DNA from: an uncultured bacterium
Lineage (GTDB): Bacteria > Bacteroidota > Bacteroidia > Chitinophagales > Chitinophagaceae
DNA: 54,750 nt
NCBI GenBank assembly: GCA_903834825.1
Contig: CAILKQ010000102.1
Span: forward strand, 1-54,750
Direction: 5' to 3'
Below are positions 1-54,750 of this stretch, piece by piece. Below the pieces are notes generated by a model that saw only the letters and a program-made list of their open reading frames with translations, was not told the origin of the DNA and did no database searches. The number at the start of each line of letters is the position of its first letter. The first letter of the stretch is position 1. A program made the translations under genes and the position numbers.

Positions 1-942
1 GTAATTCTTATTTCTATATAAAAAAGAACCTGGGAATTTTGGATGTGAAACCCATAGAGCACTGCCCTCTGCTTGCGTATTGTGTGTTTTGGTGTATATT
101 TTGTTCAGGTTATATAAAACAGCACCCCTTTGCAACGATTTATCCGCAATCTCATTTGTTGTTTTCCAGGTTACAGGATTTACGACAGCAATATTTGTAT
201 CTAATCGATTCGCCCAATCATCTGAGTAATCCTGCCTAAATGTTCTCCAACTCACAAAGCACCCTGTTTTAGTGCTGTCTGCGCAAATGGGTATTTTTTC
301 ATAGCTGTCTTTTCTTACTCCCATGCCAATCAGGTATGCACAGACCAACTGATTAGACAACGCTTTGCCATCAAAAAACTCTTTTAATAACCGTATAGCA
401 TGTGTTGTACCCTGGCTGTGTGATGCAATAATGATTGGCCTACCGCCGTTTTCATTCTTCAAATAATAAACAAATGCATTTTTTACATCTTCATACGCTA
501 GGTTGAATGCTGCATATTTTGTTGCGCTATCTTTTTCGCTGTACATCCCAATATGTGCTTGTCTGTACCTGGGGGCATAAACCCTGGCACTTTCATTGAA
601 TGCAGAAGCTTGGTAAATGATTGGTGAATAATCGGTCTTATAATTGAGGTTGGCATCATCAATTTTAGCATTGTTGTTACCCATCTCTCTTATTCCCAAT
701 AGGGTTGTGGGGTGTAAAAAAAACACATCTGCTGTCTTTTCTCTCCCGTTGCTCATCAAGGGAAGAGGAACGGTATCCGAAGGATCATTTTTTTCTGGAT
801 GCGCCGCCCAGTATTCAATTTTACCATAATCTGGGACTCCGGTTTCACTCTTGAAGGCCGCATCTCCTGTATAGGATACAATTTTTTTTGAACAGGAGGA
901 AACAACAAAAACGATTAACAACATTCTATACAAACTATTCAT
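1..942 (-). CDS. DUF3089 family lipoprotein, C-terminus cut by window edge
   Basis: The reading frame begins with an ATG at 942 and stays open to the left edge, so at least 314 residues are present and the stop lies outside. The N-terminus is a lipoprotein signal (hydrophobic residues 5-16, lipobox VSSC with Cys17), which predicts an envelope lipoprotein. The central S-H-S-Q-G motif (Ser176) is an alpha/beta-hydrolase nucleophile elbow. Together with the surrounding sequence it matches the DUF3089 family of predicted lysophospholipase-like hydrolases. The substrate is unknown. It is divergent from the oxygenase gene at 1003 across a 60-bp gap. The family call is from motif recognition; enzymatic activity is inferred. 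Confidence 0.8.
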   Translation of the reverse strand, partial: MNSLYRMLLIVFVVSSCSKKIVSYTGDAAFKSETGVPDYGKIEYWAAHPEKNDPSDTVPLPLMSNGREKTADVFFLHPTTLLGIREMGNNNAKIDDANLNYKTDYSPIIYQASAFNESARVYAPRYRQAHIGMYSEKDSATKYAAFNLAYEDVKNAFVYYLKNENGGRPIIIASHSQGTTHAIRLLKEFFDGKALSNQLVCAYLIGMGVRKDSYEKIPICADSTKTGCFVSWRTFRQDYSDDWANRLDTNIAVVNPVTWKTTNEIADKSLQRGAVLYNLNKIYTKTHNTQAEGSALWVSHPKFPGSFLYRNKNY

Positions 943-966
943 CCAATTTCTATTTATATTCAAAAT

Positions 967-974
967 TATGTTTG
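967..974 (+). promoter_or_regulatory. Putative -7 promoter box for the 2OG oxygenase gene
   Basis: The octamer TATGTTTG matches the Bacteroidota -7 consensus TAnnTTTG and lies 28 bases before the ATG at 1003. No clear -33 element is visible. The prediction rests only on the motif and its position. Confidence 0.4.
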
Positions 975-1002
975 TTATTTTTACCCAACAATCTTTTTTA
1001 TC

Positions 1003-1947
1003 ATGAACATACCAGTAATTGATCTAAATCATTTTATAAAAGGCACCACCGAAGAAAAGGTTCAATTTTCCCAAACGCTTGGTCGGGCTTTTGAAGAGGT
1101 TGGATTCGTTTCGGTTAAAAACCATGGTATTCCTGATGAATTGATCAATAGCCTCTACGCTACGGTAAAGGAGTTTTTTTCCCTCTCGGAGGCCGAAAAA
1201 AGGGCGTATGAGATACCCAGTCTTGCCGGACAGCGCGGCTATACCTCTTTTGGAAAAGAACACGCCAAAGGAAGTGAAGCCCCAGATCTTAAAGAGTTTT
1301 TTCAATACGGACAGATCATAGAAGATGGTGTTGTGTCGCCAGAAGCATACCCCGACAATGTTAAGGTTTCTTTACCCGAAGACTTCAATGCTTTATTTAA
1401 CCAGTCCTATAGGGCTTTTGAGGTTTCGGGTTCCGCCCTGCTTTCGGCCATTGCTATGCACCTTCAGTTGGATGACACCTATTTTGATGAGCATATATAC
1501 CTTGGAAACAGTATTCTCCGTGCCATACACTATCCGCCCATTTTGCAAGAGCCCCAATCTGCGATTCGGGCAGAACAACATGAAGACATCAACCTGATAA
1601 CCCTTTTGGTGGGTGCTTCCGCAGATGGCCTTGAAATCCTTAGCAAAAATGGGGAATGGCTACCTGTTAAAGCAGGCCCGGGAGAAATTGTGGTTAATGT
1701 TGGCGACATGCTGCAGCGCCTGACCAACGACAGGTTAAAAAGTACAACACACAGGGTTGTCAATCCTCCAAGAGAAAACTGGCACAACTCCCGTTTTTCT
1801 ATTCCGTTTTTTCTTCATCCGCGCAGCAACATGTCGCTTGCCTGTTTATCTTCTTGTGTATCTATCGATAACCCCAAATTATATGATGATTATACTGCAG
1901 GTTATTATCTTGATGAAAGGCTAAGAGAAATAGGATTAAAAAAATAA
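1003..1947 (+). CDS. 2-oxoglutarate/Fe(II)-dependent oxygenase, isopenicillin N synthase-like
   Basis: This is a 314-residue soluble protein of the isopenicillin N synthase/2OG-Fe(II) dioxygenase superfamily. The N-terminal DIOX_N region opens with IPVIDL and contains a G-F-V-S-V-K-N-H-G-I segment at 34-43. The iron ligands of the double-stranded beta helix are visible as H193-x-D195 and H250, and the 2-oxoglutarate-binding R-x-S is R264-S266. All catalytic residues are therefore intact. Such enzymes hydroxylate or oxidise small molecules; the substrate cannot be read from sequence. The next gene, a chromate-transporter homologue, begins three bases after its stop in the same frame, so the two are almost certainly cotranscribed. 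Confidence 0.88.
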   Translation: MNIPVIDLNHFIKGTTEEKVQFSQTLGRAFEEVGFVSVKNHGIPDELINSLYATVKEFFSLSEAEKRAYEIPSLAGQRGYTSFGKEHAKGSEAPDLKEFFQYGQIIEDGVVSPEAYPDNVKVSLPEDFNALFNQSYRAFEVSGSALLSAIAMHLQLDDTYFDEHIYLGNSILRAIHYPPILQEPQSAIRAEQHEDINLITLLVGASADGLEILSKNGEWLPVKAGPGEIVVNVGDMLQRLTNDRLKSTTHRVVNPPRENWHNSRFSIPFFLHPRSNMSLACLSSCVSIDNPKLYDDYTAGYYLDERLREIGLKK

Positions 1948-1950
1948 CTT

Positions 1951-3195
1951 TTGCGATTTTCAAAACACCTCCCATTTTTCCGCGATGTACTGCTGTTCAG
2001 CTTATCGGCTTTTGGCGGCCCCCAGGGCCAATTGGGGATGATGATAAAATCTTTCGTTGAAAAAAAGCCCTATATTTCTCTCAAAGACCTTGTCAACATC
2101 AATGCTTTTTGTCAGTTGATGCCGGGTGCAACCATTACACAAACAGTATCTCTCGTCGGTTATCGCCAGGGAGGGGTATGGGTGGCAATAATTACTTTGT
2201 TGATCTGGACCACTCCTGCAGTTTTGTTGATGTCTGCCCTGTCTTTTGTTTTATCCAGCAACAACCTTTCAATTCTCCAACACCTTCGCTTTGTTCAGCC
2301 CATGGCGTTGGGGTTTCTTGCTTTTGCTTCCATCAAAACATATGCGATGATTGACACCAAACAAAAATGGTTCATTGTTTTTGTTTCGGCGCTTGTAACG
2401 TATGCCCTTTTCAAAACACCCTGGGTTTTCCCAATTGTTTTACTCTGTGGAGGACTCATGGGTTCTATCGGAAAGCCGGCGGCTTCTCTTCAGCGTGCTG
2501 TTACCAGCCGGTTGCGTCTTTTTCCTATCCTTCTTTTTGCCATACTTTTTCTATTGGCGGGATTTTTATCTGAAGCAGCACGAAAAGACTCCTGGAAAAA
2601 CAGAACACCTTTCAACGTTTTTGAAAACATGTACCGCTTCGGTAGTATTGTTTTTGGCGGTGCAGACGTGCTCATCCCGGTTATGTACAATCAATATGTG
2701 GTTAGGCCTGAAACAGAAAGAATCAAAAGAACAAACAAAGATGTCATCAGCATTGATCGGAATGCATTTTTATCTGCTTCCGGAGTTGTTCGTGCCATAC
2801 CTGGACCGGCTTTTTCAATCAGTGCCTTTATTGGCGGAATGGCAATGAGTGATAGGGGGTGGGGACATCAAATGTTGGGATGTTTTTTAGCGGCAACCGG
2901 AATTTTTCTTCCAACATTTTTGTTGGTCATTTTTTTCTATCCCTTTTGGGAAAATATCCAGCAATACGGTCGGGTTCAAAATACGATGGCTGGTGTGAAC
3001 GCTGCAGTAGTAGGCATCATGACCGCAAGCATCATTTATCTTTTTAAGGATACCGTCACCTCGTTTGTCGATAAGCCAATCCTTGATACAATACTTTTTT
3101 TTGCTGTTTTTTGTTCAACCTTTTTCCTGCTATATTATACCAGGATTTCTGCCCCACTGATTGCCCTGGGTTGTTTATTGTTAGGCTTTCTATAA
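1951..3195 (+). CDS. chrA: Chromate transporter (CHR/ChrA family), probable TTG start
   Basis: This polytopic membrane protein of about 414 residues has the two-domain layout of long CHR proteins. The N-terminal half contains S-A-F-G-G-P and a Q-L-M-P-G-A-T motif, and the C-terminal half repeats the pattern with F-G-G-A and A-I-P-G-P-A. Characterised family members export chromate, but many homologues have other or unknown anion substrates. The conserved N-terminal motif lies before the first in-frame ATG, so translation must start earlier. The TTG at 1951, three bases after the stop of the upstream oxygenase gene, is the best candidate, and translational coupling is likely. The gene ends six bases before the convergent nadD stop. 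Confidence 0.82.
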   Translation: MRFSKHLPFFRDVLLFSLSAFGGPQGQLGMMIKSFVEKKPYISLKDLVNINAFCQLMPGATITQTVSLVGYRQGGVWVAIITLLIWTTPAVLLMSALSFVLSSNNLSILQHLRFVQPMALGFLAFASIKTYAMIDTKQKWFIVFVSALVTYALFKTPWVFPIVLLCGGLMGSIGKPAASLQRAVTSRLRLFPILLFAILFLLAGFLSEAARKDSWKNRTPFNVFENMYRFGSIVFGGADVLIPVMYNQYVVRPETERIKRTNKDVISIDRNAFLSASGVVRAIPGPAFSISAFIGGMAMSDRGWGHQMLGCFLAATGIFLPTFLLVIFFYPFWENIQQYGRVQNTMAGVNAAVVGIMTASIIYLFKDTVTSFVDKPILDTILFFAVFCSTFFLLYYTRISAPLIALGCLLLGFL

Positions 3196-3201
3196 AGACC
3201 G

Positions 3202-3771
3202 CTATTTGTAATATCCGCCTTTCAGGATCTCTTCGTTCACCGCTTCGGGTACCAGATACCTGATGGATTGACCTGCTGCCACCAGTTTCCTGATGATGGT
3301 AGAGGAGATGTCCAACATGGGAGCATTGAGAATGGTTGCTTTTTGTGAAGCGTCTTCAGCAATCGAAAAGCCCGGTCTTTGGTAAACGAGGATGGGATAT
3401 CTTTTTTGAAGAACATCTCCACTTTTCCATTTTCCAATATTTTGATAGCTGTCTGAGCCCATTATCACACTGAAACTGTTTTCTGGATATTTTTCTTCGA
3501 GATAGGTAAGCGTATCAATTGTATACGATGGTCTTGGAAGAGAGAACTCAATGTCTGAGGCCCTCAGTTTTGTTTCCCCTTCGATGGCTTGTTGCACCAA
3601 ATGAAGACGGTGGTATTCGTTCAATAATGTTGCGTTTTGTTTGAATGGATTTTGTGGACTGACCACAAACCAGATCTGGTCCAGTGTTGTATGCTGTAAA
3701 ATATGGTTTGCGATGATCAGGTGACCATTGTGGATAGGATTGAAAGACCCAAAATACAGCCCAATTATCAT
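3202..3771 (-). CDS. nadD: Nicotinate-nucleotide adenylyltransferase
   Basis: This 189-residue cytosolic enzyme transfers AMP from ATP to nicotinate mononucleotide, giving deamido-NAD in NAD biosynthesis. The nucleotidyltransferase signature is complete: G-x-F-x-P at residues 8-12 followed by H14-N-G-H17. The C-terminal I-S-S-T-x-I-R motif, which contacts the ATP phosphates, is also present. The length is typical of NadD. It lies 21 bases downstream of feoA on the same strand, so the two probably share the promoter in front of feoA. Confidence 0.95.
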   Translation of the reverse strand: MIIGLYFGSFNPIHNGHLIIANHILQHTTLDQIWFVVSPQNPFKQNATLLNEYHRLHLVQQAIEGETKLRASDIEFSLPRPSYTIDTLTYLEEKYPENSFSVIMGSDSYQNIGKWKSGDVLQKRYPILVYQRPGFSIAEDASQKATILNAPMLDISSTIIRKLVAAGQSIRYLVPEAVNEEILKGGYYK

Positions 3772-3792
3772 AAGTAGTTGAAAACTAATGTT

Positions 3793-4026
3793 TTATGATT
3801 GTTTTATTTCTACCATTATTGCATCTGCCTCACTGAGGCGGAGGCTTACCTGGTATCCAGCCACCATTACTGAAATGGGGTCGCCCAATGGTGCTATTTG
3901 TTCTACAGTAATTTCTTCTCCTGGAAGAAAGCCCATTTCCATCAGTTTCAATACCAGTTCCTCGTCTTCGAGAGAACAGATGATTGATTTTTGTCCGACC
4001 GCAAGTGCTGAAAGTTTTTTCTGCAT
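3793..4026 (-). CDS. feoA: FeoA-domain protein
   Basis: This 77-residue SH3-like protein has the FeoA pattern: an L-x-x-G start, a central L-M-E-M-G-F-L-P-G-E turn and a conserved beta-barrel end. FeoA normally assists the FeoB ferrous-iron permease at the inner membrane, but no feoB is present here. An open frame extends upstream to 4131. The ATG at 4026 is chosen because it gives a canonical FeoA length and follows a TAnnTTTG box. The neighbour nadD follows 21 bases downstream. It may be a stand-alone FeoA-like adaptor whose partner lies elsewhere. Confidence 0.85.
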   Translation of the reverse strand: MQKKLSALAVGQKSIICSLEDEELVLKLMEMGFLPGEEITVEQIAPLGDPISVMVAGYQVSLRLSEADAIMVEIKQS

Positions 4027-4044
4027 GTTCAATTCTACGAGGTG

Positions 4045-4052
4045 CAAAGCTA
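4045..4052 (-). promoter_or_regulatory. Putative -7 box of the feoA-nadD promoter
   Basis: Read on the minus strand the octamer is TAGCTTTG, an exact TAnnTTTG match, 18 bases upstream of the chosen feoA ATG. It supports the short FeoA start over the longer open frame. Confidence 0.45.
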
Positions 4053-4092
4053 CTTCCCTTCGGTGGATTTCTTGTACTTTTATTCTCTTTCT

Positions 4093-4521
4093 ATGAATGA
4101 TATACATCTCTTTTGCCTGAAGCCCGTGCATGTTCTGAAACAGCGAAACCGCCTGAAATCATTTCTCGCCAGTAAGGCCGTATCCGCCAAGCGACCCCTG
4201 GGTTCTCTTAATATTATTTTCTGTAGCGATGAGCATTTGCTCGGGATTAACCGCGATTACCTCCAACACGATTATTATACAGACATCATCACTTTTGATC
4301 TTTCGCCCTCGAGCAAATCCCCTCTCGAAGCTGAACTGTACATCAGTATTGACCGGGTTAAGGAAAATGCCTCAATCCTGGGTCAGCCTTTTTACAGAGA
4401 GCTGCACCGTGTTATTTTCCACGGTTTGCTTCATCTGTTGGGTTATAAGGATAAGCTGACAAAAGACCAGACCCTGATGCGGGAAATGGAAGACCGGTTG
4501 TTGGCCGAGTATTTTCTTTAG
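4093..4521 (+). CDS. ybeY: Endoribonuclease YbeY (rRNA maturation factor)
   Basis: This 142-residue metal-dependent endoribonuclease acts in 16S rRNA 3'-end processing and ribosome quality control. The signature H-G-L-L-H-L-L-G-Y-K-D is present with H110 and H114. The third ligand position of the usual H-x3-H-x5-H motif is Asp120 instead of His, which I believe is common in Bacteroidota. The ATG at 4093 gives the expected N-terminus; an earlier in-frame ATG at 4042 would add 17 unusual residues. It is divergent from feoA, with starts 66 bases apart, and the parS-bearing intergenic region follows. Confidence 0.92.
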   Translation: MNDIHLFCLKPVHVLKQRNRLKSFLASKAVSAKRPLGSLNIIFCSDEHLLGINRDYLQHDYYTDIITFDLSPSSKSPLEAELYISIDRVKENASILGQPFYRELHRVIFHGLLHLLGYKDKLTKDQTLMREMEDRLLAEYFL

Positions 4522-4561
4522 GGTTGATGGTTTCTGGGTGCCACGCCTGGTGATGGGGCGG

Positions 4562-4577
4562 TGTTCCACGTGGAACA
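4562..4577. promoter_or_regulatory. parS: parS-like ParB binding site 1
   Basis: TGTTCCACGTGGAACA is a perfect 16-bp palindrome. It matches the widely conserved chromosomal parS consensus (TGTTnCACGTGnAACA) bound by ParB. An identical copy lies 216 bp downstream. ParA and ParB are not encoded in the window. Confidence 0.82.
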
Positions 4578-4673
4578 TTGACATTAACCAGTCTTGTTTG
4601 AGCGTTTTCTGGCTGATGATTGTTTTATCAACCACTTTCGGGATGACATCTCAATACGTTAACACCAATAACT

Positions 4674-4712
4674 CCCCTCCAACCTGTGGTTGGTAAACCT
4701 GGACAGGAGGGG
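4674..4712. repeat. Nested inverted repeat between the parS-like sites
   Basis: An outer arm CCCCTCC (4674-4680) pairs with GGAGGGG (4706-4712). An inner perfect hairpin, CCAACC-TGT-GGTTGG, occupies 4679-4693 and shares two bases with the left outer arm, so the two folds compete or form alternatives. No T-run follows, so it is not a typical intrinsic terminator. Its function is unknown. Confidence 0.5.
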
Positions 4713-4777
4713 TGATTTATAGTCTTAGCCGAAGCCCTAAGCCAGAACAAATATCATCTTCTGTTCAAATGATCACA

Positions 4778-4793
4778 TGTTCCACGTGGAACA
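4778..4793. promoter_or_regulatory. parS: parS-like ParB binding site 2
   Basis: This is the second exact copy of the palindrome TGTTCCACGTGGAACA, located 117 bases before mnmG. Two identical 16-mers within 232 bp are not expected by chance, and the sequence matches the parS consensus. Confidence 0.82.
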
Positions 4794-4898
4794 TCCTTGT
4801 AGGCCAATGAATCACCTGTTTTGGGTGCTATCCATAAAGGTTTCCCCAAATATTGAGCTTGGTAGAGCTTGTTAAGCGAAAAGACCTTAGTTCTTTTT

Positions 4899-4906
4899 TA
4901 TCTTTG
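4899..4906 (+). promoter_or_regulatory. -7 box directly in front of mnmG
   Basis: TATCTTTG matches TAnnTTTG and ends only four bases before the ATG at 4911. With the usual start point four to five bases after the box, transcription would begin at or next to the A of the start codon, giving a leaderless mRNA. The same four-base spacing is seen at 16708-16715. Confidence 0.5.
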
Positions 4907-4910
4907 CCAT

Positions 4911-6779
4911 ATGTTCCAAAAGTATGATGTTATTGTGGTTGGTGCGGGCCATGCGGGCTGTGAGGCTGCTGCCGCTGCGGCCAATATGGGAAGCAAGACC
5001 CTTCTTGTTACCATGAACCTTCAGACAATTGCCCAAATGAGTTGTAATCCTGCCATGGGCGGTATTGCAAAGGGGCAGATTGTTAGGGAAGTTGATGCCC
5101 TGGGAGGATATTCTGGTATCGTTACCGACCAGACCATGATCCAATTCAGGATGTTGAACAGGTCTAAGGGCCCGGCCATGTGGAGTCCAAGGGCACAGAG
5201 CGACCGCATGCTTTTTTCCCAACGGTGGAGAGAGTTGTTGGAAAACACCCCCAACCTCGATTTTTACCAGGACATGGTCAATGGCCTGATCGTAAAAGAC
5301 GGCAGGGTCAGGGGAATCGTCACCGGAATGGGCAATGAGATAGAAGCCAAGTCCGTAGTGTTGACCAATGGAACCTTTTTAAATGGGATCATCCATATTG
5401 GTGAAAAGCAGTTTGGTGGTGGAAGAATGGCAGAGCGTGCCGCTACTGGTATTACGGAACAACTGGTGGAACTTGGATTTGAAAGCGACAGGCTGAAAAC
5501 TGGAACACCTCCGAGGATAGATGGGCGCAGCTTGGACTACTCCAAGATGGAGGAGCAGAAGGGAGATGATGAAATAACAGGGTTTTCTTACCTGAACATT
5601 GAAAGAATCAGGCCAGAACAACAAAGAAGTTGCTGGATTGCCTATACCAATCAAACGGTTCACGATACCCTCAAAACCGGATTTGACAGGAGCCCCATGT
5701 ATGCGGGTCGTATCGAAGGAACCGGCCCAAGGTATTGCCCAAGCATAGAAGACAAGATCAATCGTTTTGCTGATCGCGACAGACACCAGCTGTTTGTTGA
5801 GCCGGAAGGGTGGAATACGGTAGAGATTTACCTGAACGGGTTTTCCACGTCTTTGCCCGAAGATGTTCAATATAAATCCCTGGTCAAAATTCCAGGCTTT
5901 GAAAATGTTAAGATGTTCAGACCGGGTTATGCCATCGAATATGATTATTTTCCACCACACCAACTACATTACTCGTTGGAAACCAAGCAGTTACGTGGTT
6001 TATTCTTTGCGGGACAGATCAACGGTACCACTGGATATGAAGAGGCTGCCTGTCAGGGATTGATGGCCGGAATGAATGCACACAACAATGCATTTGAGCG
6101 CGAGCCCCTTGTTTTGAAAAGAAGCGAAGCCTATATCGGGGTATTGATTGACGACCTGATTACCAAAGGAACCGAAGAGCCTTACAGGATGTTTACTTCC
6201 AGGGCGGAGTTCAGAACCCTCTTGAGGCAAGACAATGCCGATATTCGCCTCACCGAAATCGGTCATCAACAAGGATTGGCCAGTGAAGAAAGGTACCAGC
6301 AAGTAAAAATCAAGAAGGACAATGTAGGCCAGATCATCAAAAAGTTTAGCGAAATTTCCGTTGAGCCCGAATCCATGAATGCGTTTTTTGAGGCAGCAGG
6401 CTCCGCAGCCCTGACCCAAAAACAGAAAATATCGCAACTGGTACTGCGCCCGGGAATTGGTGCCAAAGAGATGATTGAACATTCAGAACAACTGAAAACC
6501 GAGTTTGGTCATTATGCACCGCTCGAAATTGAACAAGCGGAGATTCAGATGAAGTATGCGGTTTACCTTGAGAAGGAGAGAGAAATGGTCCAAAAAATGG
6601 CACAAATGGAAGAGCTTGAAATCCCCGAAACCTTTGACTATACAAGGGTTCAGGCCATCGGCACAGAAGCGCGTGAAAAGCTGAAAAAAATTCAACCCAA
6701 GACGCTTGGCCAGGCATCCCGTATATCAGGAATCAATCCCAGCGATGTTCAAATCCTGATGGTATACATGGGAAGATAG
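4911..6779 (+). CDS. mnmG: tRNA uridine 5-carboxymethylaminomethyl modification enzyme MnmG (GidA)
   Basis: This 622-residue FAD protein, with MnmE, installs the cmnm5 group on wobble uridine 34 of certain tRNAs. The dinucleotide fold is at the N-terminus (G11-x-G13-x2-G16, sequence GAGHAG). Further family signatures are the R-L-K-T-G-T-P-P-R loop, the F-A-G-Q-I-N-G-T-T-G-Y-E-E-A FAD motif and a helical C-terminal tRNA-binding domain. The ATG at 4911 starts the FAD fold directly and follows a promoter box; an upstream extension to 4869 is open but lacks family similarity. gidA is often origin-proximal in bacteria, which fits the parS-like sites just upstream. The crp-type gene follows after 25 bases. 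Confidence 0.96.
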   Translation: MFQKYDVIVVGAGHAGCEAAAAAANMGSKTLLVTMNLQTIAQMSCNPAMGGIAKGQIVREVDALGGYSGIVTDQTMIQFRMLNRSKGPAMWSPRAQSDRMLFSQRWRELLENTPNLDFYQDMVNGLIVKDGRVRGIVTGMGNEIEAKSVVLTNGTFLNGIIHIGEKQFGGGRMAERAATGITEQLVELGFESDRLKTGTPPRIDGRSLDYSKMEEQKGDDEITGFSYLNIERIRPEQQRSCWIAYTNQTVHDTLKTGFDRSPMYAGRIEGTGPRYCPSIEDKINRFADRDRHQLFVEPEGWNTVEIYLNGFSTSLPEDVQYKSLVKIPGFENVKMFRPGYAIEYDYFPPHQLHYSLETKQLRGLFFAGQINGTTGYEEAACQGLMAGMNAHNNAFEREPLVLKRSEAYIGVLIDDLITKGTEEPYRMFTSRAEFRTLLRQDNADIRLTEIGHQQGLASEERYQQVKIKKDNVGQIIKKFSEISVEPESMNAFFEAAGSAALTQKQKISQLVLRPGIGAKEMIEHSEQLKTEFGHYAPLEIEQAEIQMKYAVYLEKEREMVQKMAQMEELEIPETFDYTRVQAIGTEAREKLKKIQPKTLGQASRISGINPSDVQILMVYMGR

Positions 6780-6804
6780 CCTTAACTTGAAACCACACCC
6801 AAAG

Positions 6805-7449
6805 ATGACAACACTGAGCCCCAAAGAATTGATTGGCATATTTCCATTGTTTGATCTTCCCTTGTCAACATTTTTGCATGAGCACGGCGAAAGCAAAACA
6901 TTTGAGCAGGGTTCAATTCTCATGAAACCGGGGCAATTTTTCAAATATGCCATGCTCATTGTAAGCGGAAGGGTAAAACTTTATCGCGAGGGAGAAGATG
7001 GGGAAGAGTTTTTTATGTATTTTTTAGAAAGGGGAAACGCTTGTGCGCTCAGCATGATGTGCATGGCGCGCAGCCAGACCAGCACCATCATGGCGGTTGC
7101 CGTTGAAGAAACAGAAGTCATCATGATTCCCATCCAACACATGGATACGCTCATGAAAAATTATAGTGCCTGGTATCATTTTGTGATTGAAACCTACCGA
7201 AACAGGTTTGAAGAATTGCTTACCGTTGTTGACCAGATTGCCTTCAAGAACATGGATGAGAGACTGGAGTGGTACCTGAAAAGACAGGCAAAATCTTTTG
7301 GAAACACACTTCCATTGACTCACCAGCAAATTGCCCACGACATCAACTCTTCCCGGGAAGTGGTATCCCGTTTATTGAAAAAAATGGAGAAGACCGGCCT
7401 GGTTTCCATGGAGCGCAACAGCATTGTTTGGAAGGGAGGGGCGTTTTAA
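6805..7449 (+). CDS. Crp/Fnr family transcriptional regulator, candidate sulfur-responsive
   Basis: This 214-residue regulator has an N-terminal cNMP-binding-like beta-roll (about 12-115), a dimer helix (about 118-140) and a C-terminal winged helix. The recognition helix reads S-S-R-E-V-V-S-R, keeping the R-E-x3-R pattern by which E. coli CRP contacts TGTGA. The phosphate-binding cassette that binds cAMP in CRP is not recognisable. In its place is C80-A-L-S-M-M-C86, the only two cysteines of the protein, so a thiol or persulfide signal is plausible. The ATG at 6805 is preferred to a TTG at 6787. It sits 25 bases behind mnmG. Two TGTGA-N6-TCAC(A/G) operators flank the neighbouring sulfur genes. 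Confidence 0.88.
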   Translation: MTTLSPKELIGIFPLFDLPLSTFLHEHGESKTFEQGSILMKPGQFFKYAMLIVSGRVKLYREGEDGEEFFMYFLERGNACALSMMCMARSQTSTIMAVAVEETEVIMIPIQHMDTLMKNYSAWYHFVIETYRNRFEELLTVVDQIAFKNMDERLEWYLKRQAKSFGNTLPLTHQQIAHDINSSREVVSRLLKKMEKTGLVSMERNSIVWKGGAF

Positions 7450-7464
7450 TAAACCCACTCTTCG

Positions 7465-7480
7465 TGTGATAAATATCACG
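7465..7480 (+). promoter_or_regulatory. Crp-type operator upstream of the YeeE pair
   Basis: TGTGATAAATATCACG fits TGTGA-N6-TCACA in 9 of 10 positions and is a near-perfect palindrome (GTGATA/TATCAC arms). Its centre (7472.5) is 36.5 bases from the last base of a -7-like box at 7502-7509. This is exactly the geometry of the operator in front of tsdA. With a start point five bases after the box, the centre is at -41.5, a class II activator position. Confidence 0.75.
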
Positions 7481-7501
7481 TTCCGATACAATAAGTTTCG
7501 T

Positions 7502-7509
7502 CAATTTTG
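7502..7509 (+). promoter_or_regulatory. -7-like box for the YeeE operon
   Basis: CAATTTTG matches five of the six defined positions of TAnnTTTG (first base C). A suboptimal box is what an activator-dependent promoter would need. The ATG of the first gene is 37 bases further on. Confidence 0.4.
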
Positions 7510-7546
7510 ATCTATAGTCGTTTAGCGACAATTTAAAAAATACACG

Positions 7547-8116
7547 ATGACATTTATTGAACTGATCAAACAACCTTGGCCATGGTATGTGGCCGGACCC
7601 ATCATTGGATTGATGGTGCCAGCTTTGTTGATTTTTGGCAACAAAACATTTGGAATTTCATCATCGCTAAGGCATGTCTGTGCAGCGTGTTTGCCTGCCA
7701 AGATTCCATTTTTCCAATACGATTGGAAAAAAGAAATATGGAACCTTTTCTTTGTTTTCGGAATTTTTCTGGGAGGAATCATTACAGCCTTGTATTTTAA
7801 AAATGATGCAGCTGTGGTTGTTGATCCAAAACTGATGTCAGAACTCTCCGGATATGGCATTGTTGATTTCAGCGGATTGGTTCCTGCTGATATTTTCAGT
7901 TGGGCTTCTCTTGCAACACCAAGGGGTTTTATCTTGATGGTGGTTGGTGGATTTCTTGTTGGCTTTGGTACACGCTATGCGGGTGGTTGCACTTCGGGAC
8001 ATGCCATCATGGGTTTATCCAACCTTCAACTTCCATCATTGATTGCTACCATATCTTTTATGGCTGGTGGTTTCATCATGGCCAACCTTATCCTTCCCTT
8101 CATCCTTTCACTGTAA
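7547..8116 (+). CDS. YeeE/YedE family transporter subunit (larger half)
   Basis: This 189-residue integral membrane protein of the YeeE/YedE (sulfur transport, PF04143) family has about five hydrophobic segments. E. coli YeeE (TsuA) carries thiosulfate, using conserved cysteines in its pore. Here the C-terminal motif is G-G-C-T-S-G-H, and a further C-A-A-C lies after the first membrane segment. In Bacteroidota the transporter is commonly split into two consecutive half-size genes, as here. It is 12 bases upstream of the second half, behind a Crp-type operator and next to soxB/tsdA-like genes, so import of thiosulfate or another sulfur species is likely. The exact substrate is inferred. Confidence 0.87.
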   Translation: MTFIELIKQPWPWYVAGPIIGLMVPALLIFGNKTFGISSSLRHVCAACLPAKIPFFQYDWKKEIWNLFFVFGIFLGGIITALYFKNDAAVVVDPKLMSELSGYGIVDFSGLVPADIFSWASLATPRGFILMVVGGFLVGFGTRYAGGCTSGHAIMGLSNLQLPSLIATISFMAGGFIMANLILPFILSL

Positions 8117-8128
8117 AACTGTACCATC

Positions 8129-8632
8129 ATGATAATAAATAAAAAAGATACGAATACTGATTTTGAAGTGAGGTCGCTGGATGCGATTGGCAAAAATCAA
8201 GAAGCTGTAGAATTGCCCATGTGGCATAACCTCAAGTACCTTGCTTTTGGAGTAGCCTTCGGCATTGTATTGATAAAGTCTGAGGTGATCTCGTGGTTCC
8301 GCATCCAGGAAATGTTTAGGCTGCAAAGTTTTCACATGTTTGGTGTGATTGGTTCCGCAGTTGCAGTGGGGGCACTCTCTGTTTTTCTGATCAAAAAACT
8401 CAAGATCAAATCAATACATGGCGAAGAAATTATTCTTCCTGAAAAAACATTCAACAAAGGACAGATTTATGGTGGATTGCTTTTTGGTTTTGGTTGGGCT
8501 ATGACGGGAGCCTGCCCTGGCCCCATGTTTGCTCAATTGGGCTATGGCGCAATAGCAACATCAGTAATCATTTTGATGGCCATTGTAGGCACCTGGGTAT
8601 ATGGCCTGATTAGAGAAAAACTTCCCGCATAA
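8129..8632 (+). CDS. DUF6691/YeeE family transporter subunit (smaller half)
   Basis: This 167-residue membrane protein is the second half of a split YeeE/YedE transporter. It has a short cytosolic N-terminus, then membrane segments from about residue 35, and the family motif G-W-A-M-T-G-A-C-P-G-P with the conserved pore cysteine. It lies 12 bases after the larger half and ends 16 bases before the convergent soxB stop. The two halves most likely form one pore for thiosulfate or a related sulfur compound. The cysteine motif differs between the two halves (GGCTSG versus GACPGP), as is usual for the pair. Confidence 0.87.
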   Translation: MIINKKDTNTDFEVRSLDAIGKNQEAVELPMWHNLKYLAFGVAFGIVLIKSEVISWFRIQEMFRLQSFHMFGVIGSAVAVGALSVFLIKKLKIKSIHGEEIILPEKTFNKGQIYGGLLFGFGWAMTGACPGPMFAQLGYGAIATSVIILMAIVGTWVYGLIREKLPA

Positions 8633-8648
8633 ATCAAGAACATTTATT

Positions 8649-10457
8649 TTACCTGAATTCATACCCGAAGCCCATCAATTGGGTGAGCAAAGAATTGGGT
8701 GCATCGGTTGCGGTGCAACGGCCTTCGAGTTTTGGAGAGATGGGAGAGTGTAGCTTCAAATATTCTTCAATCACACTGTGCAGGGTAGCGCCCAGCCTTT
8801 TGGGATTTTTAACTCCCTCAACGCGACAAATGGTTGTATCGGGATCTCCCTCGCGTTCGCAGGCAACGAAGCTGTAGGTTTTTTGAAGATCCAGCGGCTG
8901 GTCTGCAACTTTGATCCAGTTCACCCTTTTTCCTGCATCGTTTCCAATGGTGAAGTTGACCTCCATTCCTTTGAAACGCACTACCCATCCACCAAAGCGT
9001 TTCCCGGGATCTTTGGCAAAAGCGTTTTGCAATTCTTTCTCCATCCATTCCAAGAGTTGTTTTCCGGTGATGAATCCTTTTTTTGCTTCGCTGTCAACCG
9101 GCAACATGTTCCACAAATAATCGACGGTGATGATGGCCTCTCCGGTTTTTGGATCGGGTACCAACGGAGGGCAAAAACGAAATCCATTGCTGAGTGCAAT
9201 GTCTGGCTTGAACTTCCACATGATCGCATCGGTGATGAAATTGTCCATCGGTGTTTCAATAACATAGTAACGCATCAATGGTGTTGTTGATTTTCCAATG
9301 ACGCGGTTCAATTCTTTTTTATAAGGAGCCCGGGCTTTTTCAACCATTCTTTTCATTTCCTCATCCTCCTTGTACAATACAGGATCAACATCCAACAGTT
9401 GATAGGTATGGTCTTTTACTATACCATTCTCAACAACAATATCAAGCTTTGCAATGAAGGATCCGAAGGCGCCAGGCTCAGTTACTTTTGTATGTAGACC
9501 TTGAATGGGTGTGCGCACGCGCTCGTGTGTATCTGCACCAAGGATATAGTCAACCCCCTTGACCTGCGGCATGTTGGAAAGACCGACCTGTTGTGCCAGC
9601 CCCATGTGCGTAAGCAGAAAAACCATATCACACAGTTCATATTCTTTTAGAATTTTTACATATTTCGCAACATTCAATTCCGGCAGGGTGAATTTGATGC
9701 CGTCGCTGTAAGCAGGAGATTGGCGCTTTGGCGTAAGGGGATCATTGTATCCAATAAAGCCAATTTTGATGCCTGCAATATGCTTTACAAAATAGGGTGG
9801 GAAAATCAGGTCGCCTTTCATTTCGTCTTTGGTATCGTGGAACATGTTGGCACATACTTTCACGCCATCATAGGCAAACATGTCTTTCATCATCATCTCT
9901 TTTCCATAGACCACCTCCCAGTTGCCTGGCAACATGATGTCGTAGCCTATATTGTTCATGAGTGGTATGATGGCCGTGCCCTTGCTCATGGCAGCAACGC
10001 CGCTTCCCTGAAAGCAATCGCCGCCATCAATCAACAACGTATTTGCCCTGTTCTGGTTGCGGATGGTATTGATCATGGATTTCATGGTTGCGAAGCCGCC
10101 CCGTTTTTTGAAAACAGGCTTTCCGTTTTCCATGAAAAACTCATCGTGGGTCGTCAATTGTGAATGGATATCTGCCGTATGCAACAGGGTCAGTTTTGTG
10201 GCCCTCCCTTCGCGAACCGCTTTGTTGTTGGCCATTGCATTTTCCTTGTAGGCGGCATTTTCGTTGTTGAGGGCTGATGCGGCAACCGGAGTGCCGATCA
10301 ATCCTCCGCCAATGCCGAGACCCAGGCCCAGTCTGGTTGATTTTCTCAGAAAATCCCTTCTGCTGTTTTCGGAAAGCGCAACATGCATTTCTTTTTCTGC
10401 CTTGCTGATGGAGGCGTCGTGGCAGGAGTTGCAGGAGCAGTTGTTGGTGTGCGACAT
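8649..10457 (-). CDS. soxB: SoxB-like thiosulfohydrolase/5'-nucleotidase family protein, Tat-exported
   Basis: This 602-residue protein has a Tat signal (R33-R34-D-F-L, hydrophobic stretch to about 62) and a calcineurin-like metallophosphatase domain. Metal-site motifs are A-D96-I-H98, G-G-D147, T-H-M and G-A-D-T-H, followed by the 5'-nucleotidase C-terminal domain. The sequence G-N179-W-E-V-V-Y-G resembles SoxB (G-H-W-E) rather than nucleotidases (G-N-H-E). SoxB hydrolyses sulfate from thiosulfate bound to the carrier SoxYZ, but no soxYZ, soxXA or soxCD is present here. The N-terminus before the Tat motif carries C-S-C-N-S-C-H, which is unusual. The start at 10457 lies two bases after the tsdA stop, so the genes are cotranscribed and probably coupled. 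A nucleotidase role is not excluded. Confidence 0.82.
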   Translation of the reverse strand: MSHTNNCSCNSCHDASISKAEKEMHVALSENSRRDFLRKSTRLGLGLGIGGGLIGTPVAASALNNENAAYKENAMANNKAVREGRATKLTLLHTADIHSQLTTHDEFFMENGKPVFKKRGGFATMKSMINTIRNQNRANTLLIDGGDCFQGSGVAAMSKGTAIIPLMNNIGYDIMLPGNWEVVYGKEMMMKDMFAYDGVKVCANMFHDTKDEMKGDLIFPPYFVKHIAGIKIGFIGYNDPLTPKRQSPAYSDGIKFTLPELNVAKYVKILKEYELCDMVFLLTHMGLAQQVGLSNMPQVKGVDYILGADTHERVRTPIQGLHTKVTEPGAFGSFIAKLDIVVENGIVKDHTYQLLDVDPVLYKEDEEMKRMVEKARAPYKKELNRVIGKSTTPLMRYYVIETPMDNFITDAIMWKFKPDIALSNGFRFCPPLVPDPKTGEAIITVDYLWNMLPVDSEAKKGFITGKQLLEWMEKELQNAFAKDPGKRFGGWVVRFKGMEVNFTIGNDAGKRVNWIKVADQPLDLQKTYSFVACEREGDPDTTICRVEGVKNPKRLGATLHSVIEEYLKLHSPISPKLEGRCTATDAPNSLLTQLMGFGYEFR

Positions 10458-10459
10458 GG

Positions 10460-11440
10460 TTATTTTTTTCTTGATTCAATGATGGGCTTGAAGGGACCAA
10501 ACTTGTGTTGCTCTTCTGTAAAGCCATCTGTATACGGGCCAAAGGGATGGTCGATCGGTTTCTTTGAAACGTTGGGCCAGTCTTTGCTCAGGTCTTTGGA
10601 GGGGCGTGGCCTGGAATTCACAAAGGCAGCCACATCCCAACTTTCTTCATCCGTCAAAGCAGGGTTCCGGTGGGTTGCCTGGTTCAAGGGCATGTTATCG
10701 CGCACGTATCCCGCGAAGCGGGAAAGGCGAAACAAGCCCGCACCATTGTTATAACTATTATCTCCCCAGAGCGGAGGATAGGTATAGGACTTTGCATCTG
10801 CAGCCATCAGCCCCTGGCCATTGGCGCCATGACAGGACTGGCATTTTGCGGTGTAAACGGCAAGGCCTTTTTCAGGATTGGCCGCACGATCGAGGTATTC
10901 GGGCGGCTTGATGCCGGCACCTTTTGGAACTGAATCTTTTTCAACGCCGTGTCCAACCCATTTGATGTAAGCAATCATGGCTTTTATTTCGCGGCTGTTG
11001 CTGTCGAGGGCTTGGCCGTTCAGGCTTCTTTCCATGCAATCGGTTACACGCTTGTAAACGGTTTCAATCGATCCGCTCCTGTCGCGAAACTTCGGATAGT
11101 TGGCGGCAACAGCGCCATAATTATTTCCCCATGTTTTTCTTCCTGCATTGAGGTGACAGTTCTGGCAATTCATGCCGTTGGTAACATGTGCCACGGAACC
11201 ATTGGGCCCAAGGTATTTGGAGGTATTGGCAATGAGCTCTTCGCCGTAAATCACCAATGCTCTTTCTTCTCCCTGCACAGACCTGTCGGTGAACAAACTT
11301 GGGGCCGTCCATCCCTCACTAATGAGCGCCGGTATTTCCGTTTTGGGTTTGTTGACAAATTCAATGGTTTGAATGGAGATGGCCAGCAACAGTGCAATGG
11401 TTATTGAATAGATGATCCAGTTTTGTTTTGAATTGTTCAT
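10460..11440 (-). CDS. tsdA: TsdA-like dihaem c-type cytochrome (putative thiosulfate dehydrogenase)
   Basis: This 326-residue membrane-anchored periplasmic cytochrome has one N-terminal anchor (residues 8-28) and two haem c sites, C92-x2-C95-H96 and C200-x2-C203-H204. C135 in the segment R-V-T-D-C-M-E-R-S-L-N-G corresponds to the cysteine that ligates the active-site haem of TsdA enzymes. Met250 is a candidate axial ligand for the second haem. TsdA joins two thiosulfates to tetrathionate (or the reverse) and passes electrons to cytochrome c; SoxXA-type enzymes are related. It is the first gene of the tsdA-soxB pair, behind a perfect Crp-type operator. The direction of the reaction in vivo cannot be read from sequence. 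Confidence 0.83.
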   Translation of the reverse strand: MNNSKQNWIIYSITIALLLAISIQTIEFVNKPKTEIPALISEGWTAPSLFTDRSVQGEERALVIYGEELIANTSKYLGPNGSVAHVTNGMNCQNCHLNAGRKTWGNNYGAVAANYPKFRDRSGSIETVYKRVTDCMERSLNGQALDSNSREIKAMIAYIKWVGHGVEKDSVPKGAGIKPPEYLDRAANPEKGLAVYTAKCQSCHGANGQGLMAADAKSYTYPPLWGDNSYNNGAGLFRLSRFAGYVRDNMPLNQATHRNPALTDEESWDVAAFVNSRPRPSKDLSKDWPNVSKKPIDHPFGPYTDGFTEEQHKFGPFKPIIESRKK

Positions 11441-11460
11441 TGGCTGTACTTATGGAGAAC

Positions 11461-11468
11461 TAAATATA
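11461..11468 (-). promoter_or_regulatory. -7-like box for tsdA-soxB
   Basis: On the minus strand the octamer is TATATTTA, five of six defined positions of TAnnTTTG. Its last base is 36.5 bases from the centre of the Crp-type palindrome and 21 bases from the tsdA ATG. Confidence 0.45.
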
Positions 11469-11489
11469 ATTCAATTCGAAAGGATGGCA

Positions 11490-11505
11490 TGTGATTTTGG
11501 TCACA
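11490..11505 (-). promoter_or_regulatory. Perfect Crp-type operator between tsdA and DUF6526
   Basis: TGTGATTTTGGTCACA is a 10/10 match to TGTGA-N6-TCACA. Its geometry relative to the tsdA -7 box equals that at the YeeE promoter. It also lies upstream of the divergent DUF6526 gene, but at a different distance (31.5) from that gene's TATATTTA box at 11522-11529, so the tsdA side is the likelier target. Confidence 0.78.
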
Positions 11506-11546
11506 GGGCCCAGAAACGCCTTATATTTACGCACTAAACTTCTATC

Positions 11547-11975
11547 ATGACCGAACAGCAATTTGCCAACCACGCGCGCATGCATCCGCTTTATCATTAT
11601 GTAACAGCACCATTGGTATTGGTTGGTCTGATTGGAAGCATTGTCAACCTTGTCAATAGCGAGCCCAATAATTTTTACAGCGCATCGTTGATTGTGTTGG
11701 TGTTTATTATTCTCCTTTTCATCGGAGCGATGTTGAGAACATATGCCTTGAAAGCGCAGGATAGGGCGATTCGGGCTGAAGAAAGCCTTCGCTATTTTAT
11801 CATTTCTGGAAAGGCGATTGACGCGCGCTTGAGGATGGGACAAATTGTTGCACTGCGCTTTGCACCAGATGCTGAATTTGTTGCCCTGGCGGAAAAGGCC
11901 GCCACGGAAGGACTTTCCGGAAAACAGATCAAGCAACAGATTCAGCAGTGGAAGGGCGACTACCGCCGGATATAA
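11547..11975 (+). CDS. DUF6526 family membrane protein
   Basis: This 142-residue protein has two adjacent transmembrane segments (about 18-36 and 48-65). A charged, helical C-terminal half follows, rich in A, E, K and R and ending in a Q-Q-I-Q-Q-W-K-G-D-Y-R pattern. It matches the uncharacterised Bacteroidota family DUF6526. No function is known. It is divergent from tsdA across a promoter region that carries a Crp-type site, which may or may not affect it. The SOUL-family gene follows after 22 bases, so the two may be cotranscribed. Confidence 0.75.
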   Translation: MTEQQFANHARMHPLYHYVTAPLVLVGLIGSIVNLVNSEPNNFYSASLIVLVFIILLFIGAMLRTYALKAQDRAIRAEESLRYFIISGKAIDARLRMGQIVALRFAPDAEFVALAEKAATEGLSGKQIKQQIQQWKGDYRRI

Positions 11976-11997
11976 ACCTTAATATGAATACCTTGAT

Positions 11998-12594
11998 ATG
12001 AAAAAGATGTTGATTACCCTTTTGGTCATTTTTATTGTTTTCGTTGCATTCCAATCCTTTATGGCAATATCCACTTCAAAAATAGAAAAACAGCCTTACC
12101 GGGTGGTGAAAAAGGAAAGCGGTTTTGAGGTGAGGTTCTATCCTCCTGCTACTTTTGCTACCATGAGGTCATCTGCAAAATCCTACAGGGAGCTTTCCAG
12201 CAGCGGCTTCAGAAAAATTGCAGGCTATATTTTTGGCAACAATGAAACCTCTGCCAAGATTGCGATGACATCACCAGTACACATGGACATCAACCAGGAT
12301 GGGTCTACAATGAGCTTTGTGATGCCTTCTCAATATGACATCAAAAGCCTCCCGCGGCCCAATGATGCCAAAGTAGAGATACATGAATCTCCCAGTGAAT
12401 ATGCTGCCGCCATTGAGTTTGGTGGATATGCCAACGATGAAAGCATCAGCAAGTATGCAGAGGAACTTAAAAAATCACTGGAAGAAAAAGGCATAAAACC
12501 CATCGGCCATTACAGGTACCTGGGATACAATCCGCCCTACCAACTGATTGGAAGAAAAAATGAAGTCATTGTTGCTGTTGAATGGAAGGAATAA
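11998..12594 (+). CDS. SOUL family haem-binding protein
   Basis: This 198-residue protein has an N-terminal membrane anchor or signal (residues 4-24) and a SOUL/HBP domain. Family features are the start E-K-Q-P-Y-x-V, the central I-A-M-T-S-P-V-H-M segment and the terminal Y-N-P-P-Y stretch. SOUL proteins bind haem or tetrapyrroles in animals; bacterial members are poorly studied. The anchor places the domain on the periplasmic side or in the envelope. It follows DUF6526 after 22 bases, and the convergent pxpC gene ends 18 bases downstream. Confidence 0.88.
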   Translation: MKKMLITLLVIFIVFVAFQSFMAISTSKIEKQPYRVVKKESGFEVRFYPPATFATMRSSAKSYRELSSSGFRKIAGYIFGNNETSAKIAMTSPVHMDINQDGSTMSFVMPSQYDIKSLPRPNDAKVEIHESPSEYAAAIEFGGYANDESISKYAEELKKSLEEKGIKPIGHYRYLGYNPPYQLIGRKNEVIVAVEWKE

Positions 12595-12612
12595 AATCAA
12601 TTGAGAATATAC

Positions 12613-13599
12613 TCAACCCGTATTGCCCAGCCCGACTTTCACCCTCTTCATCGCCTCAACTATCCTGTTGTATCGCATCAAACTTTCTTCTTCCCCAATC
12701 TCCCTGAATTGAATTTTTACTCCCGGCCTTGTTTGCGCAAGCAATGAAATATCTGCGGCACAGACTCTTGCAATGCGCGGATAGCCCCCTGTTGTTTGTG
12801 AGTCGGCCATCAGGATGATGGGATCGCCTTCATGGGTAACCTGCACAATACCCGCCGTTACTGCGGTTGAGGCCATTTCTGTTTGCTGTTCCAACGTAAA
12901 TTTTTTTCCTTCCAGCCGATACCCCATCCTGTTGGAATGGGATGAAATGGTGAACTCGGATGTGAAAATATTTTTCTGTGAGGCACTGTTGAACAAATCA
13001 AACTCAGGCCCCTTGATGGCATGGACTATTGTAATTTCAGAGGCAGCTGCATTAAGGTCTGCAGTTTGCCAAGGGGAAATGCCTACGCCGTTTGGAAGCA
13101 TATGTAGATTTGATGCGGCATGTAAATTCTGTTCACATTTGAAAGCCAGCATGTCTCCGGTGATCAGGTTTCTTCCATTTATTCCTCCAATCCCAGATGG
13201 TGTATAGGTGGAAGCACTGCCCAAAACTTTTTTGACATGGAATCCGCCATCCACAGAAAGATATGATCGGCACCCTTGTAAATTGGCTGTTGTTTTGATG
13301 ATGCTGAATGCGGGAATCCAGAGCAATCGATTGAAGGGTAATTCTTCATCGCCAATAAATGCTTTGCAGCCTCCACCAACAATCGCACAATAAGCCGCCT
13401 CGTTGAACATGAAGGATGCTCCATGCAGGGTCATTTCAATCACCGCTTCATTCTCATCATTGCCACAAATCATGTTGGCCAATGATGCTGAAACCTTGTC
13501 CATGGCACCACCGATGGGAACCCCAAACCGCTGAAAGCCCCACCTGCCAAGGTCTTGCACACTGCTCATCATGCCGGGCTTGAGAATGGTGATGCTCAT
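12613..13599 (-). CDS. pxpC: 5-oxoprolinase subunit C (biotin-dependent carboxyltransferase family)
   Basis: This 328-residue protein of the PxpC (YbgK/KipA) family starts with the typical motif L-K-P-G-x-x-S-S-V-Q-D-L-G-R-W-G. It continues with G-V-P-x-G-G-A-M-D and has a late segment on substrate-responsive loops, D-S-Q-T-T-G-G-Y-P-R-I-A. With PxpA and PxpB it forms the ATP-dependent 5-oxoprolinase that opens pyroglutamate to glutamate in the cytosol. Its start overlaps the pxpB stop by four bases (ATGA type), a sign of translational coupling. No pxpA lies in the window. Confidence 0.93.
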   Translation of the reverse strand: MSITILKPGMMSSVQDLGRWGFQRFGVPIGGAMDKVSASLANMICGNDENEAVIEMTLHGASFMFNEAAYCAIVGGGCKAFIGDEELPFNRLLWIPAFSIIKTTANLQGCRSYLSVDGGFHVKKVLGSASTYTPSGIGGINGRNLITGDMLAFKCEQNLHAASNLHMLPNGVGISPWQTADLNAAASEITIVHAIKGPEFDLFNSASQKNIFTSEFTISSHSNRMGYRLEGKKFTLEQQTEMASTAVTAGIVQVTHEGDPIILMADSQTTGGYPRIARVCAADISLLAQTRPGVKIQFREIGEEESLMRYNRIVEAMKRVKVGLGNTG

Positions 13600-14282
13600 T
13601 GGTATTGATTGAATGCTTCGAGGGTGATGGGTTGGAAGGTTACCAGGTCTCCGGCATTCAAAAAGCTACAGGGTGATTGAGAGAGGTCAAACATTTTTAA
13701 GGGTGTTCTTCCAATCACTTGCCATCCTCCAGGGACCTCAGCCGGATAGATCCCTGTTTGTTTTCCTGCGATGGCAACACTTCCCATCGGGATTTTCAAT
13801 GAAGGTGTTTGTTTTCTGGGTACTTCCAACTGTTCAGGCAATGTTCCCATATAAGGAAACCCTGGAATGAACCCGATCATGTATACCCGATAGGCAACGG
13901 AGGTGTGCAAGAAAATGATTTCTTCCAACGACAGGTTCAGGTGTGCGGCAACCCAATCAAGATCAGTGCCAAGCGAAGGGTCGTAACAAACGGGGATGCT
14001 GATCTGTTTCCCTTCTGTTGTCAATGAAGTGTTGATGGTATTGGAAACATGAGCACTGAGATCTGACAACCAGGAACGAATAGTTGCTGCTGAAACCTGT
14101 TCACTGAAGTATACCGTCAAACTGCTGTATGCGGGAACTGCCTCGATAAAACCCTTGATGGGGTTGGATTCAACGGCATGCTGCAATGCAATGACCTGCA
14201 TGTTTGTTGCTTCATTGATTGCTGCTGCGAATTCAATGGTGATGGCCTGATCTTGTATGTTGTATATCCTCGGGATAAGCAA
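13596..14282 (-). CDS. pxpB: 5-oxoprolinase subunit B (KipI family)
   Basis: This 228-residue cytosolic protein of the PxpB/KipI family has a cyclophilin-like C-terminal domain. The signature G-F-I-P-G-F-P-Y-M-G is visible near residue 137, followed by P-R-x-x-x-P-S-L-K-I-P-x-G-S-V-A-I-A-G and the terminal G-G-W-Q-V-I-G-R-T-P. It pairs with PxpC in 5-oxoproline hydrolysis. In Bacillus its homologue KipI inhibits the sporulation kinase, a role with no bearing here. It overlaps pxpC by four bases and lies 32 bases downstream of mqnC on the same strand. Confidence 0.93.
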   Translation of the reverse strand: MLIPRIYNIQDQAITIEFAAAINEATNMQVIALQHAVESNPIKGFIEAVPAYSSLTVYFSEQVSAATIRSWLSDLSAHVSNTINTSLTTEGKQISIPVCYDPSLGTDLDWVAAHLNLSLEEIIFLHTSVAYRVYMIGFIPGFPYMGTLPEQLEVPRKQTPSLKIPMGSVAIAGKQTGIYPAEVPGGWQVIGRTPLKMFDLSQSPCSFLNAGDLVTFQPITLEAFNQYQ

Positions 14283-14314
14283 ATTGTTTCTGCCTACAAC
14301 TTACAACCATTAGA

Positions 14315-15454
14315 CTAATAATTGATCACCTGCTCTTCAATATCGGAGGGCAACGCACGCCACTGGTACTGCTGGTTGCGGAGCTGTGGTTCAAATCCCG
14401 CTTCGCGGATGGCATCCTGCATGGACTTATACGTGAAGCGATGGGGAGCACCTGCAGCACTGACCACATTTTCTTCCAGCATGATGCTTCCAAAATCATT
14501 GGCACCGGCATGCAAACAAATTTGTGCCACTTTTTTCCCTACGGTAAGCCAGGAGGCTTGTATGTTTTTGATATTGGGCAACATGATCCGGCTGATGGCA
14601 ATCATCCTGATGTATTCCTCACCAGTGGTAAGGTTTTGTACCCCACGGATCTTGGTCAGTAATGTATCAACATCCTGGAAGGTCCAGGGGATGAAGGCCA
14701 GAAATCCATTGGCGGTTTCGGGCTTCCTGGACTGAACCTCACGAATCTTGATCAGGTGATCAAAGCGTTCTTCCAGTGTTTCAACATGGCCAAACATCAT
14801 GGTGGCTGATGTGGTGATGTTGAGCTGGTGTGCCTCTGCCATAACATCCAGCCATTCTTGTGCGCCACATTTTCCATTGCTGACCAGTCTCCTAACCCTG
14901 TCTACCAGGATCTCGGCTCCGGCTCCGGGCAGAGAATCCATACCGGCTGCTTTGAGGGCAGACAGCACTTCGTGGTGGGTCATTTTTTCCAGCTTGGCAA
15001 TATGGGCCACTTCGGGTGGCCCGAGGGTATGCAGCTTGATTTCCGGAAACTCAGCCTTGATGGCGCTGAAGGTATCGGTATAGTATTTGAGTCCGAGGTC
15101 TGGGTGGTGGCCGCCTTGCAAGAGCAATTGATCGCCGCCCCACTTGAGGGTTTCCCGGATTTTTTCCCGGTAGGTATCCATGGTGGTGATGTAGGCTTCG
15201 GCATGTCCGGGAATCCTATAGAAATTACAGAACTTGCAGTTGGCGATGCATACATTGGTGGTGTTGACGTTGCGGTCGATCTGCCAGCTCACTTTTCCAT
15301 GGGGCACCTGCTTTTTTCTGAGTTCATCTGCCACGTGCATGAGGCTGGTCAGGGGGGCTTCTTTGAACAAAAACAAACCCTCTTCAGCAGTCAGAAACTC
15401 CAGGTTCAGTGCCTTTTCGTACAATCCGTTGAGATCATTCATGTAATTCATCAT
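14315..15454 (-). CDS. mqnC: Cyclic dehypoxanthinyl futalosine synthase (menaquinone biosynthesis)
   Basis: This 379-residue radical SAM enzyme converts dehypoxanthine futalosine to its cyclic form in the futalosine route to menaquinone. The cluster motif is C69-x3-C73-x2-C76 within T-N-V-C-I-A-N-C-K-F-C-N-F-Y-R. It is followed by the L-Q-G-G-H-H-P-D substrate loop and an S-L-P-G-A-G-A-E-I-L segment typical of MqnC. Three closely spaced ATGs exist (15454, 15451, 15442); the first lies eight bases behind a TAnnTTTG box. Menaquinol is the substrate expected for the ACIII complex encoded at 28901-37402. Confidence 0.95.
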   Translation of the reverse strand: MMNYMNDLNGLYEKALNLEFLTAEEGLFLFKEAPLTSLMHVADELRKKQVPHGKVSWQIDRNVNTTNVCIANCKFCNFYRIPGHAEAYITTMDTYREKIRETLKWGGDQLLLQGGHHPDLGLKYYTDTFSAIKAEFPEIKLHTLGPPEVAHIAKLEKMTHHEVLSALKAAGMDSLPGAGAEILVDRVRRLVSNGKCGAQEWLDVMAEAHQLNITTSATMMFGHVETLEERFDHLIKIREVQSRKPETANGFLAFIPWTFQDVDTLLTKIRGVQNLTTGEEYIRMIAISRIMLPNIKNIQASWLTVGKKVAQICLHAGANDFGSIMLEENVVSAAGAPHRFTYKSMQDAIREAGFEPQLRNQQYQWRALPSDIEEQVINY

Positions 15455-15462
15455 CTAGGCAA

Positions 15463-15470
15463 CAAAGTTA
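15463..15470 (-). promoter_or_regulatory. -7 box in front of mqnC
   Basis: On the minus strand the octamer is TAACTTTG (exact TAnnTTTG), ending eight bases before the first ATG. This predicts a 5' leader of only a few bases. Confidence 0.5.
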
Positions 15471-15498
15471 GGGCAACAATGGTTTAAATTGGGAGCAA

Positions 15499-16698
15499 AT
15501 GAGGTATATCAGGTACATATATGTTTTGATGATCCTGGTTTTTCAGCCAATGGGCGGAAAAGCCCAGGAGTTGTTTGTTGAACCGCCTTCAACCTTCATC
15601 ACCTCATTTTCATTCACGATGCTGAACGGAGGGGTTATTTTGGTGAGGGCTGGGGTGAATGATTATGCCGATAGCCTCAACTTCATCCTGGACACGGGCA
15701 GTGGCGGCATCTCCCTTGACTCCGCTACGGTAGTGGATTTGGACATCCCCATCACTCCTTCGGAAAAAACAATCAAGGGCATTGGTGGTATTCGCAAGGT
15801 CTCTTTTTTGAACAACGCAACGCTTCGGTTGCCGGGTTTGGCCGTCGAAAACCTCAACTTTCATGTCAACGATTATGAAATCCTGACCAGTGTGTATGGC
15901 ATCAAGATAGACGGCATCATTGGATATAGTTTTTTAAGCCAGTACATTGTCAACATCAATTACGATTTCCTTCAGATCAATGTTTTTTCAAAAGGGGAGT
16001 ACAAATATCCATCAGGGGGATTTATGCTCTATCCCATGTTCACGGCCCTTCCCATGCAATCGCTTCAATTCACAGATGACCGAAAATTTGTTCAGCGGTT
16101 TTACCTGGATACGGGAGCGGGATTGAATTTCCTTTTGTCAGAAAGCTATCTCAACGACAGTGCTGTCCTGAAAAAAAGGCGCAAGCCTCCGGTGGTTACC
16201 CAAGCCGAAGGTGTTGGAGGGAAGATGAGCATGCGCCTGACCACCATCAAGGAACTCAAAGTGGGTCCTTACCGCTTCAGGTGGGTGCCAACCTATTTGT
16301 TCAAGGACGAATACAATGTCACCAATTATCCCTTTGTGGGTGGATTGTTGGGCAATGATATCCTCCGCAGGTTCAATATCACCTTTAATTATGCCAAGCA
16401 GCAAGTGCATATTCTGCCCAACCTTCATTTCAAAGATGAGTTTGATTATGCCTACAGCGGGCTTTCTGTCTATTTTATTGATGAAAAAATTGTGGTAGAC
16501 GATGTGGTGCCTGCCTCGCCTGCTGAAAAAGCGGGGTTTAAAAAAGAGGACATCATTGTTGCCATCAACAACAATACCAGCAACAATATCCAGGCCTATA
16601 AAACGATCATGCAGACGCTTGGTCAAAAGCTTAAATTTTTGGTGATCAGGGATGGCATGCCCATGATGCTCTCCATGAAGCCAAGAAGTATTTTATAA
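15499..16698 (+). CDS. Secreted retropepsin-like aspartyl protease with C-terminal PDZ domain
   Basis: This 399-residue exported protein has a signal peptide (about 1-22). Two aspartyl-protease-like half-domains follow: I-L-D-T-G-S-G near residue 64 and Y-L-D-T-G-A-G near residue 204. The PDZ domain lies at about 315-395, with the carboxylate-binding region around A-G-F-K-K-E-D-I-I. Two D-T-G motifs in one chain suggest an intramolecular dimer rather than the homodimer of viral retropepsins. The location is probably periplasmic or envelope. It is divergent from mqnC, and the M16 peptidase gene follows after 21 bases. The proteolytic activity and substrate are inferred. Confidence 0.85.
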   Translation: MRYIRYIYVLMILVFQPMGGKAQELFVEPPSTFITSFSFTMLNGGVILVRAGVNDYADSLNFILDTGSGGISLDSATVVDLDIPITPSEKTIKGIGGIRKVSFLNNATLRLPGLAVENLNFHVNDYEILTSVYGIKIDGIIGYSFLSQYIVNINYDFLQINVFSKGEYKYPSGGFMLYPMFTALPMQSLQFTDDRKFVQRFYLDTGAGLNFLLSESYLNDSAVLKKRRKPPVVTQAEGVGGKMSMRLTTIKELKVGPYRFRWVPTYLFKDEYNVTNYPFVGGLLGNDILRRFNITFNYAKQQVHILPNLHFKDEFDYAYSGLSVYFIDEKIVVDDVVPASPAEKAGFKKEDIIVAINNNTSNNIQAYKTIMQTLGQKLKFLVIRDGMPMMLSMKPRSIL

Positions 16699-16707
16699 TG
16701 TATTGAT

Positions 16708-16715
16708 TACATTTG
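16708..16715 (+). promoter_or_regulatory. -7 box directly in front of the M16 peptidase gene
   Basis: TACATTTG matches TAnnTTTG and ends four bases before the ATG at 16720, the same spacing as at mnmG. It suggests an additional, leaderless promoter behind the aspartyl protease gene. Confidence 0.5.
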
Positions 16716-16719
16716 CTTT

Positions 16720-17958
16720 ATGGTGAAGTTCGAAAAATTCATGCTCGACAACGGATTGAAGGTATTGGTGCACATCGACCAAAGCACGCCCATGGCCGTA
16801 GTGAACGTATTGTATGATGTAGGTGCAAGGGATGAGGATCCCCAGCAAACAGGGTTTGCGCATTTGTTTGAGCACCTGATGTTTGGTGGATCTGTGAACA
16901 TTCCGGACTATGATGAGCCCCTGCAGGTTGCCGGCGGAGAGAACAATGCCTATACCACCAACGACCTTACCAATTATTATTGTCAGCTTCCTTCCGAAAA
17001 CCTGGAGACGGCTTTTTGGCTGGAAAGTGATCGCATGCTGAGCTTGGCTTTCAGCAAAAAAAGCCTGGACGTGCAGCGCAAAGTGGTTTGTGAGGAATTC
17101 AAGGAGCATTATATCAACAAGCCCTATGGCGATGTTTGGCATATCATGCGCGAACTGGCTTTCAAGGAACATGCTTACCGCTGGATGACGATTGGAAAAG
17201 AATTGTCTCATGTAGAAAATGCACAACTTGAAGACGTAAAGCGGTTTTTCTTCAAACATTATACGCCTTCCAACGCCATACTGGTGGTTGCAGGCAATGT
17301 GTCGGTTGAACAGGTAAGGGAGCTGGCGGAGAAATGGTTTGGCGATATCCCTTCGGGAGAAAAATACAAAAGAAACCTTCCTGTTGAGCCGGAACAAAAA
17401 GAGGAAAGGCGGATGACGGTTCACCGCAAAGTGCCTGCTGACGCCATTTACAAGACATGGCACATGTGTAGCCGCTTGGACGATGATTACTATACTACAG
17501 ATTTATTGACCGATATTTTGGGCGGTGGCGCTTCATCGAGGCTTTACCAGGCGCTGGTGAAAGAGCAACAACTTTTCACGGGCATCAATTGCTATCATTT
17601 TGGTAGCCTGGATGCAGGATTGTTGGCCATTGACGGACAGTTGGTCAAGGGTGTTGACATCAAAAAAGCCGAAGACGCAATTGAAGCCGAACTGGATAAA
17701 ATCAGGCATGGCCTTGTGGATGAGCGGGAGTTGCAGAAGGTCCAAAACAAAACAGAAAGTGTGATGGCCTTTGAAGACATGAGTGTGATGAACAGGGCCG
17801 GGAGCCTTGCCTTCTATGAATTGCTGGGAGATGGAGAAATCATGAACACCGAGTTCAAGAAATACCAGGACGTAACGGTGCATGACCTCAAACGCATCGC
17901 CAATGCGGTTTTGCAGCCTTCCAACAGCAATACGCTTTGGTACCTTGCTGAAAATTAG
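16720..17958 (+). CDS. M16 family zinc metallopeptidase (catalytic subunit)
   Basis: This 412-residue peptidase has the inverted zinc motif H48-L-F-E51-H52. The third ligand is E129, exactly 76 residues after the motif, as in pitrilysin-type enzymes. The second half contains the S-S-R-L-Y-Q-A-L motif of the inactive M16 repeat. No signal peptide is visible, so it is probably cytosolic or uses another export route. The next gene encodes an M16 protein without the zinc motif, 24 bases downstream. This arrangement matches heterodimeric M16B peptidases such as the mitochondrial processing peptidase type. The protein is intact. Confidence 0.93.
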   Translation: MVKFEKFMLDNGLKVLVHIDQSTPMAVVNVLYDVGARDEDPQQTGFAHLFEHLMFGGSVNIPDYDEPLQVAGGENNAYTTNDLTNYYCQLPSENLETAFWLESDRMLSLAFSKKSLDVQRKVVCEEFKEHYINKPYGDVWHIMRELAFKEHAYRWMTIGKELSHVENAQLEDVKRFFFKHYTPSNAILVVAGNVSVEQVRELAEKWFGDIPSGEKYKRNLPVEPEQKEERRMTVHRKVPADAIYKTWHMCSRLDDDYYTTDLLTDILGGGASSRLYQALVKEQQLFTGINCYHFGSLDAGLLAIDGQLVKGVDIKKAEDAIEAELDKIRHGLVDERELQKVQNKTESVMAFEDMSVMNRAGSLAFYELLGDGEIMNTEFKKYQDVTVHDLKRIANAVLQPSNSNTLWYLAEN

Positions 17959-17982
17959 AAAATTAACCATTCAAAACATTCC

Positions 17983-19263
17983 ATGCCAGACAGAAGCCAA
18001 GCGCCACAGATAAAGGATGCCATCGAGTATGCCATCACACTAAAAAAACCTGAGATCTTCACCCTTGACAATGGTGTCAAGGTGTACAATGTGAATGCAG
18101 GAACAGAAGATGTTGTACAGATTGAGTGGATTTTCAAGGCAGGAAACTGGTTTGAAGAAAGCAACAACCTTGCGTCGGCGACCAATTTTCTGATCAAGAA
18201 CGGCACCTTAAAAAAATCTGCCTACGAAATCAATGAGTATGTTGATTTTTATGGTGCTTACCTTAACCGCAGTTGTTACAATGAAACAGCGGTGGTTACC
18301 TTGCACTGTTTGTCAAGGCAACTGGAAAGCCTGCTGCCCATGGTGCAGGAGCTTTTTTTGGATGCCGTTTTTCCTGAGGAGGAACTGCATATTTTCAGGC
18401 AGAACATGAAGCAGAAGCTGGAAGTCAACCTGAAGAAATGTGATTTTGTAGCGGGAAGAAAAATTGATGAATTTTTGTTTGGCGCAAAGCATCCTTATGG
18501 TGTGTATAGTGAAATGTCTGATTATGATGCGCTGGATGTTGCATCCCTCCGCCAATACTATGCCACCTATTATCAGCAAGGGCATTGCAGTATTTTTTCT
18601 GCAGGTATTCTTCCTGCTAATTATGCCCAATTGATGAACGGATTTTTTGGCAGCCTTCCCTTCAACCAATTGCCCATCGAATCACCGGAGTACCTTGTTG
18701 ATCCTGCCGAACAAAAAAAATGGAACATCATCAATGATCCCGAAGGCGTGCAAGGAGCCATCCGTATCGCAAGACCTTTCCCAACAAGGCATCACCCTGA
18801 TTTCCCCAAAGTACAGGTATTGAATACCCTGTTCGGTGGATTTTTTGGATCAAGGTTGATGAATAATATCCGCGAAGACAAAGGATATACCTACGGCATC
18901 TACAGTTTTCTTGTGAACCATATCCATGGCGGTGCTTGGATGATTAGTACTGAAGCGGGTCGGGATGTTTGTGAAGCCACGGTCAATGAAGTATACAATG
19001 AAATGCAGGCACTCCGCGAAGGCGATATTGATCCTGAAGAACTCTTGCTGGTCAAGAATTATTTGATTGGCACCTTGCTCGGAGACCTTGACGGCCCTTT
19101 CAACATCATTGCCCGTTGGAAGAACCTGGTCCTGAACGGATTGGACGATAGCTTCTTTTACCACTCCGTAGATACCATCAAAAACATCAGCGCTGACGAA
19201 TTGAAAGCCATGGCCAACAAGTACCTGAAGCCCGAAGATTTTTATGAGTTGGTGGTGGTTTAG
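17983..19263 (+). CDS. M16 family peptidase-like protein, non-catalytic partner
   Basis: This 426-residue M16 homologue lacks the H-x2-E-H zinc motif; the equivalent region reads T-N-F-L-I-K-N-G-T. It keeps the C-terminal substrate-binding pair in R-E-D-K-G-Y-T-Y-G (the R/Y motif of M16B beta/alpha partners). It most likely forms a heterodimer with the catalytic subunit encoded 24 bases upstream. No signal peptide is visible. A perfect 7-bp hairpin follows directly after its stop codon. Confidence 0.92.
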   Translation: MPDRSQAPQIKDAIEYAITLKKPEIFTLDNGVKVYNVNAGTEDVVQIEWIFKAGNWFEESNNLASATNFLIKNGTLKKSAYEINEYVDFYGAYLNRSCYNETAVVTLHCLSRQLESLLPMVQELFLDAVFPEEELHIFRQNMKQKLEVNLKKCDFVAGRKIDEFLFGAKHPYGVYSEMSDYDALDVASLRQYYATYYQQGHCSIFSAGILPANYAQLMNGFFGSLPFNQLPIESPEYLVDPAEQKKWNIINDPEGVQGAIRIARPFPTRHHPDFPKVQVLNTLFGGFFGSRLMNNIREDKGYTYGIYSFLVNHIHGGAWMISTEAGRDVCEATVNEVYNEMQALREGDIDPEELLLVKNYLIGTLLGDLDGPFNIIARWKNLVLNGLDDSFFYHSVDTIKNISADELKAMANKYLKPEDFYELVVV

Positions 19264-19281
19264 TTGTTGAGTTTTCAACAA
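19264..19281 (+). repeat. Hairpin immediately after the M16 partner gene
   Basis: TTGTTGA (19264-19270) and TCAACAA (19275-19281) form a perfect 7-bp stem with a four-base loop, starting one base after the stop codon. It is AT-rich and has no T-run, so terminator function is uncertain; it may stabilise the mRNA end. Confidence 0.4.
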
Positions 19282-19406
19282 CAAATATTCAACAATCCAC
19301 AAGCCTGTACACAAGTTTTTAACAATTGTATAGTGTAGACATTCAGTTAACTTTCCATTCATGGAACCGTAACATTTGATGTGCATCTTGTGCAAAATCA
19401 ACAATC

Positions 19407-19685
19407 ATGAATGTTTCATTACAACTGCTCTCGCATACAAGACATTTGTTGCAGAATGGCATCTTCAATCATCTGCCTGATCAAAAAATATCCACGCTTC
19501 ATTACATGATCCTTTCAGCAAACAAAAGGCTTCAGGACCAGCAGTTGATATTTAGTTTGTGGAGAGAAGGAGACTATACATCTAATTTTGTCAACATGCA
19601 GTTCTTGCAACAAACAAATTATTTGCTTCAAATGCATGGCCAAAAAATGATAGAAGAAGATTTTCTGGAATTGATTTTGGATTAA
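19407..19685 (+). CDS. Hypothetical protein, 92 residues
   Basis: This small open frame has no family I recognise. The product is rich in Leu, Gln and His, has no signal peptide or membrane segment, and is predicted mostly helical by eye (alternating L/I and polar residues). It is bounded by the M16 hairpin and the GH116-like remnant. The 140 bases upstream contain CACAA and CAACAA-type repeats but no convincing promoter. It could be a real small gene or a chance frame in decaying DNA. Confidence 0.4.
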   Translation: MNVSLQLLSHTRHLLQNGIFNHLPDQKISTLHYMILSANKRLQDQQLIFSLWREGDYTSNFVNMQFLQQTNYLLQMHGQKMIEEDFLELILD

Positions 19686-19753
19686 ATAGGCAGGGTAATT
19701 TTTTTTAGCAATTCCAGACATTAATTGTACCTTCTATTTTTAATAATAGAGGT

Positions 19754-19939
19754 ATGCAACGCCGAAATTTCTTGCGCTCTTCTGGTATTTTTGCTGCGGG
19801 CATCTATGCAGGCAATGCCAAAGCCATTGCTGGTCCTTTTCAGCCAGGAGAGCTCTTGCATAATATCCCAACGGATAAAAAACCTAACCCCAGCTGGGCA
19901 AGGTCTTTGTCAAAAAGGGGATATGTTACCAAGTACTGG
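19754..19939 (+). pseudogene. N-terminal remnant of a Tat-exported GH116-like glycosidase
   Basis: The frame encodes a clear Tat signal (M-Q-R-R-N-F-L-R-S-S-G). It continues with I-P-T-D-K-K-P-N-P-S-W-A-R-S-L-S-K-R-G, which resembles the conserved start of Bacteroidota GH116/DUF608 beta-glucosidases. Similarity ends near residue 61 and the frame runs without sense to 20029, overlapping the start of the FKBP gene. The remaining several hundred residues are absent, so this is a deletion remnant rather than a gene. The family assignment is from memory of the motif and is moderately sure. Confidence 0.5.
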
Positions 19940-19976
19940 TTTCAACAGATCAATCACTCCATATTTCCATTTAAAC

Positions 19977-20468
19977 ATGATCATTACAAACAACAAGGTG
20001 GTATCCATCAACTATGTATTGAAAGATGAATTGGGCAATCTATTGCAAGGCAATGATGGCTTTACGCCGGAAGAATATTTGCATGGGGCAGACAATATTC
20101 TTCCTGGGTTGGAGCGGGCACTGGAGGGCTTGAAACAAGACCAGGTCATCGATGTGGTGATTTATCCGGAAGAGGCATATGGTCCCAAGGAAGTCAGTCT
20201 CATCATCGAAGTAGCCAATGAAGATCTTGAAGATCCTGCTGCAATCAATGAAGGGGAGTACATTGAATTGTTTGATGGAACGGAAGCAATTGTTGTGGAG
20301 AAAAATGATGACCATATCATTGTTGATGCCAACCATCCATTGGCAGGACAAACACTGTATTATACCGTTAAGGTTTCTGGCATAAGGGATGCAACGGAAG
20401 AGGAAATCATCAATGGAGAACCTTCAACAAAAATGCAAGAATCCTGTGGACCTGAAGGCTGTTGTTAA
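19977..20468 (+). CDS. slyD: FKBP-type peptidyl-prolyl isomerase, SlyD-like
   Basis: This 163-residue protein has an FKBP domain interrupted by an insert-in-flap domain, the SlyD pattern. It starts with N-K-V-V-S-I-N-Y-V-L-K-D, has G-L-E-R-A-L-E-G-L-K near residue 45 and P-E-E-A-Y-G-P, and includes the H-P-L-A-G-Q-T-L motif at about 120. The C-terminus S-C-G-P-E-G-C-C could bind metal but is much shorter than the His-rich tail of E. coli SlyD. It is a cytosolic folding helper. The ATG at 19977 fits the family start; a longer open frame to 19725 overlaps the GH116-like remnant and has no family similarity. Confidence 0.92.
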   Translation: MIITNNKVVSINYVLKDELGNLLQGNDGFTPEEYLHGADNILPGLERALEGLKQDQVIDVVIYPEEAYGPKEVSLIIEVANEDLEDPAAINEGEYIELFDGTEAIVVEKNDDHIIVDANHPLAGQTLYYTVKVSGIRDATEEEIINGEPSTKMQESCGPEGCC

Positions 20469-20551
20469 TCAAAAAATTGCGATGAAATCAACAATGGATT
20501 AAACCTTGAAAAAGATTATCGGTCTTATAGATTGTACATTAAAGAAGAACA

Positions 20552-21934
20552 ATGAAAACGGTTTTTACATTTTTACTTGCCAGCATTGTTTCAATCACCC
20601 TGATGGCGCATCCCGGAGGGCATTTTGAACAAGATGGAAAGTTGATATTGAATACATGGACATTAAAATCTGGTGAGGAAATCAAAGGGAATTTCAGCCA
20701 TGTTAAAGGCGATCGATTGTTCCTTGAAGGAATGGATGGTCATTTGGTATCACGCTCATTTGATGAACTTTCAGCACAGGACCTCAAGCTTGCACAATTC
20801 AAGCAAGCCAGAATGGCAGCACTGAATGGGGGGAATGAAGTTTCCGTCAAAAGGGCCTATAGCCCCGCAAATCTTTCATTTTATGTGATGGCTTTCCTTC
20901 TCCTTGTATTGTTGTTCATCAAGTCAAGAAGAAAAGATCGCCAGTTTGTTCCCAAGGCCATTAACCTCAATCAGTCAACACAGGCAGCAGTTGGAATCAT
21001 GTTCGCCATTGCTTCTTTCTATGCCTGTAAAAAGGCTATCGTTACATCTGCCGGCACTACGCCAACGAATATTATCCCCAAGACGAGAACAACTTTTTTA
21101 GATTCATCGTTTGCCGATTATAAACCAGGGTTGGAAACAAGATCAGACGCTTCCTATTATTATGTGGCAACATCAGGCATTCCTGCGCACAACATGATGG
21201 TCGGCATTACCAGCTGGCAGCAACAGGTGCCCATCCCACAATCTTATACCGGAAGCAACAGTTGGTCCATCCCCCTTCAACCTTCCTATGCGGTAAGTCC
21301 GTTGAGTACCAAAACAAATTTCATGAAAGGAGCTGTTGCGGTTGCGGTGAATGGAGTTCCTATTTTCAATGCACTCAACAACAGGGGGGAAGATGCCTAC
21401 CTGATTGGTGAGCTCGACAATTGGGGAGGCCACTGTGGACGCGCAGATGATTATCATTATCATGCAGCACCCATGCACCTTTCAGGGAAGGCTGGGCTAA
21501 AACCAATTGCCTTTGCCCTCGATGGTTTTGCTGTATATGGTTCAAAAGAACCAGAAGGAACAACCATGGAGCCGCTTGATATTTGTCATGGCCATACTGG
21601 GAAAAACGGGGTCTACCATTACCATGGAACCTCAGATTATCCCTATGTCATTGGCGCAATGAAAGGAACCGTCAGTACCGATCCCTTGACCCCTGCTCCA
21701 GAAAATCAAATCCTTCCACAGGCGTTTGCAAAAGCCGCAAGGCCAGCCTTGACACCACTCAGGGATGCCACTATCACTGATTTCAAATCGACAGCATCCA
21801 ATGCCTATTCTTTGACATACAGGATAGGCTCAAAATACGGCTATGTGAATTACAGTTGGGATGCTTTGAATAAATTCAGCTTTACCCTGATTGATACCGC
21901 GGGAAAATCAGTTACAACTGTATACCAACGGTAA
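20552..21934 (+). CDS. YHYH-domain protein with SHD1-like N-terminus, possible fusion
   Basis: This 460-residue protein has three parts. A signal peptide and SHD1-like beta domain (about 20-85) are followed by a membrane segment at about 108-124 and a second hydrophobic stretch at about 143-158. The latter ends S-F-Y-A-C-K-K, which looks like the lipobox of a separate lipoprotein. The C-terminal domain carries two Y-H-Y-H motifs (about 300-303 and 354-357), with nearby G-G-H-C-G and C-H-G-H-T-G. The YHYH family is secreted, and the His/Cys clusters suggest metal binding, but no function is established. The convergent propeller gene ends eight bases beyond. Confidence 0.8.
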   Translation: MKTVFTFLLASIVSITLMAHPGGHFEQDGKLILNTWTLKSGEEIKGNFSHVKGDRLFLEGMDGHLVSRSFDELSAQDLKLAQFKQARMAALNGGNEVSVKRAYSPANLSFYVMAFLLLVLLFIKSRRKDRQFVPKAINLNQSTQAAVGIMFAIASFYACKKAIVTSAGTTPTNIIPKTRTTFLDSSFADYKPGLETRSDASYYYVATSGIPAHNMMVGITSWQQQVPIPQSYTGSNSWSIPLQPSYAVSPLSTKTNFMKGAVAVAVNGVPIFNALNNRGEDAYLIGELDNWGGHCGRADDYHYHAAPMHLSGKAGLKPIAFALDGFAVYGSKEPEGTTMEPLDICHGHTGKNGVYHYHGTSDYPYVIGAMKGTVSTDPLTPAPENQILPQAFAKAARPALTPLRDATITDFKSTASNAYSLTYRIGSKYGYVNYSWDALNKFSFTLIDTAGKSVTTVYQR

Positions 21935-21941
21935 TCCGGCA

Positions 21942-23522
21942 TCAATGGTTTCCGTGGTATAAGTACAGCGCACCATAGGTCCAATTGGGCGACTGTAACC
22001 CTGGGTAATTAAACCTGTCCATCATCAAGGCAACATAGCGAAAAGGATATCCTTCTGGCAGTTGAACAACATTGGGCCAAACCCTTGAGCCAGATGTTTC
22101 ATCCCATGGCGGAAGGTCCATTTTGAGTATGCCGGCTTCCTTGAGATCAGGATAAGTGTAGATATAAATCTTACGGTCTTTGCTGCCGGAAAAACAATAG
22201 AACTGGTTTCCGATTTTTTGGATGGATGTTCCTGTGGAATTGTTGGCAACGGGGCCTGCAATCTTTGTATAGCCTTTGTTCCAGGCATCAGACTCCAGCA
22301 TGATGGCCTTGTATCCTTTTTCATTTGTGCAGGTTAGCATTCGCCATTTCTTTGCTTTTGCATCAAACAAAATATGCGGATCCTCATAATCACCCACCAT
22401 ACCAAAGGGCGTGGCCCGCATGATGGAAAAACCAAAACGCGGATCTTGTTTGCTTTCAATGGTGAGCAATTGTTTTTTCTCTTGCTTGTTGGCAAAAGCG
22501 CTGAAACCCGTTGTAAGCCCACGCCATACGCTTTCTTTCCGGTCGTAAAAAACATGTGATGCCACTTCATTCCTGAGCAATCCATCTTGTCTGTCAAACA
22601 CAATGACCCCCTCCATCTTGATGTCAAATACGGAAGGGCTCATGCTAAAAACACCTTGCATGGGATGGGGCAAACCGCGGCCCCTGACGGTCATGGTATA
22701 CCACAGCCTTCCTTTGTCTAGCAGCGGATCACCATTTTCATAGGTGATGGCCCTGATGTCTGCCAGCCCTGTTCCACTGCTGAGCGAGGCATCAACTTTT
22801 CCGATATCAACCCTTCCTTTTTCAAGGGTTAAAAAAAGCCTGGACTGGAATGAATGGATGAAGTCCATTTTTCTAAGGTCAAGGTACTCGCTGGTTTCAC
22901 ATTGTGCAACTGGTTTTGGCAGGTCGTTGTGCTGCAAATACAGCACCATACCACTTCCCAGCATTTGCAGGATGATTTTTCCCTGTAGGCTGTTTTTTTC
23001 ACCAGGGTTGAAGGCGATGGATTTTTCGACAAGGGTGATGGAATCTTTGACAATCTTTATTCTCGCATCCACCATGATATGATCGTCAAAAACGGCGGTG
23101 ATGGTGCATTGGTTTTTCAACTGCTCATCGGAGAACTCAAATCCGATTTCCCCCTCTCCTTTGCAGCTGTCCAGGTCAATTGTATAGGTGGCAAAGGGGT
23201 TGAAGCCACCAAACCAGATGGCCGTGGTGGATATTTTTTCTGATTGCAAAGACAGTCGGTTGCCCGTTGTTTGTATGCTGGCATGTGTTGTACGGCGATG
23301 TGCCGTCGGATACATGACGGGCATCCCGATGATTTCGCTGGGATGCAATGCGGACAAAGGAATAGACAAGTCCTTGTCAAACAAAAACCGTCTTACAGCT
23401 TGCCTTGTGAATTGAATCCCATCTGGTCTAACATCTTGCTGGGCCATCAATGGATTCCATGCCATCAGGGCATAGACAAACAAACAACATATTGATTTCA
23501 GCAAAAAGTCGGTTCTTCTCAT
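21942..23522 (-). CDS. Secreted beta-propeller protein, glycosidase-like (GH43/GH32-type fold), function unknown
   Basis: This 526-residue exported protein has a signal peptide (about 1-28, cleavage after L-M-A). The C-terminal half has the five-bladed propeller look of GH43/GH32-like proteins: D-P-R-F-G, G-D-Y-E-D-P-H-I-L, W-R-M-L-T and a late R-V-W-P-N-V segment. The N-terminal half is beta-rich and unassigned. Catalytic residues cannot be fixed by eye, so it could be an enzyme or a binding protein. It ends the minus-strand run 28659-21942 and starts nine bases after the penicillin acylase-like gene stops, so they are likely cotranscribed. Confidence 0.6.
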   Translation of the reverse strand: MRRTDFLLKSICCLFVYALMAWNPLMAQQDVRPDGIQFTRQAVRRFLFDKDLSIPLSALHPSEIIGMPVMYPTAHRRTTHASIQTTGNRLSLQSEKISTTAIWFGGFNPFATYTIDLDSCKGEGEIGFEFSDEQLKNQCTITAVFDDHIMVDARIKIVKDSITLVEKSIAFNPGEKNSLQGKIILQMLGSGMVLYLQHNDLPKPVAQCETSEYLDLRKMDFIHSFQSRLFLTLEKGRVDIGKVDASLSSGTGLADIRAITYENGDPLLDKGRLWYTMTVRGRGLPHPMQGVFSMSPSVFDIKMEGVIVFDRQDGLLRNEVASHVFYDRKESVWRGLTTGFSAFANKQEKKQLLTIESKQDPRFGFSIMRATPFGMVGDYEDPHILFDAKAKKWRMLTCTNEKGYKAIMLESDAWNKGYTKIAGPVANNSTGTSIQKIGNQFYCFSGSKDRKIYIYTYPDLKEAGILKMDLPPWDETSGSRVWPNVVQLPEGYPFRYVALMMDRFNYPGLQSPNWTYGALYLYHGNH

Positions 23523-23531
23523 GGGTGTATT

Positions 23532-25709
23532 TTATTGACCGGGCATGTATTGCTTTTCCATGTTCTTCAGTACATCTTCCTTGTAAAACAATACATCTTT
23601 GAATTGTCCTTTGGTATACATATCTGCCTGGTCTTTGAAATGTTTGGACCCAGGGTCTCCGCTTTCACCACCGGCCAGCAAGGATTTTGCTTTGATTTTT
23701 TTTCCAAATTCAACGGCACAAATAAAACTGTTTCCGCCATATCCATAGCGTTTTTTGCTGCCTTCGGAGGTCCGGGAATTGAAGGAAGGAAGGCTTCCCC
23801 AGGCTGAAGAGGCAAAGGGGGAAGGTATGCTGGGCTGGTTGTCGTCAAACCTTGATTTCATCGCATTGCTGATGCGTTGAAAACGGTTGACCTCGCCCCA
23901 GGCAATTTCCCAACTGCCATGATCAGCCTTCAGCTTTTTCAAGGTCTCGATCAGAAAACTGATCTTGGTGGCATCAGGCATTTCCTTCAACATGCGGGGC
24001 AATTCAAAGGGAAGATCGATGTCCCCTTTTTTTCCTCTTGTCAGATAAGGCAGAATACGCTCAGCCCAATGGATGGCAATGGTGGTGGCTACTGAGTTGG
24101 CAGATGAATTTCTGTCCCATGCATTCAGCAGTTGTATGGCCTTGTTGATGTCTGGTTTGATGTCATCCGCAATGGCGGTTCTGTTGGCGCTGATCAATGA
24201 AGGCAACAAAACATCGAAGGCCGCGAGATGGGTATCATACCCTGCAGCGATCAAGCTGTTGATGTCATATTTTTCCCGGCTTCCCAATACCCTGACCGCA
24301 TTGATGCCACGGAAATTCTCCGGGTCGGGAGCCATGTAGCTGGGATATTTCTTTTTCGAAATGCTTCCATTTCCTGCAACAGTGAATGGTGTGGCATTGC
24401 AGTTCTGCAACCAGCCATTGGCCGGATTGTAGAGATGAACCGTTTCGTCAACAGTGTGCAATCCCTTCCAATCGGTTGCAGCGATTGATCCGTCCACCGG
24501 ATTGTTCCAGTCCATATTGGCATCGCGCTTGGGCATGAAATTTCCATGCCAGTAGGCAATGTTTCCCTGGTCATCAGCATAGACCGTATTGTTGGAAACA
24601 TTTTCCCGGAGGTCCATGATGGACTTGAATTCAGCAAAGGATTTTGCTTTGGTCCGGCTCCAGGATTGTATCAATCCCTTTAACGATCGGTTGTTGGATT
24701 GCATGCTGATCCATTTGTCTTCCTGCATCGCCATCACCGGGCCATGGTGTGTGGCATAGACTTTGAATTCTTTTTTGGCCATGCTGCCGTTGGCAGTCTT
24801 GTAGGCAATGGTTGTTGGTTGAATGCTGATGGGTCGAAGTTGTTTTTCATGTTGATAGAAAAGCCCATCCTTGTTTTTCACGATGGTTTCTTCATAGAGG
24901 TCGGCCACATCGGCCTGGCTGGAGGTATGCATCCAACCACAATGTTCATTGAATCCCTGGTATACAAAAAACTGTCCCCAGGTAACAGCGCCATAGGCAT
25001 TGAGTCCTTCCTCGCTCACCATGTGCACTTCAGGTCGGAAATAAAAAGTGACATGCGGGTTGATGTAGAGCATGGCATTGCCAGAAAGGCTGCGCGATGG
25101 TGCAATGGCAAAACCGTTGGAACCGCTGAGCTGTTCGGGATCTTTCTTTTTCAACGATGCAAGATCTGACGAAAGGCCTGCGTAAAATTTCTTGATGTCG
25201 TTGGCCGTTAGATCGCTGGTCTGAATGGCTGAAATGCTTCCATCTGTATAGGTCAAAGGATACCAGGGTTTGAACTCACGCAAAAGTGCCGGTTTCACTT
25301 TTGGATTTTTATAGAGATAATAATTTACCCCATCCGCAAATGCATCGAGTAATTTTTTCATCCAATCCGGACTGTTCTCATAATCCTTGACCGATGCTGC
25401 AGAATCGATGACCATTTTCACGAGCAGGTCTTCATAGATATTTTGCTCCCCATTGATTTCACTGGTTCTACCCAACATGGTGATATAGTTCATTTCCACC
25501 CGCTGAAAATCGTCCTCACATTGCGCGTACAACAATCCGAACACACAATCTGCATCTGATTTTCCATAGATATGCGGGATGCCCCATTTGTCGCGGATGA
25601 TGTTCACCCGTTTGGAAGTTTCCTGCCAGCGCAGGATGTCTGTTTTTGATTGTGCTCCAGACAAAAATGGAAGGAGCAAAAAACCGATCAATATATATTT
25701 CATAAACAT
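23532..25709 (-). CDS. Penicillin acylase family protein (Ntn hydrolase)
   Basis: This 725-residue exported protein has a signal peptide (about 1-20). The alpha chain opens with I-I-R-D-K-W-G-I-P-H-I-Y-G. The autoproteolytic nucleophile is S197 in the G-S-N-G-F motif (family G-S-N-x-W), which becomes the N-terminus of the beta chain. Such enzymes hydrolyse amides, including penicillins and acyl-homoserine lactones, but the physiological substrate is unknown. The presence of F instead of the usual W after S-N-G is a small departure. Two in-frame ATGs (25709, 25703) are possible. It lies 18 bases behind the membrane dipeptidase gene. Confidence 0.9.
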   Translation of the reverse strand: MFMKYILIGFLLLPFLSGAQSKTDILRWQETSKRVNIIRDKWGIPHIYGKSDADCVFGLLYAQCEDDFQRVEMNYITMLGRTSEINGEQNIYEDLLVKMVIDSAASVKDYENSPDWMKKLLDAFADGVNYYLYKNPKVKPALLREFKPWYPLTYTDGSISAIQTSDLTANDIKKFYAGLSSDLASLKKKDPEQLSGSNGFAIAPSRSLSGNAMLYINPHVTFYFRPEVHMVSEEGLNAYGAVTWGQFFVYQGFNEHCGWMHTSSQADVADLYEETIVKNKDGLFYQHEKQLRPISIQPTTIAYKTANGSMAKKEFKVYATHHGPVMAMQEDKWISMQSNNRSLKGLIQSWSRTKAKSFAEFKSIMDLRENVSNNTVYADDQGNIAYWHGNFMPKRDANMDWNNPVDGSIAATDWKGLHTVDETVHLYNPANGWLQNCNATPFTVAGNGSISKKKYPSYMAPDPENFRGINAVRVLGSREKYDINSLIAAGYDTHLAAFDVLLPSLISANRTAIADDIKPDINKAIQLLNAWDRNSSANSVATTIAIHWAERILPYLTRGKKGDIDLPFELPRMLKEMPDATKISFLIETLKKLKADHGSWEIAWGEVNRFQRISNAMKSRFDDNQPSIPSPFASSAWGSLPSFNSRTSEGSKKRYGYGGNSFICAVEFGKKIKAKSLLAGGESGDPGSKHFKDQADMYTKGQFKDVLFYKEDVLKNMEKQYMPGQ

Positions 25710-25727
25710 TGCCCTTGCTTTAAATAA

Positions 25728-26918
25728 TTATTGGTCTACCTGGTTGGCTTTCAATACCCGGATGAAGTTGCCGCCAAGGATCTTGGTGATGTCTTTTTTG
25801 CTGTAGCCTCTTTTCAACAATTCCTCGGTGATCAGTGGCATGTTGGTCACGTCGTTGAGTTCGCGCGGTGAAGAATTGATGCCATCAAAATCAGAACCGA
25901 TGCCGATGTGGTCAACACCGATCAGGTTGGCAATATGATCGAGGTGGTCGATGAGTTGTGCAAGCGTAGGACGAACATTGTCCATCTCTTCCTTGTATTT
26001 TTCGTGGATGAAAAGATTCGCGTAAAAATCACTGGGATTGGTTTTCAGCAAAGAATCTTTTTCTTGTTGATGCTTTTTGATGAAGGTGTTGTTCTTTTCG
26101 CGGAAGCTGCTGTCAACAAATCCGGAATAAAAATTCAGGTGGATGACGCCATTGTTTTTTCCAATCATCCGGATTTGGTCGTCGGTGAGGTTCCTGGGAA
26201 CAGGGCAGAGGGCATAGGTACAACTGTGTGAAGCAATGACGGGCTTTGTACTGATGCGCAGGGCATCGTAAAATGTTTTTTCGCCCACATGTGAAATATC
26301 AACAATCATCCCCAGTGCATTCATGCGTTGTACAATCGACTCACCCAATGCATTCAATCCATACGGATGCCCCAGGTCTTTTTTTGCCCTTTCATCGGCT
26401 GCAGAGCTGGCCCATGAAGTGCTGTTGTTCCAGGTCAGGGTCATGTAGCGTGCGCCACGTGCATATAATTTTTCAAGGTAGTCAATCCTGTCTTCGATCA
26501 TGTGTCCGCCTTCCACACCAATCATGGATCCAAGCTTTCCGGTTTTTACTGCAGTCTTCAGGTCTGCCGTATTGCGCACCAGCATCATCTTGTCGGGGTT
26601 GCGGTTCACCGTTGCATAAAGTGTATCGATTTCGCGGTTCGCAAATGCATAGGCGGTACCCATCCCATAATTTTCATCACAGAAAATGGAGAATACCTGC
26701 ACATCAATGCCACCGGTTTTCATTCGTCCAAGATCAGAATGGGTGATGCCTTTCAGGTCCTGGTCAAAGCTTTTTCCTTTCTCAAGGCCTGTGCTGATGA
26801 AATCATTGTGGGTATCAATCACAATGGCTTTCTGGTGAATTTTTTTGAACGGTTGTGAAATAGCAACCATCGGTCCGGATGCGATCAACAAAACAGCAGC
26901 AATACATAAATTTTTCAT
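25728..26918 (-). CDS. Membrane dipeptidase (peptidase M19 family), exported
   Basis: This 396-residue zinc dipeptidase of the renal dipeptidase family has a signal peptide (about 1-22). Zinc and active-site motifs are V-I-D-T-H-N-D-F (H-x-D), V-E-G-G-H (bridging Glu), S-H-S and D-H-I-G-I-G-S-D-F-D-G. It cleaves dipeptides in the periplasm, possibly including D-residue products of cell wall turnover. The ATG at 26918 begins the signal peptide; an open frame to 27068 lacks family similarity. It is followed after 18 bases by the penicillin acylase-like gene. Confidence 0.93.
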   Translation of the reverse strand: MKNLCIAAVLLIASGPMVAISQPFKKIHQKAIVIDTHNDFISTGLEKGKSFDQDLKGITHSDLGRMKTGGIDVQVFSIFCDENYGMGTAYAFANREIDTLYATVNRNPDKMMLVRNTADLKTAVKTGKLGSMIGVEGGHMIEDRIDYLEKLYARGARYMTLTWNNSTSWASSAADERAKKDLGHPYGLNALGESIVQRMNALGMIVDISHVGEKTFYDALRISTKPVIASHSCTYALCPVPRNLTDDQIRMIGKNNGVIHLNFYSGFVDSSFREKNNTFIKKHQQEKDSLLKTNPSDFYANLFIHEKYKEEMDNVRPTLAQLIDHLDHIANLIGVDHIGIGSDFDGINSSPRELNDVTNMPLITEELLKRGYSKKDITKILGGNFIRVLKANQVDQ

Positions 26919-26967
26919 GAAATGGGAATGAAGGTTGAAGTTACTGAAAAAGAGCAGCTCAACCTCT

Positions 26968-27690
26968 TCAGTTGCTGTTCCTAGGCATGACGCCAGTCTT
27001 GTAATACTTAGAGGCTTCCAGGATGTATTTATGGAACTGGTATTCATCATTGAAGGCGATGAATTCATAGTTCGGGCGCCAGAGGGTCATGAAGCGTTCC
27101 AGGTCGCGGTCAGCGAGGCCCGTAATCTGGCGGACCAGTGCTTTTGTAAACCGGCTGTCAATGAATTTTTGTTGTTCTTCCAGTACCAGCCTGTTTTGGA
27201 AGCTCCGCATCACCTTGTTTCTCCTGAACTTGAAGGCGTTGATCAGGCTGTTGGGGTCCAGGTTGCCGGCTGAGGTTGTTTGCAATCCCCCTCCTTCAAA
27301 TTCGAAAATCTTCTTGTACCGCTCACGGTTCTCCATTGAATCTTGGCGGTATGATTTTCCGATTACCACCACTTCCTTGAGGGTCTGGTACCGGTCTTGC
27401 ACCCTCACCTGGAGGGCGATATCAAATCCAGCCAGATACCGGATGGTGCGGACTGGGAAAAGCATGGTAGATTTTCCCCGATAGGTAAAAAAGACGGAAT
27501 CATCTTTGTCGACGGTGATTCCGTACCTGCCGATAGAGTCTGTAAAGGTTATTTCCCCTTTCTTGGAGCTGACCTTTACTGCTCCAACCGGAACCATCCT
27601 GGTGGAATCATAAACCCTTCCGGTCAACCAAAGCTGGGAAAAGCCGGTTGTGCCAATGAAAAGCAGCAGTACTGGCAAGATAAATTTCAA
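26968..27690 (-). CDS. Exported protein with carboxypeptidase-regulatory-like domain
   Basis: This is a Bacteroidota-type secreted protein. A signal peptide ends G-T-T-G-F-S-Q, then a CarboxypepD_reg-like beta-sandwich follows (start W-L-T-G-R-V-Y-D-S-T, later F-T-D-S-I-G-R-Y). A charged helical C-terminal region is rich in R, K and E. The function is unknown; such proteins often sit in the envelope beside TonB systems. No ATG precedes the signal peptide suitably. TTG at 27690 gives a neat signal, while an ATG at 27795 would add 35 residues that spoil it. A TATATTTA box lies just upstream, at about 27723 on this strand. Confidence 0.7.
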   Translation of the reverse strand: MKFILPVLLLFIGTTGFSQLWLTGRVYDSTRMVPVGAVKVSSKKGEITFTDSIGRYGITVDKDDSVFFTYRGKSTMLFPVRTIRYLAGFDIALQVRVQDRYQTLKEVVVIGKSYRQDSMENRERYKKIFEFEGGGLQTTSAGNLDPNSLINAFKFRRNKVMRSFQNRLVLEEQQKFIDSRFTKALVRQITGLADRDLERFMTLWRPNYEFIAFNDEYQFHKYILEASKYYKTGVMPRNSN

Positions 27691-27795
27691 TATAATGGAA
27701 GGATGTTTCAGATCTTGTAAATATAAAACCGCTGCCCTTAAGTTTGGGCAGCAATGGCCCAAAGAAATGTTAATACAGTGCAATATTGGCGGCAA

Positions 27796-28659
27796 CTATT
27801 TGACTTTCAGCCACTCAGCAATCACTTTTGGATAATGGGCATGTTCAAGTGCAAGGATTTTTTCTGCCAGTGTATCTGGGTTGTCGGTTGAAAGCACCTC
27901 TACTGTGGCCTGAAAAAGGGTCTTGCCATGGTCATAATGCTCATCCACCAGGTGAATGGTTATGCCGCTTTTCTTCTCACCGGCGTTGATCACTGCCTGG
28001 TGCACCTTCTCCCCGTACATGCCTTTCCCACCAAAGGCGGGCAAAAGGGCGGGATGGATGTTTACAATTTTATTATGATACGCTCTCACAAGGTTTTCAG
28101 GAATCTTCCAAAGAAAACCAGCCAAAACTATATGTGTAATTCCTTCATTTTTAAGTACTTGTATATATTCATTCGAATTTTCAAACTGCGATTTGCCAAT
28201 CAACAGGGTTTTGATGCCAAACCTGGCAGCTATGTCTAAAACACCGGCACCGGCTTTGTTGCAAACCACCAGAGAAACCGATACAACAGGACGATTTTCA
28301 AGGTATTGTATTATTTTTTCAGCATTGCTTCCTTTTCCTGAGGCAAAAATCGCCAGCCTGATGGGTTCTTTTGGGATGATTCCCAGCCTGCGAAGGATTT
28401 TCTTCTCATAGTTCCAGAAAAATCGGAATTGGCCGAAGAAAAAAGAAACGAAGAGGATGATGATCTGGTATCCGAAGATCAGGATAGAAAGCCTCAGGGC
28501 CAGTTTCCAGGCCCAAAAGGTGGTTTCATCAAATCCCACCCAAGAGGTGGCCACTCTTGAGATGTAAGCAGTGGTGGTTCCCGTGACGGCAAAAGTGCAA
28601 AGGATCAAAAAGAGCTGGCCCGATGAAACGTTCCACTTTTGCTGCAATTTGTTAAACAT
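27796..28659 (-). CDS. purN: Fusion of DUF6787 membrane domain with phosphoribosylglycinamide formyltransferase
   Basis: This 287-residue protein has two parts. Residues 1-92 hold two membrane segments and match DUF6787, ending R-R-L-G-I-I-P-K. From about residue 97 a complete PurN domain begins (I-R-L-A-I-F-A-S-G-K-G-S-N-A). Catalytic motifs follow: I-V-N-I-H-P-A-L-L-P-A-F with the His, and H-L-V-D-E-H-Y-D-H-G with the Asp region. PurN transfers a formyl group from 10-formyl-THF to GAR in purine synthesis. The two parts are in one frame with no stop, so the enzyme should be membrane-tethered. The ATG at 28659 is chosen because DUF6787 starts there and a TCTCTTTG box ends four bases upstream. 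Confidence 0.88.
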   Translation of the reverse strand: MFNKLQQKWNVSSGQLFLILCTFAVTGTTTAYISRVATSWVGFDETTFWAWKLALRLSILIFGYQIIILFVSFFFGQFRFFWNYEKKILRRLGIIPKEPIRLAIFASGKGSNAEKIIQYLENRPVVSVSLVVCNKAGAGVLDIAARFGIKTLLIGKSQFENSNEYIQVLKNEGITHIVLAGFLWKIPENLVRAYHNKIVNIHPALLPAFGGKGMYGEKVHQAVINAGEKKSGITIHLVDEHYDHGKTLFQATVEVLSTDNPDTLAEKILALEHAHYPKVIAEWLKVK

Positions 28660-28663
28660 CCTG

Positions 28664-28671
28664 CAAAGAGA
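28664..28671 (-). promoter_or_regulatory. -7-like box in front of the DUF6787-purN gene
   Basis: On the minus strand the octamer is TCTCTTTG, TAnnTTTG with one mismatch, ending four bases before the ATG. This is the same spacing as at mnmG and the M16 gene. Confidence 0.35.
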
Positions 28672-28842
28672 AGAAAAAAAGGGATTCGGTGCGGTTTTCG
28701 TATTCTTTAATATTTCAATGTGTCCAAAGCTTACTTTTTTGTGACAATTGGTGGGATGGCCCAAATACAACCCCTTGAAACGCAGGCCAGTACTGCATCA
28801 AAAAAAATATCTGGATGTTGATATATTGTTGAAATCCTGTGC

Positions 28843-28850
28843 TAAATTTG
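28843..28850 (+). promoter_or_regulatory. -7 box of the ACIII-oxidase operon
   Basis: TAAATTTG is an exact TAnnTTTG match, 50 bases before the actA ATG. TTG triplets lie 12-22 bases further upstream, but a clean -33 box is not evident. It is the only good candidate promoter before the long operon. Confidence 0.5.
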
Positions 28851-28900
28851 CACGCGATCATTGGAACCCGGTTCCATTTCAACCACAATTCACTGAGGGT

Positions 28901-30157
28901 ATGAATCAGAAAAGAACAGTATTTCAAAAAATCATTTCAGTTTTCGTTTTATTGGTCTGTTTGTCCGGTACCCTGGCGCTGAATGCCCAGGACGGCAAGG
29001 CCCTGTTCAACCAAAAATGTGCTTCCTGTCATGCCATTGACAAGCAGCTCGTTGGTCCTGCACTGAAAGGTGTTGAAGACCGTTGGGATGACAAGGCCAT
29101 GTTGTACGATTGGGTAAGGAACAGTGCCGCGGTCATCAAGAAGGGTTACCCCCGCGCTGTGGCCGTGTACAACGAATACAACAAGATTCAAATGTCAGCC
29201 TTCCCAGAGTTGAAGAATGCTGATATTGATGCAATCCTTGGTTATATCAATACCGGTGGTGCAAAGGCGGCCGCAGCAACTGCTGCTCCTGCTGAAGGGA
29301 ATGCCGCACCAGATGCTGGTGAATCCGATTCAAACTTGTTGTATGGTATTTTGACACTTGTTCTCGCAGTCATTGCACTCATCTTGTTGCAGGTCAACAG
29401 CAACCTCCGCAAAATGTCTGATGAGACAGAAGGTGCTCAGACTGCAGAGCCCATACCCTTTTACCGCAACAAGGCCTATATCGCCATTTTCGCCATCCTG
29501 CTTTTCCTTGGCGGCGGTTACATGACTTTCCAGGGCGCACAAGGCCTGGGCAGGTCAAAAAACTACCAACCAGAACAACCTATCTTTTATTCTCATACCG
29601 TTCACGCAGGCATCAACCAGATCAACTGTCTGTATTGCCATGGTGGGGCACAGGACAGCAAACATTCAAACATCCCTTCGGTGAATGTTTGCATGAACTG
29701 TCACATGGGCATCAATGAATATGCCAAGGGCCCACAATTGTATAGGGAAGATGGAAGCAAGGTGGATGGTACCGCAGAAATCCAGAAGTTGTATCAGTTT
29801 GCAGGTTGGGATCCAAGCAAGAAAGCCTACACCGGCAAAGGGAAAGCCATCGAGTGGGTTCGCATCCACAACCTTCCTGACCATGTTTACTTCAACCACT
29901 CACAACACGTTACCGCAGGCAAGCAGAACTGCCAGACCTGTCATGGTGAAATCCAAAAAATGGATGAGGTTTACCAGTACTCAGATTTGAGCATGGGTTG
30001 GTGTATCAATTGCCACAGGGAATCAAAGGTGCAGTTTACCGAGAACAAATTTTACAGCATTTATGAGAAGTTCCACGAGGATTTGAAGAACAAGAAGATC
30101 GACAGCGTGACCGTCGAGAAGATTGGAGGAACAGAATGTCAAAAATGTCATTATTAA
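28901..30157 (+). CDS. actA: ACIII subunit ActA, multihaem cytochrome c fused to a monohaem domain
   Basis: This 418-residue protein has a signal peptide and six C-x2-C-H haem sites. The first (C40-x2-C43-H44) belongs to an N-terminal monohaem cytochrome domain. An Ala/Pro-rich linker and two membrane segments (about 145-163 and 187-205) follow. The other five (CLYCH, CMNCH, CQTCH, CINCH, CQKCH) form the pentahaem ActA domain. ActA relays electrons in Alternative Complex III, which oxidises menaquinol in place of a bc1 complex. It opens the operon; actB follows after 48 bases. The ATG at 28901 starts the signal peptide; the frame is open further upstream without similarity. Confidence 0.93.
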   Translation: MNQKRTVFQKIISVFVLLVCLSGTLALNAQDGKALFNQKCASCHAIDKQLVGPALKGVEDRWDDKAMLYDWVRNSAAVIKKGYPRAVAVYNEYNKIQMSAFPELKNADIDAILGYINTGGAKAAAATAAPAEGNAAPDAGESDSNLLYGILTLVLAVIALILLQVNSNLRKMSDETEGAQTAEPIPFYRNKAYIAIFAILLFLGGGYMTFQGAQGLGRSKNYQPEQPIFYSHTVHAGINQINCLYCHGGAQDSKHSNIPSVNVCMNCHMGINEYAKGPQLYREDGSKVDGTAEIQKLYQFAGWDPSKKAYTGKGKAIEWVRIHNLPDHVYFNHSQHVTAGKQNCQTCHGEIQKMDEVYQYSDLSMGWCINCHRESKVQFTENKFYSIYEKFHEDLKNKKIDSVTVEKIGGTECQKCHY

Positions 30158-30205
30158 TATCAGCAGTCAGCAACATCTCATACTAAGCACAACCTAAGAA
30201 TTGTT

Positions 30206-33200
30206 ATGAAGCAAAAAAAATACTGGCAGAGTTTCGGTGAATTGAAGAGCAGTGAAAATTTCCAAGAGAGGGTCCAGGATGAATTCACGGAAGACCTTCC
30301 TGCTGTTGAGCAGGACAATGGTCTGCTTGAGTCAAAGGCGCCGCGGAGGGATTTCTTGAAATACCTCGGATTCAGCACAGCCGCTGCAGCTGCAGCCGCC
30401 AGCTGTGAAATGCCCATCAAAAAGAGTATTCCCTACCTCAATAGGCCTGATTCCATCATTCCTGGCGTCCCCAATTTTTATGCAACAACCTATATAATGG
30501 ATGGCGATGCTATTCCAGTTGTTGCCAAGGTGCTCGACGGTAGGCCCATCAAGATTGAAGGAAACGATCTTTCGACCATTACCAACGGGGGTACTTCTGC
30601 CCGTGTGCAGGCTTCAGTACTGGGCGTTTATGATACCGCACGCCTTCGTTACCCCCTCGCCAATGGCAAGGAGGTGAGCACTTTCGATGCATTCGACAAA
30701 TTGGTTGCAGCTGCCATGGCAGGAACCGGTGGAAAACCAACCGTTCTCCTGACCGAAACCATCAGCGCTGTTACCACCAAAAATATCATTGCAGCATTTC
30801 TGGCCAAGCAACCCGGATCACGCCATATCCAATATGATGCCATTTCTTCCAGTGGTTTGTTGAATGCCAATGCCGCTTCTTTTGGGAAAAGGGCCACCCC
30901 TTCTTACCAATTCAACGCAGCCAAAACAATTGTCAGCCTTGGTGCTGATTTTCTCGGAACCTGGTTAAGCCCGGTTGAATATGCCCGCCAGTACGCTGCA
31001 GGCCGAAAGATCAACCAGAAGAATCCTGAGATGAGCAAGCATATTCAATTTGAAAGCATGCTTAGCCTTACTGGTGCCAATGCAGATGACCGCTATGTTC
31101 ACCTTCCTTCAGAGGCGGGTGCCGTGGCTTTGAATATCTATGCAGCCCTTGGTGGTGCAGTTGCTGCTCCATCATTGTCTGACGATCGCCTCAAAAAAGG
31201 CATCCAGCAAGCTGTTGCTTCATTGAAAGCTTCTGGTGCTGCTTCGCTTGTTGTTAGCGGAAGCAATGATGCCAATGTTCAGTTGGTTGTCAATGCCATC
31301 AACCAGCTTCTTGGTGCGTATGGTACCACCATCGATTGGGGTACTACCTTGAACACCCGTCAGGGAGATGATGCTGCAATGGTCCAGCTTGTTCAGGAAA
31401 TGAACGAAGGAAAGATCGGCGCCTTGTTGATCCATGGTGTGAATCCTGCCTACGATTATTTTGATGCAAAGAAATTTGAATCAGGATTGGCCAAAGTGGC
31501 CGTTTCTGTTTCTTTCAATGATAGGGAAGATGAAACAACTTCACTGTGCAAGTTTGCTATCCCAGACCATCATTTCCTTGAGAGCTGGGGTGATGCTGAA
31601 ATGAAATCAGGCTACCTGAGCTTCATCCAGCCTACCATTGCTCCATTGTTCAAGACAAGGGCTTTCCAGACTTCCTTGTTGAAGTGGTCTGGAGATGCAA
31701 CCGCTTACGGAGATCATTTCAAACAATATTGGCTCGGAAGATTCGGCTCACAGGCCGCTTGGGACAAAGCCTTGCAGGATGGTGTGGTTGAAACGCCCGC
31801 TGCCGCTGCTTCCGGAAGTTATAATGGTGCAGCCCTTGCTGCTGCAGCCTCCGCCCTTGCTGCTGCAAAACCTGCCGCAGGAATGGAAATCGTGGTTTAT
31901 CCGAAAGTAGCCATCGGAGCAGGCAAAGAAGCCAACAACCCTTGGCTGCAAGAAATGCCCGACCCAATCACAAAGGCCACCTGGGACAACTACGCAATCA
32001 TTTCTTATGCAACTGCAAAAGAACTCGGCATCCTTGTGGATGATAACTATGAGGTTGAAGTGACCAAGCCTGTCATTGCTGTAAAGGTGGGTGGAAAGGA
32101 AATGAAGCTGCCTATACTTGTCATTCCTGGCATGCACAAAAATGTAATCGCGCTTGCCCTTGGTTATGGCCGCTCTGAGAAATCAGGACGCGCGGCAGCC
32201 AACGTAGGTCAAAACGCCTTCCCGCTTGTAAGCTTCGATGGAAAATCATTCAGCTACAGCACAGCAGGTGTAAGTGTTGCAAAAACCAATGAAACCTTCA
32301 AACTTGCTTATACCCAAACGCATAACCAATACGAAGGCCGCGACGAAGTAGTACGCGAATTCTCTTTGGTGGATTTCAAAAAAAATCCAACCCTTTTGGC
32401 AGACGACAGGCACAAGCTTGTTGAGGATTATGCCAAAAATACAAACGACTACGCCTCAGAAGGAACGCTTTACCCAAGCCATCCTTATCCAGGTCCGAAG
32501 TGGGGAATGAGCATCGATCTCAACTCCTGTATCGGTTGTGGAGCATGTACGGTGGCCTGTACTTCAGAAAACAACGTTGCTGTTGTTGGTAAATCTGAAG
32601 TGATGCGCGCGCACGAAATGCACTGGCTCCGTATTGACAGGTATTTTGCCACCTACCGTGATGATTCAGGTGCCGACAACCTCGATGACCTGAACGTGGT
32701 GTTCATGCCCATGCTTTGCCAACACTGTGACAACGCTCCTTGTGAGAACGTTTGCCCGGTGAATGCCACCAACCACAGCAGCGAAGGCCTCAACCAAATG
32801 ACATACAACCGTTGTATCGGTACACGTTATTGTGCCAACAACTGTCCTTATAAAGTAAGGCGTTTCAACTGGGCTGATTACATGGGAGCAGATAGCTTCG
32901 CAGACAACCAGAAGGATATATTGGATGATTCAGTGATGATGATGAACGACGACCTTACCAGGATGGTATTGAATCCGGATGTAACCGTAAGGTCTCGTGG
33001 TGTAATCGAAAAATGTTCTTTCTGTGTGCAGCGTTTGCAGGAAGGCAAGTTGAAGGCGAAGAAAGCCAACAGGCCGCTTGAAACTGGTGCTGATGGCAAG
33101 TGGGATATCAAAACCGCCTGTCAGCAAGCTTGTCCTACGAATGCGATTGTTTTCGGAAACGTAAACGACAAGAAGAGCCCGGTCAGCGTGATCCGCAACG

Positions 33201-33403
33201 AGGAGCAAACAAACAGGGTATTCTATACGCTGGAGCAAATCCACGTATTGCCCAATGTCAGCTACCTCGCGAAGATCAGGAACACCGACAGGCATGTTGG
33301 GGTTCCTGAAGAGGCACACCATGAGGCAGCACCTGCTGCAGCAGGTGAGCACAAGGTGGAAGGCGCGCACAAGGAAGAAAAGAAAGCTGAAGCAGCACAT
33401 TAA
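30206..33403 (+). CDS. actB: ACIII subunit ActB, molybdopterin-oxidoreductase-like iron-sulfur protein
   Basis: This 1065-residue periplasmic subunit has an unusually long leader before its twin-arginine motif (P-R-R-D-F-L-K at about 47-53), the MoCo-extended Tat type. A degenerate molybdopterin-oxidoreductase domain spans about 80-720. A ferredoxin-like domain follows with cysteine clusters near 774-784, 838-850, 870-881 and 936-975, holding three [4Fe-4S] and probably one [3Fe-4S] centre. The second domain corresponds to the NrfC/HybA type. It accepts electrons from menaquinol via ActC and passes them towards ActA/ActE haems. An Ala-rich stretch near 532-555 is low complexity. It is in the operon between actA and actC. 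Confidence 0.95.
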   Translation: MKQKKYWQSFGELKSSENFQERVQDEFTEDLPAVEQDNGLLESKAPRRDFLKYLGFSTAAAAAAASCEMPIKKSIPYLNRPDSIIPGVPNFYATTYIMDGDAIPVVAKVLDGRPIKIEGNDLSTITNGGTSARVQASVLGVYDTARLRYPLANGKEVSTFDAFDKLVAAAMAGTGGKPTVLLTETISAVTTKNIIAAFLAKQPGSRHIQYDAISSSGLLNANAASFGKRATPSYQFNAAKTIVSLGADFLGTWLSPVEYARQYAAGRKINQKNPEMSKHIQFESMLSLTGANADDRYVHLPSEAGAVALNIYAALGGAVAAPSLSDDRLKKGIQQAVASLKASGAASLVVSGSNDANVQLVVNAINQLLGAYGTTIDWGTTLNTRQGDDAAMVQLVQEMNEGKIGALLIHGVNPAYDYFDAKKFESGLAKVAVSVSFNDREDETTSLCKFAIPDHHFLESWGDAEMKSGYLSFIQPTIAPLFKTRAFQTSLLKWSGDATAYGDHFKQYWLGRFGSQAAWDKALQDGVVETPAAAASGSYNGAALAAAASALAAAKPAAGMEIVVYPKVAIGAGKEANNPWLQEMPDPITKATWDNYAIISYATAKELGILVDDNYEVEVTKPVIAVKVGGKEMKLPILVIPGMHKNVIALALGYGRSEKSGRAAANVGQNAFPLVSFDGKSFSYSTAGVSVAKTNETFKLAYTQTHNQYEGRDEVVREFSLVDFKKNPTLLADDRHKLVEDYAKNTNDYASEGTLYPSHPYPGPKWGMSIDLNSCIGCGACTVACTSENNVAVVGKSEVMRAHEMHWLRIDRYFATYRDDSGADNLDDLNVVFMPMLCQHCDNAPCENVCPVNATNHSSEGLNQMTYNRCIGTRYCANNCPYKVRRFNWADYMGADSFADNQKDILDDSVMMMNDDLTRMVLNPDVTVRSRGVIEKCSFCVQRLQEGKLKAKKANRPLETGADGKWDIKTACQQACPTNAIVFGNVNDKKSPVSVIRNEEQTNRVFYTLEQIHVLPNVSYLAKIRNTDRHVGVPEEAHHEAAPAAAGEHKVEGAHKEEKKAEAAH

Positions 33404-33439
33404 TAAAGAAAGCAGGGAAATCTCATAAATGAGCAACGC

Positions 33440-34915
33440 ATGAGTCTTACAAAGTACGAATCACAGTTAAGGGAACCATTGGTAAATGGCAACAAGACCT
33501 ATGGTCAGGTCACTCACGACATCGTGCACACGATCGAAGCCAAGCCTACCCGTTTATGGTATATTGGATTCTATGTATCAGTGGCATTGTTGATGTTTGG
33601 AGCATACTCTGTTTACCGTGAGGTGGTATACGGTATCGGACAGTGGAACGTTAACCGTACCATTGGATGGGGTTGGGATATCACCAACTTCGTTTGGTGG
33701 GTGGGTATCGGTCACGCCGGTACGCTGATTTCAGCCATCCTTCTCCTTTTCCGCCAGGGCTGGAGAACAGGTGTTAACCGTGCGGCAGAAGCCATGACGA
33801 TTTTTGCAGTAATGTGTGCCGGTCAATTCCCGATCTTCCACATGGGAAGGGTTTGGATGGCATTCTTCACCCTGCCTTATCCCAATACACGTGGTCCACT
33901 TTGGCCCAACTTCAACTCACCTTTGTTGTGGGACGTGTTTGCGATCTCAACCTATTTCACTGTTTCCCTCCTGTTCTGGTATTCAGGTTTATTGCCTGAT
34001 TTCGCCACCATCAGGGACCGTGCCAAAACAAAACTCCGCAAGCGCTTGTATGGCCTCGCTTCCTTCGGCTGGAGCGGGAGCACCAAGCACTGGCAGCGCC
34101 ACGAGAGTCTTTCTCTTGTTCTTGCAGGTCTTTCTACACCACTTGTATTATCGGTTCACACGATCGTATCGTTTGACTTTGCCACTTCAGTAGTTCCTGG
34201 ATGGCATACCACCATCTTCCCTCCTTATTTCGTTGCCGGTGCGATCTTCTCTGGTTTTGCCATGGTGCAAACCCTGATGCTGATCCTCAGGAAAGTAATG
34301 GGATTGCAGGACTATATCACCCTCGGCCATATTGAAGCGATGAACAAGGTAATTGTATTGACCGGTTCAATCGTGGGTTGTGCCTACCTCACTGAGTTGT
34401 TCATGGCCTGGTATTCTCAGGTTCCTTTTGAGCAGGACATCTTCTTCAAATACAGGATTGCCGGTCCTTACGGATGGAGCTATTGGTTGATGATGACCTG
34501 TAACGTAATCTCTCCACAGTTGTTCTGGTCGAGAAAACTCAGGAGGAATGTATTGTTCACCTTCATCATGAGCATCATTGTGAACATCGGTATGTGGTTT
34601 GAGCGTTTCGTTATCATCGTATCATCTTTGTACCGCGACTACCTTCCCTCTTCCTGGTCCATCTATTACAGACCAACCATTTGGGAGATCGGATTCTATG
34701 TTGGAACCTTTGGTCTTTTCTTCACTTGTTTCTTCCTTTTCGCCAAATATTTCCCAGTCATCGCGATCGCTGAGATCAAATATGTTCTGAAAGGCAATGG
34801 CGAAAGCTTCAAGAATGAAATGGCGGAACTGGAAAGCAAAAATGTGGATGAGTTCATTCAAGAAATGCACCAAGATCACCATGAAGAAGGAACCGTAAAA
34901 GTGGCACATCACTGA
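33440..34915 (+). CDS. actC: ACIII subunit ActC, NrfD-like quinol-oxidising membrane protein
   Basis: This 491-residue NrfD/PsrC-family integral membrane protein has about ten transmembrane helices. It is the proposed menaquinol-binding subunit of ACIII, with the quinone site facing the periplasm next to ActB. Visible family features are the first helices V-W-W-V-G-I-G-H-A-G and the F-P-I-F-H-M-G-R segment. The C-terminal tail is charged and His-rich (M-H-Q-D-H-H). It follows actB by 36 bases and precedes actD by 25. Confidence 0.95.
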   Translation: MSLTKYESQLREPLVNGNKTYGQVTHDIVHTIEAKPTRLWYIGFYVSVALLMFGAYSVYREVVYGIGQWNVNRTIGWGWDITNFVWWVGIGHAGTLISAILLLFRQGWRTGVNRAAEAMTIFAVMCAGQFPIFHMGRVWMAFFTLPYPNTRGPLWPNFNSPLLWDVFAISTYFTVSLLFWYSGLLPDFATIRDRAKTKLRKRLYGLASFGWSGSTKHWQRHESLSLVLAGLSTPLVLSVHTIVSFDFATSVVPGWHTTIFPPYFVAGAIFSGFAMVQTLMLILRKVMGLQDYITLGHIEAMNKVIVLTGSIVGCAYLTELFMAWYSQVPFEQDIFFKYRIAGPYGWSYWLMMTCNVISPQLFWSRKLRRNVLFTFIMSIIVNIGMWFERFVIIVSSLYRDYLPSSWSIYYRPTIWEIGFYVGTFGLFFTCFFLFAKYFPVIAIAEIKYVLKGNGESFKNEMAELESKNVDEFIQEMHQDHHEEGTVKVAHH

Positions 34916-34940
34916 TCAATTAAAAAGTAAAAAGTATAAA

Positions 34941-35525
34941 ATGGCTTTGAAAAAATTTGTTGTAGGCTGTTTTGAGGATGAAAAAGTTCTTTTCCCCGCA
35001 GTTGAAAAAGTGAGGAAAGCAGGCTATAAATTCCATGACATTTACACTCCTTTTCCGGTTCATGGATTAGACAAGGCAATGGGGCTCAGGGATACCAGCA
35101 TCCACACGGCGGGATTTCTTTTTGGCATGATTGGCACCACCACTGCGGTAACCTTCATGACCTGGGTTTTCACCAAGGACTGGCCGGTAAACATCGGGGG
35201 TAAGCCAAACTTTGCTTTGCCAGCCTGGATTCCTATCACATTCGAGATGACGGTCCTTTTTGCAGCAGTGGGCATGGTGCTTACTTTCTGTTACATCTGT
35301 CAATTGTCTCCATTCCTGAAAAGGCATCATTTCCATCCCCGTGCAACAGACGATCTTTTTGTAATGGTGATTGAGTGCAGTGAAAAGGCAAACGAAGAAG
35401 ACCTGAAGTCATTCCTTGTTAGTGTTGGAGCGCAGGAAGTCAATACACAGATAGCAGAAGAAGGATGGTGGATCGGGAAGTACGATGAGGAACAAGAGCT
35501 TTACAAGGAATCGAACATTGCTTAA
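34941..35525 (+). CDS. actD: ACIII subunit ActD (DUF3341)
   Basis: This 194-residue membrane subunit of the DUF3341/ActD family has a soluble N-terminus with K-A-G-Y-K-F-H-D-I-Y-T-P-F-P-V-H-G. Two transmembrane helices follow (about 61-80 and 99-120), then a short cytosolic tail. The P-F-P-V-H-G-L-D motif is typical of the family. ActD packs beside ActC in ACIII structures. The gene is within the act operon. Confidence 0.94.
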   Translation: MALKKFVVGCFEDEKVLFPAVEKVRKAGYKFHDIYTPFPVHGLDKAMGLRDTSIHTAGFLFGMIGTTTAVTFMTWVFTKDWPVNIGGKPNFALPAWIPITFEMTVLFAAVGMVLTFCYICQLSPFLKRHHFHPRATDDLFVMVIECSEKANEEDLKSFLVSVGAQEVNTQIAEEGWWIGKYDEEQELYKESNIA

Positions 35526-35571
35526 CTAATTTAGGAGAAGGGAAAGAGGAGATCATAAAACAACAAAAGAG

Positions 35572-36156
35572 ATGAAAAGATCAACTATTGTTTTCTGTGG
35601 ACTGGCAGCATTGCTGATTGCTGCTATAGGATGCAGTGATGTAAAAAGGACCCCAGGAAAGGTGTATATGCCCGACATGGCCAACAGCCGCGCATACGAA
35701 ACCTATTCAGCAAGCCCCGTTTTTGCTGACGGCCTTACCAGCCAAGGTCCTGTTGGCGGAACGGTGAAACGTGGTGAAGAATACCCGGTACACATTGAAA
35801 TGGATAACATGGGTGATACTGCCAATTATTACGCCTCACGCGCACTGCCCAATCCATTTGATTCATTGGGTGCAGACAAAATGAAAGAAACCGAAAGGCT
35901 CTATTTGATCAATTGCGGTATTTGCCATGGTGCTAAACTTGATGGAAACGGTCCGTTGTGGAAAGATGGAGATGGCCCTTTCCCTGCAAAGCCAGCGGCC
36001 TTGGTGGGTGATGCAAAGTATGAATCAATGCCCGCAGGACAGATGTTTTATTCCATCACCTACGGAAAGAACCTGATGGGGGGCTATGCTTCACAGATTA
36101 CAGCCAAACAACGCTGGGAGATAATCACGTATATCAAGTCAAAACAAGGAAAATAA
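35572..36156 (+). CDS. actE: ACIII subunit ActE, monohaem cytochrome c lipoprotein
   Basis: This 194-residue lipoprotein (lipobox A-A-I-G-C at residue 21) has a single class I haem motif, C-G-I-C-H, near residue 125. The methionine-ligand region is M-P-A-G-Q-M-F-Y. It is the mobile or docking monohaem cytochrome of ACIII that hands electrons to the terminal oxidase. It lies between actD and actF in the operon, 46 and 25 bases away. Confidence 0.94.
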   Translation: MKRSTIVFCGLAALLIAAIGCSDVKRTPGKVYMPDMANSRAYETYSASPVFADGLTSQGPVGGTVKRGEEYPVHIEMDNMGDTANYYASRALPNPFDSLGADKMKETERLYLINCGICHGAKLDGNGPLWKDGDGPFPAKPAALVGDAKYESMPAGQMFYSITYGKNLMGGYASQITAKQRWEIITYIKSKQGK

Positions 36157-36181
36157 TAACCAACGCATTAAATAATCAGGG

Positions 36182-37402
36182 ATGATCAAACAACAATTTG
36201 AGATTTCAGCAGGGTACAAGAAGTGGACGAACATTCTGCTCGGAGTGGGTGGGCTGGCACTTGTGCTGGGAATCATTTTCCTAGGAATGAGCAAGGATGA
36301 AGTGGAGCAAACCAGGTTTTGGGCATCATTGTTGCAAAACAGCGTTTTCTTTTTGCTCGTTGTAAATGCCAGCATGTTCTTTATTTGCGCAACAACGCTT
36401 GCGCATGGTGGATGGCAGATGGCCTTTCGCCGTGTTCCTGAAGCAATTTCCAGTTTGGTACCAGTATTTGGTATCCTCGCCATGCTTGTTTTTGTAGGAA
36501 TTATTTTTGGCCACAGGCACGATATATACCATTGGTTAGACAAGGAGCATGTTGAGCATGATCCCATTTTGAAAGGGAAGAGTGGATTTTTGAATCCTAC
36601 TTTCTTTATGGTATGGTCCATCGTTGCGATTGGCCTCTGGTCGTTTGTTGGCGCTAAAATGAGAAAGCTTTCTTCAGAAGCAGATACGCAAATGGATCTC
36701 GAGCAAGGCGCTAAATATATAGTCAAAAACACAGCATGGGGAGCTGCCTTCCTGGTAATCTTTGGTCTTACAGTAGGATCAACCATTCCCTGGTTGTGGC
36801 TGATGAGCATTGACCCTCACTGGTATTCTACCATGTACAGCTGGTATACTTTCATCAGTTCTTTTGTTGCTGGCATGTCGCTGGTGGTTTTGTTTGTGGT
36901 TTATCTTAAGAACCATGATTATCTCGAGTATGTTACTGAGGAACACCTGCATGATCTCGGAAAGTTTATGTTTGCCTTTTCGGTATTCTGGACCTATCTC
37001 TGGTATTCACAGTTCATGCTGATTTGGTATGCCAACATTCCTGAAGAAACGGTTTATTTCAAACCAAGGATGCAAGGTGTATACAGGGGTATTTTCTTCC
37101 TCAACCTGATCGTCAATTTTGCTGTTCCTTTCCTGCTGTTGATGAGAAGGGGATCCAAGCGGAACTATACAACATTGACCTTCCTAGCCATACTGATCAT
37201 CCTGGGTCATTGGATTGATTTCTATCAGATGGTTATGCCAGGTACGATGAATGAACATTATAGCCTTGGATGGTTCGAATTTGGTATATTGATCCTTTAC
37301 GCAGGATTGATCATGCACTTTGTTGGAAAAGGATTGTCAAAAAAACCATTGGTTGCCTTGCACCATCCTTACATCAAGGAAAGTGTAATCCATCATACAT
37401 AA
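36182..37402 (+). CDS. actF: ACIII subunit ActF, NrfD-like membrane protein
   Basis: This 406-residue integral membrane protein with about ten helices is homologous to ActC but lacks the quinol-site context. In ACIII it forms the second half of the membrane core and has been proposed to take part in proton movement. Helical segments begin near residues 17, 55 and 95. The last gene of the act block, it is followed after 53 bases by coxB, so complex III and oxidase are made from one transcript, as expected for an ACIII-oxidase supercomplex. Confidence 0.93.
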   Translation: MIKQQFEISAGYKKWTNILLGVGGLALVLGIIFLGMSKDEVEQTRFWASLLQNSVFFLLVVNASMFFICATTLAHGGWQMAFRRVPEAISSLVPVFGILAMLVFVGIIFGHRHDIYHWLDKEHVEHDPILKGKSGFLNPTFFMVWSIVAIGLWSFVGAKMRKLSSEADTQMDLEQGAKYIVKNTAWGAAFLVIFGLTVGSTIPWLWLMSIDPHWYSTMYSWYTFISSFVAGMSLVVLFVVYLKNHDYLEYVTEEHLHDLGKFMFAFSVFWTYLWYSQFMLIWYANIPEETVYFKPRMQGVYRGIFFLNLIVNFAVPFLLLMRRGSKRNYTTLTFLAILIILGHWIDFYQMVMPGTMNEHYSLGWFEFGILILYAGLIMHFVGKGLSKKPLVALHHPYIKESVIHHT

Positions 37403-37455
37403 GGCTTTAATTGAATGATAGAAACAAATTCATTAACAAACTATAAGTAAAGATC

Positions 37456-38517
37456 ATGTCGGGTTATTTCATATTAATCATTCTGGTACTCGCTTTCGTG
37501 CTTATTTTTCAGATCTCGAAAGCAAGTGAATATGTATCGGTGTTGAAGGGGGAAGAAAAATCTTTCAAGCAATCCAACCGAATCAATGCCTTCCTGTTCA
37601 TTCTGTTCATGGTCTTGGGATTGGCTGGCGCATGGTGGTGCAATGAGCTGTTGTACGACAGAACGTTGCTGGCACAACCAGCAGCTTCTGACCATGGAGA
37701 GAAAATCGATTTCATGATGTGGTTGACCATTATTGTTACAGGAATTGTATTCTTGTTGACCCAGGTTTTATTGTTTTGGTTTGCATTCAAGTACCAGTAT
37801 TCTGAAAAACGCACATCATATTTCTTTCCGCACAACAACAAGTTGGAACTGTTGTGGACAGTAGTTCCTGCTATTTTCCTGACTGTTCTGGTTGGTTTCG
37901 GATTGTTTTATTGGTTTAAAATAACTGGCGACGCACCGAAAGATTCCCAAATAGTTGAAATCACGGGTAAACAGTTCAACTGGATGATGCGTTATCCAGG
38001 CAAAGACAATGTTTTGGGCAGAAAAAACTATCGCCTTACAGATGCTTCCAGTGGAAATGCCTTAGGTGTTGATTGGGAAGATGGAGCAAGCCATGATGAT
38101 ATTGAGGCTTCCGAAATGCACCTTGTAGTGGGGAAGCCAGTACAACTTGTAATCAATGCACAGGATGTTATACATGACGTAGGGTTGGTACACTTCAGGC
38201 TCAAAATGGATGCAGTTCCCGGTATTCCAACGACCTTGTGGTTCACGCCAAAATACACTACCGCCCAAATGAAGGAAATCACAGGAAACAAGGACTTCGT
38301 TTATGAAATCTCTTGCGACCAGATTTGTGGCAGTGGCCACTACTCCATGCGCGGTGTTATCATTGTAGAAACACAGGATGAACATGATGCATGGATGGCT
38401 TCTAAAAAGCCACAATATGTCACCGTCAAAGAAGGTGCAGCTCCCGCAGCAGCAGCTGACAGCACATCGGCAGCAGCAGCAGCGACAATGTCAAAACCCT
38501 TGGCCCAACTGAAATAA
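37456..38517 (+). CDS. coxB: Cytochrome c oxidase subunit II
   Basis: This 353-residue subunit has an extra N-terminal hydrophobic helix (2-18), two or three further membrane segments and a periplasmic cupredoxin domain. The CuA site is C-D-Q-I-C-G-S-G-H-Y-S-M, with the first His in V-I-H-D-V. The residue between the cysteines is Gln where most enzymes have Glu; its backbone is what binds copper, so function should hold. There is no fused cytochrome c domain, so this is an aa3-type rather than a caa3-type subunit II. The tail is low-complexity Ala-rich. The gene follows actF by 53 bases. Confidence 0.95.
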   Translation: MSGYFILIILVLAFVLIFQISKASEYVSVLKGEEKSFKQSNRINAFLFILFMVLGLAGAWWCNELLYDRTLLAQPAASDHGEKIDFMMWLTIIVTGIVFLLTQVLLFWFAFKYQYSEKRTSYFFPHNNKLELLWTVVPAIFLTVLVGFGLFYWFKITGDAPKDSQIVEITGKQFNWMMRYPGKDNVLGRKNYRLTDASSGNALGVDWEDGASHDDIEASEMHLVVGKPVQLVINAQDVIHDVGLVHFRLKMDAVPGIPTTLWFTPKYTTAQMKEITGNKDFVYEISCDQICGSGHYSMRGVIIVETQDEHDAWMASKKPQYVTVKEGAAPAAAADSTSAAAAATMSKPLAQLK

Positions 38518-38542
38518 AGTATCACAGAAAAAAAGATTTAAA

Positions 38543-40366
38543 ATGAGTAGCGAAACAATTTCACACGGACACGCAGCGGAAGCTTCAGTACATTCGCACG
38601 ATTCTCATGAGGCGCATGGCCATGATCATCATCATGAAGAGTCATTTTTGACCAAGTACGTTTTCAGTACAGACCACAAAATGATTGGAAAACAGTTCCT
38701 GATCACGGGAATCATCTGGGCCATCATCGGTGGTTTGTTTTCTGTGCTTTTCCGTCTTCAGTTGGGTTATCCTGAAACGTCTTTTCCTGTGCTAGAAGAC
38801 CTATTCGGAAAATGGGCAGCTGGCGGAAGGATTTCCAATGAATTCTATTACGCTTTGGTTACCATGCATGGAACCATTCTGGTATTCTTTGTATTGACAG
38901 CTGGCCTCAGCGGTACATTTGCCAACATCCTTATCCCTCTTCAGATTGGCGCAAGGGATATGGCGTCAGGATTCTTGAACATGCTCAGCTACTGGTTCTT
39001 CTTTTTGGCCAGTGTGGTGATGTTCGCTTCTTTGTTCATTCAAACAGGCCCTGCTTCAGGTGGATGGACCGTCTATCCTCCACTCAGTGCGCTGGGTCAA
39101 GCCAGTGAAGGTTCGAAATTGGGCATGGATTTCTGGTTGATTTCAATGGCATTGTTCATTGTATCATCCCTGCTTGGTGGATTGAACTACATTTCAACCA
39201 TCTTGAATCTTCGTACAAAGGGGATGAGCATGACAAGGATGCCCCTCACCATGTGGGCGATTTTCTTCACAGCAGTATTGGGTGTTCTTTCTTTTCCAGT
39301 ATTGTTGTCTGGAGCTGTTTTGTTGTTGTTTGACCGCAATCTTGGTACCAGCTTTTTCCTTTCTGAAATTGTTGTCAAAGGAGAAATACTCCCCAACGAA
39401 GGGGGCTCTGCCATCTTATTCCAGCATTTGTTCTGGTTCCTTGGCCACCCCGAAGTATACATCATTTTGCTTCCGGCATTGGGCATGGTTTCAGAGATCC
39501 TTTCTGTGAATTCAAGGAAGCCCATCTTTGGCTACCTCGCGATGGTGGGTTCTTTGTTTGCGATTTGTATTCTTGCCTTCCTTGTTTGGGCACACCATAT
39601 GTTTGTGACTGGATTGAATCCGTTCTTGGGTGCATTCTTCGTTTTGTTGACCCTGTTGATTGCCGTGCCTTCCGCGATCAAGGTATTCAACTGGCTGACC
39701 ACACTTTGGAAAGGAAACATCAGGTTCACTCCCGGTATGCTTTTTTCTATCGGTTTTATTAGCTTGTTCATTTCAGGTGGATTGACCGGTATATTCCTTG
39801 GTAACTCAACACTTGACATCCATCTTCATGATACCTATTTTGTAGTTGCGCATTTCCATATCGTAATGGGTGTTGCATCGTTCTTTGGAATGTTTGCTGG
39901 GGTATACCATTGGTTTCCGAAGATGTATGGCCGTTTCCTGAACAATACCATGGCGTATATCCATTTCTGGGTAACCATGGTTGGCGCATATTTGATTTTC
40001 TGGCCCATGCACTATGCCGGTTTGGCTGGTATGCCCCGCCGTTACACGGATTGGAGCAACTGGCAATCCTTCAACCAGTTTCAGGACATGAACCGTTTTA
40101 TCAGCACTGTTGCAATGATCGTGTTTGCTGTTCAAATCCTTTTTGTTTTCAATTTCTTCTATTCCATTTTCAAAGGAAGAAAAGTAACATCAACCAATCC
40201 ATGGGGTGCCAATACCTTGGAGTGGACAACCCCCATCAATCCTGGTCATGGAAACTGGCCTGGTGATATTCCGGAAGTTCACAGGTGGCCATACGATTAT
40301 GGTAAGGATGGCAGGGATTTTATTCCTCAAGTAGAACCCATCGGCGCTGACGAATCGAAGCACTAA
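38543..40366 (+). CDS. coxA: Cytochrome c oxidase subunit I
   Basis: This 607-residue haem-copper oxidase subunit has about 12 transmembrane helices. Haem and CuB ligands are in T-M-H-G-T, W-F-L-G-H-P-E-V-Y, V-W-A-H-H-M-F and H-D-T-Y-F-V-V-A-H-F-H. The Glu in G-H-P-E-V marks an A1-type enzyme with a normal D-channel, and the Tyr in the same motif is the cross-linked one. The first 31 residues hold ten His, an unusual cytosolic His-rich tail. It reduces O2 to water and pumps protons. The gene lies between coxB and ctaB. Confidence 0.97.
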   Translation: MSSETISHGHAAEASVHSHDSHEAHGHDHHHEESFLTKYVFSTDHKMIGKQFLITGIIWAIIGGLFSVLFRLQLGYPETSFPVLEDLFGKWAAGGRISNEFYYALVTMHGTILVFFVLTAGLSGTFANILIPLQIGARDMASGFLNMLSYWFFFLASVVMFASLFIQTGPASGGWTVYPPLSALGQASEGSKLGMDFWLISMALFIVSSLLGGLNYISTILNLRTKGMSMTRMPLTMWAIFFTAVLGVLSFPVLLSGAVLLLFDRNLGTSFFLSEIVVKGEILPNEGGSAILFQHLFWFLGHPEVYIILLPALGMVSEILSVNSRKPIFGYLAMVGSLFAICILAFLVWAHHMFVTGLNPFLGAFFVLLTLLIAVPSAIKVFNWLTTLWKGNIRFTPGMLFSIGFISLFISGGLTGIFLGNSTLDIHLHDTYFVVAHFHIVMGVASFFGMFAGVYHWFPKMYGRFLNNTMAYIHFWVTMVGAYLIFWPMHYAGLAGMPRRYTDWSNWQSFNQFQDMNRFISTVAMIVFAVQILFVFNFFYSIFKGRKVTSTNPWGANTLEWTTPINPGHGNWPGDIPEVHRWPYDYGKDGRDFIPQVEPIGADESKH

Positions 40367-40401
40367 AAAAGGCCGTCCTGAAACGGGCGACAACATATAA
40401 A

Positions 40402-41379
40402 ATGATGCAAATGGAAGAATCGAAGGGGAAGGGGGCATCAATGGTAAGATCAAAGCTGAAAGATTATCAGCAGCTCACGAAATTCACCCTGAGTTTCACG
40501 GTTGTTTTTTCTTCGGTGGTATGTTACCTCTTGGTTCCAGGGATCGATTTTGACATCACAGAAGTTCTTTTACTTTTTGTAGGCGGTATGCTCGTAACAG
40601 GAGCTGCCAATGCCATCAACCAGATCGCAGAGAAAGATACAGACGCGATGATGAAGCGAACAGCCTCAAGGCCCCTTCCTTCCGGAAGAATGACCGTTGA
40701 TGAGGCCGCAACTTTTTCAGTTGTTGCTGCTGTCTTTGGCATCTTCATCATTGGCCTCTGTTTCAACTGGACGGCTGCAGGAATTGCAGGCTTGAGTCTT
40801 TTTCTTTATGGGTTTATTTATACCCCTTTGAAAAAGGTTCATTCCATTGCCGTGCTGGTTGGTGCCATACCCGGAGCCCTTCCTTGTTTGATTGGATGGG
40901 CTGCAGGTGATGCAGACCTTGGCGTTGGTGGTTGGATCCTGTTCTCCTTGCAGTTTTTCTGGCAATTTCCCCATTTTTGGGCCATTGCCTGGGTAACGCA
41001 TGAGGATTATACCAGAGCCGGATTCAGGATGTTGCCTTCCAGGGGCGGACCAACCAAGTATGCAGCAGTTCAGGCAATATTGTATTCTGTGTTGCTGCTG
41101 CCAATTGGGGTCATGCCGATGGTGTTTGGCATGTCTGGGATGGTAAGCATGGTCATCGTTACATTGGCCAACCTTGTGATGGTTTGGCAATGCATACGGT
41201 TGTTCCGTGAGATGGATGTGAAAGCTGCCCGCAGGGTAATGTTCACTTCTTACATTTATCTTCCGGTTGTGTTGTTGGCGCTGTTGGCAGACAAAAAACC
41301 CATCCAGGACCAGACCAGTGTGAGGATTGAAAAAGTGATTTTTTTGAACAATATTCATTTTACTGATCGTAAATCATAG
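40402..41379 (+). CDS. ctaB: Protoheme IX farnesyltransferase (haem O synthase)
   Basis: This 325-residue UbiA-family membrane prenyltransferase adds a farnesyl group to haem b, making haem o, the precursor of the haem a used by CoxA. The first Asp-rich motif is N-Q-I-A-E-K-D-T-D-A-M-M-K-R-T; other family stretches are R-P-L-P-S-G and Y-T-P-L-K-K. About nine helices are visible. It sits inside the oxidase operon, 35 bases after coxA and seven bases before the first subunit III gene. The haem A synthase gene (ctaA) is not in the window. Confidence 0.95.
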   Translation: MMQMEESKGKGASMVRSKLKDYQQLTKFTLSFTVVFSSVVCYLLVPGIDFDITEVLLLFVGGMLVTGAANAINQIAEKDTDAMMKRTASRPLPSGRMTVDEAATFSVVAAVFGIFIIGLCFNWTAAGIAGLSLFLYGFIYTPLKKVHSIAVLVGAIPGALPCLIGWAAGDADLGVGGWILFSLQFFWQFPHFWAIAWVTHEDYTRAGFRMLPSRGGPTKYAAVQAILYSVLLLPIGVMPMVFGMSGMVSMVIVTLANLVMVWQCIRLFREMDVKAARRVMFTSYIYLPVVLLALLADKKPIQDQTSVRIEKVIFLNNIHFTDRKS

Positions 41380-41386
41380 TTATAGC

Positions 41387-41962
41387 ATGAGCGAGGCAAT
41401 AAGCGAGCAGAAAAGAAAAATTCATCCCCATAAGTTTACCTTATGGGTTGCGATAGGCAGTATTTTGATGATGTTTGCAGGGTTGACTTCTGCTTATATT
41501 GTGAAAAGAAGCCAGGCCAGTTGGTTGATGATAGAAATACCCATGATGTTTTGGTATTCAACCGCCACCATTTTGGCCAGCAGTGTTACGGTGCAACTTG
41601 CATTGAAAGCGTTGAAAAAGAGGGAAATGATCAACTACAAGCGATTGCTTGTGGTTACCGCAGTGTTGGGAGTTCTTTTTATTGTACTGCAAATAGCAGG
41701 GTTCAGGCAGTTTGCTGCACAGGATATCCGTCTCGTTGGGGCCGGCTCCAATGCATCTTATTCCTTCCTGCTGGCCATTTCCGGTTTGCATGGTATTCAC
41801 GTGCTCGGCGGGGTGGTAGCATTGGCTGTGACTGTCATCAGGGCGCTGAACAGTTCCACAAAAAGTTACAGCACTGTACCGCTAGAAATCGTAGCAACAT
41901 ATTGGCATTTTGTAGATGCTTTATGGATCTACTTATTTATATTTTTCACCTGGATGAAATAA
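41387..41962 (+). CDS. Cytochrome c oxidase subunit III-like protein (first copy)
   Basis: This 191-residue membrane protein of the cytochrome c oxidase subunit III family has five helices. The family end motif Y-W-H-F-V-D-A-L-W is present, and G-L-H-G-I-H-V occurs in the fourth helix. It is the shorter of two consecutive subunit III-like genes, which is common in Bacteroidota. It lies seven bases after ctaB and 35 bases before the second copy. The two may assemble together or one may be an accessory subunit. Confidence 0.92.
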   Translation: MSEAISEQKRKIHPHKFTLWVAIGSILMMFAGLTSAYIVKRSQASWLMIEIPMMFWYSTATILASSVTVQLALKALKKREMINYKRLLVVTAVLGVLFIVLQIAGFRQFAAQDIRLVGAGSNASYSFLLAISGLHGIHVLGGVVALAVTVIRALNSSTKSYSTVPLEIVATYWHFVDALWIYLFIFFTWMK

Positions 41963-41997
41963 ATCCTGGTGAGTTGAACCTTTAAACAAGCAATAGC

Positions 41998-42744
41998 ATG
42001 GCAACAGCCCAAGCACACACGGAAACCAAATGGTGGAGTGGTGGCAAAAGCCCCTTCAACGTTGAGTATGGAAAACTGATGATGTGGTATTTCCTGATGA
42101 GTGACGCATTCACTTTCGGGGCCTTCCTCATCTCTTATGGAACAATTCGTTTCAGCCAGAATTATTGGCCGGACCCGAATGCGGTATTCAACGCTTTTCC
42201 TCTTGCAGGCCATGCCAATCTTCCGCTGGCTTTTGTGAGTTTGATGACCTTCATCCTCATCGTAAGTTCTGTTACCATGGTTCTTGCAGTGCATGCAGGG
42301 CATAACATGGATAGAAAAGGAGTCATCAAGTGGATGATCTGGACCGTACTGGGTGGTCTGGCTTTCCTTAGCTGTCAGGCCTGGGAGTGGGCACACTTGA
42401 TCACCGGAGACCATGCAGTCATGATCAATGGTCAAATTGAAAATATAGGTACCACGGTAACCATGAATCCATGGGGCCCAGCCGCCAATGTTGCTGCACA
42501 AGCCGGAGAACATGTGGGTACACCCGGACCAGTTGCCTTTGGTGGTTACTTCTTCGGTATCACCGGTTTTCATGGTTTCCACGTAGCTTCTGGAGTGGGC
42601 ATTAATATTGTGATGCTGATCATGGCCATCAATGGAACTTTTGAAAGAAAAGGCCATTACTGGATGATTGAAAAGGCCGGACTTTACTGGCATTTTGTAG
42701 ACCTGGTATGGGTATTTGTATTCCTTTGCTTTTATCTCATCTAA
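41998..42744 (+). CDS. coxC: Cytochrome c oxidase subunit III
   Basis: This 248-residue subunit III homologue has about five to seven helices. Motifs are G-F-H-G-F-H-V near residue 195 and the terminal Y-W-H-F-V-D-L-V-W-V-F-V-F. A loop region around 130-180 is longer than in the first copy. Subunit III stabilises the oxidase and supports proton uptake. It is preceded by the shorter copy and followed after 21 bases by the subunit IV gene. Confidence 0.94.
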   Translation: MATAQAHTETKWWSGGKSPFNVEYGKLMMWYFLMSDAFTFGAFLISYGTIRFSQNYWPDPNAVFNAFPLAGHANLPLAFVSLMTFILIVSSVTMVLAVHAGHNMDRKGVIKWMIWTVLGGLAFLSCQAWEWAHLITGDHAVMINGQIENIGTTVTMNPWGPAANVAAQAGEHVGTPGPVAFGGYFFGITGFHGFHVASGVGINIVMLIMAINGTFERKGHYWMIEKAGLYWHFVDLVWVFVFLCFYLI

Positions 42745-42765
42745 TCAACAGTTAAAGAAATTCAT

Positions 42766-43179
42766 ATGGAACACGCAATACAGGAAATTACATTCCACCA
42801 CGAACCAGGTGGAAAAGAGGTTGTCAGCAAGATCATCAAAACAACGGTAATCTTGTCCGTTATCACCTTGATTGAACTTGGAATGGGTCTTGGGATGTAT
42901 GCCATACCCATGGCGGCCGGCTTGAAATTGTTTTTGAAAGGGGTTATTGTTATCCTTTCTCTGGCGAAAGCATTTTATATTGTTGGTGTTTTCATGCACC
43001 TTGGAGAAGAAGTAAAGAACCTGATCATGACCATCGTGGTTCCTTTGATGCTTTTCGTTTGGTTCATCGCCGCATTCCTTTATGAAGGCAACTCCTGGAA
43101 GAACCTCAGGAATACCTACAGTCCTAAACAAGCAGTCACTGCTCCTGCCGCACCACACGATGCTGGCGAGCACCATTGA
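42766..43179 (+). CDS. Cytochrome c oxidase subunit IV family protein
   Basis: This 137-residue small membrane protein has three helices (about 27-46, 56-75 and 84-102), matching the bacterial subunit IV (CyoD/CoxD-like) family. The C-terminus is soluble and ends with A-A-P-H-D-A-G-E-H-H. It is the last gene before a terminator-like hairpin, so it likely marks the end of the main ACIII-oxidase transcript. Confidence 0.9.
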   Translation: MEHAIQEITFHHEPGGKEVVSKIIKTTVILSVITLIELGMGLGMYAIPMAAGLKLFLKGVIVILSLAKAFYIVGVFMHLGEEVKNLIMTIVVPLMLFVWFIAAFLYEGNSWKNLRNTYSPKQAVTAPAAPHDAGEHH

Positions 43180-43199
43180 TATTGAATAATAAAAAATCA

Positions 43200-43238
43200 A
43201 AAAGCATCGTTTTGGCTACAACCGAATGATGCTTTTTT
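43200..43238 (+). terminator. Intrinsic terminator after the oxidase operon
   Basis: AAAAGCATC (43200-43208) pairs with GATGC followed by six T (43228-43238), with a 19-base loop. It lies 20 bases after the subunit IV stop and 18 bases before sco. The A-rich left flank could also let it act on the opposite strand. Confidence 0.65.
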
Positions 43239-43255
43239 GTTTCTATTTTACATAA

Positions 43256-43954
43256 ATGAAAAAGACAACTATTTTAGCCTTTTTGATGGTAACAGTGTTG
43301 CCGATTGCCAGCTATTTGTTCGTCAGCAACCTGAGCAAGGATGCCATTAAAATGCCACGCCGTTATTTTTATGATACCGTTGTGGTTAAAATAGAAAAAG
43401 GAAAAAAAATCAATGATACCGTTTGGCACAAGGTCAGGCCTTTCAAACTCAAGAACCAGTTTGGAAAAGAAGTGGGCCTGGAAGATTGGGGTGGGAAAAT
43501 CATCATTGCAGATTTCTTTTTTACATCCTGCCCTTCGATCTGCCCCAAGCTTACCCGCAACATGAAGAAGTTGCAGACGGCATTCAAGAAAACCGATTCC
43601 TTGGTAAGGTTTGTATCCTTTACCGTTGATCCAGTGCGCGATACCGTTCAGGCCCTGAAAGCCTATGGTGATAAATTTGGCATCGACCATGATACCTGGT
43701 TCATGTTGACAGGAGACAGAAACGAGCTGTACGATATTGCCCTGAATGAATTCAAGGCCTCCATCGCCTCCAATGGAAACATCGACACAGGCGTCATCCA
43801 TACAGACCGGTTCTTTCTTTTGGACAAGGAAAGGGTGGTAAGGGGATGGTACAGTGGCCTTGACAGTGTCAATTTGGACAAGCTCATCAAGGATGTGGTG
43901 CTCCTGAACATGGAGCGCGACAAAAAGAAAAAAAGAAATCTATTTAGAAAATAA
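43256..43954 (+). CDS. sco: SCO1/SenC family copper chaperone
   Basis: This 232-residue protein has an N-terminal membrane anchor (5-24) and a periplasmic thioredoxin-fold SCO domain. Copper ligands C92-x3-C96 and H182 are all present, along with the D-P-x-R-D-T region. SCO proteins deliver copper to the CuA site of oxidase subunit II. It follows the terminator-like hairpin, so it may depend on read-through or a weak promoter of its own. The DUF420 gene follows after 17 bases. Confidence 0.95.
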   Translation: MKKTTILAFLMVTVLPIASYLFVSNLSKDAIKMPRRYFYDTVVVKIEKGKKINDTVWHKVRPFKLKNQFGKEVGLEDWGGKIIIADFFFTSCPSICPKLTRNMKKLQTAFKKTDSLVRFVSFTVDPVRDTVQALKAYGDKFGIDHDTWFMLTGDRNELYDIALNEFKASIASNGNIDTGVIHTDRFFLLDKERVVRGWYSGLDSVNLDKLIKDVVLLNMERDKKKKRNLFRK

Positions 43955-43971
43955 AGCAAAAAACAAGCACC

Positions 43972-44514
43972 ATGTTACCTGCAAGCATTCAAAAAAACGA
44001 CAAGAGAGCCAGTCTGCTCATCATTTTATTTTCAATCATCGTTTTTGTAGCGGTTGTTTTCCTCTCCAAAATCAAAGTTGAATTGGAGCTTCCTTTTAAC
44101 GTTCACTTGTTTGCACAGATCAATGCCGCCATCAATACTGTCGTGTCATTTTTGTTGCTGGTAGGGCTTCTGGCTGTGAAGCGTGGACGCTATGCATTGC
44201 ACAAGAAAGTGATGATGACCTCCATGGTGCTTTCGCTCTTGTTCCTCGTCTCCTATATTTGTCATCACCTCTTATCTGATTCAACCGTATTTGGTGGTGA
44301 AGGAACCATCCGGTATGTCTATTATTTTATCCTCATCACCCATATCATCCTTGCTGCAATCATTCTTCCCTTTATTCTTTTTACTTCTTACAGGGCGTTG
44401 GTGGCGGAATTTACTGCGCATAAAAAGTTGGCAAGAATCACATGGCCCATCTGGTTCTATGTGTCTGTGACTGGTGTAATTGTTTACCTGATGATCAGTC
44501 CATACTACGGGTAA
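43972..44514 (+). CDS. DUF420 membrane protein, CtaM-like oxidase assembly factor
   Basis: This 180-residue polytopic membrane protein has about five helices and matches DUF420. Conserved His residues appear in H-H-L-L-S-D and T-H-I-I-L. A homologue in Firmicutes (CtaM) is needed for oxidase maturation, which fits its place directly after sco. It is convergent with the alkyltransferase-like gene, whose stop lies nine bases beyond. Confidence 0.88.
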   Translation: MLPASIQKNDKRASLLIILFSIIVFVAVVFLSKIKVELELPFNVHLFAQINAAINTVVSFLLLVGLLAVKRGRYALHKKVMMTSMVLSLLFLVSYICHHLLSDSTVFGGEGTIRYVYYFILITHIILAAIILPFILFTSYRALVAEFTAHKKLARITWPIWFYVSVTGVIVYLMISPYYG

Positions 44515-44523
44515 GGAGATTTG

Positions 44524-44892
44524 CTACAATTCTTTTTCAGGATCCCAGTAACGCTGGGCAAATTCAACTACCTTATCGTTGATGACAGCTACGCCATCTT
44601 TTTCGAGGAGTTCTTGCATAAGGGTTGGTGTTTGAAAATGATGTTTCCCTGTGAGCATCCCATTGCGGTTGACCACCCGTTGCGCAGGTATGGGTGGATC
44701 TACACCATGCGAGGCATTCATTGCCCAGCCTACCATTCTTGATGAAAGGCCTGATCCAAGGTATTTGGCAATGGCGCCATAGTTGGTAACCCTTCCCCCT
44801 GGAATCTGTCGGACAACATCGAAAACGTCTTCAAAAAAATTTCTTGGAGATGGTGGGACAGCAGCTTCTTTAGTAGGCAGATTTTTTTTCAT
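44524..44892 (-). CDS. Alkyltransferase-like protein (MGMT family, Cys replaced)
   Basis: This 122-residue protein has the MGMT/Ada C-terminal fold: a V-x-Q-I-P-x-G-R-V helix start and G-A-I-A-K, then the region that normally reads P-C-H-R-V. Here it reads P-A-Q-R-V, so the reactive cysteine is Ala. Such ATL proteins bind O6-alkylguanine and flag it for nucleotide excision repair instead of repairing it. The ATG at 44892 is chosen; it lies inside the end of the upstream DUF5522 gene, overlapping it by 23 bases. A TTG at 44898 is also possible. Confidence 0.9.
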   Translation of the reverse strand: MKKNLPTKEAAVPPSPRNFFEDVFDVVRQIPGGRVTNYGAIAKYLGSGLSSRMVGWAMNASHGVDPPIPAQRVVNRNGMLTGKHHFQTPTLMQELLEKDGVAVINDKVVEFAQRYWDPEKEL

Positions 44893-45073
44893 GCTCAAAA
44901 CTACTTCTCAGTTCTGTTCTTTTCGGTTCAGGAACGTTGACATGGTTGTAAGGGCAGTTGAGGCAACCATTTCCACAACAGTTTCCATTGTCCAGGTGGT
45001 ATTTGGCAGTGAGCACCATATACCCTTGTTCATTGTAGTAAAAATGCTCACCTTCAATCAGTTTCTTTTTCAT
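44870..45073 (-). CDS. DUF5522 protein, small Cys-rich
   Basis: This 67-residue protein matches the DUF5522 family. The core is N-C-C-G-N-G-C-L-N-C-P-Y, four cysteines that could bind a metal, preceded by Y-x-Y-N-E-x-G-Y-M-V-L-T. The function is unknown. It overlaps the trmB gene by 20 bases at its start and the ATL gene by 23 bases at its end, a sign of a tightly coupled operon. Confidence 0.85.
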   Translation of the reverse strand: MKKKLIEGEHFYYNEQGYMVLTAKYHLDNGNCCGNGCLNCPYNHVNVPEPKRTELRSSFEHEKKSAY

Positions 45074-45794
45074 CCTTTAATCTTTCAATTAACGCAGTTT
45101 CAATTTCTCTTACCATTGTTGAAAGACGTTCATCTTTTGTTGGGTCGAGCAAGCAAGGTATTGCAAATTTCAGGAAATGAATCCTTTTGCTGTTTGCAAT
45201 ATCAAGCTCTTCATAATGTGTTTTGATCAGCAGCTCCTCATTTTGTTTAGAATCCCTGCTGATATCATCAGTTTCTTCCACCAAAGTCAATCCGTAAAGT
45301 TCAATCACCAATTTTGTAAACTGAAACAATACCGGAGAGTCCGTCTTTAGGTTGATATAACCACCGGGCTTGAGGATTTGTTGATATTTTCTGAGAAATT
45401 CTGGATGGGTGAGCCGACGGTTTGATTTTGATATGCGCAATTGCGGATCCGGGAAGGGAAGCCAGATCTCGTCAACCTCTCCTGCTGAGAAATAATTGTT
45501 GACCATACCAATCTGCGAACGGATAAAAGCAACATTTTTCATTCCTGCCTGCAAAGATTTTTTGGCTCCCACCCAGATGCGGTTGCCCTTTACATCAATG
45601 CCAATCAGGTTTTTGTTTGGGTGCAATGTTGCCAGACCAATCGAGTATTCGCCTTTTCCACAGGCCAGTTCAAGGACGATGGGGTTGGCATTGTTGAACC
45701 GTTCATGCCATTTCCCCGAAGTATTTTCGGGATACTGCAACACATGGTCGAAGGCGGCGATTTCAGCAAAGCGAATCAGTTTTTTTTGTCCCAT
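45054..45794 (-). CDS. trmB: tRNA (guanine-N7)-methyltransferase
   Basis: This 246-residue class I SAM-dependent methyltransferase modifies G46 of tRNA. The SAM loop is L-E-L-A-C-G-K-G-E-Y-S near residue 38. The motif L-P-F-P-D-P-Q-L-R (the P-D-P-W-x-K equivalent) lies near 113, with H-P-E-F-L further on. The PDP motif keeps the catalytic Asp. It starts at an ATG nine bases behind a TAnnTTTG box and heads the trmB-DUF5522-ATL operon. Confidence 0.94.
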   Translation of the reverse strand: MGQKKLIRFAEIAAFDHVLQYPENTSGKWHERFNNANPIVLELACGKGEYSIGLATLHPNKNLIGIDVKGNRIWVGAKKSLQAGMKNVAFIRSQIGMVNNYFSAGEVDEIWLPFPDPQLRISKSNRRLTHPEFLRKYQQILKPGGYINLKTDSPVLFQFTKLVIELYGLTLVEETDDISRDSKQNEELLIKTHYEELDIANSKRIHFLKFAIPCLLDPTKDERLSTMVREIETALIERLKDEKETD

Positions 45795-45803
45795 AGCAGG
45801 TTA

Positions 45804-45811
45804 CAAAGGTA
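45804..45811 (-). promoter_or_regulatory. -7 box in front of trmB
   Basis: On the minus strand the octamer is TACCTTTG (exact TAnnTTTG), ending nine bases before the trmB ATG, so the 5' leader would be very short. Confidence 0.5.
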
Positions 45812-45944
45812 AACCAGCTTTGCATCAATAGCATCTACTTCTTTTTCAACATTGGTGAAACCACCCGTTTTTAAGGTGAATAATCTCTTTAATTCCTGTT
45901 GATTTTCTCTTTACAGGCTTTGGGAGGCATCTTAGTTTTACACC

Positions 45945-45965
45945 GCAACAGCAAACAACTGTTGC
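45945..45965 (+). repeat. Hairpin in the presumed 5' leader of the small secreted protein gene
   Basis: GCAACAG (45945-45951) and CTGTTGC (45959-45965) form a perfect 7-bp stem with a seven-base loop, 48 bases before the ATG at 46014. It lies just downstream of a TAGTTTTA box, so it would be at the start of the mRNA. It could protect or regulate the transcript. Confidence 0.45.
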
Positions 45966-46013
45966 CTGGCGCGATACCCCGGGCTTATTTTAAAAACCAA
46001 TAAAATCAATTGT

Positions 46014-46325
46014 ATGAAAAAAGTGATTCTATCAGCAGCAATGATGTTTGCCGCATTTCTGACACAGGCAGCTGTTGGCAAACAAATGGATGAGGTAAAG
46101 CTCAAGCCAGGTGAAGAAAAGGTGAGTACTGTTTGCTGGGGCGATGAAGCATCCCCTGTAAAAGAGGCTTTGTGCACGATAACAATGAAAGGAAGAATCG
46201 ATCTCGGACCCATTGAGGCAGAAGTGAGTTGTACAACTTCAGCAACCACCTGCGAAGCGGCAACCGTCAGCGCTATCAACTGCCTTTCGGCAGCGATAAA
46301 GGCCGTGCGCACGGTCATCATGTAA
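46014..46325 (+). CDS. Small secreted Cys-containing protein, function unknown
   Basis: This 103-residue protein has a signal peptide (1-20, cleavage after A-A-V-G or nearby) and a short mature part with five cysteines spread over the last 65 residues. These include S-C-T-T-S-A-T-T-C-E. I do not recognise the family. Odd cysteine number and the T/A-rich end suggest a disulfide-stabilised or processed product. A structured leader with a 7-bp stem precedes it. The next gene is a GLPGLI protein 46 bases on, so they may be cotranscribed. Confidence 0.6.
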   Translation: MKKVILSAAMMFAAFLTQAAVGKQMDEVKLKPGEEKVSTVCWGDEASPVKEALCTITMKGRIDLGPIEAEVSCTTSATTCEAATVSAINCLSAAIKAVRTVIM

Positions 46326-46371
46326 ACCAAGCCAGGGGTATTGCGTCATTTTTCACTTAAAATAAATTACC

Positions 46372-47118
46372 ATGAAAATTTACCTATTGATATGCAGTGT
46401 TGCGATGTTGGGATTTGTAAACGCACAAATTACAACCATGTTCGTTTACGAAGGGAAGTTCAACAGCAGTTTTGGAAGGGCAGACAATTTCAGGCAATTC
46501 AAGGGAACCTTGGTTGTATCAGGAGACAGGTCCTTGTTTACCATGAAAGAAATAGGGGTACACCTTGCGGCTGTGCAGGGAAACAATATTGACCTCAGGC
46601 CAGACAGCCTGTTTACTGTATTCAAAGATGTTGAATCCAATTCTTTGTTGTTTGAGTTTTCTGATTTGAACCAGCGAACCCATCTTTTTGCAGATACATT
46701 GTTTCCTATGGATTGGAAAACCAGTGAAGAACAAAGATCGATCGGGGGCATCCCTTGCCTGAAGGCAGTGACGCAGTTTAAGGGAAGAGGGTATACGGCT
46801 TGGTATGCCCCCACGATCACCATTCCAGATGGGCCATGGAAACTGGGAGGCTTGCCAGGATTGATTTTGGAAGCCTATGACGATGAAGACAATTGGCACA
46901 TGACCTTTGTTTCCAAACAGGAAGTACAGGGCTTTGACCAGGACCATTTTTTAGCGGCCATGAAAAAAGGGACAGAGGGGTTTCCTGCATTTGCCGCGCA
47001 GGTAAAAAAAATATTCAGCAGGCTGGAAGCAGCCTTGGGTGCGCAATCCTCTGCGAACTGCGTGGATTGCCAGACCAAGTCTGTAATAAAATTCCATTCC
47101 TGGGAAAAGATCGATTGA
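46372..47118 (+). CDS. GLPGLI family secreted protein
   Basis: This 248-residue Bacteroidota exported protein has a signal peptide (about 1-18). The name-giving motif is present as G-G-L-P-G-L-I-L-E-A near residue 160. The family is secreted or outer-membrane associated and typically encoded beside a TonB-dependent receptor; its role is unknown. The next gene, an outer-membrane barrel protein, starts one base after its stop, so translation is coupled. A C-x2-C pair (C-V-D-C) lies near the C-terminus. Confidence 0.88.
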   Translation: MKIYLLICSVAMLGFVNAQITTMFVYEGKFNSSFGRADNFRQFKGTLVVSGDRSLFTMKEIGVHLAAVQGNNIDLRPDSLFTVFKDVESNSLLFEFSDLNQRTHLFADTLFPMDWKTSEEQRSIGGIPCLKAVTQFKGRGYTAWYAPTITIPDGPWKLGGLPGLILEAYDDEDNWHMTFVSKQEVQGFDQDHFLAAMKKGTEGFPAFAAQVKKIFSRLEAALGAQSSANCVDCQTKSVIKFHSWEKID

Positions 47119-47119
47119 A

Positions 47120-49474
47120 ATGAAGATCCGGTCATTGGTGGTGATGGGATGTTTGTTGCAGGCTTGTTTTTTGTTTGCATCGGTTCACCGGTTGAGCCTG
47201 GATACCATTCCGCCAGGAAGAAATATAGGGGAGCTTCCTGGCATTGTGATCAAGCGCAACCAGCCCATGGCCAAGGCCAGTGGGGATACCTTGCTGTTTG
47301 ATGCGAAAAGGTATTTGAACCCCGAAGCATTCAGGCTGGAAGACCTTGTAAAGAACATACCTGGGTTTCGTGTGGATGACAATGGCCGGATCTATTTCAA
47401 TGGAAAGGAAATCAGCAGGATCATGGTTGATGGGGATGATCTTGCAGGAGAACAATATAAACTCTTGTCCAGAAACCTGAAGGCTTTGATGGTAGACAGC
47501 CTTCAGGTTATCCAAGGCCATGAAAAAAACAGGTTATTGCGAACATTCGGCAACAAAGATGCCATCGCCCTTAACCTGCTTATCAAAAAATCATTCCTTG
47601 GAAAGACCAGCGGGAACCTGATGCTTTCAAGAGGAATGTCTCAATATGGTGAGGCTGATGCAGAACTGATCAGGCTCGCAAAAAAAGCAAAACAATTGTG
47701 CTTTGTCAATACCAACAATACAGGCGCCAATGGCGTAACTGACAGGGGAAATGAAATGCAGGGAAACGATCGGGGTGTTTATCGGGTATGGCCTTTTGAC
47801 CCAATTTATGCAGGCACTGGTCCCAATCTCCCCCCAGCGTATGTCAACATCAACAGTGACAAAAGCCTTGCTTTCATTTCCTCTTTGGTATTGTCTGCCC
47901 GTGCCAAACTCAGTTTAACGGCTACTGCCATGCAAAACGAAAACAGCAGGATCGGTTCCAGCAGCACTTCCTATCATATCCCGGGTGCTGAAAAGTTCAA
48001 CCTGAGCACAAGCACCAATTATCTGCAACAGGCAACCAAGGGAAACCTGCGCATGAACCTGGAAATGGACAAAGGAGGCAACAGGCTTTCCTCTTTTCGT
48101 TTGTCTGTTAGCAAGGGCCAAGTACACACGGTACAACAGGCAGACCGAAGGGGGATTACAACTGCGGTTAGCAATGCCAATGATCGGCTGCACCAATTCA
48201 ACCTTTTTGCTGTGCACCACGCCTCCTGGAAACTGAGCCCCAGCGCCCTGCTGCAGGTCGATACCCGGGTTGCCTTAGACCGAAACAGGGACCAGCTCCA
48301 GGCATCATTTTTATCGGATAGCCTGCTTGCATTTTTCGTTGACCAGCTTTTTATCCATCACGGGAAAATGGCGGGCACTGATCTTGTCATCATCAAGCAG
48401 AAGAGTCAGTTCAATGCCAGGGCGGGTATCAATGCTTCTGTTGAGTCAATAACTTCTGCAGTTGGAACCCAGGCCATCTCATTGCAGCTGGCAAAATATT
48501 ATCCTTATCTGTCGATTGTCCGGCGGCATTCAAAAAGACTATCCACCACCTTCAATGCGGCAGCAGGAACAGCCTTGGTCAGAAGCGACGCCATCAACAG
48601 GCATACATTCATCTTTCACCTGGAGGAAAAATGGGCATGGCAGAAAAAGCCTACAACACAATACCGGCTGGGCATTGCCTTGGCCAAAAAACCTTCAACA
48701 ATCCGTTCATGGCATGCTACCCCCCTTTTTGTTGAAAACACCAAGAGAAATGGCATGGCCAATCTTGCCATTCCTTTATCGGTAGGTGTGGAAATGGGCG
48801 CCACCCAAATGGATTTGTACAAGGGTTTTGTATTGTCTGTGACAGCCAATGCAAATATGTTGCGCAATGATTATGGAATGGCAACGGCTGTTGGCAATGT
48901 TGTTGATTCCCTTTCTTGGTTTGTCATCCCTTTGCAGTGCAACCTCATCCTCAATGCACAGGTTGAGCAGTTCATTCACACCCTGAAACTGAAATATATT
49001 GTGCAGGCCAATGGGATGCAGAGCCAGCGGCCGCAACAGTTGAATGGGAAGGTTTTTGCTTCCACCATGAACAGCCTTGGCTTTGAACAAAGGATGGTGA
49101 GCAACTGGAAAGGATGGTTCAATGCTGAGCTGCATTATGGGCTGCAACGAAATCGTTTTATCAGTTTGTCTAATTTGACTTCGACCACAAAGAAGATTGT
49201 CTATGGCATCTCGACAACGCTTCGGTTCAGCACCCACCTGTTTGCCCATGTTCAATACAGGGTGCAGCGATTTGAAGGGGGTCAATCTTTTGAGATGCTG
49301 GACGGCGTGATCAAAGCAGTGTTGAGCCCCCGATGGCGCTGCTCCCTTGCCCTGAACAACCTGATGAACCATCGCTATTTTGAACTGCTCAATGCTTCTC
49401 CTTATGGCCATGACCGTTTCACCCAGCAGCTCAATGGAAGACAGGTATTGCTCGGTGTCAATTGGGGATTTTGA
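47120..49474 (+). CDS. TonB-dependent receptor-like outer-membrane barrel protein (GLPGLI partner)
   Basis: This 784-residue protein has a signal peptide (about 1-21), a plug-like domain (about 52-155; D-L-V-K-N-I-P-G-F, G-K-E-I-S-R-I-M-V-D-G) and a long beta-barrel with alternating aromatic ends. The last residue is Phe, typical of outer-membrane barrels. No carboxypeptidase-regulatory domain precedes the plug, unlike SusC. It starts one base after the GLPGLI stop, so the two work together, perhaps in export or uptake of an unknown ligand. The convergent GHL10 gene stops one base after it. Confidence 0.87.
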   Translation: MKIRSLVVMGCLLQACFLFASVHRLSLDTIPPGRNIGELPGIVIKRNQPMAKASGDTLLFDAKRYLNPEAFRLEDLVKNIPGFRVDDNGRIYFNGKEISRIMVDGDDLAGEQYKLLSRNLKALMVDSLQVIQGHEKNRLLRTFGNKDAIALNLLIKKSFLGKTSGNLMLSRGMSQYGEADAELIRLAKKAKQLCFVNTNNTGANGVTDRGNEMQGNDRGVYRVWPFDPIYAGTGPNLPPAYVNINSDKSLAFISSLVLSARAKLSLTATAMQNENSRIGSSSTSYHIPGAEKFNLSTSTNYLQQATKGNLRMNLEMDKGGNRLSSFRLSVSKGQVHTVQQADRRGITTAVSNANDRLHQFNLFAVHHASWKLSPSALLQVDTRVALDRNRDQLQASFLSDSLLAFFVDQLFIHHGKMAGTDLVIIKQKSQFNARAGINASVESITSAVGTQAISLQLAKYYPYLSIVRRHSKRLSTTFNAAAGTALVRSDAINRHTFIFHLEEKWAWQKKPTTQYRLGIALAKKPSTIRSWHATPLFVENTKRNGMANLAIPLSVGVEMGATQMDLYKGFVLSVTANANMLRNDYGMATAVGNVVDSLSWFVIPLQCNLILNAQVEQFIHTLKLKYIVQANGMQSQRPQQLNGKVFASTMNSLGFEQRMVSNWKGWFNAELHYGLQRNRFISLSNLTSTTKKIVYGISTTLRFSTHLFAHVQYRVQRFEGGQSFEMLDGVIKAVLSPRWRCSLALNNLMNHRYFELLNASPYGHDRFTQQLNGRQVLLGVNWGF

Positions 49475-51145
49475 TCAGTTGACAGGAATGATTTGTTGTT
49501 CACTTTCGTTGCCAGTACGGTCTACTGCAGTAACCATGATGTTTTTCAAGCTTGACGTTTTGCCTGCAAGGTCTGCAGAGAGCAGCTGAAGGGAAGCATT
49601 CAGTTGATGTTTACCCATGATGGTATATTCCCACCTGTTGTCGTACTGTGCATAGAGGATCCAGCTGGCAGCATCCTTGTCTTTGGAAGACCATTGGACG
49701 TTGAGTTTGTCTTTGCTCTTGTTCATGGCAACCTGCGGTGAAGCAGGAGCAATGTTGTCAAGCCAAGGGCTGGCCGGAACCAGTGCAGGAATGCTATAAG
49801 GGCCAGCCTTCAATTCCTTGGTGAGGGTTGGATTTTTGGTCAAGGATGAAACGCTCCAGTGCACGGCACCCATGCTTTTGGGCAACATGCTGCGGGTGAG
49901 GTTGATCTCGTCCAGCACTTCTTTGTTGTTGGTGACCCCACTCTTGTTGGTGCCAATGCTGATGCCAGGCCAGAGGTGGCGTTGCAGCGTGTTTTCACTC
50001 TGCCACCAGCCCAGCAAGTCTGGAAATGCCTGTCCCTGCTTGTTGATGGGCCAGTAGAGCTGGGGGGTAAAATAATCAATCCAGCCTTTGTTCAGCCAAA
50101 GTTTGGCATCTGCATAGAGCTTTTCGTATTGGTCAAATCCAGTTACTGTAGATGGATAGCCAGGGCGCCAGATGCCAAAAGGGCTGAGGCCAAACTTGAC
50201 ATGTTTTTTTTCCTGTTTGATCTCAGCATAAAGCCTTTCAATCAGTTTGTTGACGCCATCCCTTCTCCAATCTCCCCTGGAAAGCCTGCCTCCGCTGTTG
50301 ATATAGTCATTCCAGCTCTTGTCGTCCGGAAAATCCTTGTCGCCGTTGTAGGAAGGGTAGGGATAAAAATAATCGTCAAAATGAATCCCGTCTACGTCGT
50401 AGCGTTTTACAATGTCCATCACCACCCTGGAAGTATGGTCCTGTGTGGCCTTCATCGCAGGATCCATCCACCAGTATCCTTCTTTCAACAGGTAAACCCG
50501 CTCCGGATTGGTGCGAACCACTGATCTTTTGCTGATCTCTTTGCCTGTGGTATGGTGTGCGCGGTAAGGATTCAGCCAGGCATGCAGTTCCATGCCCCGT
50601 TTGTGGGACTCTTCAATCCAGAAGGTCAGGGGATCGTAAAATGGCATCGGCGCCCTGTCTTGTTGCCCAGTAAGGAAATAAGACCAGGGCTCAATATCGC
50701 TTTTGTACAGGGCATCTGCCTGCGGACGCACCTGAAAAATCACCGCATTGAACTTGTTTTCCTGAAGATAATTCAGGATGCCCAGGGCCTCTGTTTTTTG
50801 CTCTTCTGTAGATAGGCCGGGTTTGCTGGGCCAGTTGATGTTGGCCACTGTGGCAATCCATGCAGCCCTGAATTCGCGCAAAGGCGATACCACAGGTTTA
50901 TAGGGTGTTTTTTGTATGGGTGGAGTTGTCTGTTTGGTGGCCGCAGTACTGTGTTTTGGCTTGGCCACTTCCTCATTGGGTGCCTTGACTGGTGCCTTTG
51001 GTTTTACTGCAGGGGCCTGGGTAATTTCCTCAACCGTGGTAGCCCTGTAGGGGAAGAGCTTGTCGTTGATTTTATTGAAAAAAGCGCAGCTGTTGAAGAG
51101 GATGGATACAAGAAGAAGGGTAAGGACGGATGAAACGTGTCGCAT
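49475..51145 (-). CDS. GHL10-family glycoside hydrolase-like lipoprotein
   Basis: This 556-residue lipoprotein (lipobox F-N-S-C, Cys20) has a Pro/Lys-rich linker to about residue 85. A family 10-like TIM barrel (GHL10, PF02638) follows. The barrel opens with R-A-A-W-I-A-T-V-A-N-I-N-W-P and contains the carboxylate strand G-I-H-F-D-D-Y-F-Y-P. The C-terminal region is an immunoglobulin-like domain. Related proteins such as YngK are thought to act on glycans or peptidoglycan. The substrate is unknown. It converges on the OMP gene and lies 257 bases from the divergent SusC start. Confidence 0.88.
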   Translation of the reverse strand: MRHVSSVLTLLLVSILFNSCAFFNKINDKLFPYRATTVEEITQAPAVKPKAPVKAPNEEVAKPKHSTAATKQTTPPIQKTPYKPVVSPLREFRAAWIATVANINWPSKPGLSTEEQKTEALGILNYLQENKFNAVIFQVRPQADALYKSDIEPWSYFLTGQQDRAPMPFYDPLTFWIEESHKRGMELHAWLNPYRAHHTTGKEISKRSVVRTNPERVYLLKEGYWWMDPAMKATQDHTSRVVMDIVKRYDVDGIHFDDYFYPYPSYNGDKDFPDDKSWNDYINSGGRLSRGDWRRDGVNKLIERLYAEIKQEKKHVKFGLSPFGIWRPGYPSTVTGFDQYEKLYADAKLWLNKGWIDYFTPQLYWPINKQGQAFPDLLGWWQSENTLQRHLWPGISIGTNKSGVTNNKEVLDEINLTRSMLPKSMGAVHWSVSSLTKNPTLTKELKAGPYSIPALVPASPWLDNIAPASPQVAMNKSKDKLNVQWSSKDKDAASWILYAQYDNRWEYTIMGKHQLNASLQLLSADLAGKTSSLKNIMVTAVDRTGNESEQQIIPVN

Positions 51146-51363
51146 GGAGTTGGTTTTGTTGCAAATTACTGCAGTATTGGCAAAAAGCCCTTGTGTTGGC
51201 GATTGATTTAACAGACATGAGGCAATCCATTTTATGCGTCAACATCGATAAGGATGTATTTCTAATTTTTATTGAGATGGAATTTCTAAAGGCATGGTAA
51301 ACAAATTTTCTCTTGTTTTAACCCGATTTTAACAGTTCGATGGTATTATTGATTGATTTATGT

Positions 51364-51371
51364 TAAATTTA
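51364..51371 (+). promoter_or_regulatory. Putative -7 box of the susC gene
   Basis: TAAATTTA matches five of six defined positions of TAnnTTTG and lies 31 bases before the susC ATG. TTG triplets at 51349 and 51353 are too close for a standard -33 box. The rest of the 257-base gap to the GHL10 start shows no operator I can name. Confidence 0.35.
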
Positions 51372-51402
51372 GAAGGTAAAGTTTCACTCTTAAAAATACT
51401 GT

Positions 51403-54400
51403 ATGAGAAAATCAAGAGTTCTAGTATTTAGCCTGATGGCATTGGCTGTTGTGCTATTTTCTATTTCAGTTTCAGCCCAGAAAAAAGTTTCTGGAGTGGT
51501 GTTCGATGCAACTTCAAGTACACCATTGAACGGGGCAACCATTTCTTTTAAAAATGGTAATGCAACAGCCCTTTCACGCAATGATGGCAAGTTTGACATT
51601 AGCATACCTGCTGGGAAAGCGGTGCTGATGGTTTCGTTTGTTGGTTATCAATCGCAGGATATTCCTGTTGGCGCCAATGAATCCAATATAACCATCAACC
51701 TGAGCCGAACTGGTGATATGGGTGAAGTGGTTGTAATTGGATATGGTACCAAGAAGAAAGTGAATTTGACGGGGGCTATTTCCACCGTTACTGCAAAAGA
51801 TATCGAATCGCGCCCTGTAGCCAATGCACAGCAGGCTTTACAGGGCCTGGTGCCCAACCTCAACATCACGGTTTCACATGCGGGTGGAGAGCCCGGGGGC
51901 GGAATGAACATGAGCATTCGTGGTTTAAGTTCTTTCTCTGGAAGTACTGCTCCGTTTGTTCTGGTGGACAATATCCCCATGGATATCAACAGCATCAATC
52001 CGGCTGACATCGAAACCATAACGGTATTGAAGGATGCCGCATCTTCTGCTATCTATGGAGCACGTGCTGCTTACGGTGTCATTTTGATCACGACCAAGTC
52101 CGGTAAAAGTGGCAAAGAAAGGATGAACGTTTCTTTGCAGACAAATGTGGCACTTTCAAAACCGGTTCAGTATCCAAGGTTGGTTGATCCCATGACCTTT
52201 GCTTTGGTGTCGAATGACGCTGCCAAAAACATCGGGAATGCACCCTGGTATAATGCTGATGCTTTGGATCGGTTGGCGAAAAATATTGCCAAACCTGGAA
52301 GTGCCCCCGAAATGTTTGGAACTGCCGATGGACAGAATTGGAATATTGGCTCTATGGGACTGGGTGCCGCAGCTGTAACGGATTGGTATGATGTGCTTTT
52401 CAATGACTTTTCTTCACGACAGAAATACAACCTCAGTGTTTCCGGGGCAAGCGAAAAAATCGATTATTATTTATCTGGTGGGTTGTATAAGGAGAATGGG
52501 TTGCTTCGGTATGGCGACGAAAGTTTCAACCGGTATAATTTTGATGGGAAGGTCAATGCTCAAGCGACCAAATGGGCGAAGGTGGGCGTTCTTTTCAAAT
52601 ACAATTCAGGCCTGCAGCAATTTCCATGGCAGAAGGATCTGGGAAGGGGTAGGATTTATGACATGATGTCGAAACTCAAGCCTACCATGCCCGCAAAATA
52701 TCCCGGAACAGATATCTGGACCTTAGAGAGCAGGGTTCTGGAATGGGGAGCACAGCGGGACAATACATTGAGTACGCAGATGATCCTTGCGCCAAGAATT
52801 ACGCTGGAGCCAATCAAGGGCTGGGTCACCAATGTGGAATTCAACTATACCAATAGCAACAACCGCAGGGAGTTCATCTCCAAGACATTTCCTTGGATGA
52901 GGCCTAACGGAGAATTGCTTATGAGTCCACAAGTGAGCACCTTATATCGTCCGAGCTTGAGTACAGACAGTTATATGTCGCCCAACATCTATTCAACCTA
53001 TGCAAAAAGCATCGGTAAGCATAACCTTTCGGTTATGGTGGGCTATCAACAGGAAAAATTCAAATATTTCTCCCTCAATGCAGATGCTTTGTATCTCTTG
53101 ACTGACAATGTACCTTCTGTCACTACTGCAGTAGGTACCAAGACAGTTGATGATGGGCAAGGACATTGGGCTACCCGAAGCGGATTCGGAAGATTGTTGT
53201 ATGATTTTAATGATAAGTATTTGGTGGAGGCCAATTTCAGGGCTGATGGATCGTCTAGGTTTGAGCCAGGCAGGCAATGGGGTTATTTCCCTTCTGTCTC
53301 AGCGGGCTGGGTGGCATCCAAGGAGAAATTCTATCCATTGAAAGACGTGGTCAATTACATGAAAATCAGGGGCTCATTGGGCGAATTGGGCAACCAGAGC
53401 GTATCCAATTATCTCTATATCCCCACCATGGGAATCAGCCAAACCTCCTATCTCTTTAGCGGACAACGTTTATGGTCTGTAGGTGCACCAAATATCTCGA
53501 GTGTGAACCTAAGTTGGGAAAAAGTAAGAACACTTGATTTTGGTGCAGATCTTGCTTTTTTCAACAAAAGATTATCCGTAACCTATGACTGGTACCAATC
53601 CTTCACTACGGACCTTGTAGGTCCGGGCGCTGCTGTACCTGCATTGCTGGGTACGGCTGTACCCAGAGAGAACTCCGGTGAGATCAGGACAAGGGGTTTT
53701 GATCTGGAATTCAAGTGGAAGGATCGAATTGGCGATGTCTATTTTCAGATCGGTGGTAACCTTGCCAACAACATAAGCCAGGTCATGTCCTATAATAACC
53801 CCACACAAATCCTGAGCACGTATAGAAATGGCCAGATACTGGGTGAATTATGGGGCTATAAAACCGATGGACTTTTCCAAACGGCTGAAGAGATCGCCAA
53901 TTGGCCCAATCAATCATTTCTATGGTCTGGAAGATGGAATACCGGTGACCTGAAATACCTGGATCTTGATAAAAATGGAGTTGTCAATAATGGGAAAAAT
54001 ACAGTGGTCGATCCAGGAGATATGCGCATTGTAGGCAATGAGAGACCCCAGTATCTTTATGGGTTTAACGGTAATGTTGCATGGAAGGGACTGGAGTTGT
54101 CCTTTTTCTTCCAGGGTGTGGGTAAGCAAGATCTCTTCATTACTGAGATCATAAATGGAAACGTATTCAGGGGAGCTGCTAATGGACCATTGCACATGAT
54201 GGTTTATACCCAGCATCTTGATTACTGGAGAGATGCATCAAGCCCGTTGGGTGCAAATCCTAACGCTTACTATGCGAAACCATACTCTGTGTTTGACGGC
54301 GACAACAGTAAGAATTACGGAAGACCGGTTGATCGGTATTTGCCAAGCGGAGCCTACTGCAGGCTTAAAAATCTGCAGTTGGGATATACCATTCCCCAAA

Positions 54401-54576
54401 AACTAATCAACAAGGTGCAGATGAAGGGCGCTAATATCTATTTTTCTGGCGAAAACCTTTTTATTATCAACAAATTCAAATTGCTTGATCCTGAACAAAC
54501 AGCAGGCAGCGCAGGTGACGGAAGAATCTATCCCTTATCAAAGGCCTTCTCTCTTGGTTTGAATGTCAACTTCTAA
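51403..54576 (+). CDS. susC: SusC/RagA family TonB-linked outer-membrane protein
   Basis: This 1057-residue protein has a signal peptide (ending V-S-A-Q, about 26) and a carboxypeptidase-regulatory-like domain (about 29-103, V-S-G-V-V-F-D-A). A TonB-box-like stretch D-M-G-E-V-V-V-I-G-Y-G-T precedes the plug with I-R-G-L-S-S and V-L-K-D-A-A-S-S-A-I-Y-G-A-R-A. The barrel ends in N-V-N-F. SusC proteins import glycans or peptides with a SusD lipoprotein lid. The next gene, ten bases on, is such a SusD, so this is the start of a Sus-type locus that may be a polysaccharide utilisation locus. The substrate cannot be judged because the downstream genes are cut off. Confidence 0.96.
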   Translation: MRKSRVLVFSLMALAVVLFSISVSAQKKVSGVVFDATSSTPLNGATISFKNGNATALSRNDGKFDISIPAGKAVLMVSFVGYQSQDIPVGANESNITINLSRTGDMGEVVVIGYGTKKKVNLTGAISTVTAKDIESRPVANAQQALQGLVPNLNITVSHAGGEPGGGMNMSIRGLSSFSGSTAPFVLVDNIPMDINSINPADIETITVLKDAASSAIYGARAAYGVILITTKSGKSGKERMNVSLQTNVALSKPVQYPRLVDPMTFALVSNDAAKNIGNAPWYNADALDRLAKNIAKPGSAPEMFGTADGQNWNIGSMGLGAAAVTDWYDVLFNDFSSRQKYNLSVSGASEKIDYYLSGGLYKENGLLRYGDESFNRYNFDGKVNAQATKWAKVGVLFKYNSGLQQFPWQKDLGRGRIYDMMSKLKPTMPAKYPGTDIWTLESRVLEWGAQRDNTLSTQMILAPRITLEPIKGWVTNVEFNYTNSNNRREFISKTFPWMRPNGELLMSPQVSTLYRPSLSTDSYMSPNIYSTYAKSIGKHNLSVMVGYQQEKFKYFSLNADALYLLTDNVPSVTTAVGTKTVDDGQGHWATRSGFGRLLYDFNDKYLVEANFRADGSSRFEPGRQWGYFPSVSAGWVASKEKFYPLKDVVNYMKIRGSLGELGNQSVSNYLYIPTMGISQTSYLFSGQRLWSVGAPNISSVNLSWEKVRTLDFGADLAFFNKRLSVTYDWYQSFTTDLVGPGAAVPALLGTAVPRENSGEIRTRGFDLEFKWKDRIGDVYFQIGGNLANNISQVMSYNNPTQILSTYRNGQILGELWGYKTDGLFQTAEEIANWPNQSFLWSGRWNTGDLKYLDLDKNGVVNNGKNTVVDPGDMRIVGNERPQYLYGFNGNVAWKGLELSFFFQGVGKQDLFITEIINGNVFRGAANGPLHMMVYTQHLDYWRDASSPLGANPNAYYAKPYSVFDGDNSKNYGRPVDRYLPSGAYCRLKNLQLGYTIPQKLINKVQMKGANIYFSGENLFIINKFKLLDPEQTAGSAGDGRIYPLSKAFSLGLNVNF

Positions 54577-54586
54577 AAAAACAGAC

Positions 54587-54750
54587 ATGAAAAAAATATA
54601 CTTAATTTTATTCCTTTTCGTTGGGCTTGGAGCTGGCCTTTCTTCATGCAAGAAAGATTTTCTCAACCTGACGCCACTTGACCAAATATCAGATCCTGAA
54701 TTCTGGAAAACCGATCAGGACCTCGAACTTTACATGAATGGCCTGTATAA
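54587..54750 (+). CDS. susD: SusD/RagB family lipoprotein, 3' end cut by window edge
   Basis: The first 54 residues are visible: a lipoprotein signal with lipobox L-S-S-C (Cys21), then K-K-D-F-L-N-L-T-P-L-D-Q-I-S-D-P-E-F-W. The last segment is the classic N-terminus of SusD proteins, which cap the SusC barrel and bind the ligand. The rest lies outside the window. It starts ten bases after the susC stop. Confidence 0.92.
   Translation, partial: MKKIYLILFLFVGLGAGLSSCKKDFLNLTPLDQISDPEFWKTDQDLELYMNGLY

Follow-up and report, generated by a model that had tools for sequence, protein, structure and literature searches.

A putative Crp-type activator of sulfur genes in Bacteroidota: strict promoter spacing and a sister clade with a different operator

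The window analyzed here is the whole stretch of 54,750 nucleotides from an uncultured member of the Chitinophagaceae, and the features that concern us are collected in Table 1. The gene mnmG lies directly 5' of a gene for a Crp/Fnr-family regulator, which is followed on the same strand by yeeE1 and yeeE2 and then, on the opposite strand, by soxB and tsdA, so that the operons are convergent; the sequence-only reading, which had placed the regulator between the two operons, was mistaken on this point. No terminator-like site was found in 8500-8760 and no Rfam match in 6500-12000.

Table 1. Regulator, operators, promoter boxes and sulfur genes in the window (distances in bases).
Feature	Position	Strand	Remarks
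Crp/Fnr-family regulator (crp)	6805..7449	+	ATG 6805, TTG 6787 possible; PF00027, PF13545 and PF00325 over cut-off
Cys80 to Cys86 codons (C-x5-C)	7042..7062	+	candidate thiol sensor pair; putative function
Recognition helix S183-R-E-V-V-S-R189	7351..7371	+	part of regulator
Operator 1, TGTGATAAATATCACG	7465..7480	+	upstream of yeeE1; kept in relatives
-7 box, CAATTTTG	7502..7509	+	end 36.5 from operator 1 centre; predicted start ~7514
yeeE1, Sulf_transp family half-size transporter	7547..8116	+	PF04143
yeeE2, Sulf_transp/DUF6691 half-size transporter	8129..8632	+	PF20398 and PF04143
SoxB-like thiosulfohydrolase	8649..10457	-	TIGR04486 best NCBIfam match; 2wdc best PDB match
TsdA-like dihaem thiosulfate dehydrogenase	10460..11440	-	PF21342; best PDB matches thiosulfate dehydrogenases
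-7 box, TATATTTA	11461..11468	-	end 36.5 from operator 2 centre
Operator 2, TGTGATTTTGGTCACA	11490..11505		57.5 from tsdA start; sole 10/10 copy in the source genome

The regulator belongs to the Crp/Fnr superfamily, combining a cNMP-binding-like domain with a Crp-type helix-turn-helix (three Pfam families over cut-off), and its structure model (mean pLDDT 87) gave Foldseek matches to NtcA, CRP and 3dv8. BigR belongs to the ArsR family, and the Pfam domains found in the window's regulator, all of them Crp-type, do not place it among BigR- or SoxR-like ArsR-type proteins; viral relatives were searched and not found. In an alignment of 50 orthologues, each at least 43% identical, residues S183, R184, E185, V186, S188 and R189 are invariant, which bears out the R-E-V-V-S-R helix read earlier as an R-E-x3-R motif, and R184, E185 and R189, kept in 50/50, align with the base-reading R180, E181 and R185 of CRP. 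The cAMP contacts of CRP are G71, E72, R82, S83, T127 and S128. At these places the regulator has A, a gap, Q, T, L and L (the gap at E72 is uncertain in place by one residue), and none of the CRP residues is the common one among the 50 orthologues, R82 being kept in 3. Against the NCBIfam model of CRP (PRK11753), the protein scored 51 bits, below the cut-off of 266 bits. FNR carries N-terminal Fe-S cysteines; the regulator has no Cys before residue 80 and therefore lacks an FNR-like N-terminal cluster. Both C80 and C86 are invariant in the 50 orthologues, and thiol sensing by this pair is put forward as a proposal, since the regulator's nearest solved relative by sequence, the Eubacterium rectale Crp/Fnr protein 3dv8, shares the C-x5-C spacing. 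Orthologues were counted from the match table in 118 of 294 genomes of the family (cut at about E 1e-47), and 177/294 match at E 1e-38, paralogues included. Within the source genome (93.5% complete), PF13545 gave four matches at E <= 0.01, of which the regulator alone is over the cut-off, and another Crp paralogue was ruled out on this basis as the reader of the operators.

Among the products of the neighboring genes, the TsdA-like protein has thiosulfate dehydrogenases as its best PDB matches (4wqc, 4wq7 and others, E 1e-42), and it keeps both CxxCH haem motifs together with a Cys aligned with the haem-1 ligand of 4wqc. The SoxB-like protein scored 264 bits against TIGR04486, below the SoxB cut-off of 550 bits. 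The YeeE proteins do not qualify as TsuA, NF052577 giving 42 and 19 bits against a cut-off of 400 and the transporter being formed of two half-size chains rather than one of full length. Matches to YeeE1 and TsdA occur in 171/294 and 139/294 family genomes, respectively. No SoxY was found in 8 genomes, and 14 control genomes likewise gave none over the cut-off, hence this search is without a positive control. Many relatives' clusters also contain TauE and an MBL-rhodanese. Because the source genome has no clear orthologue of either (the closest matches reach 36% identity over 97 residues and 28% over 131, the MBL search covering the first type), the regulon of the window looks reduced to yeeE1-yeeE2 and tsdA-soxB. 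A second MBL type is present in locus L078.

The two TGTGA-N6-TCACA palindromes reported from the sequence alone (10/10 for operator 2) were verified at both positions, as was the distance of 36.5 bases from each operator centre to the end of a -7-like box. Palindromes alone are insignificant, because about 2.9 exact copies are expected by chance per 2.6 Mb genome, with one found in the source genome, and because the window holds fewer copies with up to two mismatches than its shuffles do (19 vs 32 expected); a palindrome joined to a box at fixed distance is significant. Among the 46 palindromes with at most one mismatch in the source genome, a -7 box of at least 5/6 at 36.5 bases accompanies only the two of the window (for a site close to the end of a contig, L179, a single orientation was scored), and the next best candidates were six palindrome orientations with a 4/6 box, all inside ORFs of at least 837 bases. 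A search for palindrome and box together, allowing three mismatches, returned 10 places; those of the window have 1 mismatch each and the remaining eight have 3, and the reversed control pattern returned 5. In the source genome, with one Crp-type helix-turn-helix over the cut-off and two composite sites, the regulon can indeed be called self-contained. The deviant box extends to relatives, whose regulon promoters mostly have C for T, as does the yeeE box of the window. In the tsdA box of the window, T is retained and the last base is A, which confines the C signature to yeeE, and a tsdA start five bases after this box would be T and not a purine. The gene for DUF6526 (11547, + strand) was considered as a target of the site at 11490 and rejected, as the + strand box at 36.5 scores 1/6 and the gene is absent from all 60 relatives' loci.

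Comparison with relatives provided the strongest evidence for the regulon. The 60 loci compared came from family searches with YeeE1 and TsdA and were picked by hand, mostly among the top matches, so they are neither random nor independent; the presence of the regulator and the genus labels were likewise assigned by hand from the search tables (cut at about E 1e-47). In the stretch from 30 to 150 bases 5' of yeeE1 or of a leading tsdA, a site with at most one mismatch was found at 22 of 51 places in genomes that have the orthologous regulator and at 0 of 23 in genomes that lack it, and the counts with at most two mismatches were 29/51 and 0/23. Over the same 51 places, 29 permuted half-sites gave a mean of 0.17 sites (maximum 1) at up to one mismatch and 3.1 (maximum 9) at up to two, while other spacer lengths gave 0-6 and 1-11 sites, respectively. 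Counted by genus at up to two mismatches, the site occurs in 13/20 with the regulator vs 0/16 without (Fisher 3e-5), three genera standing on both sides. Site and box together precede some gene of the cluster in 33 of 40 loci whose genome has the orthologue and in 2 of 20 whose genome lacks it, and G203 and G286 have neither a regulator orthologue nor a site. The expectation that site and spacing would be conserved was therefore borne out in many relatives, where both recur ahead of yeeE, of tsdA and of other sulfur genes, and the idea that the regulator drives both operons gains support, since site and spacing track the orthologous regulator. In this respect, operator, spacing, gene set and co-occurrence with the regulator can be read from sequence comparison.

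No site was seen even at up to two mismatches in 22 of the 51 places in genomes with the orthologue, one reason being that yeeE or tsdA can be an inner gene of a longer operon, and the composite is absent from 7/40 loci of such genomes. G139, with the regulator and a yeeE that lacks a site, looked like an exception, but was dismissed as one when the head of its longer operon, before TauE, was found to carry CGTGATAAATATCACT, the sole operator found there, and CAATTTTG at the right place; given this matching arrangement, the window looks like a version from which TauE and MBL may have been lost between promoter and yeeE1. In the two nearest relatives of the same genus, yeeE lies apart from tsdA-soxB, on two contigs in G053 and on a single contig at a distance of about 57 kb in G250. 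Each of the four promoters retains the operator 55.5-57.5 bases before the start, the tsdA sites lying at 55.5 and 57.5. Both yeeE promoters keep the box at 36.5, and both tsdA promoters fail the strict composite, the box of G053 being one base further out (37.5) and that of G250 reading TATATTAG. The regulon in relatives is wider than first supposed.

Promoter geometry was strict. At 76 sites outside the query genes (60 loci), TTTG ends exactly at 36.5 bases in 36/76 and TTTR in 46/76; each other TTTG distance between 20 and 60 accounts for at most two sites, and the opposite strand has no peak. The box consensus over 47 distinct sites is CAnnTTTGC, with C in 36, A in 42 and G in 37, these three counts alone being informative as the sites were selected for TTT near the expected place. 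At the first base of NAnnTTTG in the same loci, boxes with a site have C 14, T 7 and G 1, whereas those without have T 42, A 15, C 10 and G 9 (C vs T, Fisher 1.7e-4). Class II activators bind at -41.5, and the combination of a weakened -7 box with an operator near the -33 place fits what class II activation predicts. When 84,980 genomes were scanned by promoter alone, the exact composite turned up in 45 contigs, 38 from Bacteroidota and 7 from others. In about 18 of them, a gene of the sulfur set (TauE, yeeE1, MBL-rhodanese, rhodanese, tsdA) or the regulator gene follows, and the genes after the composite fall outside this set in the other 27. Some of the remaining composites stand before RidA-like genes and before another Crp/Fnr protein, one that carries cysteines at its N terminus, so at least two regulons of the phylum have this type of operator in common.

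At 7 of the 60 loci, the gene at the head of the sulfur cluster encodes a related regulator that shares 33.5-35.7% identity with that of the window and has a helix reading R-V-V-V-S-R in six and R-A-V-V-S-R in one (L135); in Val-type sister regulators that adjoin similar clusters, the first Cys of the pair alone is retained. Further sister-type operators were gathered by searching with the sister regulator. Before TauE/MBL genes, Glu-type loci have TGTGA in 33/40 and TGTAA in 1, whereas sister-type loci have TGTAA in 30/32 and TGTGA in 1, of the Ala type, and in both 36.5 is the most frequent distance of TTTR. Across 102 different regulators, in a search that left the base at the tested position free, sites of Glu regulators carried G in 52 cases and A in 2, and those of Val regulators carried A in 52 and G in none. 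Counted per regulator, Glu gives 39 G, 2 A and 14 without a site (including two distant Crp proteins, L221 and L242), Val gives 35 A and 6 without, five Ala give 2 G, 2 A and 1 without (G280 being counted twice), and the one Ser regulator gives A. On the Val side of the tree there is a Glu protein, L130, and its operator is a hybrid with one half of each kind. As the tree has essentially one ancient, deep split between the Glu and Val classes, the association amounts to one strong contrast and not to many. An altered CRP with Val at 181, attributed to Ebright in 1984, reportedly reads TGTAA. The base pair that differs here is the one whose C is contacted by Glu181 in E. coli CRP (PMC11253593).

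Based on these comparisons, the regulator is probably a member of the Crp family that acts independently of cAMP as the class II activator of a sulfur regulon in Bacteroidota, which here comprises yeeE1-yeeE2 and tsdA-soxB. We infer binding, activation, signal and substrates along the following lines. A dimer that makes no use of cAMP would bind TGTGAY-N4-RTCACA through R184-E185-x3-R189 and, from -41.5, would recruit RNA polymerase to promoters with a weakened -7 box, CAnnTTTG in most relatives, thereby turning on genes for sulfane sulfur and thiosulfate. The two half-size YeeE transporters may import a sulfur species, and TsdA and the SoxB-like enzyme may oxidize thiosulfate via tetrathionate; in relatives, the regulon would add a TauE exporter, an MBL-rhodanese of the persulfide dioxygenase type, a rhodanese and a porin. 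The signal would most likely be a reactive sulfur species read by Cys80/Cys86.

The regulator could also activate the operons while sensing oxygen, nitric oxide or general redox state, with the sulfur genes as one output, and we regard this as a fair possibility, though less likely than not. The C-x5-C of 3dv8, the retention of only the first Cys of the pair in the Val-type regulators and the composite promoters that precede RidA-like genes and N-terminal-cysteine Crp/Fnr proteins in other Bacteroidota would suit such a sensor, but the composite site of the source genome precedes sulfur genes alone, the orthologues adjoin sulfur genes in many loci, and the protein has no FNR-like N-terminal cluster. 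Repression relieved by sulfur species, as exerted by BigR on yeeE-yedE-pdo2, appears quite unlikely: an operator fixed at 36.5 from the box, at the expected -33 place, and a box with C for T in most relatives agree better with class II activation, even if yeeE-like genes elsewhere are under repressors in the accessible text of two studies, BigR (PMC7315123) and SoxR/sHdrR (PMC11582611). Chance palindromes with a coincidental geometry, suggested by the expected number of exact copies and by the shuffles, are hardly credible in view of the conservation in relatives and the controls.

The proposed class II activator resembles E. coli CRP in its operator TGTGA-N6-TCACA, its R-E-x3-R helix and the predicted placing of its site at -41.5, and differs from it in that the cAMP contacts are not conserved, the promoter is of the Bacteroidota -7 type and the regulon is local to sulfur and not global. 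Like the BigR operon of Acinetobacter and Serratia (PMC7315123), relatives' clusters contain the YeeE pair with a persulfide dioxygenase type enzyme, and the dithiol sensor of BigR has a proposed counterpart in the window's regulator; BigR, however, represses, and our Crp-type regulator is presumed to activate. SoxR and sHdrR of Hyphomicrobium, with the YeeE-like SoxT transporters, likewise link thiosulfate genes with YeeE-like import and signaling, but are ArsR-type repressors of a sHdr/Sox pathway, and the word Crp does not occur in the main text of that paper, as far as available (PMC11582611). In Erythrobacter flavus 21-3, TsdA and SoxB act together in a zero-valent sulfur pathway, and Bacteroidetes are listed among the carriers of both enzymes; the lack of SoxY in the 8 genomes fits this route, while the accessible part of that account mentions neither a Crp regulator nor a YeeE pair, and the window's SoxB-like protein falls below the NCBIfam cut-off (PMC7608252). 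In the open-licence literature searched, as far as its texts were accessible, we found nothing that describes Crp control of a YeeE/TsdA/SoxB unit in Bacteroidota. Strong comparative evidence points to known parts in a new combination, a putative Bacteroidota Crp-type sulfur activator regulon whose promoters are strictly built and whose regulator has a sister clade that differs in specificity.

A broader interpretation, which seems to us quite possible but is advanced only tentatively, is that a widespread Bacteroidota Crp-type activator senses reactive sulfur via an invariant C-x5-C near the former cAMP pocket, and that its family split into two sulfur regulators differing by one base-reading residue (Glu/Val) and one operator base (TGTGA/TGTAA), a natural specificity switch at constant promoter geometry. 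In the Glu/Val pair, one residue and one base have apparently changed together. Moreover, the regulon would give a clean activator-dependent promoter signature for Bacteroidota, consisting of the operator, 21 bases and CAnnTTTGC. The regulators of YeeE-like genes described in the accessible parts of the sources above (BigR, SoxR, sHdrR) are repressors, from which a Crp-type activator would differ. If true, these findings would provide a function and a target list for a regulator found in 118/294 genomes of the family.

Upstream of other genes in relatives, the composite promoter (TGTGA-N6-TCACA palindrome plus -7-like box) precedes a second Crp/Fnr protein with N-terminal C-x2-C cysteines, which is possibly autoregulated (loci L210 and L230), and RidA-like genes of Chitinophaga, Pedobacter, Olivibacter and Chryseosolibacter (L215, L240, L209, L228 and L252), labeled by a PF01042 match in L215 and by N-terminus likeness in the other four. 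Beside operator 2 in the window, the element TATATTTA may represent a separate promoter before the DUF6526 gene, overlapping that operator.

The L130 regulator (genome G249) carries a Glu-type recognition helix in a protein nearer to Val-type regulators, and a hybrid operator, TGTAACATAGGTCACC, lies upstream of the exporter gene TauE. Alanine replaces valine or glutamate in the helix of L135 and L262 (G280), where the operator is TGTGA, whereas TGTAA operators accompany the Ala-type regulators of L282 and L299.

Coordinates of the features discussed
Feature	Location	Strand	Remark
Palindrome TGTTCCACGTGGAACA	window 4778-4793		upstream of mnmG; likeness to parS consensus
mnmG and regulator	window 4911-7449		directly adjoining
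TATATTTA	window 11522-11529	+	before DUF6526; 31.5 from operator 2 centre
Palindrome TGTTCCACGTGAAACA	L080, ~1859	reversed	upstream of mnmG, G250
Glu-type regulator	L130:9861-10442		
C-x2-C Crp/Fnr protein	L210:1815-2528; L230:2967-3665		
RidA-like gene	L215:2312-2698; L240:3301-3690		

Because the regulator gene directly follows mnmG in the window and in three same-genus genomes (L077, L079 and L080), it may be co-transcribed with this housekeeping gene. The palindrome TGTTCCACGTGGAACA, which resembles the parS consensus, and its counterpart TGTTCCACGTGAAACA suggest that the origin is nearby.
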